64,000 bases of DNA from Cloeon dipterum (taxonomy: Eukaryota; Arthropoda; Insecta; Ephemeroptera; Baetidae): positions 34,837,883-34,901,882 of the forward strand of contig NC_088789.1 in assembly GCF_949628265.1 (NCBI RefSeq), written 5' to 3'. Shown piece after piece: positions 1-64,000 of the stretch; position 1 is the stretch's first letter; the number at the start of each line of letters is the position of its first letter. The notes below the pieces were generated by a model. It searched no databases. It was not told where the DNA came from and saw only the letters and a list, made by a program, of their open reading frames with translations. Position numbers and translations under genes: made by a program.

Positions 1-55
1 TGTGTTTAGGCCAAGCTGTGTTGGCCGCGGCTCTGCTGGCGCGCCTCCAGCCTTT
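1..55 (-). pseudogene. SHPRH exon scrap at window edge
   Basis: The G+C-rich start of the window matches, with gaps, part of the SHPRH exon that carries the second half of the RING finger (intact version near 41200-41260). The shared pieces are the 'ggccaagctg..ggccgcggctctgc' block and the 'gcgcgcctccagc' block. It is too short and too degraded to code. It is most simply the right-hand end of a further SHPRH copy lying outside the window to the left. Confidence 0.45.
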
Positions 56-299
56 TTTGACAACAAACAAGATAAAAAATAAAATTACAATAATTTCACT
101 GTTTAAATGCAACAAATCGCATCGCTTATATTATCGAGAAAACTTTGGCGCTTTCTCAATTGGACCTAAAAGAATTAAATAAAAATAATAGATGGGAATG
201 GTTCAAAAGCCTTGTTACAAGCCTGAGAAATTGACGGTGGTTAGTAAAACGCAGCTTTGAGATTATTAGGAGAGTTGCTGACGAACGGTCATCGGCAGG

Positions 300-1010
300 A
301 AATTCTCGCGGTCTTCACGGTACCACCTGAGAGGTCGGAAATTAATTATTTTAAGCTAAAATACAGTGCCCTGAAAGATTGCAACCTGGTAATAATTTTA
401 CTGGTTCTCAAAATTTGTCTTTAAAAAAGAGATAAATTATATTATTTTAAAATTAATTAGATAAAATTGAATTTTAAAATAATTTTCCTATTCTAAACGC
501 AATGCTGCTAATGAACCATCACGCATTTTGCAATGCGTAAAAATGCACCACTGGTTTTTGGCGCAAAAAACGCATTTTTCCAAATTTAACCCGAAAATAG
601 TCATTTTTTCCCTAAAAGAGTCTGAAATATCTGATAATTGCGTTGAGAGTTAAAATTGTCAGTTTCTTGGTGGATCCAGTGGCTCTAATACTGATTTTGG
701 TGATCATCCATCAAGAGAATTTTTTAATTTCCATAAGAATGCATGTGTTTCGGAAAAATGCGCTTTTACCGCAGCTTGCCGAGCATGGCCTTGTCCGGCG
801 CGGCGCCGACAGCGGCGCCGACGAGTGCAACAGCCGCTGCATCATCCCCGATAAACTGTGCCAAATCGCGAGATGAACAAACACGGCCGCGGCGCTGCTT
901 GTGCTTGACTGCGAAGAAGAAACGCAGCGGGTCGGCGGTTGGCGTGAGAGGTGCTGCCCTCGCGTGGCAACGGCGAGAGTTATCTGCAGCCAGCAAGAAT
1001 TGTGACGTCA
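300..1010 (-). pseudogene. decayed copy of the minus-strand gene at 17.2-18.8 kb
   Basis: Two stretches match the minus-strand exons further right. The stretch at about 740-1010 resembles 18630-18950, including a shared 'DKA(M/V)LGKLR' peptide, after which this copy runs straight into a stop. The stretch near 300-335 keeps an acceptor-like site and the W-Y-x-E-D start of the next exon (counterpart near 18265). The rest of both exons is degraded. The similarity continues through flanking non-coding DNA, which marks this as the left part of duplication copy A. I do not recognise the protein family. Confidence 0.4.
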
Positions 1011-1624
1011 TGCAATTCGATCACTTTAGGCGCGAACACCACGTTTTTATTTTCAATGGAAGAGCTAGAACGCATCATTTTATTCAAAGGCCAGAAGAAT
1101 TAAGCGAGGAGCTGTTTAAAAAAATTAAATAGAAATGCCATCGAGAAGATAACACCATTCCGCATTTTTAATGTTATGGAAATTTAAAAATTTGGGTGTT
1201 GATAAGAATAAAATTGAGTGTCAAGGCCGATTTTGCGTTGAGGAGCAGAGAAAAGCTTGTAAATTATAGTGACACAATTTTTTGGCACTTTTTAATCTCC
1301 TTGTCCAATCGGAAATTAATTACATATTAAAATTACTCTAATGCGCAGCTCCTCTCTTCCAGCCGCAAAAACATATAAACTAATTATTGTAACATCTAGG
1401 CCATAAATATTTAATAATCATTTCTTGCGTCCTTATCAGCGTTTCCTCTTTTTATTTCCTCTCTTTACCACAATCCACGAGGTTGTTTACTTTAAATTGT
1501 CGCTGTTTGCGGTTGGCACTAACTTTAACTGCAGATAATTTATCTGAAAAAATTGTGGTGGTGTGTTTCTTTTTATAGGGTATAATTAATAAAAATCCCT
1601 GTGTCTTTTGCTACAATTTCAAAC

Positions 1625-1630
1625 TTTATT
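1625..1630 (-). terminator. poly(A) signal of the small secreted-peptide gene
   Basis: TTTATT on the plus strand reads AATAAA on the minus strand, about 45 bases beyond the stop codon of the small secreted-peptide reading frame. The position is right for a 3' end signal. Confidence 0.4.
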
Positions 1631-1673
1631 AAAGCAGTTTTTAGGTCAAATACAAAGTTAACATTAAATCATG

Positions 1674-1868
1674 TCAGCGAACAAACATTTTTCTGCACGT
1701 CTTGGTGGCGAAGGAAAACACGAAGCCAGGCGGGCACGCAAAAAGATGTCTGCTTTGGGCAGCAGCAATTCCTTGGATCGGAGGTAAGTTTGGTGTTTGG
1801 GACCAGACGAAATCGATGAAAACTGTCGCGGAGAGCAAGAAGAGAACAAGTGCGAGCTGGCGTGACAT
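1674..1868 (-). CDS. small secreted two-cysteine peptide, hypothetical
   Basis: A 64-residue reading frame on the minus strand. It begins with a clear signal peptide (MSRQLALVLFLLSATVFIDF, cleavage plausible just after the VWS segment). After a proline-rich linker comes a short tail with the pattern C-P-P-G-x8-10-C-R-K. Short insect secreted peptides often end in a similar 'CPPG...CRK' tail, but I cannot name a family. I chose the internal ATG at 1866-1868 because the signal sequence starts there; the longer upstream frame has no such feature. A splice-acceptor-like tract (pyrimidines then CAG) lies upstream near 2014, so a 5' non-coding exon is possible. An AATAAA follows the stop. It lies inside duplication copy A, and I saw no intact counterpart in copy B. 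This may be a real gene or a relic. Confidence 0.5.
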   Translation of the reverse strand: MSRQLALVLFLLSATVFIDFVWSQTPNLPPIQGIAAAQSRHLFACPPGFVFSFATKTCRKMFVR

Positions 1869-2369
1869 TTTCACAAGACTTCTTTCCGTCGAATGGAAGC
1901 GAGTGAAGAGGAAATTTCGATTTGACACCGCACGCGCAGCTGTGACAAAGTCGAAGGCTCCTTCCTGCCCCTCGCACTTCGCGCGGTTGCTACAAACTGA
2001 TAACAATTAACCGCTGAAAAAGAGAAAGCATAGTTTTATTACAATTTTGGTACTTTAATTTTGAGACGATTTTTCTTTAAAAGAAAATTTCAGAATGGTG
2101 CTATTTTTAGATTTAAAAAAACTAACAATTTTTACTTTTTGGCTTTTTTGTACCTCCACATCTCGGGTTTTAAACATCACAAGTGCAAAACCTACACACC
2201 GATTGACTCTTCTGGACCTCCCCTGATTAGCTAAAGGGTTTAGAGGGTGCCTATTCTCCCCCCCCCCCAACGGGGATAATAATTTTAAAAATGTTGAAAA
2301 GGATTTTGAATACATTTTTACTGTACGCAATATTAGCAGAGGGTTGAACGGGGTGGACAGCTAGCACCC

Positions 2370-2600
2370 CTTAACTTTTCAGCTGGTCAGGGTAGGTCTA
2401 AACGAGTCTAAAAGTGGGTAATTTTTGCAATTCTGATGGTAAGAACCCGAGATTTAGAGCTAGCGAAATACGAAAGTCGAAATATTCGTCGTTTTGGTCT
2501 ATTGCAAATTTTTTAAACTCGAAATCTGGCGTTCTAAGCATCAGAATGGCAAAAAATAGCCACCGTTAGACTCGACACGACCTACACCAACCGCAGCTTA
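2370..2600. repeat. small inverted-repeat (fold-back) element
   Basis: The left arm (about 2385-2460: GGTCAGGGTAGGTCT.. then gagtctaa..gtgg..attctgatg..gaacc) is matched in reverse complement by the right arm (about 2520-2600). The two arms could pair as an imperfect hairpin. No coding capacity is seen. A related single arm lies at about 4290-4420. Confidence 0.5.
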
Positions 2601-2760
2601 AGTGTTTTGGCCAGACTTGTGGGCTGCGGCGCTGCATGCGCGCCTCCAGTTCGAGCGGCGTCTCGTTCGCGGCACACGCGGCGCACCCGACGCTCCGCTT
2701 GTTCGCTTCACCTCCTCCAAACATTGCCCAAATTTCTAAACTTGCAATTATTGATCTTTA
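2600..2760 (-). pseudogene. SHPRH RING-exon fragment
   Basis: This segment matches SHPRH exon 16 (intact near 41200-41390), including the stretch that codes for the second part of the RING finger ('ggcgcacccgacgctccgcttgttcgc' and 'cacctcctccaaac'). Bases are missing between the blocks, and the flanks do not match SHPRH. The reading frame is broken. It lies just upstream of the first receptor promoter, so SHPRH debris sits on both sides of that gene. Confidence 0.6.
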
Positions 2761-3119
2761 AAAGGAATGGCAGGGTCCGCCATTTTTAAATAGGCAGTTT
2801 TTTGCTCTTTTTATCCCTGTCCGAAGACCGGAGAAAATAAAAATTTGTTACGAGGATTTGTTGAATTTTTATGTCAGCAATTTATTTTAAATTTGGAAAT
2901 TTCTTGAAAGCCACTATTTTTGAGAACGTCGCAAATATATTATGTCCGCAATTTTGCGATTTTATTCCAAGCTCCCAAGGAAAAAACTAATAAATCATGA
3001 ACATTTTTAAAACGCTGCAATTCCGATACGTTTAAAAAAACACTAGATTGGAAATAAAGACAAAATTACGCTTCTCGGTTCTATTTTTTTAATAATTATA
3101 TTATTTAATCCCGCGGTTC

Positions 3120-3379
3120 ACCAATCAATTCTCGTGTTGATTCACGCGGCTGGCGACAGACGGAGCGCGACGGCTCTCTTGGCAGCAAACACGTGGTCTC
3201 TGACGTCATCCTTGTCGCTTTTAGCTCTCCAAGGCATTCAACGCGGCGAGCAGCCAGCAAGCAGTGCGACTTGCGAGTGAGCCGGCTGAGCGAGCAAAAG
3301 TCTCATGTGATATCGCGGCGTGATTCGAGGAGGAAAAAGAAGAATTGGGTCCACCTTTGACCTGCTGAGTGCTGAGGCG
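3120..3379 (+). promoter_or_regulatory. probable promoter and 5' non-coding exon of receptor gene 1
   Basis: This segment is well conserved with 21345-21561, far above the AT-rich surroundings. It carries a cAMP-response-element-like site (TGACGTCA at about 3201) and ends in a strong donor, gctgaggcg|gtgagtg, at 3379/3380. It contains no long conserved reading frame. A matching acceptor lies at 5421-5422, directly before the exon with the start ATG at 5452. I infer a non-coding first exon here. The transcription start cannot be fixed from sequence. Confidence 0.55.
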
Positions 3380-5422
3380 GTGAGTGTTGAAAAAAGAGGC
3401 TGTTGAAGCTTTTTTGCGACTGTAAATCGATCTGTACAGGAGCAGTAATTTTTATTCTTGAGATAATTGTGTAATGTTGTGCAAAGTAAGACTTTTTTAC
3501 GCTTGATTTTTAACACACTTCTGCTTATTAAAGCTCAAATATTTAATATCTTCTAACTTTATTTTCATTTTTATTATTAGGAAAAATAGAGCTCTATATA
3601 TATTATTAACACGTACAAAATATACCATCATACTAATATAGATTTCATATTTATTAAATTGGGGAAAGTCTAACTATAATAATAAATTACTATCTTCATA
3701 ATATAACGTTGTAATGATTAATTGGCATTTGACGAAATCAACACGTAAATTATTCAAACAGACGAGTGATTTCCAATTGAAGATTACTCAAAATTTGCAT
3801 CACTTTAAATTCGTCGTTTGACTCACATACTCCAATAGCTGGCATCCCTAAATCATTTAGTAGAGCAAAGTTTGCGATAGTAAAAAACAATTATGATTTG
3901 GTGAAAAAAAATAAAGTTTTCGTCCTGTTACACATTTTTATTTTCATCATAACTTACGATAGGATGTTTCGCCCATAAATAGATGTACATTTTTTTAGTA
4001 CTTTCTAGAATGACAAGTTATTGACTTATCACGATAAGATTTTGATTGCAAAATAAGTCAATAAGTACAAACAAAATTGCTCAGCTGATAGGAAGAGTGG
4101 CGCGTGCCGACCCTTGATATATGTTATCGGCCCGTGGTCGTCATTGCAGGAAAGTCCAACACTTTTGGATGGTATCGCGCACTTTGAAAAGATAAGCGCA
4201 ACAAAAAAACAGGCTCATTTCGCGGAGCAAAGTATGGAATGACTCAGCTTCTCATCCACATCGAGAAAAGTACAGCTTCAATGTAAGTACTAGGGGTGGA
4301 GGGTAAGCACCAAGCACCCTATCAGCTCGTCAGAGCAGGTTGAGACGAGTCAAATGGTGGCTAGTTTTTGAAATTCTTATCGTTCGAACCCGAGATTTGG
4401 TGTTGCAAAAAATACGATATTGAAAAATTCCCAATTTCTCACTTTTCTCGCCGTGGAAAACGCCGAATAAATAAAATAAATATGGTCATTTTCCATTGAA
4501 TTTTTAACATGGTAATATAGTATTTGCAGTGGAAAATAGGAATAAACAAACGCGTCTAAAGAGCTCTATGCTTTAATTTTTAATAGAGGTCTCAGTCGCG
4601 AGTTGGCTTGGCCAAATTTTTTGCTGGGTGCTGGCCGCCGGTCATTTTCACCGGTAGCTGGCGCAACTTAGCGAGATTTGCGCCGGCTGGAAGCACGTGA
4701 CCCAAAATTTTCCGGCTCTGCTGCGATGCAGCGCGGCTGGCTAACACCTCTAATTTTTAAATAGTATATTTCTTGTATGATATACAGTATACATCCTTCA
4801 TTCATGCGATCTCTAGTCTATTCTACACATAATATAAAATAGAGGGCCTCTGCAGGATTTTTCGCGTTAAGGGTGACCACCTAGTGGAAAGTGTGCGCCG
4901 CCGAAAGTCATCCCGAGGCCTAAAATGTTTTTGAAAATGGGCCCAATAAGACCCGCAACCAAATCGCATCCCTATATCTTCCTGGGTAAAAATATTGCCA
5001 ATGACGCGAAACGCGGCCAATCGACGCGGGGCGGTGCGAAAAGTATAGTGTTCGCTGGTCAAAATCGACCTCAAGTCCATAGGACAGAGTAAAAAAAATG
5101 TTCAGGATCAGGAACGCAGCTATTAACGTGAATAACATCACTATGCTATTAAAAGCTAAAACATAAATATACCTTGAATTTTTTACCTAACAATAATAAG
5201 AAAATTAAAAGGTAATTAATTCGTGAAGAACTGCTCTTATAATTTTCAAAGAAAAATATAGTTAAAAAATGTCTAAAAACTCATTCCCCTATTTACCTGT
5301 TACACTATTTTTGACAGAGCATATATTTTCCCTATTTCTTCGTATATTTTGTGAACGAAGTGCAACTTAAAAGAATTGGAAGTTTTTAGGTCTTGTTCAC
5401 TTTAAATTCTCTTGCATTACAG
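3380..5422 (+). other. inferred first intron of receptor gene 1
   Basis: AT-rich DNA without a convincing gene. It holds a single repeat arm at about 4290-4420 related to the fold-back at 2370-2600. A segment at about 4805-4900 is shared with about 23215-23290. A minus-strand frame at 4920-5141 starts with a signal-like hydrophobic stretch but has no other support. Confidence 0.4.
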
Positions 5423-5451
5423 GTGTACATATATGCAGGTTTTACAATACA

Positions 5452-8400
5452 ATGGAAGAAATACTGAAAAAAGGTATTTAAATTATTTTTAATTAATAGA
5501 AAACTATACAAGTGGGTGCATGGGACTCTCAAACTTTGACATAAACCATATTCAATATTAAAAAACACGTGAATTATTTCAAGGTGAAGAAGGTAGTCCC
5601 ATCGGACAGGCAAACCTAGGGTTCTTTAAAACGGACGGCCAGATAATCAATGCAAACAAGTAAAAATAAACCATGCAAACTAAAACTTTGATATTGACTA
5701 TACCCTTTTTTCAAAGCGTCTTTGTACTAGTCGTCCACTATGATTTTGAGAACCAACAAAGAGCTCGAAAAGGGAATTATCGTTACGTGCAGAACCTGAA
5801 GACATCTTTCGGGAAAAACAGGAATTGCAACTTTCGTGATCTGAAGTCACCGAAAAAAGAGCATCTGCTCGATATTCTTGGCGATCAGGATAAGCTGCTA
5901 CGGTTTTTCTCCTCGAAAGGTTGGCGCTGAAGCTTGTGAAAATAGTGGTTTTGACTGAATTTGTTAAATCTGTAGATCCCCCAGACGTATTTCTTCTCTT
6001 TGTGCTTTCTCATGGATATGAAGATGGCATCATTCATACCGACCACTTGCTCAACGATCAGAAAACGCTCGATCATTTCACGACGGATGAAATGTTTGAC
6101 TCGATTAAAAAGTTGACTAAGTTCGAAAAGAGCCTCAAACTGATCAATATTGGCGTAGGATCCAAACTTATTTGTATGGTAGAGAATTGATTAAAAATTA
6201 CTCTGATTTCTAGCCATGTCGTGGATTATTGGCCGACTCCAAGTTCAGCAGTAATGAGGACGAGCGTGAAGAAACGTACACAAACCGTAACTCTTGCAAA
6301 ATCACATTCATTCCCGCAATTCACAATTTGGTGGTGTTCTACTCTACTGTCGAAAGTATGATTTGACAATATTTAAATATTAACTAAATTTTAAAATTTC
6401 ATCCACTTATAAAGCAACGAAAGCAAACACAAGTGAACGTGGGTCATGGTTTGTAGAAAAATACTGCGACTGTTTGAATCAGACTGAGGAAAAGCCGTTG
6501 TTGACTTTCCTCTCGATGATGCAGAAAATCGTGCACATTGCGTCGCGCACAATGACAAATTTAAAAACAGGCGATTCCCTGGGTCAGACGCCAGAAGTAA
6601 AGATGTTCACTCAAGACCGAGAATTCTTCATTTCAAAGTAAAGTGCTGTTAGTTTCATTTAATTTATATTTTTATTGGTTCACTTTCAGGACAATGATTG
6701 ATCCAGTAACATATCAAAGCACAGATGGAGAGATGGTGAAACCAGGGTCAAATACGACGAATTCTGAAACTTTCGCATGGAAGACTGATGAAGGACAGAA
6801 TATAAGAGGTCGAAACGCATTCATTTTGTTTGAGCAACATGGTACACTAGTGCAAGAACTGGTGAAGTCTGTTCGAAACTTGGAATTTGATACAAGATCG
6901 TTTCAACTAAACAAACGCTCGTTAGACTCGTACTTAAAAATCTGTGAGCTTCCCATATTTAATTGATATTGGAAAAGAATACATACGAATTTCCCAGGTT
7001 GCGAGTTAGAACACGACGTCGGCTGCATATTGACATGCATATTCGGCGAATTGACTGAAAACGACGCAAAGGAAGTTTGCATTCTCGTTGACCAAAAAGA
7101 AATGCCAATCACAGATATTCTGCATAGCTTTGTCGGTCCAAAAAACGCCCAGTGGATCGGAAAGCCAAAAATAATTGTTCTAATTAACCAAGAGGCCTTG
7201 GAATGTGATGCAGTAAGTCATTACTCCTATTATTATTATGATGTAAGTTTCTTTAATTGAGCTTTTCTCATAGCATTTGCCAGAAAAAATGCTAAAATTA
7301 GATATATCGGCTACAAATCACAGTGGCTGGCTGGTTCTGATTTTAAAGGATAATGGTAACTATAGTATAAAAAAATGTTGATTATTAAAGCTTAATAATG
7401 ATGTGTTCTATAGAATTCTTAGAAAAATTGATCGGGATCTTCAAATGCGAGGATCTCAAAAATGGGAAAAGCCTTCAAGAACTTTTGTATCCTTTGCTGA
7501 TTACCGAGTCAAAGAAGAACACTGTTTTGCTCAACTCAACGCTGCAATACCTTCTCGACTTCCCCGTCTGGCCACGCACTTTCGTCAGTCAAAGTTTCAG
7601 TTTAAGGGTTAATGATAGCTCGACGGTCAATATCATAGAATTTGATGAGATAGTTAAAGAAGCGAAAAAGTCCTTTGAAAAGGGTCAAGTTTGGCTCATG
7701 AGTTCCGTTGCCGGTGCCGGAAAAACGACAGTTCTTAAAGAAATTACATACCAGCTCGGAAAATCCAACCCCGACTTAAAAATTTTGTATATCTCGCTTA
7801 AGAAACACTCGTTTACCATTTGGAAAATTTCCAGACTGAATCAGTTCCTTGCAAAGGCAACAAATCATTCCACAGACGATATAAAACTGTGGATTGAAGA
7901 GAAAAGAGCTGTTGTTTTCTTTGACGGATTTGATGAAATCTGTCCTGATCTTTGTGAAAACGTTATCACATTTTTCCATACTTTGAAAGAACAGCAAGTT
8001 CCCATGTTTATCGCAACAAGACCCCACGAGGCTGAAATAATACAGGAACGAATAAATTGCGAAGTACTCTTAGGAGTTGATCCTCTGAACGAAGAAAAGC
8101 AAATCGAATTTTTGAAGATTGTAGCAGGAAAGAACGAAAAAGAATGCAAGCAGTTTATACAAGATTTTGAGGAAAAGGATATCCTGGAGAATCCATTGCA
8201 CCTCTCATTGATAGCCTCTAGCAAAAGCGAAGGAAACTTGTATCAAATTTACGCGAAGGTTGTTGAAACGAAACTTGAACTCTGTTTAGTGAGGGATGGA
8301 TTCGACATTAATAACAAGGGCATTTTCAGTTTAAAGATGCATATGGCTTCGAATCATCTTCAACTGATTGCTTTGCGCTTCCTGAGGAATGAAAGCCTGA

Positions 8401-11400
8401 TTGGACTGGGAATAAGAGAGGGAGACTTAGAAAAGATTAACGATTACGGCGTCGCGACTGTTCTAGACGGGGAAGTTTCGTTTTTGCATCAGACGTTTGC
8501 TGAATTCCTGGCCACAAAACAATTCTTGGAAAATTTTGATTCGTCACAAGCATTGGATTCAGTGCTATTTCAAGATAGTACTTCTGCACAGTGCAGAAAG
8601 TTTTTGGACCTATTCTACTGCATCCTGGAAAAAGAGGAAGCAGAAGATTTGATAGATCACACGGAAGCTCTTTTAGCTATCGCCAAATCTATTGGTCCTG
8701 TAATTTTCTTGGAAAAGGTTATTGAAGATAACCTAAGACAGGTTTTCAGAATGGTGAAGCCCCGGATTTCGTTTCACGCGGATTCAAATGCTTCCATTTG
8801 CATAGAAACAAGCCCGGAACTGTTGATGAGAGCAATCGGCAAAGAAGAAATCGCCATTCAACTACTGGAAATGGGAGTTCTTGATAAAACAGGCTTGGAA
8901 CAAAATTTGCCTGATTTGCTGCGTAAAATTGAAGAGAATAATGCAGTTAACATCCTGGAGAAATTGAGATTGGAATTTTCAGATCTGCAAGGTATGATTG
9001 GTGCTTACTACTCCAAGGATACAGAAACGAGCAAAAGATCGATGAAAGTAGGATTTGCAGCAATTCGGAATGATTTTGCAAAACTTCTGGAAATCCTTAT
9101 TCAGAGTGGAATTCGTGCTGTTGATGCATTTGAAGAGGAAGAAAACAGTCTCTTTACGGCTTGTAAACATGGAAGTGTCAAGTGCTTTAGAGTTCTGCTC
9201 AAACACGGAGCCCGAAGGGTATATTACGCTAGTACCCAACATGATCCTTTGAACGTGGCCACAGAATTTGGTCACCTGGATCTGGTTAAGGTCCTTTTGG
9301 AAGAAAATTCCAGCATATTCAAGCGAGACGAATCTACATTGGTTCTCGATGGGCTGCAAGATATTTGGAATCCTTTCCAATATGCAATCATGTACGGACG
9401 CAAAGATATAGCCGAGTATTTGCTCTCAAAGTGCCCAACTTCGAATGATATTAGGACAAAAGACGGAAAAACTCTTATGCACTTGGCAGTTCTTATGAGG
9501 AAGTGGGAAGTACTCGAATGGCTTGCTCAGTTACCAGACACCGATATCAATTATTTGAACCCGGACACAGGTAGAAAATTTTGGACGCAATTTGAGCTTG
9601 AAAATTACGAGCACTTCTTGATGCTTCAAGGCGAAGTCAAAGAAAAGGATGAAAAGGGGAGAAGTGTCCTTCATTACGCTGCAAAATATGGTTATACAGA
9701 TCTTGTTGCGAAGTTCATTAAAGCCGGTGCTGACATTGATGCCAAGGACGCAAAAGGCTGGAACGCATTACACTATGCTTGTCTTGTAGACAAAAATATT
9801 GAAACAATTAAACTACTACATTCACGGAGCAAACACCTCGCAAAGACAATCACAAAAGAAGGACAAACAGCTTTGCATATTATGGTGGAATATTGTGATC
9901 AACATGATTTTGGAAGAGCTATTTCAAGGAATGTAGATATTGCAAGATTTTTGGTTGAGGACGCTGAAATTAATTTAAGTGTGACGGATGACCAAAGGAA
10001 GAACGCTGCAAGAATTGCTGTGGAGAGAGGACTAGAAAAATCATTAACCATGTATCTAAGAGCACAATACATTAATCCCTCAGCCAAGAACGACTTGAAG
10101 AAATCACCGGTATCTTTATATTTATCAGCAGCTGGTGAATTAGTGTCCCTGCAGCAGTGGATTCAACAAGGTGGAGATTTATCAATGAGAGATGAATGTG
10201 GACGTACGGCATTGCAATTAACAGAAGAGATAGGAAAGTTTAGATTGTTTCAAAAGAAGACTGGACTCAATGAACAATTTGAAGAACGGAACAGTGAGGG
10301 CTCGCTTTTGCTAGCCTGTATACAAAAGAATTGGGGTAAGGCTAAAAATTTGCTCAGTACGAAGAATTTGAGCATCAACCGGCAAGACAAAGATGGAAAA
10401 ACAGCTCTTCACTATGCTGCAGAAGAAGGAAATTTGGGTATAGCTCAGCAGTTACTTAGTCAAAGAGCTAATGTCCTATTGAAAGATCATAATGGATGGA
10501 CAGCACTGCATTACGCCATTCTAACGAATAATCAAGTTTTGGTTCAAAAGCTGATTGAGAGTGGTGCTGATATTGATTCGAAAACTAAGAGGGGAGAGAC
10601 AGCTCTGCACCTCACAGCCTACAAGGGCTATACAGAATTAACGCAAAAATTGATAGACTGCGGCGCGAATGTTAATTTAAAGAACAATCATGGTTTGACA
10701 TGTTTAAACTTCGCCACAGTTAATAGAGATCAGGATTTGTTAAAAATTCTCCTGAAAAATAATGCTCACGTAAACGCTGAATCTCAGTTTTTTGGACAAA
10801 CCGCTCTGCACCATGCAGCAATACAAAATTATCCAGAAATTTTGGAAATGCTGGTCGATCACGATGCCGATGTAAATTTAAAAGATAAAAAAGGATGGAC
10901 AGCTCTACATATAGCTGCACTTTATTATCCAGAACTGAGTCAAAAGCTGCTAGACCATGGTGCTGATGTAAATTCAAAAGAATTAGAAGGATGGACTTCT
11001 CTGCACATTGCAGCAAGGTATAATCCAGAACTGTGTCAAAAGCTGCTTGACCATGGTGCTGATGTGAATTTGAAGACAAAATTTGGATGGACAGCTTTGC
11101 ACTTTGCTTCGAGATATAATACAAAATTGTTACAAAAGCTTCTCTACTACGGTGCTAATATGAATGTCAAAGATAAAGATGGATGGACTCCTCTGCACTT
11201 AACTACAAGTTATAATCCAAAATCAGTTAATATGCTGCTTGACCACGGCGCTGATGTGGATTCAAAACTCCAAAATGGATGGACAGCGCTGCACCTGGCT
11301 ATAGATTTGAACCGTCCAGCATCAGTGCTAGAGCTTCTCGTCAAGGGCGCTGATGTTAATTTAAAAAATGTTGCTGGATGCACCGCGCTTCAACTTGCCA

Positions 11401-13529
11401 AAGCACAGAACAATCGAGCACTGGAAGATATGCTCCTCGACCAGAGTATTTGTAATGGTTTAAATTCTACGACGGCAACAATTGATGCTCTACAACTCGC
11501 CATCGCTTCAAATAATTTTAAAGTTGCTGAAGATCTTATTAATAATTACGGTGATTTGACTGTGCAGGACAAGAATGGAAAAAACATTTTACAACATGCT
11601 TTGAAGAACTTTGAAATGGTAAAATACCTGCACGAGAAAAACGGTGAATTGGTAAAGCAAGTGACAAATGATGGAAGCACTAACCTGCACCTTGCAATCG
11701 ACAACGATGATTGTCCCTTTGAAGTGATCCAATGGCTCATCGAAGAAATAAAAATCGATGTGGATGCAACGAATCAATTCGGTGAAACGGCATTCATGAT
11801 TGCTTGTAAAAGGAATCGAAGTGACGTCGTCGAATATTTGTTGGCAAATAAGGGCATCGACTTAAGCATAGAAGATAGAGGTGGGAGGACTGCGCTGCAC
11901 TATGCCGTCAGATCACTAAGTGTGGATTTGGTGCAGAAGCTTCTCGATCTTGGCGCAGATTTGACAAAAAAGGACAATGACAACAGAAATGTAATGTTCT
12001 ATGGATTGAAAAGTATGGATATGATTTTATGTCTAAAGAGGAAGAACATGGAATTTGTTTTGGAAGTGGATTGGAGACAAACCACTCTGCTTCTTTATGC
12101 GATCATAGATAGCATGATTAAGAGGGATGTGGTTAATTGGCTAATTGAGGAATCTGGAATCGATTTAAATGCCGCAGATATAGATGGCAATTCAGCTATT
12201 ATCTTTGCATGCAAGAAAAGAAAGTGGGATATTGTCGAAACTCTGTTGACGAAGGATGTGAATATCCAAGTTAAAGATGAAGGAGGCAAAAGTCTTCTCC
12301 ACCATGCTGCAGAGTCAGGAAACTTGGATTTGGTGCAGAAGCTGATCGAACTTGGTGTCAATCCGTCTTTGAAAGACAATCTCGGGAAGAATACATTGCA
12401 CTACGCATTGCAACACTTGGACGTTGTTAAAAGCTTGGACAGAGCACTGGTGAAGGAAGTGACCAAAGATAAAAACACCTCGTTGCACCTTGCAATCGGG
12501 ATGTATGAATATTCGATAGAAGTTATTCAATGGCTCTTAGATGAAGCTCAAGTAGACGTAAATGCTGTAAATGGAAATGGAGAGACTGCATTGATGACAG
12601 CTTGTTCAAAAAATAGATTTGAAGTCATCCGAATTCTTCTGGAGAAAAAAGCAGACGTCAGCATTCGGGACAACAATAGACGAACTGCTCTGCACCACGC
12701 CGCAAGATCGGGACACTTAGACTTAATTAAACTGCTGTTTGATCATATGACCATGAAGGAGGTCGAAGATGGCTCGTCGGACATCCAAGTGGCTCTCGTT
12801 GAGCATTTAAAACAAGTTGACAAGAAGGACAACACGTTGTTAATCTTGGCGATGAAAAGTAGCAAAAAGATAGACGAGAAGGTGATTAGTTGGTTGGTCG
12901 AGGGCATCAAATTAGATTTGAATGCAGTTAACAGCAATGGCGAATCAGCGCTTCTTCTTGCTTGCAAGCAAAGAAAATGGGACGCCGTCAATATTTTGCT
13001 GTCCAGAGAAGACACCGACATCGGTTCCAAAGATCAGACTGAAAGAACTCCATTGCACTGGGCCGCGGCGTCTGGAAACCTGGATGTAGTTCAGAGGCTG
13101 GTCGAGCGTGGCGCTGATTTGACTTTGAAGGACAGCGACGGAATGAACGTGATGCACCATGCCCTGAAAGACATTGAAACGGTCAAATTCCTTCACAATC
13201 TGAACAAAGGGCTTGTGACGGAAATTACAAAAAACGGAAGCACCTGTTTGCACCTGGCAGTCATTCGCGGCTCAACTGAAGCGATTCGTTGGCTCGTCGA
13301 TGAGGAAATCGAAGTTGATCTGGATAAAAGCAATGAGCTTGGATTGACCGCTCTTTTGCTTGCATGCCGCAGGAATATGTGGGAGGTCGTCGAGCTTCTG
13401 GTGGACAACAACGTGGACATCAGCAAACCAGACCGAGCGGGTAAAACTGCTCTAAAATACGCTGAAGAATCAGAACAATTTGAATTGATGGAAAAACTGT
13501 GTGTGTTGAGCGATACTGAAATGATTTGA
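5452..13529 (+). CDS. caspase / pseudocaspase / NACHT / ankyrin receptor, copy 1
   Basis: Predicted NLR-like receptor of 2503 residues, joined from ten exons: 5452-5473, 5584-5659, 5717-5919, 5976-6154, 6214-6355, 6415-6637, 6690-6943, 6998-7212, 7274-7355 and 7414-13529. All junctions are GT-AG (exon 3 uses the weak donor GTTGGC), phases agree, and the sum is a multiple of three. Residues ~34-280 form a caspase domain: S1-pocket Arg50, catalytic His113 in SHG, catalytic Cys162 in PCRG (usual QACRG), and p10 motif GSWF at 217-220. Residues ~320-530 form a second full caspase fold whose His and Cys positions are Phe382 and Glu432, so it should be inactive. A NACHT NTPase follows: Walker A GAGKT 566-570, Walker B FFDGFDE ~634-640, sensor TRP ~667-669, NPLHL ~725-729. 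More than 20 ankyrin repeats fill ~1030-2490. Likely a cytosolic sensor that couples ankyrin-bound ligand to NACHT assembly and caspase activation; this role is inferred. Exon ends are predictions. Confidence 0.85.
10893..11276 (+). repeat. four 96-bp ankyrin units in receptor gene 1
   Basis: Four head-to-tail units of exactly 96 bases, each coding a 32-residue ankyrin repeat of the form GWTxLHxAxxYNPxLxxKLLxHGADVN plus five variable residues. Canonical ankyrin repeats are 33 residues. A fifth unit starts at 11277 and returns to the longer form. The homologous array in receptor gene 2 has twelve units. Confidence 0.85.
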
Positions 13530-13823
13530 TTATTATATCAGAGCTCTGTATTGAACTGTAAATATGTAGAAAATTTGTAATTTTTAAGACCCTTTAAACG
13601 GAAACTAATATATTTAAGAGTTTGGCATTGTACTGAAAATATGTGAAATATTAAGCGCTTCTATCCTGTGCAAAATTTAAGGATGTACATATTATTTTAA
13701 TAATAATTATTAAAAAACGATATTTTGGATTTTATTGAGGGTATATATTTAAAAAACACATCACAATAGTCTCATTTCCAAGACAGGAACAAAAGTAAAT
13801 AATGCAGCAGGTTGAGTCCTCAC

Positions 13824-15850
13824 TCAGTTGAGCTGGTCTTGCTCCTCAGGTTCTGTTTCAGTGGCAGGGTTTGCCGAGTTTCGCGAGGCAAACATGTCGT
13901 ATAGGTCCCTAAGGGTCAGCAGCTCCTCCTGGCCTTTGGCGTGGCTCAGGACGGCGTGCAGACGCTCTTCCACCGTGCCTCTCACCAGGAAGCGGTGCAC
14001 CTCGGTCTCCCTGAAGCACAAAACAATCTCTACCTTGAGCCAGGGTCCAAACTGGGAAGAAATTTCGACTTACTTGTCCTGGCCGATGCGGTGGACGCGT
14101 CCCAAGGCCTGCAGCTCGCTCGCAGGGTTCAGGATCGGCTCGATGAGGAAGACGTGCCGCGCCTCCGTCAGGTTCAGACCCTTGGAACCCCGAGCGACGG
14201 GAAGCAGCAGCACCGTCACCTTCTTCTGCGCGTCCTGAACGAACGGTACAACAGCATTTTCAGTTTTGGAAAGGATCGAAATCCGAGAGAAGGGAGATTC
14301 CGGCCTGACAGGTAGGAAAAATCGACCCTGACATCAGGTTTAAGGTTTGCATTTCAGGAAAATGATGGAATTTTTAGTTTGATTCGTCTAGCTGGGATAT
14401 TTACTTTTGTTTCCAGATATTTTTTATTCGATTTTTCCCCAACTCTAAATGTCGGTGCCGGAATTGTTTCTTAAAATTCGATTTTTTATCTCTCTAACAG
14501 CAAAATATGATTTTTGAGAGTCCCGAAATATGATTGGAACGCCAACCAAAGTGATTTTTTAAATACTTTTATATTGATTCTTGAATAAACTTTGTTTAAA
14601 CTACCTTGAAGAGGTCGATAGCCTCCTGGAACTTCTTTCCGGAGCCTACCTGAGCGCAGGAAATGTTGTTTTCGGTCAACGCCCTCTGCAGCACGTCCAG
14701 CATGCTGGTCCACTGCAACGTAACATATTTTTCAATTTCCTTCTCATTTAATTCCCCCAACCGAACCCTTTTGCACTAGTTAATCGTCAAAAATAATTAA
14801 TTTTCGACACTCACGGCGGAGAAAACGAGAATTTTGTCTGCAGGGTTGGCGTTGAGGATGGCCTTGGCGGCGCGGACGACGGCGCCGGACTTGGCCGAGT
14901 AGCCCTGGGGCAGCTTCTTGAGGTCGGCCAGGCTGGTCGGCTGCGGCTCTGCGTCGACCTGGCTCTGCTTGCGCGCCTCCAGCTCAGGTTGCATCAGCGT
15001 GTTGACGTAGGAAACCTCGCCGAGCGCCGTCTCCTCGCGGCACACGGCGCACCCGACGCTCCGCTTGTTCGCTTCACCTCCTTATCCAAACACTCTACAC
15101 CAGCATCGTCCACTGCCCAAATTATTCAATTTTCAATCGGCTTTTAAGGGGAAAAGGTAAGGTCCACCATTTTCAAATGAGTAATTATCAGAAATATTTA
15201 TTACAATTGTTTATTGTTGTATAATTTCATTATCTCCAGCCATTTTATTTCAATTTTGAAGCTTTATAACTAATATGGCGTATCCGACGTGTTTAAAGCC
15301 GCCATTTTTCGACAGTGTGGCTTCCAATATATCAAATAAATTATAATATAGCAGTTCTATATCCTCAACTGATTATATTTCTTCATCCAGATGATTTAAT
15401 ACTACCAAAATTGCGCATGCAATGTCTTTATCGCCACCATTTTTATTGTTATTTACAACGATGCACAACGATGATCCTTAACTACTATAGCTATAGCTTT
15501 TAGTTTGGTGAATGTGTCAGGCCATAATGAATATATGCATAATAAATTTCAATTTATGAGGCCTTGAAGGCCACCATTTTGTTTCTCATATTAAAATTAT
15601 AATCATTAACATTTATTTTATCAAGTTTATAGACTTAAAAATAAATCAAGCGTCTCTGAAGTCTCTAAAAACGCCATTTTGTTTTCTAATATCACACGAA
15701 CCTGTTTTCCTAATGTTCTAGCGCAGATTTGGCAAGTCTCAAGGGTTGTCGGCGCCGTCGGAGGCGATGTCGTTCTGCTCCAGGTTGAGAAAGTAGTCCT
15801 TTGCTCCTGCGCAGACTGCGTTCGCCCTTCCAGGGTGAGCCACAGCACGG
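13824..15850 (-). pseudogene. SHPRH: duplicated 3' fragment of SHPRH
   Basis: Minus-strand copy of the last SHPRH exons, nearly identical to 40109-41760. It has the C-terminal exon (13824 to about 14020, ending EEQDQLN), the helicase motif VI exon (about 14079-14240, [11 protein letters not shown]), the preceding exon (about 14605-14712), and the RING/helicase exon (about 14815-15110). The latter lacks the CGHCFCVEC half of the RING and has a small insertion (LPQGYS for LGYS). A shredded piece of the next exon upstream lies at about 15710-15850. Everything 5' of this is missing, including the SNF2 motor Walker A, so no functional ligase or helicase can result. Several exons keep open frames, so the duplication looks recent. 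It lies tail to tail with receptor gene 1, as the full SHPRH does with receptor gene 2. Confidence 0.85.
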
Positions 15851-15859
15851 GTTTCGTGA

Positions 15860-17016
15860 CACTCTTCGGCCTGATGCGCCCCAACGCGAGCCAAGAAAAA
15901 GTTTGGCTTTTCTTTATTTTTCCTCAAACGTCGAGCGAGCACTCTGTTCCACTCTGTTCCGATCACCAACTAGCACGTGACAACCCAATAAGGGGCGTGG
16001 CATCCACCCCCTCAACGCCTTCTTCCCGCTAGTGAAATTGCCCCTCTTTTTGCTTTGCCAGTCACAAGAGTAAGACTTGATTTTTATTTGCAAAGTCGTT
16101 CTCGTCAGTAATCTAATTTACGACAGATTTCACGATCGAAAGATGTTTTTCTCTGTTAGTCACTTGCCAGCAATAAACTATTTAGACTCAATCAATTTTT
16201 GTGTCGTTTTATTCGTCCTTCTTCCTGACCAGAAGCATATATTTGAAGGAATTAACGATGAATTAATCTGAATATTTCACCATTAATCAAAGGAGCTGCC
16301 ACTTATTCTATTTTCAAAGCTCATTGAATATTTTTTCAAGTGATAGTAAACTTTTGCATTAATCTTTTCATTGTGCGAGAGCAAAATAAATGATAAACAA
16401 ATTTATTTGAAGGTCTAACCGAATAAATAATGGATTTCGCACTTAACTGAACGCAATTAATTCAAAATTTCTTGATAAAAACAGTTTACTTTGTCTCATT
16501 TCGAGCCCAAAATAAATTAACAAACAAATTCAAATGGTTGTCAACGTTTGAAGAACAGCCAGCAGCTCCAGTACGCGTCAGCCTCCAAAATGCGTCTCCA
16601 CCGCTGAGAAGGGAAAAGGTCGTTCCCAGGACTAGTGACAGGTAAGTGATTCTCGCTTTAGATCCTGATCCCACACTCGCAAGGAGGAAATCGCTAAAAT
16701 CCGGCTGCAACATTTATAATAAGCCGGGACACCAACCTTTACAGGCATTATAGATTATAGCCGAACAGTTCCCATGCGATTACTGGTCAAATAAATTTTA
16801 AGCAGGCCACTCATGTGCTGAAGCGATTTCTCCTGCTGAACTTTGCAACAAATTAATACTTTAATTTGCGCAGCGATTCTCAAATTTTATTCCCACATTT
16901 ACTGCAGCGAGAGGGAGTTTTCAAGCAGCGCAGCTGAGAACCTGCAGTTTTAAAATTTTTTCGTGCTAATTAAATAAAGTAGGATGAAAAGAAAGAAGAG
17001 CCAAGATTAAATACAG
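15860..17016. other. spacer between duplication copy A and the decayed minus-strand gene
   Basis: No gene is supported here. A minus-strand frame at 16486-16713 (75 codons) has some coding look and a splice-like site inside it, but no recognisable motif and no counterpart in the window. Confidence 0.3.
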
Positions 17017-17022
17017 TGAATA

Positions 17023-17028
17023 TTTATT
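17023..17028 (-). terminator. poly(A) signal of the decayed minus-strand gene
   Basis: AATAAA read on the minus strand, about 190 bases past the candidate last codon near 17217. It fits a former 3' end. Confidence 0.35.
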
Positions 17029-17216
17029 TGAAAGGTGGTTTAGGGGTGAGAGAGGGGAGGGGGCGAATCACAGGCAATGGCTATAGACGTTGGTTTGGAA
17101 GGTGGTGTCCCTGAAGGTGGCACTCGGCCTCGCTCAGCTCTCAGCTGGTGGCGCGAATCAGAGAAGCGGCCCGGGCCCGAGTGCTGCACCCGCTCGCGCG
17201 CCGACGCTCACTTCGT

Positions 17217-18790
17217 CGCCAGACCGCTGAAACAAGAGTCCATAATTAAAATCGAAACTTAACTCAAACCAGGCGAAGACAAAGATGGCGTTATAAACAC
17301 CCTACCCTGACTCAGGTTTATTCTTTTTAAGAAATAATTAATTAAAAAAGGCCAGAAAGCAAATTCAGATAAATTTTCACACTAACTAAGGGTATTTACC
17401 CTGATGTCAGGTCGGGGAGTTCTCAGCTTCTTATAGAACTGAAGGTAAATGAATTAGGATGAGCATACCTGAAGGTGATCTCGTCAGTGCTGCTGGTGCG
17501 CACCTGGCCCTTCGACGAAGGGTTCAAATTGCGGCCGCTCAACACCGACGTCTCGAACGGCAAGTCGGAGTCGCTCCACCTCCGAGTCGCTGCCCTGGGT
17601 GTCCTCCTGCTTCTGCCAATCAGGGTCAACCCTCGTCAGGTAAGCAGCTCCTCACGCAACAGCTGCTCTCACGTGTCTGCAAATAAAAAAAATTTCAGGG
17701 TCAATTTTTAATTTTCTTTCCGACTTTTGACAATTTAACACCTAATAAATCCAGTTTTTGCAAAGTTAGAGAGCTGAAAATTTGGTTTACTAGATAAAAC
17801 GACTCTTTGATTTTATTTCTCAGGTTCCAGACCTATCAGGATGGAGCAAAAAAATTCATTCAGAGCAGAAAATTGCGAAAAACAAATTTTTGTCACCTCC
17901 GCTCCAACTAAAGCAGCCTTTTTAAACTGTACCCTGAGTGAAATTAAGGACTAATTCAGATTAAAGCCATTTCTTTGAACAAACCGGTTCATGTTTAAAT
18001 TTAAATAAAATTTTTAAAGCTTGCTTACGTCGCCAACCTGGTGCTGGACGTGGGCCGCCACTTGGACCGTCTCCTCGCCAGCCAATTTATTCGCCCAGCA
18101 CATTTCCATGGTCCTCCAGGCGAACCTGAATTTTAATTTACATATAATAAAATGTGGAAATTCAGGGTCAGGGTAAAAACGCACCTATGAGTTTCTTAAA
18201 GAGACCTGACGCCACCAGGAAGAGCCGCTGACCCGCGGCCACCCACAGGTCCTCAAGGTACCAACTGAAAGGTAAAAGAGTAATTATTTTAAGGAAAAAT
18301 TGAACGTCCCGAGAGAAAATTTTATTCTTTTTTTACAAATATATTCTGTATGCATAATTACGTGTTTAAATTGTAATTAATTTTTAAAATTAAGGAAATC
18401 ATAATCGTTGAATTCCACGAACTTAATGTCTCAATTCTAAACGTATTGCAACTAATGAACCATTACACAGCTCTGAATCATTTCAAAGGTGCGCCCTGCA
18501 GGGTCGAAGGGCCCTTTAAATCTCTGCAGGAGCTATAATTTCAGGTTTTTTTAATACCTTGGCGACCTGGTTTCCGCACTTCTCGAGCGGCTCCATGCAC
18601 TTGTTGAACGTGTCGCCGCTCTTTTTCCGTAACTTGCCGAGCACGGCCTTGTCTGGCGGCGCCAACAGCGGCGCCGAAAAGTGCAAGCGCCGCATCGCCG
18701 CCGATCGTCTGCAAACCGCGAAAAACGAGTCAAATCCGAAACAATTCGCGAGACATAAACGCCGCAAAAACACGGCCGCGGCCAAATCAG
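17217..18790 (-). pseudogene. multi-exon minus-strand gene, unrecognised, frames broken
   Basis: Coding-like exons follow one another on the minus strand. The first is about 18690-18559 (a DKAVLGKLRKKSGDTF-type peptide, donor gtatta). The second is about 18265-18190 (WYLEDLWVAAGQRLF and on, donor gtgcgt). The third is about 18128-18032 (FAWRTMEMCWANKLAGEE and on, donor gtaagc). The fourth is about 17660-17470 (acid-rich, then FETSVLSGRNLN and on, donor gtatgc). The last is about 17228-17217 (SGLATK then stop). Each exon looks like protein and has real splice sites. Phases do not join from exon 1 to 2 or 2 to 3, and the fourth needs at least two frame changes. I therefore call it a pseudogene, though an incomplete exon model is possible. 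I do not recognise the family. A more degraded copy of the first two exons lies at 300-1010. Confidence 0.5.
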
Positions 18791-18969
18791 CTGCTCTGCT
18801 CTTGCTCTATAGTTATACATTTTTTGTGGCCGTGAAGAAGCAAAGCGGTGAGTAATAGTGAGAGAGATGCTGCCCTCGCGTAGCAACTTCGAGAGTTTTC
18901 TGCTGCGAGTAAGAACTGTGACTGTGACGTCTCTCAATTCGACCTCTTTAAGCGCGAAAGCCACGTTTT

Positions 18970-21340
18970 CTCTGTGGATTGTGGAAGAGGTTAATTCCAG
19001 CTGCGTGTCGATCGAGTAATTTTCTAGAGAGACAAATTTAATAGAAGCGAGGAACAGTCGAACAAATTAAATAGTAAATACGTCAAGCATCGCACCATGC
19101 TACCTTTTTATGTTATGAAACATTTAAAAATAAATAAAACCATAAAATTATTCCTGAATGAAAATTAGTCTCTGCTGATGTGATATAATTTTTGAATAAA
19201 ATAGAAAGCAACTACCGGAATAGTGGAAACTACTTTGATGTGAAAAAATTTAGCTAGTTGATCTTGTTTGTTTTTTGGTGCTGATTAGAAAGAAGTAGAG
19301 TTGTCAAGGCCGCTTTTGCGTTATCGCGATTTGTGTGTTCAGAGAGGAGGTTGCGGCAGCTGGCAGGAGAAAAAAATAAGAACAGTGAAGCGGTCGCGGC
19401 GGCTGGAATAAAAAGCAGCGTCTAGAGGAGACTGAAGAAATACCGCATGGCGCACTCTGTCGTGATCAAATAAATTTATTGGAATTAACGAGCAGCAATT
19501 AAAGGCGAACTGGCCTCGGCACGACGGACACGGGCATATAATTCATCGTGATTTGATTTTTTTTTCAATTTATGGCAGGAAATAAATTGACCAAAATATT
19601 GCAAATTCGATTTATTAACTGTGATGATATTTGGTTTACAGACGAAATGTGATGAGATTTTCGAATTTTCTGGGATTTGAAAGTACATTTTGAATTATAT
19701 CAGGATAATAAAAATGACACATCGTCAAGACCATCTTTAATTCGGAAATTAAATCAATTTAGCCTTCGTGGAGCTCCTCCTCTGGACAGAATTAAACAAA
19801 AAAAACGCTCCTCTTAATTCGTTACCAACGATTTTGCAAAAAAAAGAAAGGTCAAAGGTTGGGCGGGAACACTGAGACGAATGTGTGGCTGCTCGCGCGA
19901 TCACCTTTTGGTCCTGAGTCCGGAGCGCGTCCATTGGAAAAATATTCCCATTCTTGGCTGAAACTCCGATGCAAATATTTTCACTACAAATACGATAGTG
20001 TTACTTTTCACCATGATTTTATTGTGCGAGAATTTGCATCTCGCAAAGCAATAAATCTTCATCGGTTGCATACTTTCACTTGCTGCAGGCGCGTTTTTTC
20101 CAAGGAACGTATTACGCATTTCATCAAAAATCTAAAATAGTAAAAAAAACAAAGTGACATGCTTGTCGTGACAAAGAAAAGCATCATTTTTTTTTATCTT
20201 TGCGTCACGCAAAATTTTGTTAAAAAGTAAAATTGTGGCCACATTTAGATGCGAGCGGCAGAAAAATGCAATGAAAAATAAAACAGTGCCTGAGGAAAGT
20301 GCTTCTCAGACCAAATAAAGAAAAACAGAAGATTTCGAAGTAAAGAAATGCGTCCCCCTAGTTAAGTTTGAGACTTATTGAGCGAACATAAAATGCATTA
20401 AATATTTCTATCGGAACAATTTTATTGTAAATCTTGTGAACGATGCTGGAACACGATGTTTTCTGCAGCCGTCACTCCTTGAAGACTAGACTCGTGGCTT
20501 TTTTTGGTGCAGCGCCGGCAATCGCCAAATTGACAGCATTTCGAGCAGGAAAATGAGCAAACTGCACTTTAGTCTCATTCCTCTGCTCTCGAAGCACAAT
20601 CTGAGTTTTAATTTCGTGGCTCGAGGCGAAAGGCGAATTCACAGACACAAATTATTGTATGGTAATGCTTTGACACCGCGCATTTGGTCAAATTTAGGCT
20701 GCCGCCGCGAGTGAGTTGAACAGACACACGGAGCCTGAATCAAAATAATTTTTGTTCTTGGCTGTCGGTCGGGAGAGATTACATTTCGTGAATTTCGCCG
20801 CGCTGCGGTGAGCACTCGAGCAGCCGCAGTTAATTATTTAAATAACAGAAACAGGCTGAAAAAACAGAAATTAAAGAAAATGAAGGTTTTTGTGGTTTTC
20901 TTAAAACTGATAGTATTTTTGTGACGTGTAAAACGTCCTAATTAATTTCTTTCCTGCGTCCACGAGATTTTTTACTTGCAAATATTCCAAACGAAGAAAT
21001 TTTTCCTGTCAATGAGGAGTTCTATAGTAAAATCCTCGAAATCACTGAAGCCAGCAGATTTTTAAGGCTCTAACAGCGACTGCTGGGAATTTGATAGCGC
21101 TAATTTTGTTAACGGTATTTTAAATTCTTTTTCAATTTATAAAAAGCCCACAGTGTGTTGTGTCCTAATTTGTCTGCAGAATTGCTGAAAAAGCTAATAA
21201 TTTATGCACATTTTTATCTTTTGATGACTTAAGGAAGATTGAAAGGATAAGAACCAGTTTATAATCGCCATATATTTTAAAAAAAACGCTAGATTGGAAA
21301 TGAAGAAGAAAAGGCCATTGTTTAGTTAAAATTTAAAACC
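18970..21340. other. AT-rich spacer inside duplication copy B
   Basis: No gene is supported. Patches are homologous to copy A: about 19080-19370 with about 1140-1260, and about 20930-20980 with about 1420-1500. This shows the duplicated segment runs through here, interrupted by sequence not present in copy A. Confidence 0.5.
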
Positions 21341-21344
21341 CACG

Positions 21345-21561
21345 ATTCACCATTTTTTTTGTGATACACGCGGTGGGCGACAGACGGAGCGCGAAGCAAG
21401 GCTCTCCTTGCCGCAAACAAGTGGTCTCTGACGTTTTCCCTGTCGCCTTAAAATCTCGGGAGCATTTACATTAAAACGCCGAGAGCAGCCAGCAGCAGTG
21501 CGTCTCGTGTATCGTGTGTGCTATGACGAATTAGGAGCATCCCTCGCCCTCTGCTGAAGCG
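21345..21561 (+). promoter_or_regulatory. probable promoter and 5' non-coding exon of receptor gene 2
   Basis: Conserved counterpart of 3120-3379. It shares the GGCGACAGACGGAGCGCG block, a TGACGT half site at about 21430 (the full TGACGTCA of copy 1 is lost), and an 'ctgctgaagcg|gtgagttt' donor at 21561/21562. The next matching acceptor is at 25949-25950, before the exon that holds the start ATG at 25976. Confidence 0.5.
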
Positions 21562-22989
21562 GTGAGTTTGGAAAATGCTCTTTTCCGACCGTGAATTTGA
21601 TCTGCACGAGAGCAGCGTTTATTATTCTTGACATAATTGTGTCCGGTTGTGCAAAAGTAAGGTTTTTTACATCGACTTATTAGCAAATAACATATAATAA
21701 TATGCTACATTTTTTGCACACCTCTGCGTTTTAAAAATTTAAGTATTTTATTTCTTGTATGTATGATGTATATAAATACAATCTTTATCTTATCTTCATT
21801 ATGTCTAGGGCTGTGAAAAATGACAGATGTTTTGGGAAAATGCTCGTTATTTTTGTAGCCCAAATTGAACGGTCTTTTGGAAGATTTAGACGATTTTTGG
21901 TTTCGTTTGAATAATGGCTCAAAATTGTATAAATTTTTCTCTTGAGATAATTGTGCACATTTTCGCAAAAGTTTTTTTAATTCATTAAGCAAACGCAAGA
22001 TTTTTAACGCACCTCTGCTAATTGAGGCTCGACGCTTTATTTATTAATTTTTAAATACTGTATTTCTTGCGTGGTTTATACAAGAGCAGGGTGTACTATA
22101 GACCCGGTTTCTACGAATTTCCATTATTTTAAATTCCTCGAGAGTGAATAAGTCATCAGCTGACTGGTTCAAAAACGCGGAAAGAATTCTTATTTTTTGC
22201 GACACACTAAAAAATCCCTGCAACCCTGGCACTTCCCAATTGTTATTTGTGCGTGTGCTGGTTCCATATATTAACCCGAATATAATTCGTGTTATTGTTG
22301 CTAGCACCCTCGCAACCAAACCCTTTTCACATAGCCTACTTCGTTTAGCTAATTAAATTATTTAATTCGTGCGCGACTCTGGTTTTATTTTGTCAGCTGA
22401 CGCGTCAAATGTCGGAATTTAGAATTTGAAACGAAAATAAAAACGAATTAATTATTTCACACTATTTGTGTGCTCCATTGCTCCGCAATTATGAGTAATT
22501 TTAACAACCACGCGCATGCATGGGTCTCTTCCGCTGCAATTAGGTCGTGGCTGCCGGAAAGCTGATAAATTCGATCGGCCCGCGCGCCCGCCGCCGACTA
22601 TGAGGACCAGCGAGGTCGAATTATACTTACATTTTTAGTAAAAAGTGACAGTTGGTCTAACTGGTCAGGTTTTTTTAGGATTATAAGCCTCGCCGTCGCC
22701 GAAAAACTGGAAAAGTAAAGCAATTTTAACACTAGTTAGAGAAAAACTGGAAATTTAATCAGCAAGGCCTTACCGAGTGGAGCTTTGGACCAACGTTGTT
22801 TTTACTGAAAATCTAGAAAAAATAGGGAATCTGGGTCTTATACTGTCGATTAATTTTGACAAATTTTAGTTTTTCAAAATTGTCAATTTTAGCAAAGAGT
22901 CTGATTTTGGCCTTTGGCCTCAGCACCCAGCTAGAAAATTTTCAGATATATTCCCTGGAAATTCGTGCTCGCTTCTCTTCTTGCTCGTT

Positions 22990-23225
22990 TTGATCCATCG
23001 GGGTCAGGTTCGTGTTTTTCTCCGTGTGTGTTCTCTGACGTCATCCCTCTCGCAATTATTATAAATCTCAGAAGCATTACGTTCGGCGTAATGAGAGTAG
23101 ACACTTCTCTCCTTTCCTCTTAATGCGTCTTTATTCTTTCGAGTGAGCCGAAATTCTCGCGTGTGTTAAGCGATACGACGGATTAGGCGCGCCTTTCGAC
23201 CTGCGCTGTTCTATTCTACACATAA
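22990..23225 (+). promoter_or_regulatory. third, partial copy of the receptor promoter
   Basis: This segment shares the CTCTGACGTCATCC site and the following 'tctcgca..ataaatctcagaagcattacg' pattern with 3199-3240 and 21419-21470. It also shares 'gacctgcgctg' near its end. It keeps a complete TGACGTCA, unlike the promoter at 21345. It runs into sequence shared with 4805-4900. It could be an alternative promoter of receptor gene 2 or duplication debris. No clear donor is kept. Confidence 0.4.
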
Positions 23226-23404
23226 TACAATATAAAAAACAGCAGTTTTTTTCGCATTAAGGGTGGCTACCTAGCGGGAAGGGTGCGCTTTTGAAATTTA
23301 TTTTACGGCGAGGACAATGAACATTGGTTTTCTCACTGTACGAAACATAAGAGTCGAGTTATTTATTTTTTAAGGTGCAAAAATGTGGTTTGTAACATTA
23401 CGTA

Positions 23405-24240
23405 ATATTGGTTTTCGGGGCCCTTGCGGGGCCCTGTGGGCCGCACGGCGGTGATTCTTCCACCAGTCGATGCCTCTCAGCGGGGCACGCGTCCGCCCGT
23501 GATCAGTTTGCCAAAATTTGACCATTTATTGAATTACTGCAATTTTAAGAAGGTTAGAATTTCTAGAAAAATTAAAAATTTCAAAAAATATCTGCACCTC
23601 GACCCGAAATGTTCCCTGATATGCCACCTAGCCATCTGATACTGATTTGCGTATTAGTTGATTCAAATTTTGTGACAGTTTTATCAACCTGTTTGACTTT
23701 CTAGGAAAAGGGATTTTTTTATTTCGAAAATTCCCGCACGGAATTATGTCAATAAATTCATAATTCAGCGACCCGAAATTTATTTTGGAATCTTTTGAGA
23801 CCTATTACGAGCCGATATAATAATAATTCTAGGAGGAGATAGAAATTGAAGCTTGAAAAACGTGATTTTGCAATTTTCTCCTTTAGAATAAAATATAAAT
23901 AAAACGTATTTTTTTCCAAAACGCGGACCCAAAAAGGGTTCCCAACTATTTAACCTTATGCAGACTACCATCACCCGTCTACATTCAGATTTTGAGATTT
24001 TTAGAGGCCATAGAAAAATAAAATTTCGATTTTTTTCTTGGGATTTTTCGCTTTCATCCGACTTGGAGAACACAAATAACAATGGTTTAATTTTTCTCAA
24101 AATGCAACCGCTCGTTCTATCCTCGACACAGACCTCTCGTAAGATAGGTATTTAGATCGGCTTTAATGGGCAATACCCTGATGACCTTTTTCAGGGTTAC
24201 CCGACCTGAGATCGTGTCCACGGCGCGTTTTTCATGCTAT
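23405..24240 (-). repeat. dispersed repeat family member 1
   Basis: Reverse-orientation copy of the family also seen at 47855-48460, 54755-55370 and 62740-63130. Landmarks are a GGGGCCC..GGGGCCC hairpin near 23417-23435, a 'tcgatgcc..' block, and the end module 'gacctttttcagggt-acccgacctgag' near 24180-24210. The middle is poorly conserved. No protein is encoded. Confidence 0.55.
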
Positions 24241-24769
24241 TTTCTCTACTTTCGAACATGTTTGGCGATGCTTAGCGATTCTTTTTCTCCCTCGCCTCTC
24301 ACCAACCTTCCTCAGGTTGCACCACCATTTTGTTAGCGTCATTAGTAATTTTTGGCTGCTCCTAGTTTCACAATGCTCATTTAAGCGCTGAGAGCGGACA
24401 CGCGCAGCGCCCCGGCGACTTTTTCAGTTTTCGCGATTCTTTCATTGATGAAGGTTTTCTAAATATCGGGCTATTTGGCCCTGCGATTGTTTTGAGAATT
24501 AATTTTTTCGGATTTGCACTCGCGCGGAGGAGTGCAAATACTGTATATGCAACGTGCGCCCGGCTGTTCGTTCAGCCAGGCGCGCTTCTTGATTACCGCC
24601 GGCGCCGGCATGCTCTCTTTTCGGCCGGATGTACGTGACTAACTCTTCAAAATATCCATTTAGATTTTGTTTTTTGTGCGCGTGCAACCAAAATATTTTG
24701 CACAATCTTAAATTTCGCGACGTGCGTGATGCTCGCAGAGCAAAATAATGGTTTTATTTTTCATTAAAA

Positions 24770-24920
24770 TTCGACCGATTGTTCGATTCTCAACCGCGAC
24801 CCCTCATAAGATTGGTATTTGATTCGGCTATAGCTTGCAGTATCCTAACGACCTTTTTCAGGATACCCTACCCTGAGATGGGTCCCGGAGCCACTTTTCG
24901 CGATACTCTTCCAACGCCGC
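24770..24920 (-). repeat. dispersed repeat family, partial copy
   Basis: Only the end module is present: 'gattgttcgattctcaacc..cgacccctcataag' then 'acgacctttttcaggataccctaccctgag'. It duplicates the module that ends at 24210, about 650 bases upstream. Confidence 0.5.
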
Positions 24921-25369
24921 CACCCATTTTGCCTCTTCGTAAAAAATCACTCGCCACAAATCTTCAAGTGAGAAGCGCGCTTGATATTCTTCAGATATTA
25001 ATTAAGCTTTGTTTTGCAAAACTAAGACTCTCTCACTCCCTTATACTTTCATCGCAGTGGCAGTCGTCCTGCCAAGAACGAATAACAATGGATTTTAATC
25101 AGTGGAGGGATAGGTGTGAAATAAAATCCCATTGGGCAGGAAAAAACGTTCGCCTTTTCGCTTCGATTTAGCTTCGGCCCTCGAATTTAGGAGATTGAGT
25201 TAGTTTTTCGAACAATTTTCAAGCCTTTTCCTTAAATTTCATTTTAAGTCCTTGATTATGACTTTGAAAATATAAAAAATGGGCGCTTTGTTCCTTAAAA
25301 AGTGACCTGACAGAATTCTTCTAGGGCCAAAACACCGAATGGCCTTTGCCTTTGAGCAGCAAGTTCACC

Positions 25370-25500
25370 TGCTCTCGTTCGTTTTGAATATTTTCTCGCA
25401 TTTCATTTGCTTAAATACAACAAGGGGGCCTAGGGTTGACCTAGGAAGGTCCAAATTGACATTCACCCTGACGTGACCCTGAGCAATGGGGTCCGGAAAG
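25370..25500. repeat. single arm related to the large fold-back
   Basis: The segment with 'tttgcttaaatacaacaag', 'ggcctagggttgacctaggaaggt' and 'ccctgacgtgaccctgag' matches both arms of the large hairpin (about 29255-29345, and reversed at about 30005-30095). It lies outside the 6.8-kb insertion, so this sequence was present more than once in the neighbourhood. Confidence 0.55.
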
Positions 25501-25975
25501 CGATCTGTGTTGATTCCCGCCGGTCAGGCGTCGAAATAATAAGAGATGCACTTGAAATAATAGGGGCTGCCATTAATAAATAATTTATATTAAATTTTGT
25601 TCATAATTAAATATCTTAAATCTATGAAGAGATTCTTAATTCTTATGTGAAGTTCCTAGCGAGCGTAAAAAGTAAACGGACAAAATATTAAAGTTTAAAT
25701 AATTTATATTAAAAACAATTATTTCGCTTTATATTTTTTAATTCGAAAACCAAATTGGTAATTGATCCGCGCATTACTATATATAAAAATTTACAAAATA
25801 ATCTCAAATTTACTGCCATTAACGCCTCTTTTTACACTAAACTTGATATTCTACTTCTCGATATACATATGAAGTTATCGAAAATAACATTTATTAAAAA
25901 TGAATTAAAATAAAGGATTTATTCGCTTAACAAGATCTCCTGCATTTCAGGTTTATATACAGATGTTGCCACACA

Positions 25976-28900
25976 ATGGAAGATTTATTGAAAAAAGGTA
26001 TTTAGAAACACCCCTAGTAACCATCAAGGTTGATCAAGAGTCATTTGATTTGCTGTTGAAATTCAAGAAGGGTAAAAGTTGCTCATTTTGATGAAATTCT
26101 TTTTGGGAAGTTAAAATCTCGTTCATGGCTACCAAATTTGACAATTTTTGTTTTGGTCAGGTAACGGCAAGTGCGATTTTGAAGCATTCTTGAATTGGTC
26201 TTGAACTTCAACAATCATGATATTATGGTCTTTTTGAAAAAACTCATGTTTGGAAATTATTTAATGAGCTTCAAAATGACCGAATTCATTATCATTAACT
26301 AAGTTAAATGAAGTGCTTTGCTGATACTAGCACTCTTGACACGTCAAGACTGAATCAAATTTGATCAAGGTTGATTTAAAATAGAAGAAAAATTATTTTC
26401 AAGAAAATTTCTTAAAATCGTTGAAATTGCCCAAATCAAAAATTGGGGGAGAAGGGTTTGCTACCCCAATTTATTCAACTTATTCAAGTCTGATTCAGAT
26501 CTGCTTTAGGCTTGAATCAGTCTTGAAATATTTTTGCGATGTTAAATAATCTGTTCACGTGAGCAAAAAATCAAATGAAAACACATTTCCAATTAATTCG
26601 AGGTGAATTTAATTTTTCCGCGGACTTGTAAATTATTCCATCCTTGAGTGTGTGGACTTAGTGCCATCGCGCGCTCTCGCTTATTGCCTCGCGCGTTCGT
26701 CGCACTGTCGCCACTGTCGCTCGCGCTGCCAGCCAACGCAACAGCTGGTTTGGATTGCATCATCTTCATGTCTGGCGGCCGCGGATGTTTATCTCCTTTG
26801 TTTTAAGTGGTTTTTGTGACAGATCAACTGCATAACGGACCCTAAATCGGATGATGGATGTCGTACAAGGTAAGGGCTTTGATTTTACATGAATTTGGTC
26901 GCGGGGGTACGGGTAATACGCGCAGAGTTTGGTTTGTTTTGGTTTAGTACCAAAAAACACAAGCTCAAAAATTTCAATTTCTGTTTGTTTTTGTCGTTTT
27001 TATTAACTTAAACATTAAATAGGCGATGTAATTTTCCAATATCATTCGTTCTGGTGTTGCATCACGTCTCAAAAATTAGTTTTTGTCCATAATTTTGGCT
27101 AAAGAGTTCATTTTTAAGACACGTACATTTAATGTTTGTAGTTTTTACTCTTATTTGTGTCGGTTGTTTATTCATAATGAATTTTTGAAAAATGTATACA
27201 TGCATGATATAATTTGTTGTTATTGTTTTTCCGTTATAGGAGGAGCCTTTTTCCCAAGAGGAAAAGAAGAATCCTTTTTTGTTGCTGTTGCATCAGCGAT
27301 CTGTTTTCGGGCACCCAGATGGACGGCTGGAAAGAAAATTTTTGCTGTGCAGCCTTCAATAAGGTAATATATTTAATATTAAAATTAATTTTCCTTAACA
27401 GCGAACATCAGCCAGTTCCCAGAGTTCCAGATTTTAATCAAAATTTGGAACTTTTTGGACACTGGTTGACCAGCCAGTTCTTGACGTGTTTCTAATAGTT
27501 AAAACCAGATATTTTACTAGCTTAAATTTTCGGCTTTTCTTAGTTGGATGGATTTATGGCTATGATAAATTTTTTCCTGCAAAAACAGTGTTCAATTTAA
27601 AATTTTTTTAAGTTGGAAATAGCCTTTAATTTTTAAAATTTCAGGTGAAACTTTTTAACTTACCAGAATTTTAGCAATTAAGTTTCTAATAATAGCCGAT
27701 ATTTTTTTGCCAATTTAGCTGGTCAAAATCTGGATCTAACCGGCTTGCTAAAAATTAATTAAAAAAACCAACACTTTCGAAACTTGCTTTCGGAGTGTCA
27801 CAGGTCACAAGATCATTGAAAATTGATAGAATTGAGTGCATGAATCATAATATTCCATACTAATCGATACTGCATGTTTGGCCAACCGACTAAAGTTAAG
27901 TTTTTATTATTATTATTTCTATAATACCTCACAAACAATTTTGAAAATTATGTTACCACTTAGAAAAAACTATTTAATTTTTTCCCCTACTTAAGTGACA
28001 GGTTTCAGACCATTTCACATTTTAAAAAATGTTGATTATTTTATATAAAATATTAATTGATATTAGGATATCTCATCGGTCGATCAGCATTAAATTTTAA
28101 TTTTTCATTCTTATTCGAAAATTTTCTGATTGAATTAAATAATATTTAATATTTTTCAGTATGGTTTTAAATTATGACTGACTTAAATGAGACTTAAAAA
28201 CTCCTCTTGAGAAAACACCAACTTGTCCACAGTCTGGAGCCTGGACTATAAATTGAACAACTTTCCTGAAGACCCAAAAATGACAGGTTCATAAAATTAG
28301 TTCATTTGTTTTTAATTTTTTGAAATTGAATTCGAAATTAAAAAATAGAATCATTACAAATTTTTAATGTTGATTGTACCATCTTGTAGAGTTAGTATTT
28401 AATGTTTTAACGTACAATGAACTTTAATATTCTATCCTATATAATATTCCAAATATGAGATAAAGTTTTCGCAAATAAGTTAAAAAAATATAATTTTTTA
28501 TCAAATAATAATTACTTTTGAAGTATTTGTTAAAAAAAAACTTTTTCTTTCCCACAAAATATATTTCATATAGGGTGCCAGCATTTCAACCAGTTTCCTG
28601 CACTTCCGCATATTTAGAAATTTAACTTAATTTATAAGGAGTTTTCCTTTATCATGCTTTATCCCACATACATGTGTGAAAAAAAGAAAATAGCAGTTAT
28701 TTGTGAGAATGGAGGTCGATTGGACGCGATTTTTCAGCGTTGAAATTATTAGGTGGCAGTCATATTATTTGCTTAAAGTAATTGTTCTAATAGATGGTGA
28801 AATTCCAAATTTGAAGCTCGGGAATGGGGGCGTTCCCTATTTTTTCGGTACCTAAAAAATACCCGAAAAACTAATTCTGTAAATGAATTCTAAACTGCAA

Positions 28901-31900
28901 CTCTTGACTGCGTTGAGTTATCACCTTGAAATTTTCACTGCCCAACCTAGTTTTTGATCCTAAACAACTTTTGCCTTTACAAAAAATTCGCAGGTCAAAG
29001 GTCAAGGTCACCTTTTGCGACCTGTTTTTGAAAATTCAAAATTGAGAGATGATAGAACCTTTAGATTTTTTTGGGGTTCAGGGCTGAAATGTAGCCCGTG
29101 AAATTCTGCACAAGCACTACAAGTTTCATAGGTGCAATCGCGATAGTTTTTGCTGCAATTTGAATTTGAAGTTTGAAAAACTGCTCGAGGCCGCTTGACC
29201 GCGCATGCACTCTGAGCGGCGAGTGCGCCTCTTGTTCGTCAAGTTGTTTTCGCATTTCTCTTGCTTAGAAACAGCAAGAGGGCCTAGGGTAGACCAAGGA
29301 AGGTTGAAATCGACCTTTAGGATCTGTCCCTGACGTGACCCTGAGATACGAAATATCGAAAATTTCCAATTTCATCGAACTTGGTGTCTTTTTATAGGTT
29401 TTCACCACTGTACAGCTCAAATATTCAGCCAAAACTGCCGAATGACAATCCTGAAACCAGTTCTTGAAATAATTTTGGTAGCAATTAATCCAGACGTGAA
29501 TGAGTTAAAATGGTCAAAATTTTTTAGTCTTATATTTATGAAAATTACTTCAATTTTGCAAACATGAGGTTTATGATATGTGTTGATAATTAAGGATCTT
29601 ATGCTTAATACTATGAAAAAATGTTATTAAATGCACTGGCAAATACGCTAATTTTAAAAACTAAAAAATTTTGTTTCCTTACTTTTTATATTTTTTTAAA
29701 TATTTAATTTATTTGGTATTGCTCTAAATAAATTTTTTTAACTTATTAAAAAACGATAATTAAATTTTAACACTCAATATATGAACTTAATGTGTACGAA
29801 AAAGAAGAGTCTTATAATAAATTAAAGATTTCAAAATTTGACCATTTTTAACGTCTGGATTTATGGCTAATACTACAATTATTTCAACAACTGGTTTCAG
29901 GATTTACATTCGGCAGTTTTGGCTGTAAATTTGAGCTGTATAGTGGTGAAAACCTATAAAAAGACACCAAGTTCGATGAAATTGGAAATTTTCGAAATTT
30001 TTAATCTCAGGGTCACGTCAGGGACAGATCCTGAAGGTCGATTTCAACCTTCCTTGGTCTACCCTAGGCCCTCTTGCTGTTTTTAAGCAAGAGAAATGCG
30101 AAAAAAATCAACTTGACGAACGAGAGGCGAACTCGCCGCTCAGAGTGCATGCGCGGTCAAGCGGCCTCGAGCATGTTTTTTTCAAACTTCAAATTCGAAT
30201 TGCAGCAAAACTATCGCGATTGCACCTATGAAACTTGGTGTGCTTGTGCAGAATTTCACGGGCTACATTTCAGCCCTGAACCCCAAAAAAATCGTAGCGG
30301 GCTATCATCCCTTAATTTTGAATTTTCAAAAAAAGGTCGCAAAAGGTGACCTTGACCTTCCACCTGCGAATTTTTTGTGAATGCAAAAGTTGTTCAGGAT
30401 AAAAAACTAGGTTGGGCAGTGAAAATTTCAAGGTGATAACTCAACGCAGTCAAGAGTTGCAGTTTAGAATTCATTAACACAATTCGTTTTTCGGGAATTT
30501 CTAGATACCGAAAAAATAGGGAACGCCCCCATTCCCGAGCTTCAAATTTGGAATTTCACCATCTTTTAGAACAAGCACTTAAGCACTTTAAGCAAATAAT
30601 ATGACTGCCACCTAAAAATTTCAACGCTGTAAAATCGCGTCCAATCGACCTCCAATATCACAAAACTGCTTAATTGAATTTTAATTAATTTTTTAACAGG
30701 TCTGATGTAACTACAACTAGAGATAAATAATTTAACAAGGGACGTTCACCGGGCAGCTAGATCTACTACTTGGCCAGATTTAACAAGCAGGACAGCACGT
30801 CATGGGTAAGTGTTTCACAGTAAAAATTGTAATAATTTTGCAATTTTAAGATTGAAATATAATTTAGATGGTTAAAATGTTTTATCTCCACAGTACCAAG
30901 TGCATGCTGAGACACAAGGGCACTGCACGACACTACGAGTTGCAGCCGAAGCCAATACAGATGTTTCTGCGCGGTCTGCTCGTCTTCCGAACAAGAATGC
31001 AGAAGCGAGGCCAGGAAAGGCCAGAAAGAAAAAGAACGTTCACCAGTTATGTAAGCCCTTGGTGTTCTAAGCAGCCAGTTGGACATTGCACAGTAGTAGG
31101 ACTTGAGTCTCAAGTCAAAGCATAATTAAAGCATTTAAAAAAAACATGCTGGAGCAATCCTCTCTCTGGTGGCTTTGAACACCAAGGGCATCTGCAAATG
31201 GTGAATTTTCGCTTCCCAATTTTGTCAAATTGTTCAGTTCAAATTTAAGAAATTTATAAGGTACACTGTACAGCAGCAGTTTCAGCCTTCCTTCTCAACA
31301 TGTATACTTCACCTCTAAAACACATTCAAATATACGCATTACCATATTGATTTGGGTAGCCGAAACAGCTGCTGCACTGTACTTGAACATAAAATCTTTT
31401 TATATTTCATAAATATTTTAATTATCACTACAAGATGAAATAATCCAGACTTAGTTTCCCACGCTAGAGCCATTCAGATTTAATTATATTTATGATTACA
31501 TCTCATCATTGTGTTTTTAATTTTGTTTTACTGTGAATTATTGTTAAAGAATTCACCAATTGCGAAAGATTAAGTGTTTGAAGCTGCAAACGGATCGCGC
31601 CACTGTCTAAAACCGTGTACTTCTGATATAAAGTTCTCAATCCTGCTGCTTATGCATTCTGCTCGTAAAATGAATTATTTGTAAGTGTTGAAACTCAAAA
31701 TAAGTCCAGCCAATCAACACAGGATCGCGAGAAACATATTTTGCCATGAAAAAGTCATTCCCGGCAATTCTGTTTGCGGCGATTGGCTGGGCTGAATTTT
31801 CTTTCAGCATACATCCAAAGAAATCTAAATAGCAGGATGCATATGATAGCAGGAATAATTCTAATAAGTGTTTTCAAATAAAAATTAACTGTTGGTGCCA

Positions 31901-34900
31901 TTTATTTACAGCTTAAAAACTATTTGTATGAGACTTTCGCAACTGTTAAAATTGTAGGGAACATTTTCAAGCTAATTACGCTTACTTGGTGTGATTTGAA
32001 GTATTGTAGCTATATACTTCTATTAATTTGGCAGATCTCAATTGACTAGTTGTATAAACCCGGTGTTCGAAGCCGTCAACGGATGGCGCAACCATAGACT
32101 TTCTTAAAACTTTAATTTTTAAGGCACATCCGTTGCGATTTCAGACTCAATCTAGCTACCGTGCATTCTTAATTAATTATGCTCACTTTTGATGTGCTGA
32201 AAACTCAAATCAGTCTAGCCGTTCGCCGTAGAAACGTTAAAAAACATTTTTTTGATTTCAAAAAATAGTTTTTCACGTTTCTACGGCGATTGGCTTAGCC
32301 GATTTTCGTTTTCAAAAGAAAGCATATATTTAATTAAGAACGCACGGTAGCTAGATTGAGTCTGAAATTGCAGCGGAAGTGCCTAAAAACTAATATTTAA
32401 GTCACTGGTTGCGCCACCAATAGGCGGCTTCGAACACTAACGGTTAATAAAATTGGTCAATAAAAAAGAAAACTGTGTATTTATAGTTAAAATGTATGTT
32501 ATGTTTTGAAATGAATAAAATATTAATTGAATTTTGAAAGAATAGAAGCAATGGATTTAATTTTGAAATTCAGCCTTGATTCTTTGTTGATTTGGTCTTG
32601 ACGTCAAGGAAAACAAACTTAAGTTAAAAACGTGATTAACCGAAAAACAATGCGAAAAAAGTGAAATACCCGCAAGGGGAATTTTTGGCTGACTTTGAAA
32701 TTCAAGATTGATTCAAGTCTGGATCAAAGAAAAAAAGGACCATTCCAGATATTGAATCAATCTTGACGTCAAACTTGAATCAGGTTTGACGCCCTTGAAT
32801 GTCAGCCTTGTTTCAATTTTGAATCAGCATTGAGTGGTTACTAGGGACACTTAGATTCTATATTATAAAAGAAAACTGTTTAAGCTGGTTGGAACTTTCC
32901 AATTATTGCAAATATCGTAAGAAATAATAAATAAACAGGACGTATTTTCAAGGTGAAGAAGAAGGTCGTCCCATCGGGCAGGCAAACCTAGGATTCTTTA
33001 AAACGGACGCCCAGATAAATAATGCAAACGAGTAAAAATATCAAATCAATACTTTATCTTAAAAATTGAGTGCCCTTTTGTTCAAAGCGTCTTTGTGCTT
33101 GTCGTCCACTACGATTTTGAGAACCAAGAAAAAGCTCGAAAGGGGGATTCTCTTGACGTGCAGAACCTGAAGTCATCGTTCGGAGAAAAAAGAAATTGCA
33201 ACTTTCGTGATCTTAAATCGCCGAAAAAAGAGCATCTGCTCGATTTACTTGGCGATCAGAATAAGCTGCTACGATTTTTCTCCTCGAAAGGTGAGCTCAG
33301 ACTATAAATAATGTATTATTTCTTACTTAGCATTTGTTTAACCTCTAGATACCCCAGACGTATTTCTTCTTTTTGTGCTTTCTCACGGATATGAAGGTGG
33401 TATCATTTATACCGACCTCTTGCACGAAGTTCAGAAAACGCTCGTTCATTTCACAACAGATGAAATCATTGACTCGATTAAAAAGTTGACCAAGTTCGAA
33501 AAAACCCTCAAACTGATTAATTTCGGCGTAGGTTCCAGACCTATTTATAGGTATAAAGTTGTTTAAAGGAAGAACTAAAATTTCCAGCCCTGCCGCGGGT
33601 TATTGGCCGACTCAAAGTTCAACAGGAATAAGTGTGAAAAGACCTACGAAAACCGAAACGCCTGCAGGATCACGTTCCCTCCAGCAATTCACAATTTGGT
33701 GGTGTTCTACTCAACTGTTGAAAGTATATGCTTCAAAATTTTTTAAACAATGAACCTAATTTTAAAATTTCATCCCTTACAAAGCAACGTTAGCGAACAC
33801 AAGTGAACGTGGGTCTTGGTTTGTGCAAAATTACTGCGACTGTTTGAATCAAACTAAGGAAAAGCCTTTGTTGACATTCCTGTCAATAGTGCAGAACAAG
33901 GTGCACTTTAAGTCGCGTGCCATGACCAATATGAAAACAGGAGAATCCCAGGGTCAGACGCCAGAAATAAAGATGTTTACTCAAGACCGAGAATTCTTCG
34001 TTTCAAGGTGGAGTTTGTAATGGTATTTTTAAATTAATTTTTATTTATAATGGTTCACTTTCAGGACACCGATTACTCCAGTGACATATTCAAGTACTGA
34101 TGGAAAAATGGTGAAGCCAGGGATAAAAGCGACGGACTCCAAATCATTCTCATGGACGTCTGAGGAAGAACAGAACGTTAGAGGTCGAAACGCGTTCATT
34201 TTGTTTGAGCAACATGATGCACAAATGCAAGAACTGGTTAAGTCTCTTCGCAACTTGGACTTCGAGACAAGATCGTTTCAACTGAACAAACTCTCTTTGG
34301 ACTCGTATTTAAAAATTTGTGAGTTTCCCAATTTTAGTTGATTTCGGAACTTACTTTGACACATTAATTTCTCAGGTACCGAGTTAGAACACGACGTCAG
34401 CTGCATTTTAACTTGCATGTTTGGAGAAGTGAGTGAAAACGACGCGAAGGAAGTTTGCATCCTTGTCAGCCAAGAGAAGATTCCGATCACAGATATTCTG
34501 CACAGCTTTGTCGGCCCGAAAAACGCAAAGTGGATCGGCAAACCAAAAATATTTGTTCTTATTAATCAAGAGACCTTTGAACATGACGTAGTAAGTCAAT
34601 ACGCATATTTTGAACGACCAAGTTTATTTTAATTTGGCTCTTTGCTTAGCATTTACCAGAAAGAAAGTTTGACATATTTGCTACGAATCATAGTGGCTGG
34701 CTGGTTCTGATATTAAAGGATAAAGGTAACTAAAGTGTATGCAAAAATTGCGGTTATGGTTTCTTAATAAAAACATATTCTATAGGATTCTTAGAAACGC
34801 TGATCGACATCTTCAAAAGCGATGATCTCAAAACAGGGAAAAGTCTTCAAGAACTTTTGTATCCTTTACTGATTACCGAGTCAAAGAAGAACAATGTTTT

Positions 34901-37900
34901 GCTCAACTCAACGCTGCAATACCTCCTCGACTTCCCTGACTGGCCACGCTCTTTCGTCAGGTTAAGTTTTAGTTTGAGGGGAAATGAAAATTCAACGGTC
35001 CATACCATCGAATTTGATGAGATGGTCGGAGAAGCGAAAAAATCCTTTGAAAAAGGTCAAGTTTGGCTCATGAGTTCCGTTGCCGGATCCGGAAAGACGA
35101 CAGTTCTTAAAGAAATCAATTACCAGCTCGGGAAATCAAACCCTGACTTGAAAATTTTGTATATCTCACTGAAGAAACACTCGATAATCATTTTGAAAAT
35201 TCCCAGAGTAGTTCAATTCCTTGCACATGCAACACATCATTCCACAGACGATATCAAATTGTGGATTGAACAGAAAAGAGCTGTGGTTTTCTTTGACGGA
35301 TTCGATGAAATCTGTCCTATTCTCAGAGAAAACGTTATCACATTGTTGCATGCTTTGAAAGAAAGGCAAGTTCCCATGTTTATCGCAACGAGACCTCACG
35401 AAGCTGAAGTAATCAAGGAACGAATAAATTGCGATGTATTTGTAGGCGTTGAACCTCTGAACGAAGATAAGCAAATCGAGTTCTTGAAGGTTGTTGCGGG
35501 AAAGAATGAAGAAGAATGCAAACAGTTCATAGGTGATTTTGAGGAGAAGGATATTCTGGAGAATCCGTTGCACCTTTCATTAATAGCCTCAAGCAAAAGC
35601 GAAGGAAATTTGTATCAAATTTTCGCAAAGGTTGTTGAAAAGAAACTTGAGTTCTGCTTAGTGAAGGACGGATACAACATTGAAGACAAGACAAATTTCC
35701 ACCTAAAGATGGCATTGGCTTCGAATCTTCTTCAACTGATTGCTTTACGCTTCCTGAGGAATGAGAGTCTGATTGGACACGGAATTAGTAAGGAAGATTT
35801 GGAAAAGATGAACGATTACGGTGTCGCGACTGTTCTGGATGGAGAAGTAACGTTTTTGCATCAGACCTTTGCTGAATTCCTGGCCACAAAGCAATTCTTG
35901 AAGGAATTTGATTCATCGCAAGCACTGGATTCAGCGCTATTCCAAGACGGTACTTCTGCGCAGTGCAGGAAGTTTTTGGACTTATTTTACTGTACTCAGG
36001 AAAAAGAGGAAACAGAAGATCTGAGAAATCACACGGAGGCTCTAGTAGCTGTCGCCAAATCAATTGGTCCTGTTATTTTCTTGAAGAGGGTTGTTGAAGA
36101 TAATCTAAGACAGGTTTTTAGAATGGTTAAGCCCCGAATTTCGTTTAACGCAGAACTTGATTCTTCAATTTGCATAGAAAAAAGCCCAGAACTGTTGATG
36201 AGTGCAATTGGCAATGATGAAATCGCTATTCAACTACTGGAAATGGGTGTTGTTGATACGACAGGATTGAAAAAAGTTCTGCCTGATTTGCTGCGGAAAA
36301 TTGAAGTGAATAATGCGATTATCATCCTGGAAAAATTGAGATTGGAATTTTCGGATCTTCCAAATTTGATTGTAGACTGCTACTCCACTGTTTCTGAAAC
36401 GTGCGAAAGGCTGAAGAAAGTAGGGTTTGCAGCAATTCGACAAGATTTTGACATACTTCTCGATATGCTCATCCAGATTGGAATACGTGCTGTTGATGCA
36501 TTTGAAGAAGAAGAAAACAGTCTCTTTACGGCGTGCAGATATGGAAGTGTCAAGTGCTTGAGAGTTCTGCTCAAACACGGAGCTCAAAAAATATTATATG
36601 CTAGTACCCAATATGATCCATTGAATGTGGCCACAGAATTTGATCATTTGGACATTGCTATTGTCCTTATGGAAGAAAAACCCAGCTTATTCAAGCGAGA
36701 CGAATCTACATTGGTTCTCGATGGTTTGCAGGATGTTTGGAATCCTTTTCAATATGCTGTGATGTACGGACGAAAAGAAATAGCCACCTATTTGCTATCA
36801 ATGTGCCCAGGTTTGATTGATATTGCAACGAAGGACGGAAAAAACCCTATGCACTTGGCAGTTATTATGAGAAAATGGGACGTTCTGGAATGGCTAGCAC
36901 AGTTACCAAACATCGATATCAAATCTTTGATCCCTGACAGAGAAATAAAATACTGGTCGCAATTCGAGCGTGAAAATCATGAGCACTTCTTGATGCTAAA
37001 AGGCGGAGTCAATGAAAAGGATAAAAAGGGGAGAACAGTCCTTCATTACGCTGCAAAATACGGTTATACAGATCTCGTTGCAAAGTTCATCGAGGCAGGT
37101 GCTGACATCGATGCTGAGGACATTGACGGCTGGAACGCATTACACTTTGCATGTCTCCATGACAAAAATATTGAAACAATTAATCTACTACATTCACGGA
37201 GTAAACACCTTGCTAGAAGAAAGACAAAAGAAGGAGAAACATCTCTTATTATTATGGCAAAATATTGCAACATAAATGATTTTGGAAGAGCTGCTACGAG
37301 AGATATAAGAATCGCGAGGTTTTTGGTTGAAGACGTTGGAGTCGATATAAAAGCCAGGGATGTCCATAAGTATAATGCTGCTGGAATAGCTGCCACCAGA
37401 GGACTAGAAAAATTATCCTTGTTGCTACGAGCAGATGAATGCATTTCTCTTCCATCCGAAAGTGACACTTACAATTCGTCGGTGTATTTTTCAATGTCAG
37501 AACCTGGAGATTTACAATCACTGCAGCAATGGATTCAACAAGGTGGAGATTTAACCCTGAGAGATGAATATGGACAAACGGCATTGCAATTAACAGAGAG
37601 GAAAGGAAAGTTTAGATTAACACATAAGAAAAGCAAACCTAAACTCAATGTAAAGTACGAAGAAAGAAACAGTGAGGTCTCGCTTTTACTTGCCTGTAAA
37701 CAAAAGAATTGGGATAAGGTTAAAAATTTGCTTGAATCCAAGAATTTGAGCATCAATAGGCAAGATAAAGATGGCAAAACAGCTCTACACTATGCCGCAA
37801 AAGAAGGAAATTTGGGTATCGTTCAACAGTTGCTTAGCCAAAGAGCTGATGTTCAATTAAAGGATCACAATGGATGGACAGCATTGCATTACGCCATTCT

Positions 37901-39461
37901 TACAAACAATCAAGATTTAGTACAAAAGCTGCTTGACAATGGTGCTGATATCGAATCAAAAACTAATAGGAAAGAGACCGCCCTGCACCTCACAGCATAC
38001 AAAAACTTTACAGGATTAACGCAAAAATTGATTGACTGTGGCGGGGACGTAAATTCAAAGAACGATCATGGTTTGACATGCGTTATCTTCGCCACAGTTA
38101 ATAGAAATCGAGATTTGTTGGAAGTACTGTTGAAAAATAATGCTAACGTAAACGCTAAAACCAGGTTTTTAGGATATACTGCTCTACAAATTGCAGTATT
38201 TGAAGACTATCCTGAAATTTTGGAAAAGTTAGTCGATTTCGGGGCAGATGTGAACTTAAAAAATGATGATGGATGGACTCCTCTGCACTTTGCTGCTAGG
38301 TATAAACCAGAACTGTGTCAAAAGCTGCTGGACCATGGTGCTGATGTAAATTCAATAGACCAAGATGGATGGACTCCTCTGCATTTTGCTGCCAGGTTTA
38401 ATCCACAAATATTTCAAACGCTTCTGGAACACGGTGCTGATGTGAATTTAAAAGAACGAGCTGGATGGACGGCTCTCCATTTTGCTGCAAGGTATAATCC
38501 AGATCTTTGTCCAACGCTGCTAGAACATGGAGCTGATGTCAATTTAAAAAACAATAATGGATGGACAGCTCTGCACTTTGCTGCAAGGTATAATCCAGAT
38601 CTTTGTTCAGAGCTGCTAGAACATGGAGCTGATGTCAATTTAAAAAACAATAATGGATGGACAGCTCTGCATTTTTCAGCAAGGTATAACCCAGAACTTT
38701 GTCAAAAGCTAATAACCCATGGAGCTGAAGTGGATTTAAGAGGACAAGATGAGTGGACCCCTCTGCACTATGCTGCATTATTTCATCCAGAACTGGTTCA
38801 ACAGTTGGTCGATCACGGCTCTGATGTGAATTTAAGAGAAAAAGATGGATGGACAGCTCTGCACTTTGCTTCGGTGCCCAATCCAGATCTGGTTCAAAAC
38901 TTGCTAGAGCATGGTGCTGATGTAAATTTAATACAACAAGTCGGATCCTTTCCCCCAATCTTCTCTGCAAGGCACAATCCAGAAGAGAGTCAAAATTTGA
39001 TTGATCACAGTGCTGATGGGAATACCAAAGATATATTTTGGTGTTCAGCTCGGCACTCTGATGCGAGATATGATCCAGAACTGAGTCAAAAGCTGATGGA
39101 CAATGGTGCTGATGTTAATTTAAAAATAATTAACGGCTGGACAGCTCTGCACTTAGCCGCATTATATAATCCAGAACTGGTTCCTAAGCTGCTAGACCAC
39201 GGTGCTGATGTTAATTCAAAAGACAAAGACGGAAGGACAGCTCTGCACTTTGCTGTAAGGTATAATCCAGAGCTGAGTCAAAAACTGCTAGACTATGGCG
39301 CTGATGTGAATTTAAAAACACAAGATGGATGTTCAGCTCTGCACTATGCTGAAAGGTATAACCCAGAATTATTGCAAACCCTGCTAGACCACGGCGTTGA
39401 TGCAGTTTCAAAATTACAAATCGAATGGAAAGCGCTGAACCTGGCAGATGACGTGCAATAA
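25976..39461 (+). CDS. caspase / pseudocaspase / NACHT / ankyrin receptor, copy 2
   Basis: Tandem paralogue of copy 1, 2020 residues from ten exons: 25976-25997, 32953-33031, 33088-33290, 33349-33527, 33588-33723, 33785-34007, 34065-34318, 34376-34590, 34650-34725 and 34786-39461. Exons 3, 4, 6, 7 and 8 have the same lengths as in copy 1. The others differ by whole codons (exon 10 apart), and the total is a multiple of three. Active-type caspase: His114 in SHG, Cys163 in PCRG, GSWF in p10. The second caspase fold again lacks both catalytic residues. NACHT: Walker A GSGKT at 563-567, Walker B FFDGFDE, TRP sensor. The ankyrin part contains a 12-unit 96-bp array and then ends at a TAA (39459-39461) by frameshift, so the last ~500 residues of copy 1 are absent. 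Intron 1 holds a 6.8-kb insertion and must be spliced across ~6.95 kb. Likely still functional in its first three domains; whether it is expressed cannot be told. Confidence 0.8.
28690..30675. repeat. large fold-back, two arms of about 0.8 kb
   Basis: The left arm (about 28690-29560) and right arm (about 29840-30675) are reverse complements over almost their full length. Easy anchors are 'ggaggtcgattggacgcga' with 'tcgcgtccaatcgacctcc', and 'gggaatgggggcgttccc' in both orientations. The loop is about 280 bases. A transcript would form a very long double-stranded hairpin. It is nested inside the 6.8-kb insertion. Confidence 0.8.
31050..31390. repeat. two small inverted repeats
   Basis: GCCCTTGGTGTTC near 31055 is reversed as GAACACCAAGGGC near 31178. 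'gtacactgtacagcagcag' near 31261 is reversed, with small changes, as 'agctgctgcactgtact' near 31370. Both are short hairpin elements inside the 6.8-kb insertion. Confidence 0.5.
32057..32455. repeat. hairpin element of about 400 bases
   Basis: The left end 'GTGTTCGAAGCCG' continues to 'ggcgcaacc' and is mirrored by 'ggttgcgcc..cggcttcgaacac' on the right. Inner blocks also pair, for example 'tagctaccgtgc' with 'gcacggtagcta' and 'cgccgtagaaacg' with 'cgtttctacggcg'. A related, less regular palindrome lies at about 31560-31860. No coding capacity. Confidence 0.65.
38271..39422 (+). repeat. twelve 96-bp ankyrin units in receptor gene 2
   Basis: The array is exactly 1152 bases, twelve units of 96, each coding 32 residues with the GWTALHFAARYNPxLxxxLLEHGADVN pattern. 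Neighbouring units are very alike; the third and fourth are nearly identical. Units eight and nine have lost the TALH core and look non-functional as ankyrin folds. The array is three times as long as in receptor gene 1. Confidence 0.85.
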
Positions 39462-39876
39462 ATCAATTCAAAAGCTTCTCGTGAAAGGCGCTGATGTCAA
39501 TTTACTACACTGCGATGGATGCACCGCCCTGAAAGACGTCGAAACGGTCCAATTCCTTCACAACCAAACGTTTCTGAAGAAAATCACTAAAAACGGAAGC
39601 ACCTATTTGCACCTGGCAGTCATTCGCGGCTTAACCAAAGTGAATCGTTGGCTCGTTGAAGACGAAATCTAAGTCGATTTGAACAAAAGCAATGAGCTTG
39701 GTTTGACCGCTCTTTTGCTTGCATGCTGTAGAAATATGTCGGAGGTCGTAGAACTTTTGGTGGACAACAATGTGGACATCAGCAAACCAAACCGAGCGGG
39801 CAAAACTGCTCTGAACTACGCTGAAGAATTAGGACATTTTGAACTAGTGGAAAAACTGTGTGTTGAGCGATACTGA
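39448..39876 (+). pseudogene. broken C-terminal tail of receptor gene 2
   Basis: This segment matches the last part of receptor gene 1 (to 13510) but cannot be translated from the main frame. It lies in a shifted frame, several ankyrin repeats are deleted, and a TAA at 39670-39672 replaces a GAA codon of copy 1. A final open stretch (39679-39876) still resembles the copy 1 terminus, ending near EKLCVERY. The tail is relic sequence, probably transcribed as 3' UTR. Confidence 0.8.
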
Positions 39877-39918
39877 CAATGATTTGATTGTTATATCAGA
39901 GCTTTGTATTGCACTGTA

Positions 39919-39924
39919 AATAAA
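39919..39924 (+). terminator. poly(A) signal of receptor gene 2
   Basis: AATAAA follows the relic tail. The opposing SHPRH signal (AATAAA on the minus strand near 40009) is less than 100 bases away, so the two transcripts end tail to tail. Confidence 0.5.
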
Positions 39925-40108
39925 AAAATATGTGTGTTTATTCTTTGTAGAATGTAAGGGTGTAATTATGTTCAAATTATAATTATTAAAAAACAATATT
40001 TTGGATTTTTATTAGTACTTTAATGAGCATATATTTAAAAAAAACACATCACAATAGTCTCATCTCAAAGACAGGAAAATAATTAAATGCTTCAGGTAGA
40101 GTCTTCTC

Positions 40109-43100
40109 TCAGTTGAGCTGGTCTTGCTCCTCAGGTTCTGTTTCGGCGGCAGGGTTTGCTGAGTTTTTGGAGGCGAACATGTCGTACAGGTCCCTCAGGG
40201 TCAGCGGCTCCTCCTGGCCCTTGGCGTGGCTCAGGACGGCGTGCAGACGCTCTTCCACCGTGCCTCTCACCAGGAAGCGGTGCACCTCGGTCTCCCTGAA
40301 GCACAAAACAATCTCTACCTTGAGCCAGGGTCCACAGTGGGAAGAAAAATTTCGACTTACTTGTCCTGGCCGATGCGGTGGACGCGTCCCAAGGCCTGCA
40401 GCTCGCTCGCAGGGTTCAGGATCGGCTCGATGAGGAAGACGTGCCGCGCCTCCGTCAGGTTCAGACCCTTGGAACCCCGAGCGACGGGAAGCAGCAGCAC
40501 CGTCACCTTCTTCTGCGCGTCCTGAACGAACGGTACAACAGCATTTTCAGTTTTGGAAAGGATCGAAATCCCAGAGAGGGGAAATTCCGGCCTGACAGGT
40601 AGGAAAAATCGACCCTGACCTCAGGTTTAAGGTCTGCATTTCAGGAAAATGATGGAATTTTTAGTTTGATTCGTCTAGCTGGGATATTTACTTTTGTTTC
40701 CGGATATTTTTTTATTCGATTTTTCACCAAGTCTAGATGTCGGTGCCGGAATTGTTTCTTAAAATTCGATTTTTTATCTCTTAAACGGCAAAATATGATT
40801 TTTTTAGAGTCCCGAAATATGATTGGAATGCCAACCGAAATGATATTGTTATTAATCCTTGAATAAACTTGTATAAAGTACCTTGAAGAGGTCGATAGCC
40901 TCCTGGAACTTCTTTCCGGAGCCGACCTGAGCGCAGGAAATGTTGTTTTCGGTCAACGCCCTCTGCAGCACGTCCAGCATGCTGGTCCACTGCAACATAA
41001 CACATAATTTCAATATCCTTCTCATTTAATTCCCCCAACCGAACCCTTTTGCTCTAGTTAATCGTAAAAAATAATTAAATTTCGACACTCACGGCGGAAA
41101 AAATGAGGATTTTGTCTGCAGGGTTGGCGTTGAGGATGGCCTTGGCGGCGCGGACGACGGCGCCGGCCTTTGCCGAGTAGCCCAGCTTCTTGAGGTCGGC
41201 CAGGCTGGTCGGCTGCGGCTCTGCGTCGACCTGGCTCTGCTTGCGCGCCTCCAGCTCAGGTTGCATCAGCGTGTTGACGTAGGAAACCTCGCCGAGCGCC
41301 GTCTCCTCGCGGCACACGGCGCACCCGACGCTCCGTTTGTTCGCCCGCCGCCGCTTCACCTCCTCCAAACACTCGACGCAGAAGCAGTGTCCGCAAACCA
41401 GGACTGTCCACTGAAAAAATCATCAATTTGTAATGGTTCGCCATTTATTGAAGCGGAATTTTTATAGAAATTATAATTTTTCAGGACGATTTGCTTCAAA
41501 TTCAATTAACTCATTCAATTAATAGATTTTGAAGCTATTTTTAATCCAATATGGCGGATCCGAGGTCTTGATTTGTATTCATTCGAATCACTAACCTGTT
41601 TTCCGAGTGTTCTAGCGCAGATGGGGCAAGTCTCAGGGTTGTCGGCGCCGTCGGAGGCGATGTCGTTCTGCTCGAGGTTGAGGAGGTAGTGCAGCTGGCC
41701 CTTGCGCCTGCGCAGACCGCGTTCGCCCTCGCTGCGCTCCAGGGTGAGTCGCAGCACCTGCGGCTCCACCTCGTGCGGCTCGATCACGTGGATGTGCTCG
41801 ACCCTGTTCTGCAGGTTGCTGCTCAGGTTGGCGCCCTTCTTGCGCGCCTGCTGCTTCACCACCGGCTCGTTCTCCATGCGCACCCGGAAGCGCAGTTTGC
41901 ACATGTTCAGCTCGTCCACCGCCGACACGTAGTCGTTGATTTGGCTCCACAGAAACCGCAGGCTCTGCCATTTTTAAATTTAGTGTCAATTTCAGCCGCC
42001 ATCTTGGATTTTAAATTGGTAAAATTACAAGTAAAGTAATACAAAGATAGAGATAAATTAGAATCCATTTGATGTTTCAAGTAGAGCGTAATCCAAGACA
42101 GGAAATTGAAACAGGAAACAAGAATTCCTGCTTTTTCCTGGAATTCCGGAAGGACAGGAAAATATTTTTCAGGAACAGGACAAGACAAGAATTTTGTTTC
42201 AAAACAATTCCATTCTTGGTCTATTTTGTATCAAATATACCTCATTTATAGACAGCGCATTACTTTACATTTTGATACTGCCTTACAATGTTTACTTTCT
42301 TTCATGTAACTATAAATATTTTTCCAAAAAAGCCTAAAAATTATCCACGACGTTTACAATTTTGCTCTAAAGCTTTAATTAAAATGCACAACTCTTTAAT
42401 TATAGTCAGTGGTGTTCGAAAAAACAAGCGTTTTACGGAAACAATCACCTGTATCAAAAAATAACATTTTTTAGGTTTTTCTGCAATTCTTTTTCATTTT
42501 AAGCACTTTTTGAATACTAAATTCTGTGCGGGGTGCATATCATTTTTTCCGTTTTGTTCATAAAGGGGAATTAGATGAATTAGAAATTATATACTCTATC
42601 AAAATTTAAACACTTAGAAAATCTGTCAAATGGAAGTTTCAAATAATTAAAAACAAACAAAAAACAGGTATAAATATTAATATGGAAGAATTAGAAGACC
42701 ATTTTGTAAATTTGAATTAAATTTAAGAAAAAAAACAGGAAAAAACAGGAACAGGACAGGACCGGAAATCCAATTTTGGAACAGGAACAGGACAGGACAG
42801 GAAATTTTTTCCCGGAACAGGTCAGGACAGGAACAGAAAAACCTTTCTTGAATACGCTCTACTTTCAAGCCAAATTTGGGCCATAGATAATTTTAAAAAT
42901 GGCGGATGTCAGGGTGCCTTTAAAGGACCTCTCATATTAATATTAGGGAGCCTCAAAATGGGATTTTTTATATAATTTGGTTTCATTTGAGGCTTAAATA
43001 AAATTTTTAACTGACCTTGAACTCCTTTTTCTTGGCCTCGATGACTTTCAGGTGAGTTGCACCATCTTTCAGCCAGGCCTCATCAGCGTTCTTCAGCTTG

Positions 43101-46100
43101 GCATAGCTCAGCAGTGCTGAAAACGAGGAAAAAAATTATTACCCTGATATCAGGGTAAACCCTAAGAAAAGGTTAAGGTAAGTAGGGTATTTGATTTTCC
43201 TTGATTGAAATATTAACATTTAGCTGTTTAAATTAATAAAATACCCTTACTCAGGGTAAACCTGAAAAAAATCGCATTACAGACACCTACTTTTGAGCAC
43301 TCGTTCCGTGTCTCCGGCGGCCCAGACGATGGTCTGCAGCTGTCCAAAAATGCGGACGTCGTCGAGCTCGAGATGCTCGTAATTGTCCTTGGTGGTCACC
43401 TCGCGGAAGAGAACCTTCTCGTAGTCCTTGAACTTGTCGCTCACTTTGCAGAGGGAGCACCTGGATTTGCTCTTGGCTTGCTCGGAGACGATGGTGCGCA
43501 AGTGGCAATCGACGGCCTCGTTGACCAGCACCTGCGGATCCTGCACCTGCAACCTGTGCATCTCAGCCAACACACGTTTGTGCTCGTCCACCATCGCCTC
43601 GGTGGTTTTCAGGAGAGTTGCTTCCATGGTAACTAGATTTTTGAACCTGAATCAAGAGAACGGGTAATAAGGGCACTTTTAAAAATTTACCCTGAAATCA
43701 GGGTAAACTGCAAACCTTTGTAGGCAATGCAATATGAATCAAATAAATAATTACTTACTGCTGAATTTTTTTCTTCAGGTCCTTCGGTGTCTTTTTGGAC
43801 ACGCCTTCGATTGCCTGTCGGACGCGCTCGACTACCTCTTCCTCTTCATCAAGCGAGGCAACCAGGGTCAAAACAGAACTCCACCAGGCCTCGTCCAGCT
43901 CCAGTCCTTCCTCCAGCTGGCCCACCTTGGCCGAAAGCGGCTCCAGGGCCTGCTTCGCGTTCTCCACCTGACCAAATGTTTGTACCGTTAATTATTAATC
44001 CTTTAAGAGATTAGTTACCAGGGTGATGAATTTAGCGAGGTACTCAGTCTCCAAAGACTTGGCGTCGGTGGCCAGGTCGCGTTCGCTTTCCGTACGGACG
44101 ACGTTGTCCCTTTCGGCGTCCAACACATCCTGAAGGTTGCACAGCGTGTGGATTCGCTGCAGTTTGTCAGACTTGATTTGCTCTTTATTTTCCTCGACGA
44201 GGCTCAAAACTTCGCGGTAGTGCTGTGCCGCCTGTTTCCAGTGACCCTGGATCAGTTCCAAGCCCGCGATACCTGAAATTTGATAGATCGGTCGAAAGGT
44301 TGTTTTCAAAATGAAGGATAAAAGCTTAAGGGAGTTAAAAATAGACAGATTCTCTTAAAAAATCATCGATAAAAGTTTAAAAGATTTTACCCTGAGTTCA
44401 GGGTACCCTTATATTCCCTGTAAAATGAGTTAAAATCATCGATATTAACAATTAAATTTAGCTTTATCATTGAAATGTTGATTTTTAAATACATATAGAT
44501 CGAATGAGAGAACCCTGAGATCAGGGTACAATTAAAATATTTGTTCAATAAGAGAAAATCAACGACATCTTTAAATTATACAAGCTATGATAGTAATTAT
44601 TTATTTTAAACTAAATTAGGATCAAATGAGGAGACCCTGAGATCAGGGAAGCCCATAAAATTAATAGAATTTGTGACAAAACGCTTTGAAAATCATGAAA
44701 TATACCCTGATCAGGTATTTCAAGCTAACTATCTTACCATTGAGCGAGGAGATGATGACACGGAGCGACTCCTCACACTCGGACCTGGCCCTGTTGATCA
44801 GGTTGGTGAGCAGCTCCTTCATGGTGATGGTCCGATTGACGTTTTTATTCGTGGCAATGGAGCTGCGTCCGGTGACGGCCTGCGGGTGGCAGCACGCCTG
44901 CCGCAGGTGCAGCAGCGGCCGTAGGAGCTTGTCCAGCGCCTCCTTGTCCAGGGTCTGCAGACGAACCTCCAGGGTGGAGTGCTGCGCGAGCCGCTCCAAC
45001 ACCGCGTTGGCGCACTCGACGTGCTGCCGGCGGTAAAAGTGCTCCTCGACAGGCGAGAAGTTGACCCAATGCACCTGCTCGGTCTGCGGCGGCAGCTGGA
45101 TCTGCTCGAGCACGTCCACCTTCAGGGTGCGCCACATCAGCGGGCAGATCAGTCGGCACAGCGGCTCAGGGTCGCCGGCAAGGAAGGGACCTTGCACCAG
45201 CACCTGCCACCACTTGTCCACGCAGTACGGGTCCACGCCAAGGAAGAGAACCAGGCCGAATAGATCTGAAAGAGGGATGGTATTTTCAGGGTAGGGCAGC
45301 GCAGTGGTAAGAAGGACATTTTGAGCATGCGCAGAGTGACTTTTGTGAATTATTAGAGGGAGTTTTACTTCCGTAAAGCCACTGCACAGGTAGAACTAGG
45401 CCGAATAGATTTAAAAGAAGGGTGGCAATGTCAGGGTAGGGCTGCGCAGTAGTCTGAGAGGACTTTTGAGCATGCGCAGAATCGCTTTTTGGAAGGATCA
45501 AGGTAAGGATGACTCAGGTAAGGCCACTGCGCAGGTTTTAAATGCACTTACGTGTACTGCGCATGCTCTGAATGCAAATTTTTACAACAGAAATGGCACT
45601 AACCTTGAAGGGAGTGCTGGACAGGGGTGCCAGTGATGCACCAGCGGTGGACGGCGGTGAGTCTGAGGGCCATCTCGGCCGATTTGGTGGTGGTGCACTC
45701 GACCATCTGGGCTTCGTCGAGGCACACTCGCCACCAGTGAACGCAGACGAGCGGCGACGGCAGCGCCGAGTAGCGCTTGGCGTTGCGGAAACGCCTACCG
45801 CCGGCCGCGTTGCAGTGTGGCAGGTCGACGTAGTCTAACTCTTTGTTCAACACCTCGTACGAGGTCACCAACACGTCGTATTTGGCCAGGGAACTCGGCT
45901 GATGGTACCCATCCATGTACACTCCACTGAAAGGTTCATAATTTTGCATTTGACATAAGATTTATTAGAGAAAATCATTATTTAATGTGTGAAATATCAT
46001 CACCTGAACTCAGGGTACCATTAATATCCCTGTCACACGAGAAAACATTGAAATAATAAAATTAACACATGCTTTATCGTTACGTTGATGATTTTCAACA

Positions 46101-49100
46101 AAATTTAGATTAAATGAGGACCCTGAGATCAGGATACCTTTGTAAATCTAGTCAAATATGAGACAACCAACGAAATCTTTCATTAAACAAGAATTTTATC
46201 TAAAAATCGATAAATTTTAATAAAATAAAAGGACCCTGAGATCAGGGTGGACCATACGAAGACCAAAAAATACGAAAAATTTCACTCACTTGTAGAACTT
46301 GACCTTGAGAGAGTCCTTGGAGACGAGTTTCTCGAGTTCGTGCATCCACTGCTGACTAATGGCGTCGGGCGCCACGATCAGGGTTGTCTTGACCTTCAGG
46401 AGCGGCCGACGGACGTTGCAGTGGGGACAGTGGTACAGTGAGGCGTCACCAACGAACCTGACGCACTTCCTGTGCTGCACAAGTCCACACTCGGCACACT
46501 TCACCTTTCAACACAAAATATTACGTTCGGCGGGTAAATTTCAAGGTGTTTCAGGGCATTACCTTTGTTTCAGAGTTGTCGTCAAGGGCGGCGTCAGCGA
46601 CGACGCCGCAGACGCACTCAAACATGGACTTTCGCTCTATTTCAGTAGAGTCGAAGAGACCGGCGCCTCTGCTCTTCCTCTGCAGGTGCTTGACACCCGA
46701 GAACTCGGCCAAGCTCTTCAGGTACGCCTCCTCTCGCGCTTTCCTCCGTGATATGCTCGTCAGGGCTTTCACCTTCAGGTTTGATTGGTTAAAAAATTCA
46801 TACATAAATAAAATAACACCTCTTTGTCTGTGAGGGGAAGGTTTTCAGGCTTCTCGAAAGGTTTGATTATGGACCGGCTCGGCTCTTTGTCCGTACTCGC
46901 GTCCTTGACGAACTTTTTCGAGGGGATGAAGGACACTTTTGGGCTGAAACGCACTCGTTTCCGGTCTGGTGATTCGTCGTCTTCTTCCTCTCCCTCCAAC
47001 GACCGCTTCCGGCCACTCTGGAAGCAGAATTAAAGGAATTCGTTAACGCGCATTAGTTTTTGGCGGGTAGAATGCATGCGCAGTTGGCGTTGGTGTGTTC
47101 TTTAAGGTGTATAATCAAAGTGAGGCTATACAGAATGTTATTTTGAAGGATTTTAATGCTACCCTGATCTCAGGGTCCTTTAAATTGAACTGAATTTAGA
47201 TTAAAATCATATTTTCTCACCGAACTTTGACTACTTTCGTCATCTTTGGTGAGTTCCTCGTCTTCCATGCTAGGAAGGGTGCGTTTCGGCTTCCTAATGA
47301 AGACTCCATCGATGGTTTTCACCATAAATTTCTCACAGTCTTTTCGCTCTTGGTGCTCCGCTGGCTTCACAGGGATGAAAGCCTCCTCAACGTCCTATTT
47401 TAATGAATGAATAATCACTGTAAAAAATCCATTTTAACTCACCTGAATTTCCAGGGCATCGTCTTGATCCTGCAGATGAGCACAGGGGTGAGCAAGGATG
47501 CAGGCGAGCACCTCGACCGTTTTGCCGAGGCCCATCTCGTCCGCAAGAATTCCGCCTGGCGTGGGCGGTTTGGCGACCGGCCGCTCCCTGGCGAGGGTGC
47601 CCAGATAGGGGTTGAAGAAGAGCCGATGGTCCAATTCACGGAAGAGCGGATGCAGCTCCTGAGAGGCCTCGTCGGACGAGGAAAGCCCCTCACGCAACAG
47701 CATCCAACGCACCGACTGCATCTGGTAAGGGCGCAAACTCACCTGCAGCAGCGGGTGTTGAACCTGAAATTAAATTATTTTGTATCTATTGTTCGGAAGA
47801 AGTACCGAGTATCGCTTAAAGTGCTCAAAAGTACTGAAAACGCGTTAAAAACTAGCCTCGGAGCGGATCTCAGGTCGGGGTACCCTGAAAAAGGTCGTTA
47901 TGGCATGCTCGATTGAAGCCCCGTCCAAGATCTGTCCAATGAGGGGTCGTGGTTGACGATCGGACAAACGGCCGAATTTTAATGAAATTAAAACCAATTT
48001 TTCGACTTTTTCAAAATTTTAACTGAAAAAAAATTGTAAAAATTCGAAAAATGGTACGATTTTGAAAAACTGCGCACTAAAAGACGCGCCTTACTAAGGG
48101 GCATCGACTGGTACTAAAATCAGCACCGTCGGGCCCATAGGGCCCCGCCTGGGCCTCAAAAATAAAAGTTTGAAATGTCACAAATCACGTTTTTCAGACT
48201 TAAAAAAATAATAACTAGGCTGCTATGGGTCGTAGAGTGGAAAACCAAAATTTTTCAGACTCCCCGTAAAATTACTCGTCTTTTAGACCCTTAAGCCGCC
48301 CCCGCCAACCTCCACCGCCCCCAACGCCCGAAAAATCTGCATTATTATATTTTTTAAAAATTCACCTTCGAGCCAGATTCGGTTTTTGACTGAAAATTAC
48401 ACTTCTCCGCGACAAAACGCATCGATTGCTCCGGTTTTTCGTCCAAATTTGCAACTTTGCCGATATTTTTACACAAAATTTTGATGTCGGAAATCTTTTC
48501 AGCTCTACCTGAGTCTGCGGAAGGTGCTGTTGGGCGTGGTGCTGCTTGATGCTGTCGTAGAGGAGGTGGATGTTGCGCATCGACTCCTTGCCGGCCTTGT
48601 GAAAGGCAATCTGCGGCATTTCGAGGTCAAAGAAGTGTCCGACGAGGTGGCGGACGCTGCTGCTGCCCTGGCCCACGCTCGAAGGGTCATCGCTGCTCAC
48701 GAACGAGTCGAGCACGCTCACCTTCACGCTCAGGACAGACAAATCGGTCTTCTCTCCCGTCAGGGTGAAGCACACAATCTTCCCTGGCTTCTCATCTGAT
48801 TAAAAAATGGTTCAATTACAAATGGGAGCCATTATTGAATAGACTAAATTTATGTTTGCTCACTATATATACGTAAATGCACAGATCTTTATAATTTCTA
48901 TCAGATTGGTACTATTACAGATCCTGCCCACCTCTAAATAAAATAAAATTGTCTAAAACACAGATTGCATTGTTGTTATTCCTGACTAAATCTCATTGGA
49001 CCAAGTGGACACCTACTGTAACTCCTCCGCAAAAACTCACCAGCCAAGAAAGTAAGGTCAGATTCCTCATCAACCCTGTAAAACACGGCCTGCTTGACCT

Positions 49101-49483
49101 TTTCCTCGAGCCACTCGGCGTACACGATGCTGCGGCCGGGAATGGCGCTGACGTAGAGCCACAGTTCCGGCACCTTTTCCAGCAGGTCGGCGTCCAGCGG
49201 CTCGACCAGCCGCAGTTGGAACGTGCCGAGCGGGTGCAGCGCCCCTTTCACGGTCCCTTCGTCCACCTTGACCGACACGTAGAACTCGGAGTCGTCGAGG
49301 AATTCTTGCATCCCGGCCGGACACTGCTCGTCCGCCTTTGTGGCTGCACCAAAGGAGTCAGTTTTGGCGGAAAAATGAAGAGGGACACGCCTTACCTGAG
49401 CTCCTGCGCGAGGTCGAGGCCGCCGCGGCGCCGCCCGCCAGCCGCTCGCTCAATTTCACAGGCTTTGTCTTTACTTTCGGCAT
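40109..49483 (-). CDS. SHPRH: SHPRH-type SNF2 helicase / RING E3 ubiquitin ligase
   Basis: About nineteen exons on the minus strand give roughly 1,580 residues, against about 1,680 in vertebrate SHPRH. In SHPRH the family role is nuclear: it polyubiquitinates PCNA for error-free damage bypass. In order: start MPKVKTK at 49483; SNF2 Walker A DEMGLGKT near 47520-47541; acidic linker (47394-46820); PHD finger across 46610-46430 (CVCG, CAEC, HRKC, CPHC); DEAQ box near 45707-45718; long helical insert (44280-43016); RING with CPIC near 41620 and CGHCFCVEC near 41390; helicase-C motif [13 protein letters not shown] near 40380; stop at 40109. Splitting of the SNF2 half by PHD and RING is diagnostic of SHPRH. 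I did not see a clear linker-histone domain. Introns carry a mobile element (42081-42862), a dispersed repeat (47855-48460) and many ACCCTGA palindromes. Head to head with Mlf. Confidence 0.9.
42081..42862. mobile_element. short inverted-terminal element in a SHPRH intron
   Basis: The ends GTAGAGCGTA..TC.AAGA and its reverse complement are flanked by TTTCAA on both sides (42075-42080 and 42863-42868), a probable 6-bp target duplication. Both subterminal regions are packed with ACAGGA words in opposite orientations to each other's strand context. About 780 bases with no transposase, so a MITE-like non-autonomous element. It lies between exons 14 and 15 of SHPRH. Confidence 0.65.
43140..47180. 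repeat. cluster of short palindromes, ACCCTGA-nn-TCAGGGT
   Basis: At least nine near-copies of a 16-18 base palindrome lie in SHPRH introns, among them about 43141, 43686, 44391, 44513, 44633, 46003, 46110, 46232 and 47160. The central two bases vary (AT, AA, GT, GA, CT, TC) while the arms are kept, and several have a flanking T and A (TACCCTGA..TCAGGGTA). They sit in introns and avoid exons. Confidence 0.7.
45249..45545. repeat. tandem duplication across a SHPRH exon edge
   Basis: Two units of about 145 bases start 'aggccgaatagat' and continue through 'cagggtagggc-gcgcagt' to 'gagcatgcgcag'. The first includes the start of the exon coding LFGLVLF (minus strand) and its acceptor. The second carries a second, unused copy of that exon edge within the intron. 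Confidence 0.7.
47855..48460 (+). repeat. dispersed repeat family member in a SHPRH intron
   Basis: It starts 'cggagcggatctcaggtcgg..gtaccctgaaaaaggtcg', then has 'tgaggggtcgtg', a GGGCCCATAGGGCCCC-type hairpin near 48130, and ends in 'cgacaaaacgcatcgattg'. It aligns along its length with 54755-55370 in the same orientation. No protein is encoded. Confidence 0.7.
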
Positions 49484-49995
49484 CTTTTCGGTCGAAACAG
49501 CCGATGCATAGAGTTTGTTTTGGTTGCTTTGCGTCGTTCTGCAGATATCAGCCAATCAGAGCAGAGTTCACACCAATCAGCGATCGTGTTAGCCGGCTGC
49601 AGTGTTATGCGGTTGGTGCTGCCCTCCTCGCGGATGGGGAGAACTATTTTGGTAAGAGCTGCTAGGCGCTTTTAGGGGAGTAAGGAACGGAGATTAAAGT
49701 ATTTTGATTTCATTGGGTATTTTTGGAACAATTCATCATAATGTAAGGGTTAAATATTATTTAAATTCAATATTACAAGATTTTTATGCCATTTTAAGCT
49801 CAAAACTTTGAAAAATTCAGTAAGTTCTTTAAAGAATTTTGACTCTGGTGCTCACTCCCCTGATTCCGTCCAAGGGAGAGAAAGGAGTGACGGCTGGCTG
49901 GAGACAACAAAACTCGTCCATTCCAAATTTGACGTGCCAGTTCGCGACGGAAAAGGGAAAAATACGGATAATTGAGCGTTATTCGAGGTGCTAGA
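49484..49995. promoter_or_regulatory. shared SHPRH / Mlf promoter region
   Basis: The start codons of SHPRH (minus, 49483) and Mlf (plus, 49996) are 512 bases apart and point away from each other, so one region must serve both or hold two close promoters. I see no clear TATA box at a sensible distance from either start. Apart from short open frames the region holds nothing else. Confidence 0.45.
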
Positions 49996-52137
49996 ATGTT
50001 CGGCGCGTTTCCGGGCGACGACCTGGAGGACGACCCGCTCATGGGGTGAGACGAATTCCGTTCCAGAAGCTTCTAGAAGCCTGAAATCGCTTCCTTTTCG
50101 CAGTTTCCACGCTCGGGCCATGAACCAGATGAGCGTGATGATGAATTCGGTGATGTCGGAGACGTTTGGCAACGTGATGGGCGGCATGGGCATGGGCATG
50201 GGCATGCCGATGGGGCTGCTGGCGCCCGGCATGATGCCGCTGATGCCCCGTCCCCGGGGCCTGGACCCCTTCATGGCGCCGCCGCCGCCCGCCGCCAACG
50301 TACCTGCCCCCTGACCCGCCTGAAAGCCTGACCTGATTTTTGTTTTGTCTCTGCAGGGCCTGTCGTTCAGCTCGTCGTCCGTCACGTCGATGACCATGGG
50401 CCCGGACGGCCGGCCGCAAGTGTACCGAGCGACGTCGACCACCAAAGCAGCGCCCGGCGGGGTCCGCGAGACCACCAGGACGGTGCAGGACTCCAAGTCG
50501 GGCGTCAAGAAGATGGCCGTCGGACACCACCTCGGTCCGAGAGCACACATCGTCGAAAAAAGCCAGGACACACGCACCGGACAGTTTGAGGAAAACGTCC
50601 AGCTGGTTAATCTCTCCGACGGTTGGTTTTTTTAATTTTAAACCAATTATTAGATTTATTTAAACCTCTGTGGTTATTTTTTAATTGTTTACTATTAGAG
50701 GCCTGCGTGAGATTACGAAATAGAGTGCTTTGAAGGAAAGAATGATCTAGAATTTGCTAGAAATTATTCAAAAAAAGGGCTAAAAACAAAAATATTATTT
50801 ATTATTTTGTTATATTTCCTTTGGAATCCCTTTTAAATCGGCTAAATATATTAAAATCTAATTTATATCGATTAGAAACCGTTTAAACAGCCATTTTGGT
50901 CAATGTTAAACACAGGTCCTTTAATTATTCCTTTATTTCAAGTCTTAAAGAGGCATGATATTTTTTTTAATTTTGGAAACCTATTTTTCGCTCTTAAATC
51001 AAGTATCTCGTGAAATTAAAATTGATTTTGGCCGAAAATGTAAATAAGCAAAAAATATGGAGACTTTAAAGGATCAGACCATCTGAATATCTTCTCAAAA
51101 TTTGAATTTTTGACGGTTTATATCTGAGAATTTCATTATTCTTTAATCGGATCAATAATTTTGATAAAAAAAATGGAAGAGGTCTGGTCCTTTAAAGGAA
51201 ATGTATATTTTTCCCGCCATTTTTTTAAATATCCCCTTAAAATTCAATAATCTAGTTATTTAATAATGTCAATCACTTTTTATTTTTTTTTCGTAAATCC
51301 TTTAAGACAGCGCAAATTATTGGTAATACATTTTTTTAATTCAACAAAATTCCTCTCAAAATTGATCCTTTAAGGCTCAAAACCTCTCTAACCTGTTTCC
51401 CGCCGAAATTCAAAAGCCTCAGACGTCATTATTTAACCTGTGAATAAACTTTCAGACGAGACGGAAGAATTCAATCACGAGTGGGAGACGGCGACGCGGG
51501 GTTACGGGTCTCGTCGCAGCGCCGTCGGAGGGCAGCAGCAGCAGCAGCGGCGGATCGCGCACTACGGTGGCGTCACCATCGAGGACGTGACCGAAGACAC
51601 AAACAGGCAGCAGCTGGCGCTTCCTCCGCCACCCAGGTAGCCATTTAAACATTTAAACAAACCGCCTTTTCTTTAAAATCGTTTGATTTTAATTTTCAAG
51701 CACTTCCTCTCAAAGAGTGAGACCTCCAAAGAGCCCTACCACTTCCCTACCTCGCACAAGGTTTGATTTTTACTTTTATTTCTTTATTATCGTTCGTTTA
51801 AAATTGTTTTTTCATCATCTGCGCATAAAAATGGCGGCTTGAAGCGTCTAAATGGCTTTATTTCGGTTTCCTGTGTGGTTTGAACCAAAATTTTTGGAAA
51901 TATCCGTTAAGACACTTACGGCGGCCATATTTGCGCAGACTTTATCGATGACATCCCTATGAATTTAATTTAAAAAATAATTTTCTGCACCAAAATGAAC
52001 CTTAACATTAAGTTTCCAAGATTTTTATTCAATTTTATCGATATTTCAGCCATGAGCGCGGAAAGAAACGCGACCACCACGGCTCGGGCGGATCTTCGCG
52101 GGCGGCGAAGCAGCACAGGAGCAAGCACGACTACTGA
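49996..52137 (+). CDS. Mlf: myeloid leukemia factor (Mlf)
   Basis: Six exons with correct phases: 49996-50045, 50104-50299, 50357-50621, 51456-51636, 51701-51760 and 52050-52137, giving 279 residues, a usual Mlf size. The product is a Mlf-family adaptor; in Drosophila and mammals Mlf works in nucleus and cytoplasm in transcription-factor stability and blood-cell fate. Visible family features are an acidic start (MFGAFPGDDLEDDP), the helical F-H-A-R-A-M-N-Q-M segment, a Gly/Met-rich stretch near residues 40-60, a DPF motif, and the core with SSSVTSMT..GPDGRPQVY..STTKAAPGG..RET and GHHLGPRAHIVEKS. Then D-E-T-E-E-F-N-H-E-W, a glutamine run, and a basic Lys/His-rich tail. The 60-base exon 5 is in phase on both sides, so it could be skipped without a shift. 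An AATAAA lies at 52420. Confidence 0.9.
50622..51455 (+). other. Mlf intron 3
   Basis: AT-rich intron of 834 bases with no gene, hairpin or repeat that I could match elsewhere in the window. Confidence 0.6.
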
Positions 52138-52419
52138 AGTTCACTGACGCTGGCGGGATTTGTTTGCGAGCGCGTGTTTTATCTTGAATTTAGTTTTTTT
52201 CCTTCCTCTCACTCGGGACCTACGGTTTACACGTTGCCTCGGATGAGAACAACACCAACCAAAAATGCTGTTATAATTTTACTTGAACCAAGCATATACA
52301 TATAATTGCTGTGTACGTACGTGTATTCTTTTCATTCATACATTCTCAGTTGGCCAGACAGTGACCGACCGGCACACATTTTTAGTCTTAAGTTTTCCGA
52401 CGCTGCGAAAAGCTATGTG

Positions 52420-52425
52420 AATAAA
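52420..52425 (+). terminator. poly(A) signal of Mlf
   Basis: AATAAA about 280 bases after the Mlf stop codon, followed within 20 bases by a second AATAAA. Confidence 0.5.
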
Positions 52426-52489
52426 TTCTTGTGAATTAATAAATATCGTCTAGAATTTGCGTCTTTTATTACTTTTAAACCCTGTTTTT

Positions 52490-53110
52490 TTTTGAAATTC
52501 TTAAAGGATCTGTTAAGTCCGCCATTTTGGAAATTTCGGAAACTCATTTGAGAGGTATTTTGAACATTATTATAACATTTTACATGACTTTAAGATGGAA
52601 ATTGAAAATGGCTTCCCGTATTTTTATTAAAGACCGTCTTTAACGAATTTTTGGGCCCACCAATCGATTCCTGAGGGTCGAATTAGGTTCAGGTGATGTT
52701 TTTCCGGCCAAAAAGTGCAGCGCAACGTGCGAACTTTTTTTCCCGCCAAAACTATATGAATGCGAGAACTGCGCATGCGTCAGAGCTAGTTGGGGAAGGG
52801 AGACCGCCTGTACAAATGACTTTTTTCAGATCCAGCCAGCTCTGACGCATGCGCACTTCTCGCATTCGTATAGTTTTGGCGGGAAAAAAGTTCACACGTC
52901 GCGCTGGACTTTTTTAACTGAAAAAATTGCCACTTTACCTAATTCAACCCTCAGGAATCGATTGGTGGGCTCAGAAACTTCGTCAAAGACAGTCTTTAAA
53001 CGTAAAAAGAAACAAATCCGCCATCTTGAATTATTTTAAAAATCATTTTGTCAGTTTGAAAATTATACTGTAATTTTAACATATCTCTCAAAGTCTCTAA
53101 CGGAAGTCAT
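52490..53110. repeat. fold-back element between Mlf and tektin
   Basis: The best paired core is 52660-52790 with 52830-52970. 'ccaccaatcgattcctgaggg' on the left meets 'ccctcaggaatcgattggtgg' on the right. 'aactatatgaatgcgagaactgcgcatgcgtcagagct' meets its reverse complement. Weaker pairing extends outward to about 52550 and 53100, including 'ccgccattttg' against 'ccgccatcttg' in mirror position. The loop is about 40 bases. No coding capacity. Confidence 0.75.
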
Positions 53111-53487
53111 TTTTTTAATATTCGACTGAAATTTTAAAAATGTATCTGTGTCCTTTAAGATCGACGGGCACTTTACCAGGTCCTTTAAGACTCTGCCGCA
53201 TCCTTAGAGACGCATTCCTCCTTGCGACGTGGCCCTCATAATTTGTGACAGCTTGGCAGTTATTCGGAGCTGCTCTCGAATATCTCGAGACGAAATTACA
53301 CATTCTGCTTCTTGCGACGAGTCCTCGACCCTCCCCATCTGCCTCCCTCCCTCCCGCCAGCGAGGGCTGCATTAAAGTTTAAGTGCATGAATGCAAGTGG
53401 TGTATCGATTTAATGGATGGTTGCCAGGCACTCGACACGCTTGTTTGAAGAAGAATTTTAGTAAACGAGAGAGAGAGAAAGAGAAAC

Positions 53488-56400
53488 ATGGAGGACGCCT
53501 GCACCTACCTCGCCGCCGACCACGGTAATTGCTTTTTTATTTTTTTTATTGGATCCAGAATGAGGAAGGCGCTTTGTTAGCAAAAAACTAGAGGGAATTT
53601 TCTGGACCCTAAAAAATAGACGCTCAGGCTCAGAGTTTGCGATTTTTTTATTAAAAAAAGGATGAAAATATTTTAAATTTTTAGATAGCGAAAATTTGCC
53701 TAATTTAATTAGGAATAAAATAAAAAATAGTGTTTTTGATTTTCCCTGCTTTTTTGCATCCCTAAAATTAAAATTATTCGCAAAATCTCCGATTAAACGC
53801 AGATTTTGTTCGATTTTTTCAGCTCAATTAAAAAAAATCAACATTGGATTTAATTTTATTTCGATCGAGAACGATTTTATTATATTATTTTTTATTATCA
53901 TTAAATTTTTGTTTTCTTGAAGGCGTGGACCTGAGGCCGAAAGTGTCGACCAACGAGGACTTGCACGCTCAGGTGGGCGGCCACCTGCGCAACCTGGACG
54001 TTTGCTGCCGGAAATATTCATCGGCGCTGTACACCCCTTCCGACTGGCACCACGCCAACGCCACCCTCGCCGCTGCAACCACCAACGCTCAAAATTCCGC
54101 TCTCGTGTGAGTTAAATCGAATTTATAATTTAAATTAAATATCTTCTATTTTTCGCGTTTGAAAGAAAAAACCAGAATTGATGAGACGTGCGCGAGAGTT
54201 GCGGCACGAAATTTACGGTTGCGGCGTTATTGCCGGCCGGCCGGCGCGCTATCTCTAAAAAAAGAGGAAGAAGAGTTATGTTCATGAAACGCGCGGCGAG
54301 AAAGAGTTATTGGCCTTTTGGCGCGCGTGGAAATGTGTTATGTTTCTCGCTTTCAATTTGCGCGTAACGCAGATTTAGGGCAGAGGAAGAGCATTTAATA
54401 GCTAGCTGCAAAACAAAAATGGGACGATGCAAATTATTGCGGGCGTGCGGAGGCTCGTTTCAAATTAGCGTGGCGGCCAGACGCCACGCACGCACGGCTA
54501 AAAGGGTTAAACGGCCGTCTTTATGCGCCCTAAACTCACGCTAATAACGCAGCCTCATCCCGCCGCCGTTAAAGATGAAGCTCGACGCTAATAATCCCTT
54601 CACGCAACGCCAAAAAAACGGATTACTTTCCTCAATAAAATTTTGTCCTCGTATTAACAAGATAAATTAAAATTATTGTTTTAAATTATTATTTAAAAAA
54701 CACAGGATGTATAATCGCCTCTGAAATTGGTGAAAAAGGATTAAAAAAAAACATTCTCGGAGCGGATCTCAGGTCGCGGTACCCTGAAAAAGGTCGTTTG
54801 AGTACCGCAGGTCAAATTCCTATCCAAGACCTGTCCGATGAGGGGTCGTGTTCGTTGATCGGACAAACGGTTGAATTTTAATAAAAATAAATAATACCAT
54901 TTTTATGAAAATTTCGACTTTTCTGAAAAAATGTCTGAAAAAAATTCGTAAAAATTCGAAAAATGGTCATATTATAAAAAACCGCATATGGGCGCACTCT
55001 CCTTAAGAAGGGGCATCGACTGGTACTTGAATTATCACCGTCCGGCCCATAGGGTCCCGCCTGGGCCCCAAAAACAAAAGTTAGAAATGTCACAAACCGC
55101 GATTTTTGGACTTTAAAAATTAATACCTCAGCTGCTATGGTACGTACAGTAAAAAACTAAAGTTTATCAGACTATCCGTAAAATTCTACGTCTCTTCAGC
55201 CCATTTGCCGCCCCCACCCGCCTCCGCCGCCGCCCCCAAAATCTGCTCTATTTTTAGTTTTATTATTATTTTTTTTTAAATTTGTCTATAAACTGGATTC
55301 AGTTTCCGACTTGAAAATTGGCCTCTCCGCAACGAAACGCGTCGATTGTTCGTCTTTTTATTCGCGAGTCTGGCGTTTATGACGGGAAAGATGAGCTGCT
55401 GAAATCGGTTCTGTGTGCCTCTCGAATTTAGAACGAGAATGTTTGGCTCTCGAGAAGCTTTTCGATCGATCAATTGGAAGCATCATCTCTGATGTTGGCT
55501 ATTATTAGAGGGGCTTAAAACTTGGGAAGCGGCGGACGCGAAAGCAGTTTGCAATGTGTTTTCGTCCCTCCCCCGCGGTCTCTCCCGGCGCAAAGTGAGC
55601 GAGATAATATTCCATCTCCCGGCCGGCCGGCAGCGGAGGCGGACAGGCCCTAATCCGTTTGCCAAGATTTGCGGTCTGACACTGCGTGTGAAATACACCT
55701 TCCACAATATCCACTCACGCTCAGAGACCAAAATAACACAAGGAAATCTGAATTAACACGACAGAAACATGTTCTCGATATAAAATTTGGGAATTCTAGA
55801 ACAATAAATTAATTTAAACTAATTTTTAGATTTAAAAAGGCCCTGGAAATATCCGCAAAATCCTATTTTTTACCATGCATTTAAATAATAATCTTTAAAA
55901 TATGAATCACATGCCATAGACCCTGAAAAATCCTTTAAAGTTACCCTGAAAATATCATTCGCAACCTTTAAAATATCAAAAAATATAGAAAAAAGCTGAA
56001 AATATACAAAAAGGTACATTGACCCTGAAAAAAGGTACCCTTACCCCTTACCCTGAAAAAGGTATCATTTTAAGAGATAACCATATCAAGACAACATAAT
56101 ATTTTACCCTGTTAAAAATCAGAAAATTATTCTTACCTTACCCTGAAACGACCTGACAAAGGTTAACCCTATTTTCCTCATTCAGGGTGGACAAGGAGTC
56201 ACGGCAGTGTATGCGTGAGTGCGCATGCGCGAGCGACAACCGTCAGAAGCAGAGCACGCGTTCGCTGAAGGAGCGCGCGCAGCTGGTGCGCAGCGTGCAG
56301 AGTGACCTGGCCAAGGTGAGCTGGGTGTGCCGCGAGGAGGAGGAGCAGCTGGAAGGGCAGCGGCAGCGCGCGCTCAGGTCGCTCGCCGCCCTGACGCGGC

Positions 56401-59400
56401 CCACGCTCGTCAACGCCGAGTGCCTAGAGCGCCGACGCAACAGACTCGAACGTGACCTCGTCGCTGATGACCTCCACCACCAGCTAAATCAGGTTAAACA
56501 TAGACAATGACCTGAAAAAGGTGATGTGACCTTTTGGAGGAATTATTTGAGAAAAAAAGGAAATTTGTGGTCGTTAAAGACATATTTAAGAGGAAATAGG
56601 TCTTTAATATTGACTCAGGGTTCCATACCCTGGTTTCAGGGTAATTAAAACAAACGGCAGAAGTGATCGACATTATTTATTTTGGTTCTAATGAGATATA
56701 CAAAAATATAATGTGCTATTTCAGCAATTTTGATTCTTTTGATATTCAGGTACGACCTGAACTGAGCTTTGTGACCTGATCTCAGGGTAATGCTTGTTTA
56801 GGTGGAATTGGTTTTGGATGAAACGTTTTTGGGTTGACTTTAAGTGATAATAAATTTGTTTTATACCTTGTAAAAGATCGAATTACCCTGAATCAGGTAA
56901 AAAGGGTCATTACCCTGATATCAGGGTTGGCAAGAGCAAATTTTTCTCATTCCCAATTTTATAAAATACATGGAGACATAAGATTCCATCCAAATTAATT
57001 ACCCTGATGTCAGGGTAAAAATTTTTAAGGTTTTTTATTTTTTTCCGAATTTCCACCGTGTATTTTTTATGCCCTCTTGGTGTGATTTATTCTTGGCTCT
57101 AAATTTGAAACGAGCCTAAAACAATATTACGCGCCGCGGACCAAAATAAATTCCTCTCTTTATGATCAATTTTATCCGGCGGGACAAAGGGGATTATTTT
57201 CGGCGCAACCAACCAAAATATGTATTTTATTGCCACTTAACTGCGTCGTTGGAAAAGCGCTTTTGTTTCGAGAGAGCTCTTCAGGGCCGATCATTTCCGA
57301 GAAAGGCTTCCTTTACACGCGGGAAACAAGCAAAAAATGAAGTAGACGGGCGTTTTTTATTAAAAGAAAAAGTTATATACTGCTCGCACTTGCCGGCTTC
57401 GCCGCCTGCTTTTGATCGCGAAATATACGCGTGATCGAAAAGGAAGCTTTTCAAAAGCAATAAAATTGACCGGCAGTCTCGCAAAACAACTTGTTTACGA
57501 TATTTTTCATTTAATTAGGAGACGGAGGCGATCGAGGAGGCACGGAGGCGTATTTCAGACGCGGCCTCCGAGGCGGCCACGCGGCTGGCCGGCCTGCGGA
57601 AGGCCAGGGAGCAGGTGGAGCGCGACTGGGCGGCCAAGGAGAGGGCGGCCACCCTCGAGACGCAGTGCATCGGCCTCAAAATCGGCCGCCTCTGCCCGGC
57701 GGCCACCCATCCACCCTTTCAGTGAGTGAAGTTTCTCCATTGGAATTTAATTGTTGGCACTATGCCGCGGGGAATAAAGGAAGAATTTACTGCCAACAAA
57801 TATCGGCAAAGAAGAAAAATGGCTTGGACGCGAGGAGGAAAAACGATCCTCTGCTGTGGTGGGCAGAGAACATATTACATTATTTTTTCCCCCGGTTTGT
57901 GTCACGTGTTGCGGCAAATTTATCGGATTGTCCGGCGGCCAAGGCGCACCGAGCTATTTCCTCTCCCACGCCGCAGACGCCAGATGCGTATTTTGCGCGT
58001 TTATCGCAATCGCGGTTGCGTCGCGCGCGTCAAAGAAAGCTTTGAATGGAGTAACGAGCCGGAAAATTGCAATTACGCGGGCGCGTCAAAGGGACTGCTT
58101 TCCGTTTTTGTCTGTCCCGCACGACAAAATCAACATGACTGACTGTGTACGTTTGAATATTCCACGGGAATGAGTCTTTCGTGAATAAACCAATCACTCT
58201 CTGCCACATTCACTTTATGTCCGTTTTTCAATTGAAAAGCAGAAATTCATTCGTTTGATCGTGATTTAGGGGAATTATTTTTAATTAAAACTGCGCCAGT
58301 TGCCAATCCTGGTGGATCTAGGTGTAATCCAGGTCGATTTATTAAATCCCGGTGCATCTAGGTGGATTCCTGGTGGAATTTTCGGAATCCCGGTGGATTC
58401 AATGTTATTTCTACCAATGCCGTGGTGGATTGTCACCTGGGGCAAAGGGTACATTTTTAATTCATGCAGTTTCCACATAAATCCAAATTTTTAATTCAAA
58501 AATATTAATAATTTAAATCTTGTGCGTTCCGAATAAATTGTTTAGAATTAATTCAGAAAACACCTTTTAATTTTCTTCTCAAGCATCTCTCCGCTAAGCG
58601 CTAAGTAAGTAAGGGAGCAATTAGCTAATTGATCGTGCGCGTCGCCTGTTTTAATGCGCATCGATCTTTGCGAGTGCTTTTAATCCTGGCGAAAGGTTTA
58701 GCAGCTCATTAGCATTCCCTTTTCACCGGGCACAAAGACACGAGAGACCACGCAGCAGCAGCAGCAGCAGCAGCTAGCCCGGCCAGAAGACAAACAATTA
58801 AGTCGAATTTGCTGCTCCACCGCTTGCCACCCCAAGCTGCTCTCCACGTCGTAGCAACTCGTGTGAGCAAAAGTTTGACAAGCTGCGCGCAGATTGCACT
58901 TGGTCCCCGCACGAGCTGCGGCCGCTCCACGCCGACAAAACCACACTAACACAAATTTGCTCTCGTATTTAATATGAAAGTGCTAAAATCCTGAGAATAT
59001 TTTAATTCTCAATTTTAAAAACCTGAAGATTGTCACTCTCTTTGAATAAAAATAAATTCCAAATAAAGAGAACCCGAAAATTGATATTTTTGTTTCCGTT
59101 AACCTTGAAGCAACGTTGATCATCAACAATCTTGACGGTCAAGTGTATAAAAAAAAACCACGAAATAAATAAACGTATATCGAACTACTTGAGACAATTT
59201 ATGCAGGGTTTATTTCATCAAAATTTGACTGTCGACGTTGATTAAACGTTGTTTGGTTAAATTTATTAGATTAAACACACTTTAAAATAGGAATTTACTG
59301 TGGAATTGAATTATTTTCTCTATTTTTCTGCCAAACAAAACGTCGTTGAAGCCCCGACAAAATAAAATAATAAATCGCACTATATTTAGAAATCGAGGGC

Positions 59401-62400
59401 GCGTGATTTCCTCTTCCAACAGACGCGAATTTCCCTCTTTTTGTCTCGGTAATGAATCATTCTCTCGACAGTAATCATTATTTACAGTTGATTGACGAAA
59501 AGCCGATTATCGAATCGATGAAAGTCCGCCGGCGGCTATTTTGGAGCCTCATTAAGCTTTTGTAATGCGAGAAGCGGCTGCTCGCGCGTCGCTCTCTCCA
59601 ATGCAAATTACTTTTATTGTTCCGAATCGAAGCCACCGCTGCGCATTGATTTCCGACCCAATTGCCCGTTGACGCTCGGCGATCTCGTTTCCGTTTTGTT
59701 CGTTGTTCCACATTCCCGATTTTATTTAATTTTTGCAGGCAGGTCGAGGTGGAGTCGTGGTCGGCGGCGAGCGAGGACACGATTGGCGAGGCGGAGAGCC
59801 AGGTGGCGGCCTCGATCGAATTGCGAAGCCGCATCGACGAGGCGCTGACTTCAGCGGCGCGGCGGCTCCGCACGCAGGCCGACGCCGTCGACGACGCGCT
59901 CGAACGTCGCGTCGCTCAGGTCGAGCACAGCCGCGTCGCCCTTGAAAACCAAATCGACCAGGTCAGATTTTACAATTTATTTTGAATAAAAATTTATTTG
60001 TTTGTCGATCAGGTTGTGCGGGGCGTGGTGGAGATGGAGCGTCTGCAAACCGACCTTCGGAGGGCCGGCTTCAACAACGGACTGCCGCTCAGGGTTGCCC
60101 AGCAGCGCCTGCAAACCCGCAAGGCCAGGCCCCAGCCCGCGGAGAACTGCACTGATCTGCCGCAATCAGGGTATTTAATCCCTCCCCTCCACACTGTTTC
60201 AACCTGCTTCTACACCCCTCCACTCTGTTTCGAAATATCTAATTGTAATGTCGATATGTGGCATATTTTTTGGCACTTCCAACACCCTTGTTCAAAAATT
60301 TCCTCACGTCCCTTGAGTCCCTTCCCCTCCTATCCCTGAGAGTGTTCAATTTTTACTTTCCTAAATTGCTTTAACACTGCCTGAAAGACAATTGGATTGA
60401 TTAATAAACCTCCAGTCATCTCCTTTCTCCTACTCAAACATTTACCTTGAGGTCCCTCCCCTTCCCTGGATAAAGTATTTTTAAAAATCTGTGTCAATTT
60501 TGAATGAAGATGAACTGGAAGGAAAGCCGTTTACTTTTTTCACTTTTTTTAAATCGCTATGCATTTTGAACCATCGCTTTGACCCTGATTAAAAAATTCC
60601 CAGAGACAACTTCCCCTACAGTGACTTTCAAATTTTAATTTCTACAAGTCACAGAGTTACACAACGATTACAATTATTGCTCTGTTAAAATTACACGATA
60701 CAATTTGTTTAAATGAAAATAGGAATTACACCTTCAGTTGCCTCCCCTATCTTCCTCGCCATTACCCTAAATTCCCTCCTTTTTCTCTTGGGACAGGTCT
60801 TTTAAAAAACTGTTTTAAACTAAACTTTTTAAATTGAGATTTAAATCCTCGTATATTGCACTTTTTCTAAGACGTTTTTAAACAATTACCTGAGTTTACC
60901 TCTCCTCTTTTGTTTTTCTAATATGAAATTACTGCGTTTCTTACACTTATAAATTTTACAGTAAAAGCACACAAAATCAGGAATGAATTAAATCTTTAGT
61001 TATCTCCCCTCTCATCCCTGTCATTGCCCTCTCGGTTCCCTCCCCTTAAAATTTATTTAAATTTCATCTCTACCTAAAGATGAATGGGAAATAAAAAGAA
61101 GACCCTTATATGCCTCATTCTCTTTTTCATCTTTAATTCCTGCTGTTCATTTAATTAAGGCAAAAAAGGTCGATTTCTTTCAAAGGGCATGCCGGCGAAA
61201 GGATAATTAAATTGGTTCCGGCGCGTTATAATGAAAAAAGGATTAGACGGGATAATCGGAAGCAAAGTTGTTGCATTTGTCGGCGCGTGTGGAAAGCGTG
61301 CGACTCCAATTAGCGACTTTTAATGAGAGCCGACGCTCTTTTATTTGGCGCCTGCTCTCTCTCTTTCTCCGCTTTTCGCCGGAAAATCGGTTAAAAATGA
61401 ATATCAAAAGGGGCGAGCGCGCGTAAGGAAATAAAATCGCGCTCCTGCGAGAAGCAGAGCAGCAGAGAGAGAGATTCGTGTAATCTATTTGCATTTGTCG
61501 CGCTAATTAAAAAAGGGCGCGAGAAACTTTGTGCTCCCCCGCGGCGGCACGGCGCACGACTCGCTCCCAACTTTTCGGTCCAACTCAATTAAAATCCGAA
61601 AATCCAAAGTCGTCTCTCGAATCCCTGCTCATTAAATTAGAACACTCCGAGAAAGAGAGAGCAGAGCTTTGAAATTTTATTAAGCATGGCTTCGCTTCGG
61701 AATTTATTTCTGTCACATTTTAGGATGAAATGTGGTGACCCTGACAGGCTGAATTTGTATTTTGCAGAGAGCACAGACGCGACACATGTTATTGGCAAAG
61801 TCATTTGTGTTTTGCTTTGTTTGTCGGGGCGCACATTCATTAATCGCGGGAGCTGCCGTGCGGCCAGAGAGCGGCGGCAAAATCGATCTCGAACAAACAC
61901 TCACGTATATACGAGGCAAAAACAAACAGTGTCACAGAGAGCGATATAATTGTAAAATCCATTCAGAACTCGGAGGAGCAGGAGCAGGGACACAGATTTC
62001 GAGGATAAGGCGCTTCCATGCAGGAACTCGATTCGCCGTTTCGTCGGAAATGGGCCGGTAACACGTTCGCGTCAACTAAATTTGCCGTTTGCCTGTCAGG
62101 AAGTGCGTTTCAGACTGGAAATTGCTGGTTTTCTCTTTAAAACTAAATAAAAAAAAATCCAAAACCACACTTGGCCCCCTCTCCAAAGTTGGAGTCTAAC
62201 CCTAGCTCTCTAGCAGCGTCTCTAGTGGCCATTATTTGCACCAAAAGACCTTATCTCCGAGCATAAATAATCTAAAACAACTTTTTAAATGATCAGGTCG
62301 CTCCATCTTCCCCTATTTCAGGTTGCTTGCGGAGGTGGCAGGTTCAGAGGGGGCAGCACAGCAGCTGGAGGCGGCGGAGGTGGCTGCGGAGGCGCGACTG

Positions 62401-62532
62401 GCCGAGCTGTTGCGCGTGCGGGGCCATTTGGAGAGCGAGGTGCGCGTGCGCAGACGCTCTCTGCAGGTGGAGCGGCGGCAGGTCGCCCCCCTCCGCGCCC
62501 AATTCCCCTCCACTCTCGACATCAGTGGCTGA
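53488..62532 (+). CDS. divergent tektin
   Basis: Seven exons: 53488-53524, 53923-54106, 56186-56492, 57519-57721, 59739-59961, 60013-60170 and 62322-62532. Phases agree and give 440 residues, the normal tektin length. Tektins are coiled-coil filament proteins inside axonemal doublet microtubules, so this is a ciliary or sperm-tail component. Family marks are the W-H-x-x-N segment after a short head, the N-A-E-C-L-E-R-R-R-N-R-L-E-R-D-L block at the end of coil 1B, the E-Q-V-E-R-D-W-x-x-K-E block in exon 4, ELRSRIDEAL and the QADAVDDALERR block in exon 5, and PLRVAQQRLQTR in exon 6. The nonapeptide normally reading RPNVELCRD is altered here to RPQPAENCTD. Paralogue assignment (tektin 1 to 5) is not possible by eye. 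Introns are long (up to 2.15 kb) and contain ACCCTGA palindromes and a dispersed repeat. Confidence 0.85.
54755..55370 (+). repeat. dispersed repeat family member in a tektin intron
   Basis: The same order of blocks as 47855-48460: 'ctcggagcggatctcaggtcgcggtaccctgaaaaaggtcg', 'tgaggggtcgtg', 'ggggcatcgactggtac', 'ggcccatagggtcccgcctgggcccc', and an end near 'cgaaacgcgtcgattg'. It lies in tektin intron 2. Confidence 0.7.
56620..57020. repeat. second cluster of ACCCTGA palindromes
   Basis: Copies at about 56626 (with a longer spacer), 56755, 56882, 56910 and 56998 lie within 400 bases of a tektin intron. They have the same conserved arms and variable centre as those in SHPRH introns. Half sites (TACCCTGAAAAAGG) are dense just upstream at 55920-56160. 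Confidence 0.65.
57722..59738 (+). other. tektin intron 4
   Basis: No second gene is supported. At 58300-58440 there is a patch of degenerate internal repeats on a 'ggtggat-c-aggtg' theme, about 20 bases per unit. A CAG run of about eight lies near 58753. Confidence 0.45.
60171..62321 (+). other. tektin intron 6
   Basis: A 2.15-kb intron with runs of CCCTCC-type pyrimidines in the first 900 bases. I see no gene, fold-back or family repeat in it. Confidence 0.5.
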
Positions 62533-62739
62533 ATATCAACTCAACAGCGGGAAATACTGAATGTAGTGGTTTTTTAGGATTTTTAGGAAATAAAATCAAT
62601 ATCATTACAAATTTTAACTCAAATTATTTTTTACCTGACAACCTTCCCCTCATTTTTTAAAGATATTTTGATTCCCCAATATATATTTCTGTATTTTATT
62701 TTACATTTTACACATAACATTTAATACAGCTTTTTAATT

Positions 62740-63130
62740 TTTGAAGTCCAAAGTACAGATTTGTGACATTTCAAACTTTTGTTTTCGGGGCCCAAACGGG
62801 GCCCTTTGGGCCGGATGGCAATGATTAAAGCATCAATCGATGCCCCTTGGTAAGGAGCATCCATCTGTGTTCAGTTTTTGAAAATCGGACCATTTTTCGA
62901 ATTTTAAAGAATTTTTTTCTAGGAATTTTTTCGAAAAAGTTGAAATTTTTAATAAAATGGTTTTATTTTTATTAAAATTCGGTCGTTTATCCGATTTTTG
63001 ACCACGAACCCTCATAGGACAGATCTTGGACGGGGCTTTGATTAAGCGTACCTTACTGACCTTTTTCAGGGTACCCCGACCTGAGATCCGCCCCCAAGCC
63101 GGTTTTTTTATGCTTTTTCAGTACTTTTGA
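62740..63130 (-). repeat. dispersed repeat family member downstream of tektin
   Basis: Reverse-orientation copy: 'ggggcccaaacggggccctttgggcc' near 62788, 'atcgatgccccttggtaaggagc', 'accctcataggacagatcttgg', and the end module 'gacctttttcagggtaccccgacctgagatccg' near 63059-63091. Confidence 0.7.
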
Positions 63131-64000
63131 GCACATTTTGCTATACTCTGGTGTGCTATTTCATCTTTTCCTGTCTTAAACCTTCCTCAGGTCACGCGAC
63201 CTAAGGTTTGGTCGGCTCCAAGGGACGCAAAGCCACTTGTTTTATGTTTTCATAAATTTTCCAATGCTCAAGAAAATATCGCAATACATTTTTCCGCTCA
63301 ATAGACGCCCAGCTGCGATATGAAAAGCTATTTATCCGAGTTGAGCGTTGCAGGGTTGCTTCTGAAGTCGATATATATAGAAATTGTGAATTGTGCTTTT
63401 TGCCGCCGCTTTGAGAAAGCAGTTTATTGTCGGGTTTCCGTCCGGCGGTGCAATCAGGCGTCGACAATAGCTGCATTCGCCTCCAGCTGCAAAAACTTTG
63501 CCGCTCGCAAAATTTATTTGACTCGCTTTGCTGTGTGACGCCTCGATTGAAAAGAAGAAAATGTTATTGAACCCGGGCAAACAACAAACTTTATATGAAC
63601 GGTTGCCACGCAGATATTCTCGAGATATTTATTATTTATTAGTTTAAATAAAAGTAGTAACTAATTTTTATTGATTTAACTCGTGGAGGGTGGAAAGTGG
63701 CAACCCTAGCGCCTCTTTGGTGGCCGTTGGGCAAATTGGAGCCGACCCAATTACCGAATTACTCCAGAATTTCTTTCCGCGCCGACGAACACGCTCCGAT
63801 AATTGACCGAACGAACGAACGTCGATATTTTTTTATTGTCCGCTCTGCCGCACCGATGGAAATAAGAGGCAATAAAGGGTTTTTCCTTTTATTTAATCAC
63901 CAATGAATATTTGCATTTAAATAAAGATTCGGGACTAATTGTGGATGCCTGTCTTGTCTTCCTCCGGATTATCGTGCTCTCACAAAAAGAGAAGAGAAGA
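63131..64000. other. right-hand spacer
   Basis: No gene is supported. Open frames of 60-90 codons occur on both strands but lack splice support, motifs or counterparts. Confidence 0.4.

Follow-up and report, generated by a model that had tools for sequence, protein, structure and literature searches.

A mayfly NLR-like gene that encodes a caspase, a pseudo-caspase, a NACHT domain and ankyrin repeats in one predicted chain

The window analysed here is a stretch of 64,000 nucleotides from the mayfly Cloeon dipterum (contig NC_088789.1, positions 34837883-34901882), and coordinates refer to positions within it unless a contig is named. It holds two tandem paralogous genes, copy A and copy B, with the same exon order. 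Their main features are as follows.

5452..13529, plus strand: copy A, whole gene, supported by the spliced model, Pfam and, from residue 140 on, the NCBI model P0001 (LOC135941815)
5452-5473, 5584-5659, 5717-5919, 5976-6154 and 6214-6355, plus strand: exons 1-5 of copy A
6415-6637, 6690-6943, 6998-7212, 7274-7355 and 7414-13529, plus strand: exons 6-10 of copy A
5452..5659 (5452-5473 and 5584-5659), plus strand: exons 1-2, the N-terminus, with no recognised adaptor domain; absent from P0001, present in the paralogue model P0002
5717..6637, plus strand: caspase domain 1 (p20 and p10), exons 3-6, residues ~33-282
6011..6013, plus strand: catalytic His113 in the SHG motif, exon 4
6217..6219, plus strand: catalytic Cys162 in the PCRG motif, exon 5
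6796..7565, plus strand: pseudo-caspase domain 2, exons 7-9 and the start of exon 10, residues ~318-516
7707..8114, plus strand: NACHT domain, residues 564-699, Walker A AGAGKTT and Walker B FFDGFDE, by Pfam
9060..13526, plus strand: ankyrin repeat region, by Pfam on residues 1-1171 and for the remainder by eye and from a tandem array
32953..39461, plus strand: copy B, nine exons found, 2,012 residues

The copy A gene is confirmed. Splicing by script gives 10 exons, nine GT-AG introns and a single frame of 2,503 residues with one terminal stop, which reproduces the length predicted in an earlier sequence-only reading of this DNA. The spliced model and Pfam place the domains in the order caspase, pseudo-caspase, NACHT, ankyrins. 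From Met140 to residue 2503 the protein is identical to P0001, an uncharacterized protein of C. dipterum (Baetidae) whose independent annotation joins exons 4-10 exactly as the spliced model does. P0001 lacks residues 1-139, the catalytic His among them, and this counts against the interpretation that we prefer. The N-terminus of P0002 is nearly the same as the first residues of copy A (MEEILK). The sequence-only reading had described eight short exons upstream of the NACHT-ankyrin exon that together encode an active-type caspase. The short upstream exons are there, but they number nine, and exons 3-6 suffice for the caspase. A second caspase fold, catalytically dead, had been missed; exons 7-9 code for it together with roughly 50 codons at the start of exon 10, so the unit is a caspase and pseudo-caspase pair where a caspase alone had been seen.

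The first exon of copy B was not found, and its NACHT domain and ankyrin repeats were identified by Pfam on the big exon. In the comparison of copies A and B, which runs from residue 33 to the end and leaves exons 1-2 outside, dS exceeds dN in 7/7 blocks. The ankyrin part changes faster. Copy A is not attributed to chance because of this pattern, the NCBI identity over residues 140-2503 and the relatives found in two species. Upstream of copy B, positions 28700-30664 form a long foldback with arms of ~780 bases and a 390-base centre; the arms consist of five pieces (294, 237, 94, 80 and 75 nt, 90-95% complementary), and the whole resembles an element of the foldback or MITE type. An exon of an SHPRH-like gene lies on the minus strand at 44664-45395 (SNF2-related domain, E 3.6e-20; SHPRH helical domain, E 2.8e-6).

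The NACHT domain of copy A carries both the Walker A and the Walker B motif by which NLR and NACHT-STAND proteins are recognised, and its fold has been likened to that of NLRC4. In the C-terminal region of copies A and B, Pfam finds ankyrin repeats in the place of leucine-rich repeats, and the best 60 matches of profile A1 against the PDB include ankyrin proteins only. Tandem ankyrin units of 96 bp occur in 4.5 copies in copy A (10865-11294) and in 12 copies in copy B (38247-39402), and these arrays are a possible source of rapid sensor change. In fungal NLRs, new specificities arise from tandem repeats that are internally similar. Pfam reported no CARD, PYD or DED in residues 1-1171 of copy A (up to E 10) or in five relatives (up to E 1), in scans whose HMMER filters discard most matches above about E 0.1. 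Within that range, the earlier claim that the caspase is fused directly to the NACHT-ankyrin part is supported.

The genome (190 Mb, 10 contigs) contains 101 NACHT matches, 80 of them on two contigs. Upstream DNA was sampled at 21 of these loci, a non-random set of the top 20 by score plus the final entry of the list, and at 20 of the 21 tblastn finds domain 1 and then domain 2 upstream of the NACHT domain on the same strand. All 20 loci with domain 1 have SHG together with PCRG or SCRG, read as patterns in unspliced genomic DNA; the Gln that precedes PCRG in this read-out is the splice acceptor CAG read through (TAG in copy A and in L027). The genome's best NACHT match, C1:9155645-9156121 (L009), has neither caspase domain upstream and is taken for another kind of NACHT gene. 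PF00656 alone gives 36 exon matches, nine of them no more than 4 kb away from a NACHT match; the other 27 are provisionally taken for ordinary caspases, with motifs seen in L030-L033. Three protein searches, covering 5.8 billion proteins, return the caspase-NACHT order from Cloeon dipterum and Neocloeon triangulifer only. These searches need shared 5-letter words, two of them scored ~8,000 candidates sharing most words, and the order is possible in other mayflies or insects. Further matches (P0077-P0087) have ankyrin labels without C14. A prokaryotic or symbiont origin is ruled out by the introns and the animal-type caspase matches.

Peptidase_C14 matches residues 37-275 of copy A (E 1.1e-15; 58.4 bits against a cut-off of 21.4). 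The sequence-only reading had named the lack of a C14 match to exons 3-6 as a reason to give up its caspase; the match covers those exons, and the SHG, PCRG and GSWF motifs lie in exons 4, 5 and 6, respectively. Domain 1 has the p20 and p10 fold and the His/Cys dyad of Peptidase C14, and both residues are kept in 57 of the 58 alignment rows with letters at both sites. Among 60 rows, P0029 alone has Ser in place of the catalytic Cys and is possibly a dead or decoy member. By sequence the best match is caspase-3, and by Foldseek the best matches are CED-3 and caspases 3-9. The alignment rows of the whole-model structure fall mostly over residues 27-286, and domain 2 was therefore folded alone.

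The S1 pocket of domain 1 departs from the canonical Asp-specific Arg/Gln/Arg, which we take to be residues 179/283/341 in caspase-1 numbering. In the alignment rows the first position is Arg in 52/57, the Gln is replaced in 60/60 (by Gly in 56), and the last is Arg in 33/62 and another residue in 29/62. This last position is Thr in copies A and B and sits in a loop of varying length. Since the Gln is never kept and the last Arg is kept in little more than half of the rows, the Asp specificity of domain 1 is doubtful. Domain 1 is filed, from its sequence, as a C14 caspase-fold domain and not as a canonical Asp-specific caspase. The earlier label "active-type" thus stands for the dyad and fails for the S1 pocket, and activity is a prediction. 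The same substitutions would suit a protein in which domain 1 is a scaffold or decoy with no working protease and which blocks other caspases. We consider this unlikely, as domain 1 keeps the catalytic His in 59/59 rows and the Cys in 59/60, whereas domain 2 has lost both in 67/67; the omega of 0.26 between copies A and B and the motifs at all 20 sampled loci with domain 1 also count against it.

Domain 2 has a caspase fold without the catalytic residues at the aligned positions; in P0044 a Cys lies two positions ahead of the aligned site. On its own, domain 2 gives no C14 match in Pfam, the only match being to ParB-CE (16.7 bits, below the cut-off of 23), and phmmer against the PDB finds caspase-8 at E 0.083. 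The comparison of the domain 1 and domain 2 profiles by hhalign is not significant (E 0.16, probability 0.4%), and the model of domain 2 folded alone is poor in its final 22 residues. These two results and the missing C14 match count against the preferred interpretation. The possibility that domain 2 is a mere linker was rejected. Domain 2 is no nearer FLIP than caspases 6-9 (the rows are tied), and the tandem death effector domains of the FLIP family are not reported in the Pfam scans of copy A and its relatives. Its likeness to FLIP is one of proposed role only.

In that role, the tethered pseudo-caspase would control the caspase in the way that c-FLIP(L) controls caspase-8. It could instead be a lock and not an activating partner, with the caspase held shut until the NACHT domains assemble. 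Domain 2 does lie between the caspase and the NACHT domain, its omega of 0.18 is the lowest among the seven blocks, and c-FLIP is an inhibitor as well as an activator (PMC7586951, available part). We give the lock about the same low weight as the decoy.

The tree of the family comprises 62 rows and is rooted at the midpoint; 14 of 76 proteins, four of them from Neocloeon, were dropped by length. Well-supported branches force at least three species changes between Cloeon and Neocloeon, and thus several lineages seem, from these sequences, to predate the split of the genera, one of which later expanded in Cloeon; one Cloeon-only clade makes up 48 of the 62 rows. One long-branch join, of P0061 with P0058 and P0060, was flagged. 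Nine proteins (P0014, P0015, P0016, P0018, P0019, P0022, P0026, P0029 and P0037) have an extra N-terminal block of ~110 residues before the caspase (NYFAYCLD...NYFIVPS...), and the piece from P0018 has no Pfam match. In the Cloeon model P0053, which may be a merged model, a leucine-rich-looking and cysteine-rich N-terminus is joined to the caspase part.

The possibility that the family has a role outside defence, for instance in developmental cell death, in symbiont control or in telling individuals apart, has somewhat less in its favour than the lock or the decoy. The large clustered family with its Cloeon-only clade, and the 96-bp arrays with their faster ankyrin change, would fit recognition genes and speak against such a role. 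Very improbable is the wrong joining of a caspase gene, or a separate transcript, to a NACHT-ankyrin gene: retention of intron 6 in copy A leads to an immediate stop (AA|G TAA at the donor, 6638-6641), so that a caspase-only isoform is conceivable, and 21 of 61 protein-search matches lack one or both of the C14 and NACHT labels (short models and some matches below the cut-off among them; both labels are present in 40, by hand count), but the NCBI model runs from caspase exons 4-6 into the NACHT exon, gene models from Neocloeon and from further, shorter contigs of Cloeon join the same domains, the order and strand recur at the sampled loci, and the closing helices of domain 2 (~residues 465-494 in the model) share exon 10, which begins at residue 466, with the NACHT domain, so cutting the gene there breaks a domain. 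Transcripts ending the caspase exons in a separate gene, which the sequence-only reading had said would undo its claim, are thus not what the annotation gives.

Several known systems resemble parts of this protein. NLRC4 and its kin recruit caspase-1 through CARD or PYD and have leucine-rich repeats, whereas the mayfly protein has the caspase in the same chain, ankyrins at the other end and a pseudo-caspase in between. The caspase-8/c-FLIP(L) heterodimer contains a single active site and remains on its complex (PMC7586951, available part); in the mayfly both partners are in one chain with a NACHT-ankyrin receptor, and no death effector domains were found. Prokaryotic STAND proteins with an N-terminal caspase or metacaspase, bacterial all-in-one forms with metacaspases among them, and fungal NLRs with enzymatic N-termini likewise fuse an effector enzyme to the STAND switch (PMC4986451, available part). 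In contrast to these, the mayfly protease is of the animal-caspase kind, with introns and a pseudo-caspase partner. In the available part of PMC12909245, bona fide animal NLRs are defined by C-terminal leucine-rich repeats, and a figure legend names a CASc (caspase) domain among the parts of NLRs of the sponge Dysidea avara. Outside arthropods there may therefore be a precedent for an animal NLR with a caspase; this label is the only such case among animals in the literature searched. The sponge NLRs are called bona fide and have leucine-rich repeats, whereas the mayfly protein has ankyrins; by this rule the mayfly protein falls outside the bona fide animal NLRs, from which it also differs in that no N-terminal CARD, PYD or other death-fold adaptor was reported in residues 1-1171. 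Having no DED, it is not FLIP either.

Accounts of insect immunity usually do not include NLRs. As the sequence-only reading had supposed, no arthropod gene with the caspase-NACHT-ankyrin order was found in the literature searched, most subscription journals being outside its scope. The main text of the Cloeon genome paper (PMC7250882) does not mention NACHT, caspase or NLR, nor does a gill paper (PMC11597413). A shrimp NLR is an NLRC-type gene with leucine-rich repeats, and caspase is not mentioned in the main text (PMC12370184).

Based on these observations, we propose, with a probability of about 0.55, that copy A is one of the NLR-like (STAND) proteins that form a large family in these mayflies, and that it acts as an all-in-one, inflammasome-like receptor. 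The gene structure, the domain order, the two caspase folds (the second one dead), the conservation and the size of the family are observed. Ligand sensing, assembly, heterodimer pairing, proteolysis and an immune role are what we infer from its anatomy. The ankyrins would hold the protein closed and bind the ligand, and the NACHT domain would then exchange nucleotide and assemble in the manner of NLRC4. Assembly would gather the caspase units, and each caspase could pair, as caspase-8 does with c-FLIP(L), with the pseudo-caspase of its own chain or of an adjacent one. Every pair would form a protease with a single active site, which may cut nearby or downstream targets. Such local proteolysis could lead to cell death or defence without a CARD, PYD or DED adaptor.

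The layout is new for insects as far as the literature was searched, while all-in-one STAND proteins with a protease are already known in bacteria. A large family of NLR-like proteins with their own caspase and pseudo-caspase in an insect lineage would make it possible to test in an animal whether all-in-one STAND proteins came first and adaptors were added later as a refinement (PMC4986451, available part). This test is feasible since a proposal exists to use Cloeon dipterum as a laboratory model (PMC6446309, available part). The gene would also offer a one-chain system for studying how a pseudo-caspase controls a caspase. More tentatively, and at somewhat less than even odds, baetid mayflies may have about a hundred one-protein inflammasomes (an extrapolation from 20 of the 21 loci sampled among the 101 NACHT matches), each with a sensor, a switch, a protease and an obligate dead partner and needing no adaptor or separate caspase. 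Their specificities would arise through reshuffled 96-bp ankyrin units, and a layout regarded as typical of prokaryotes and fungi would have been rebuilt from animal caspases.
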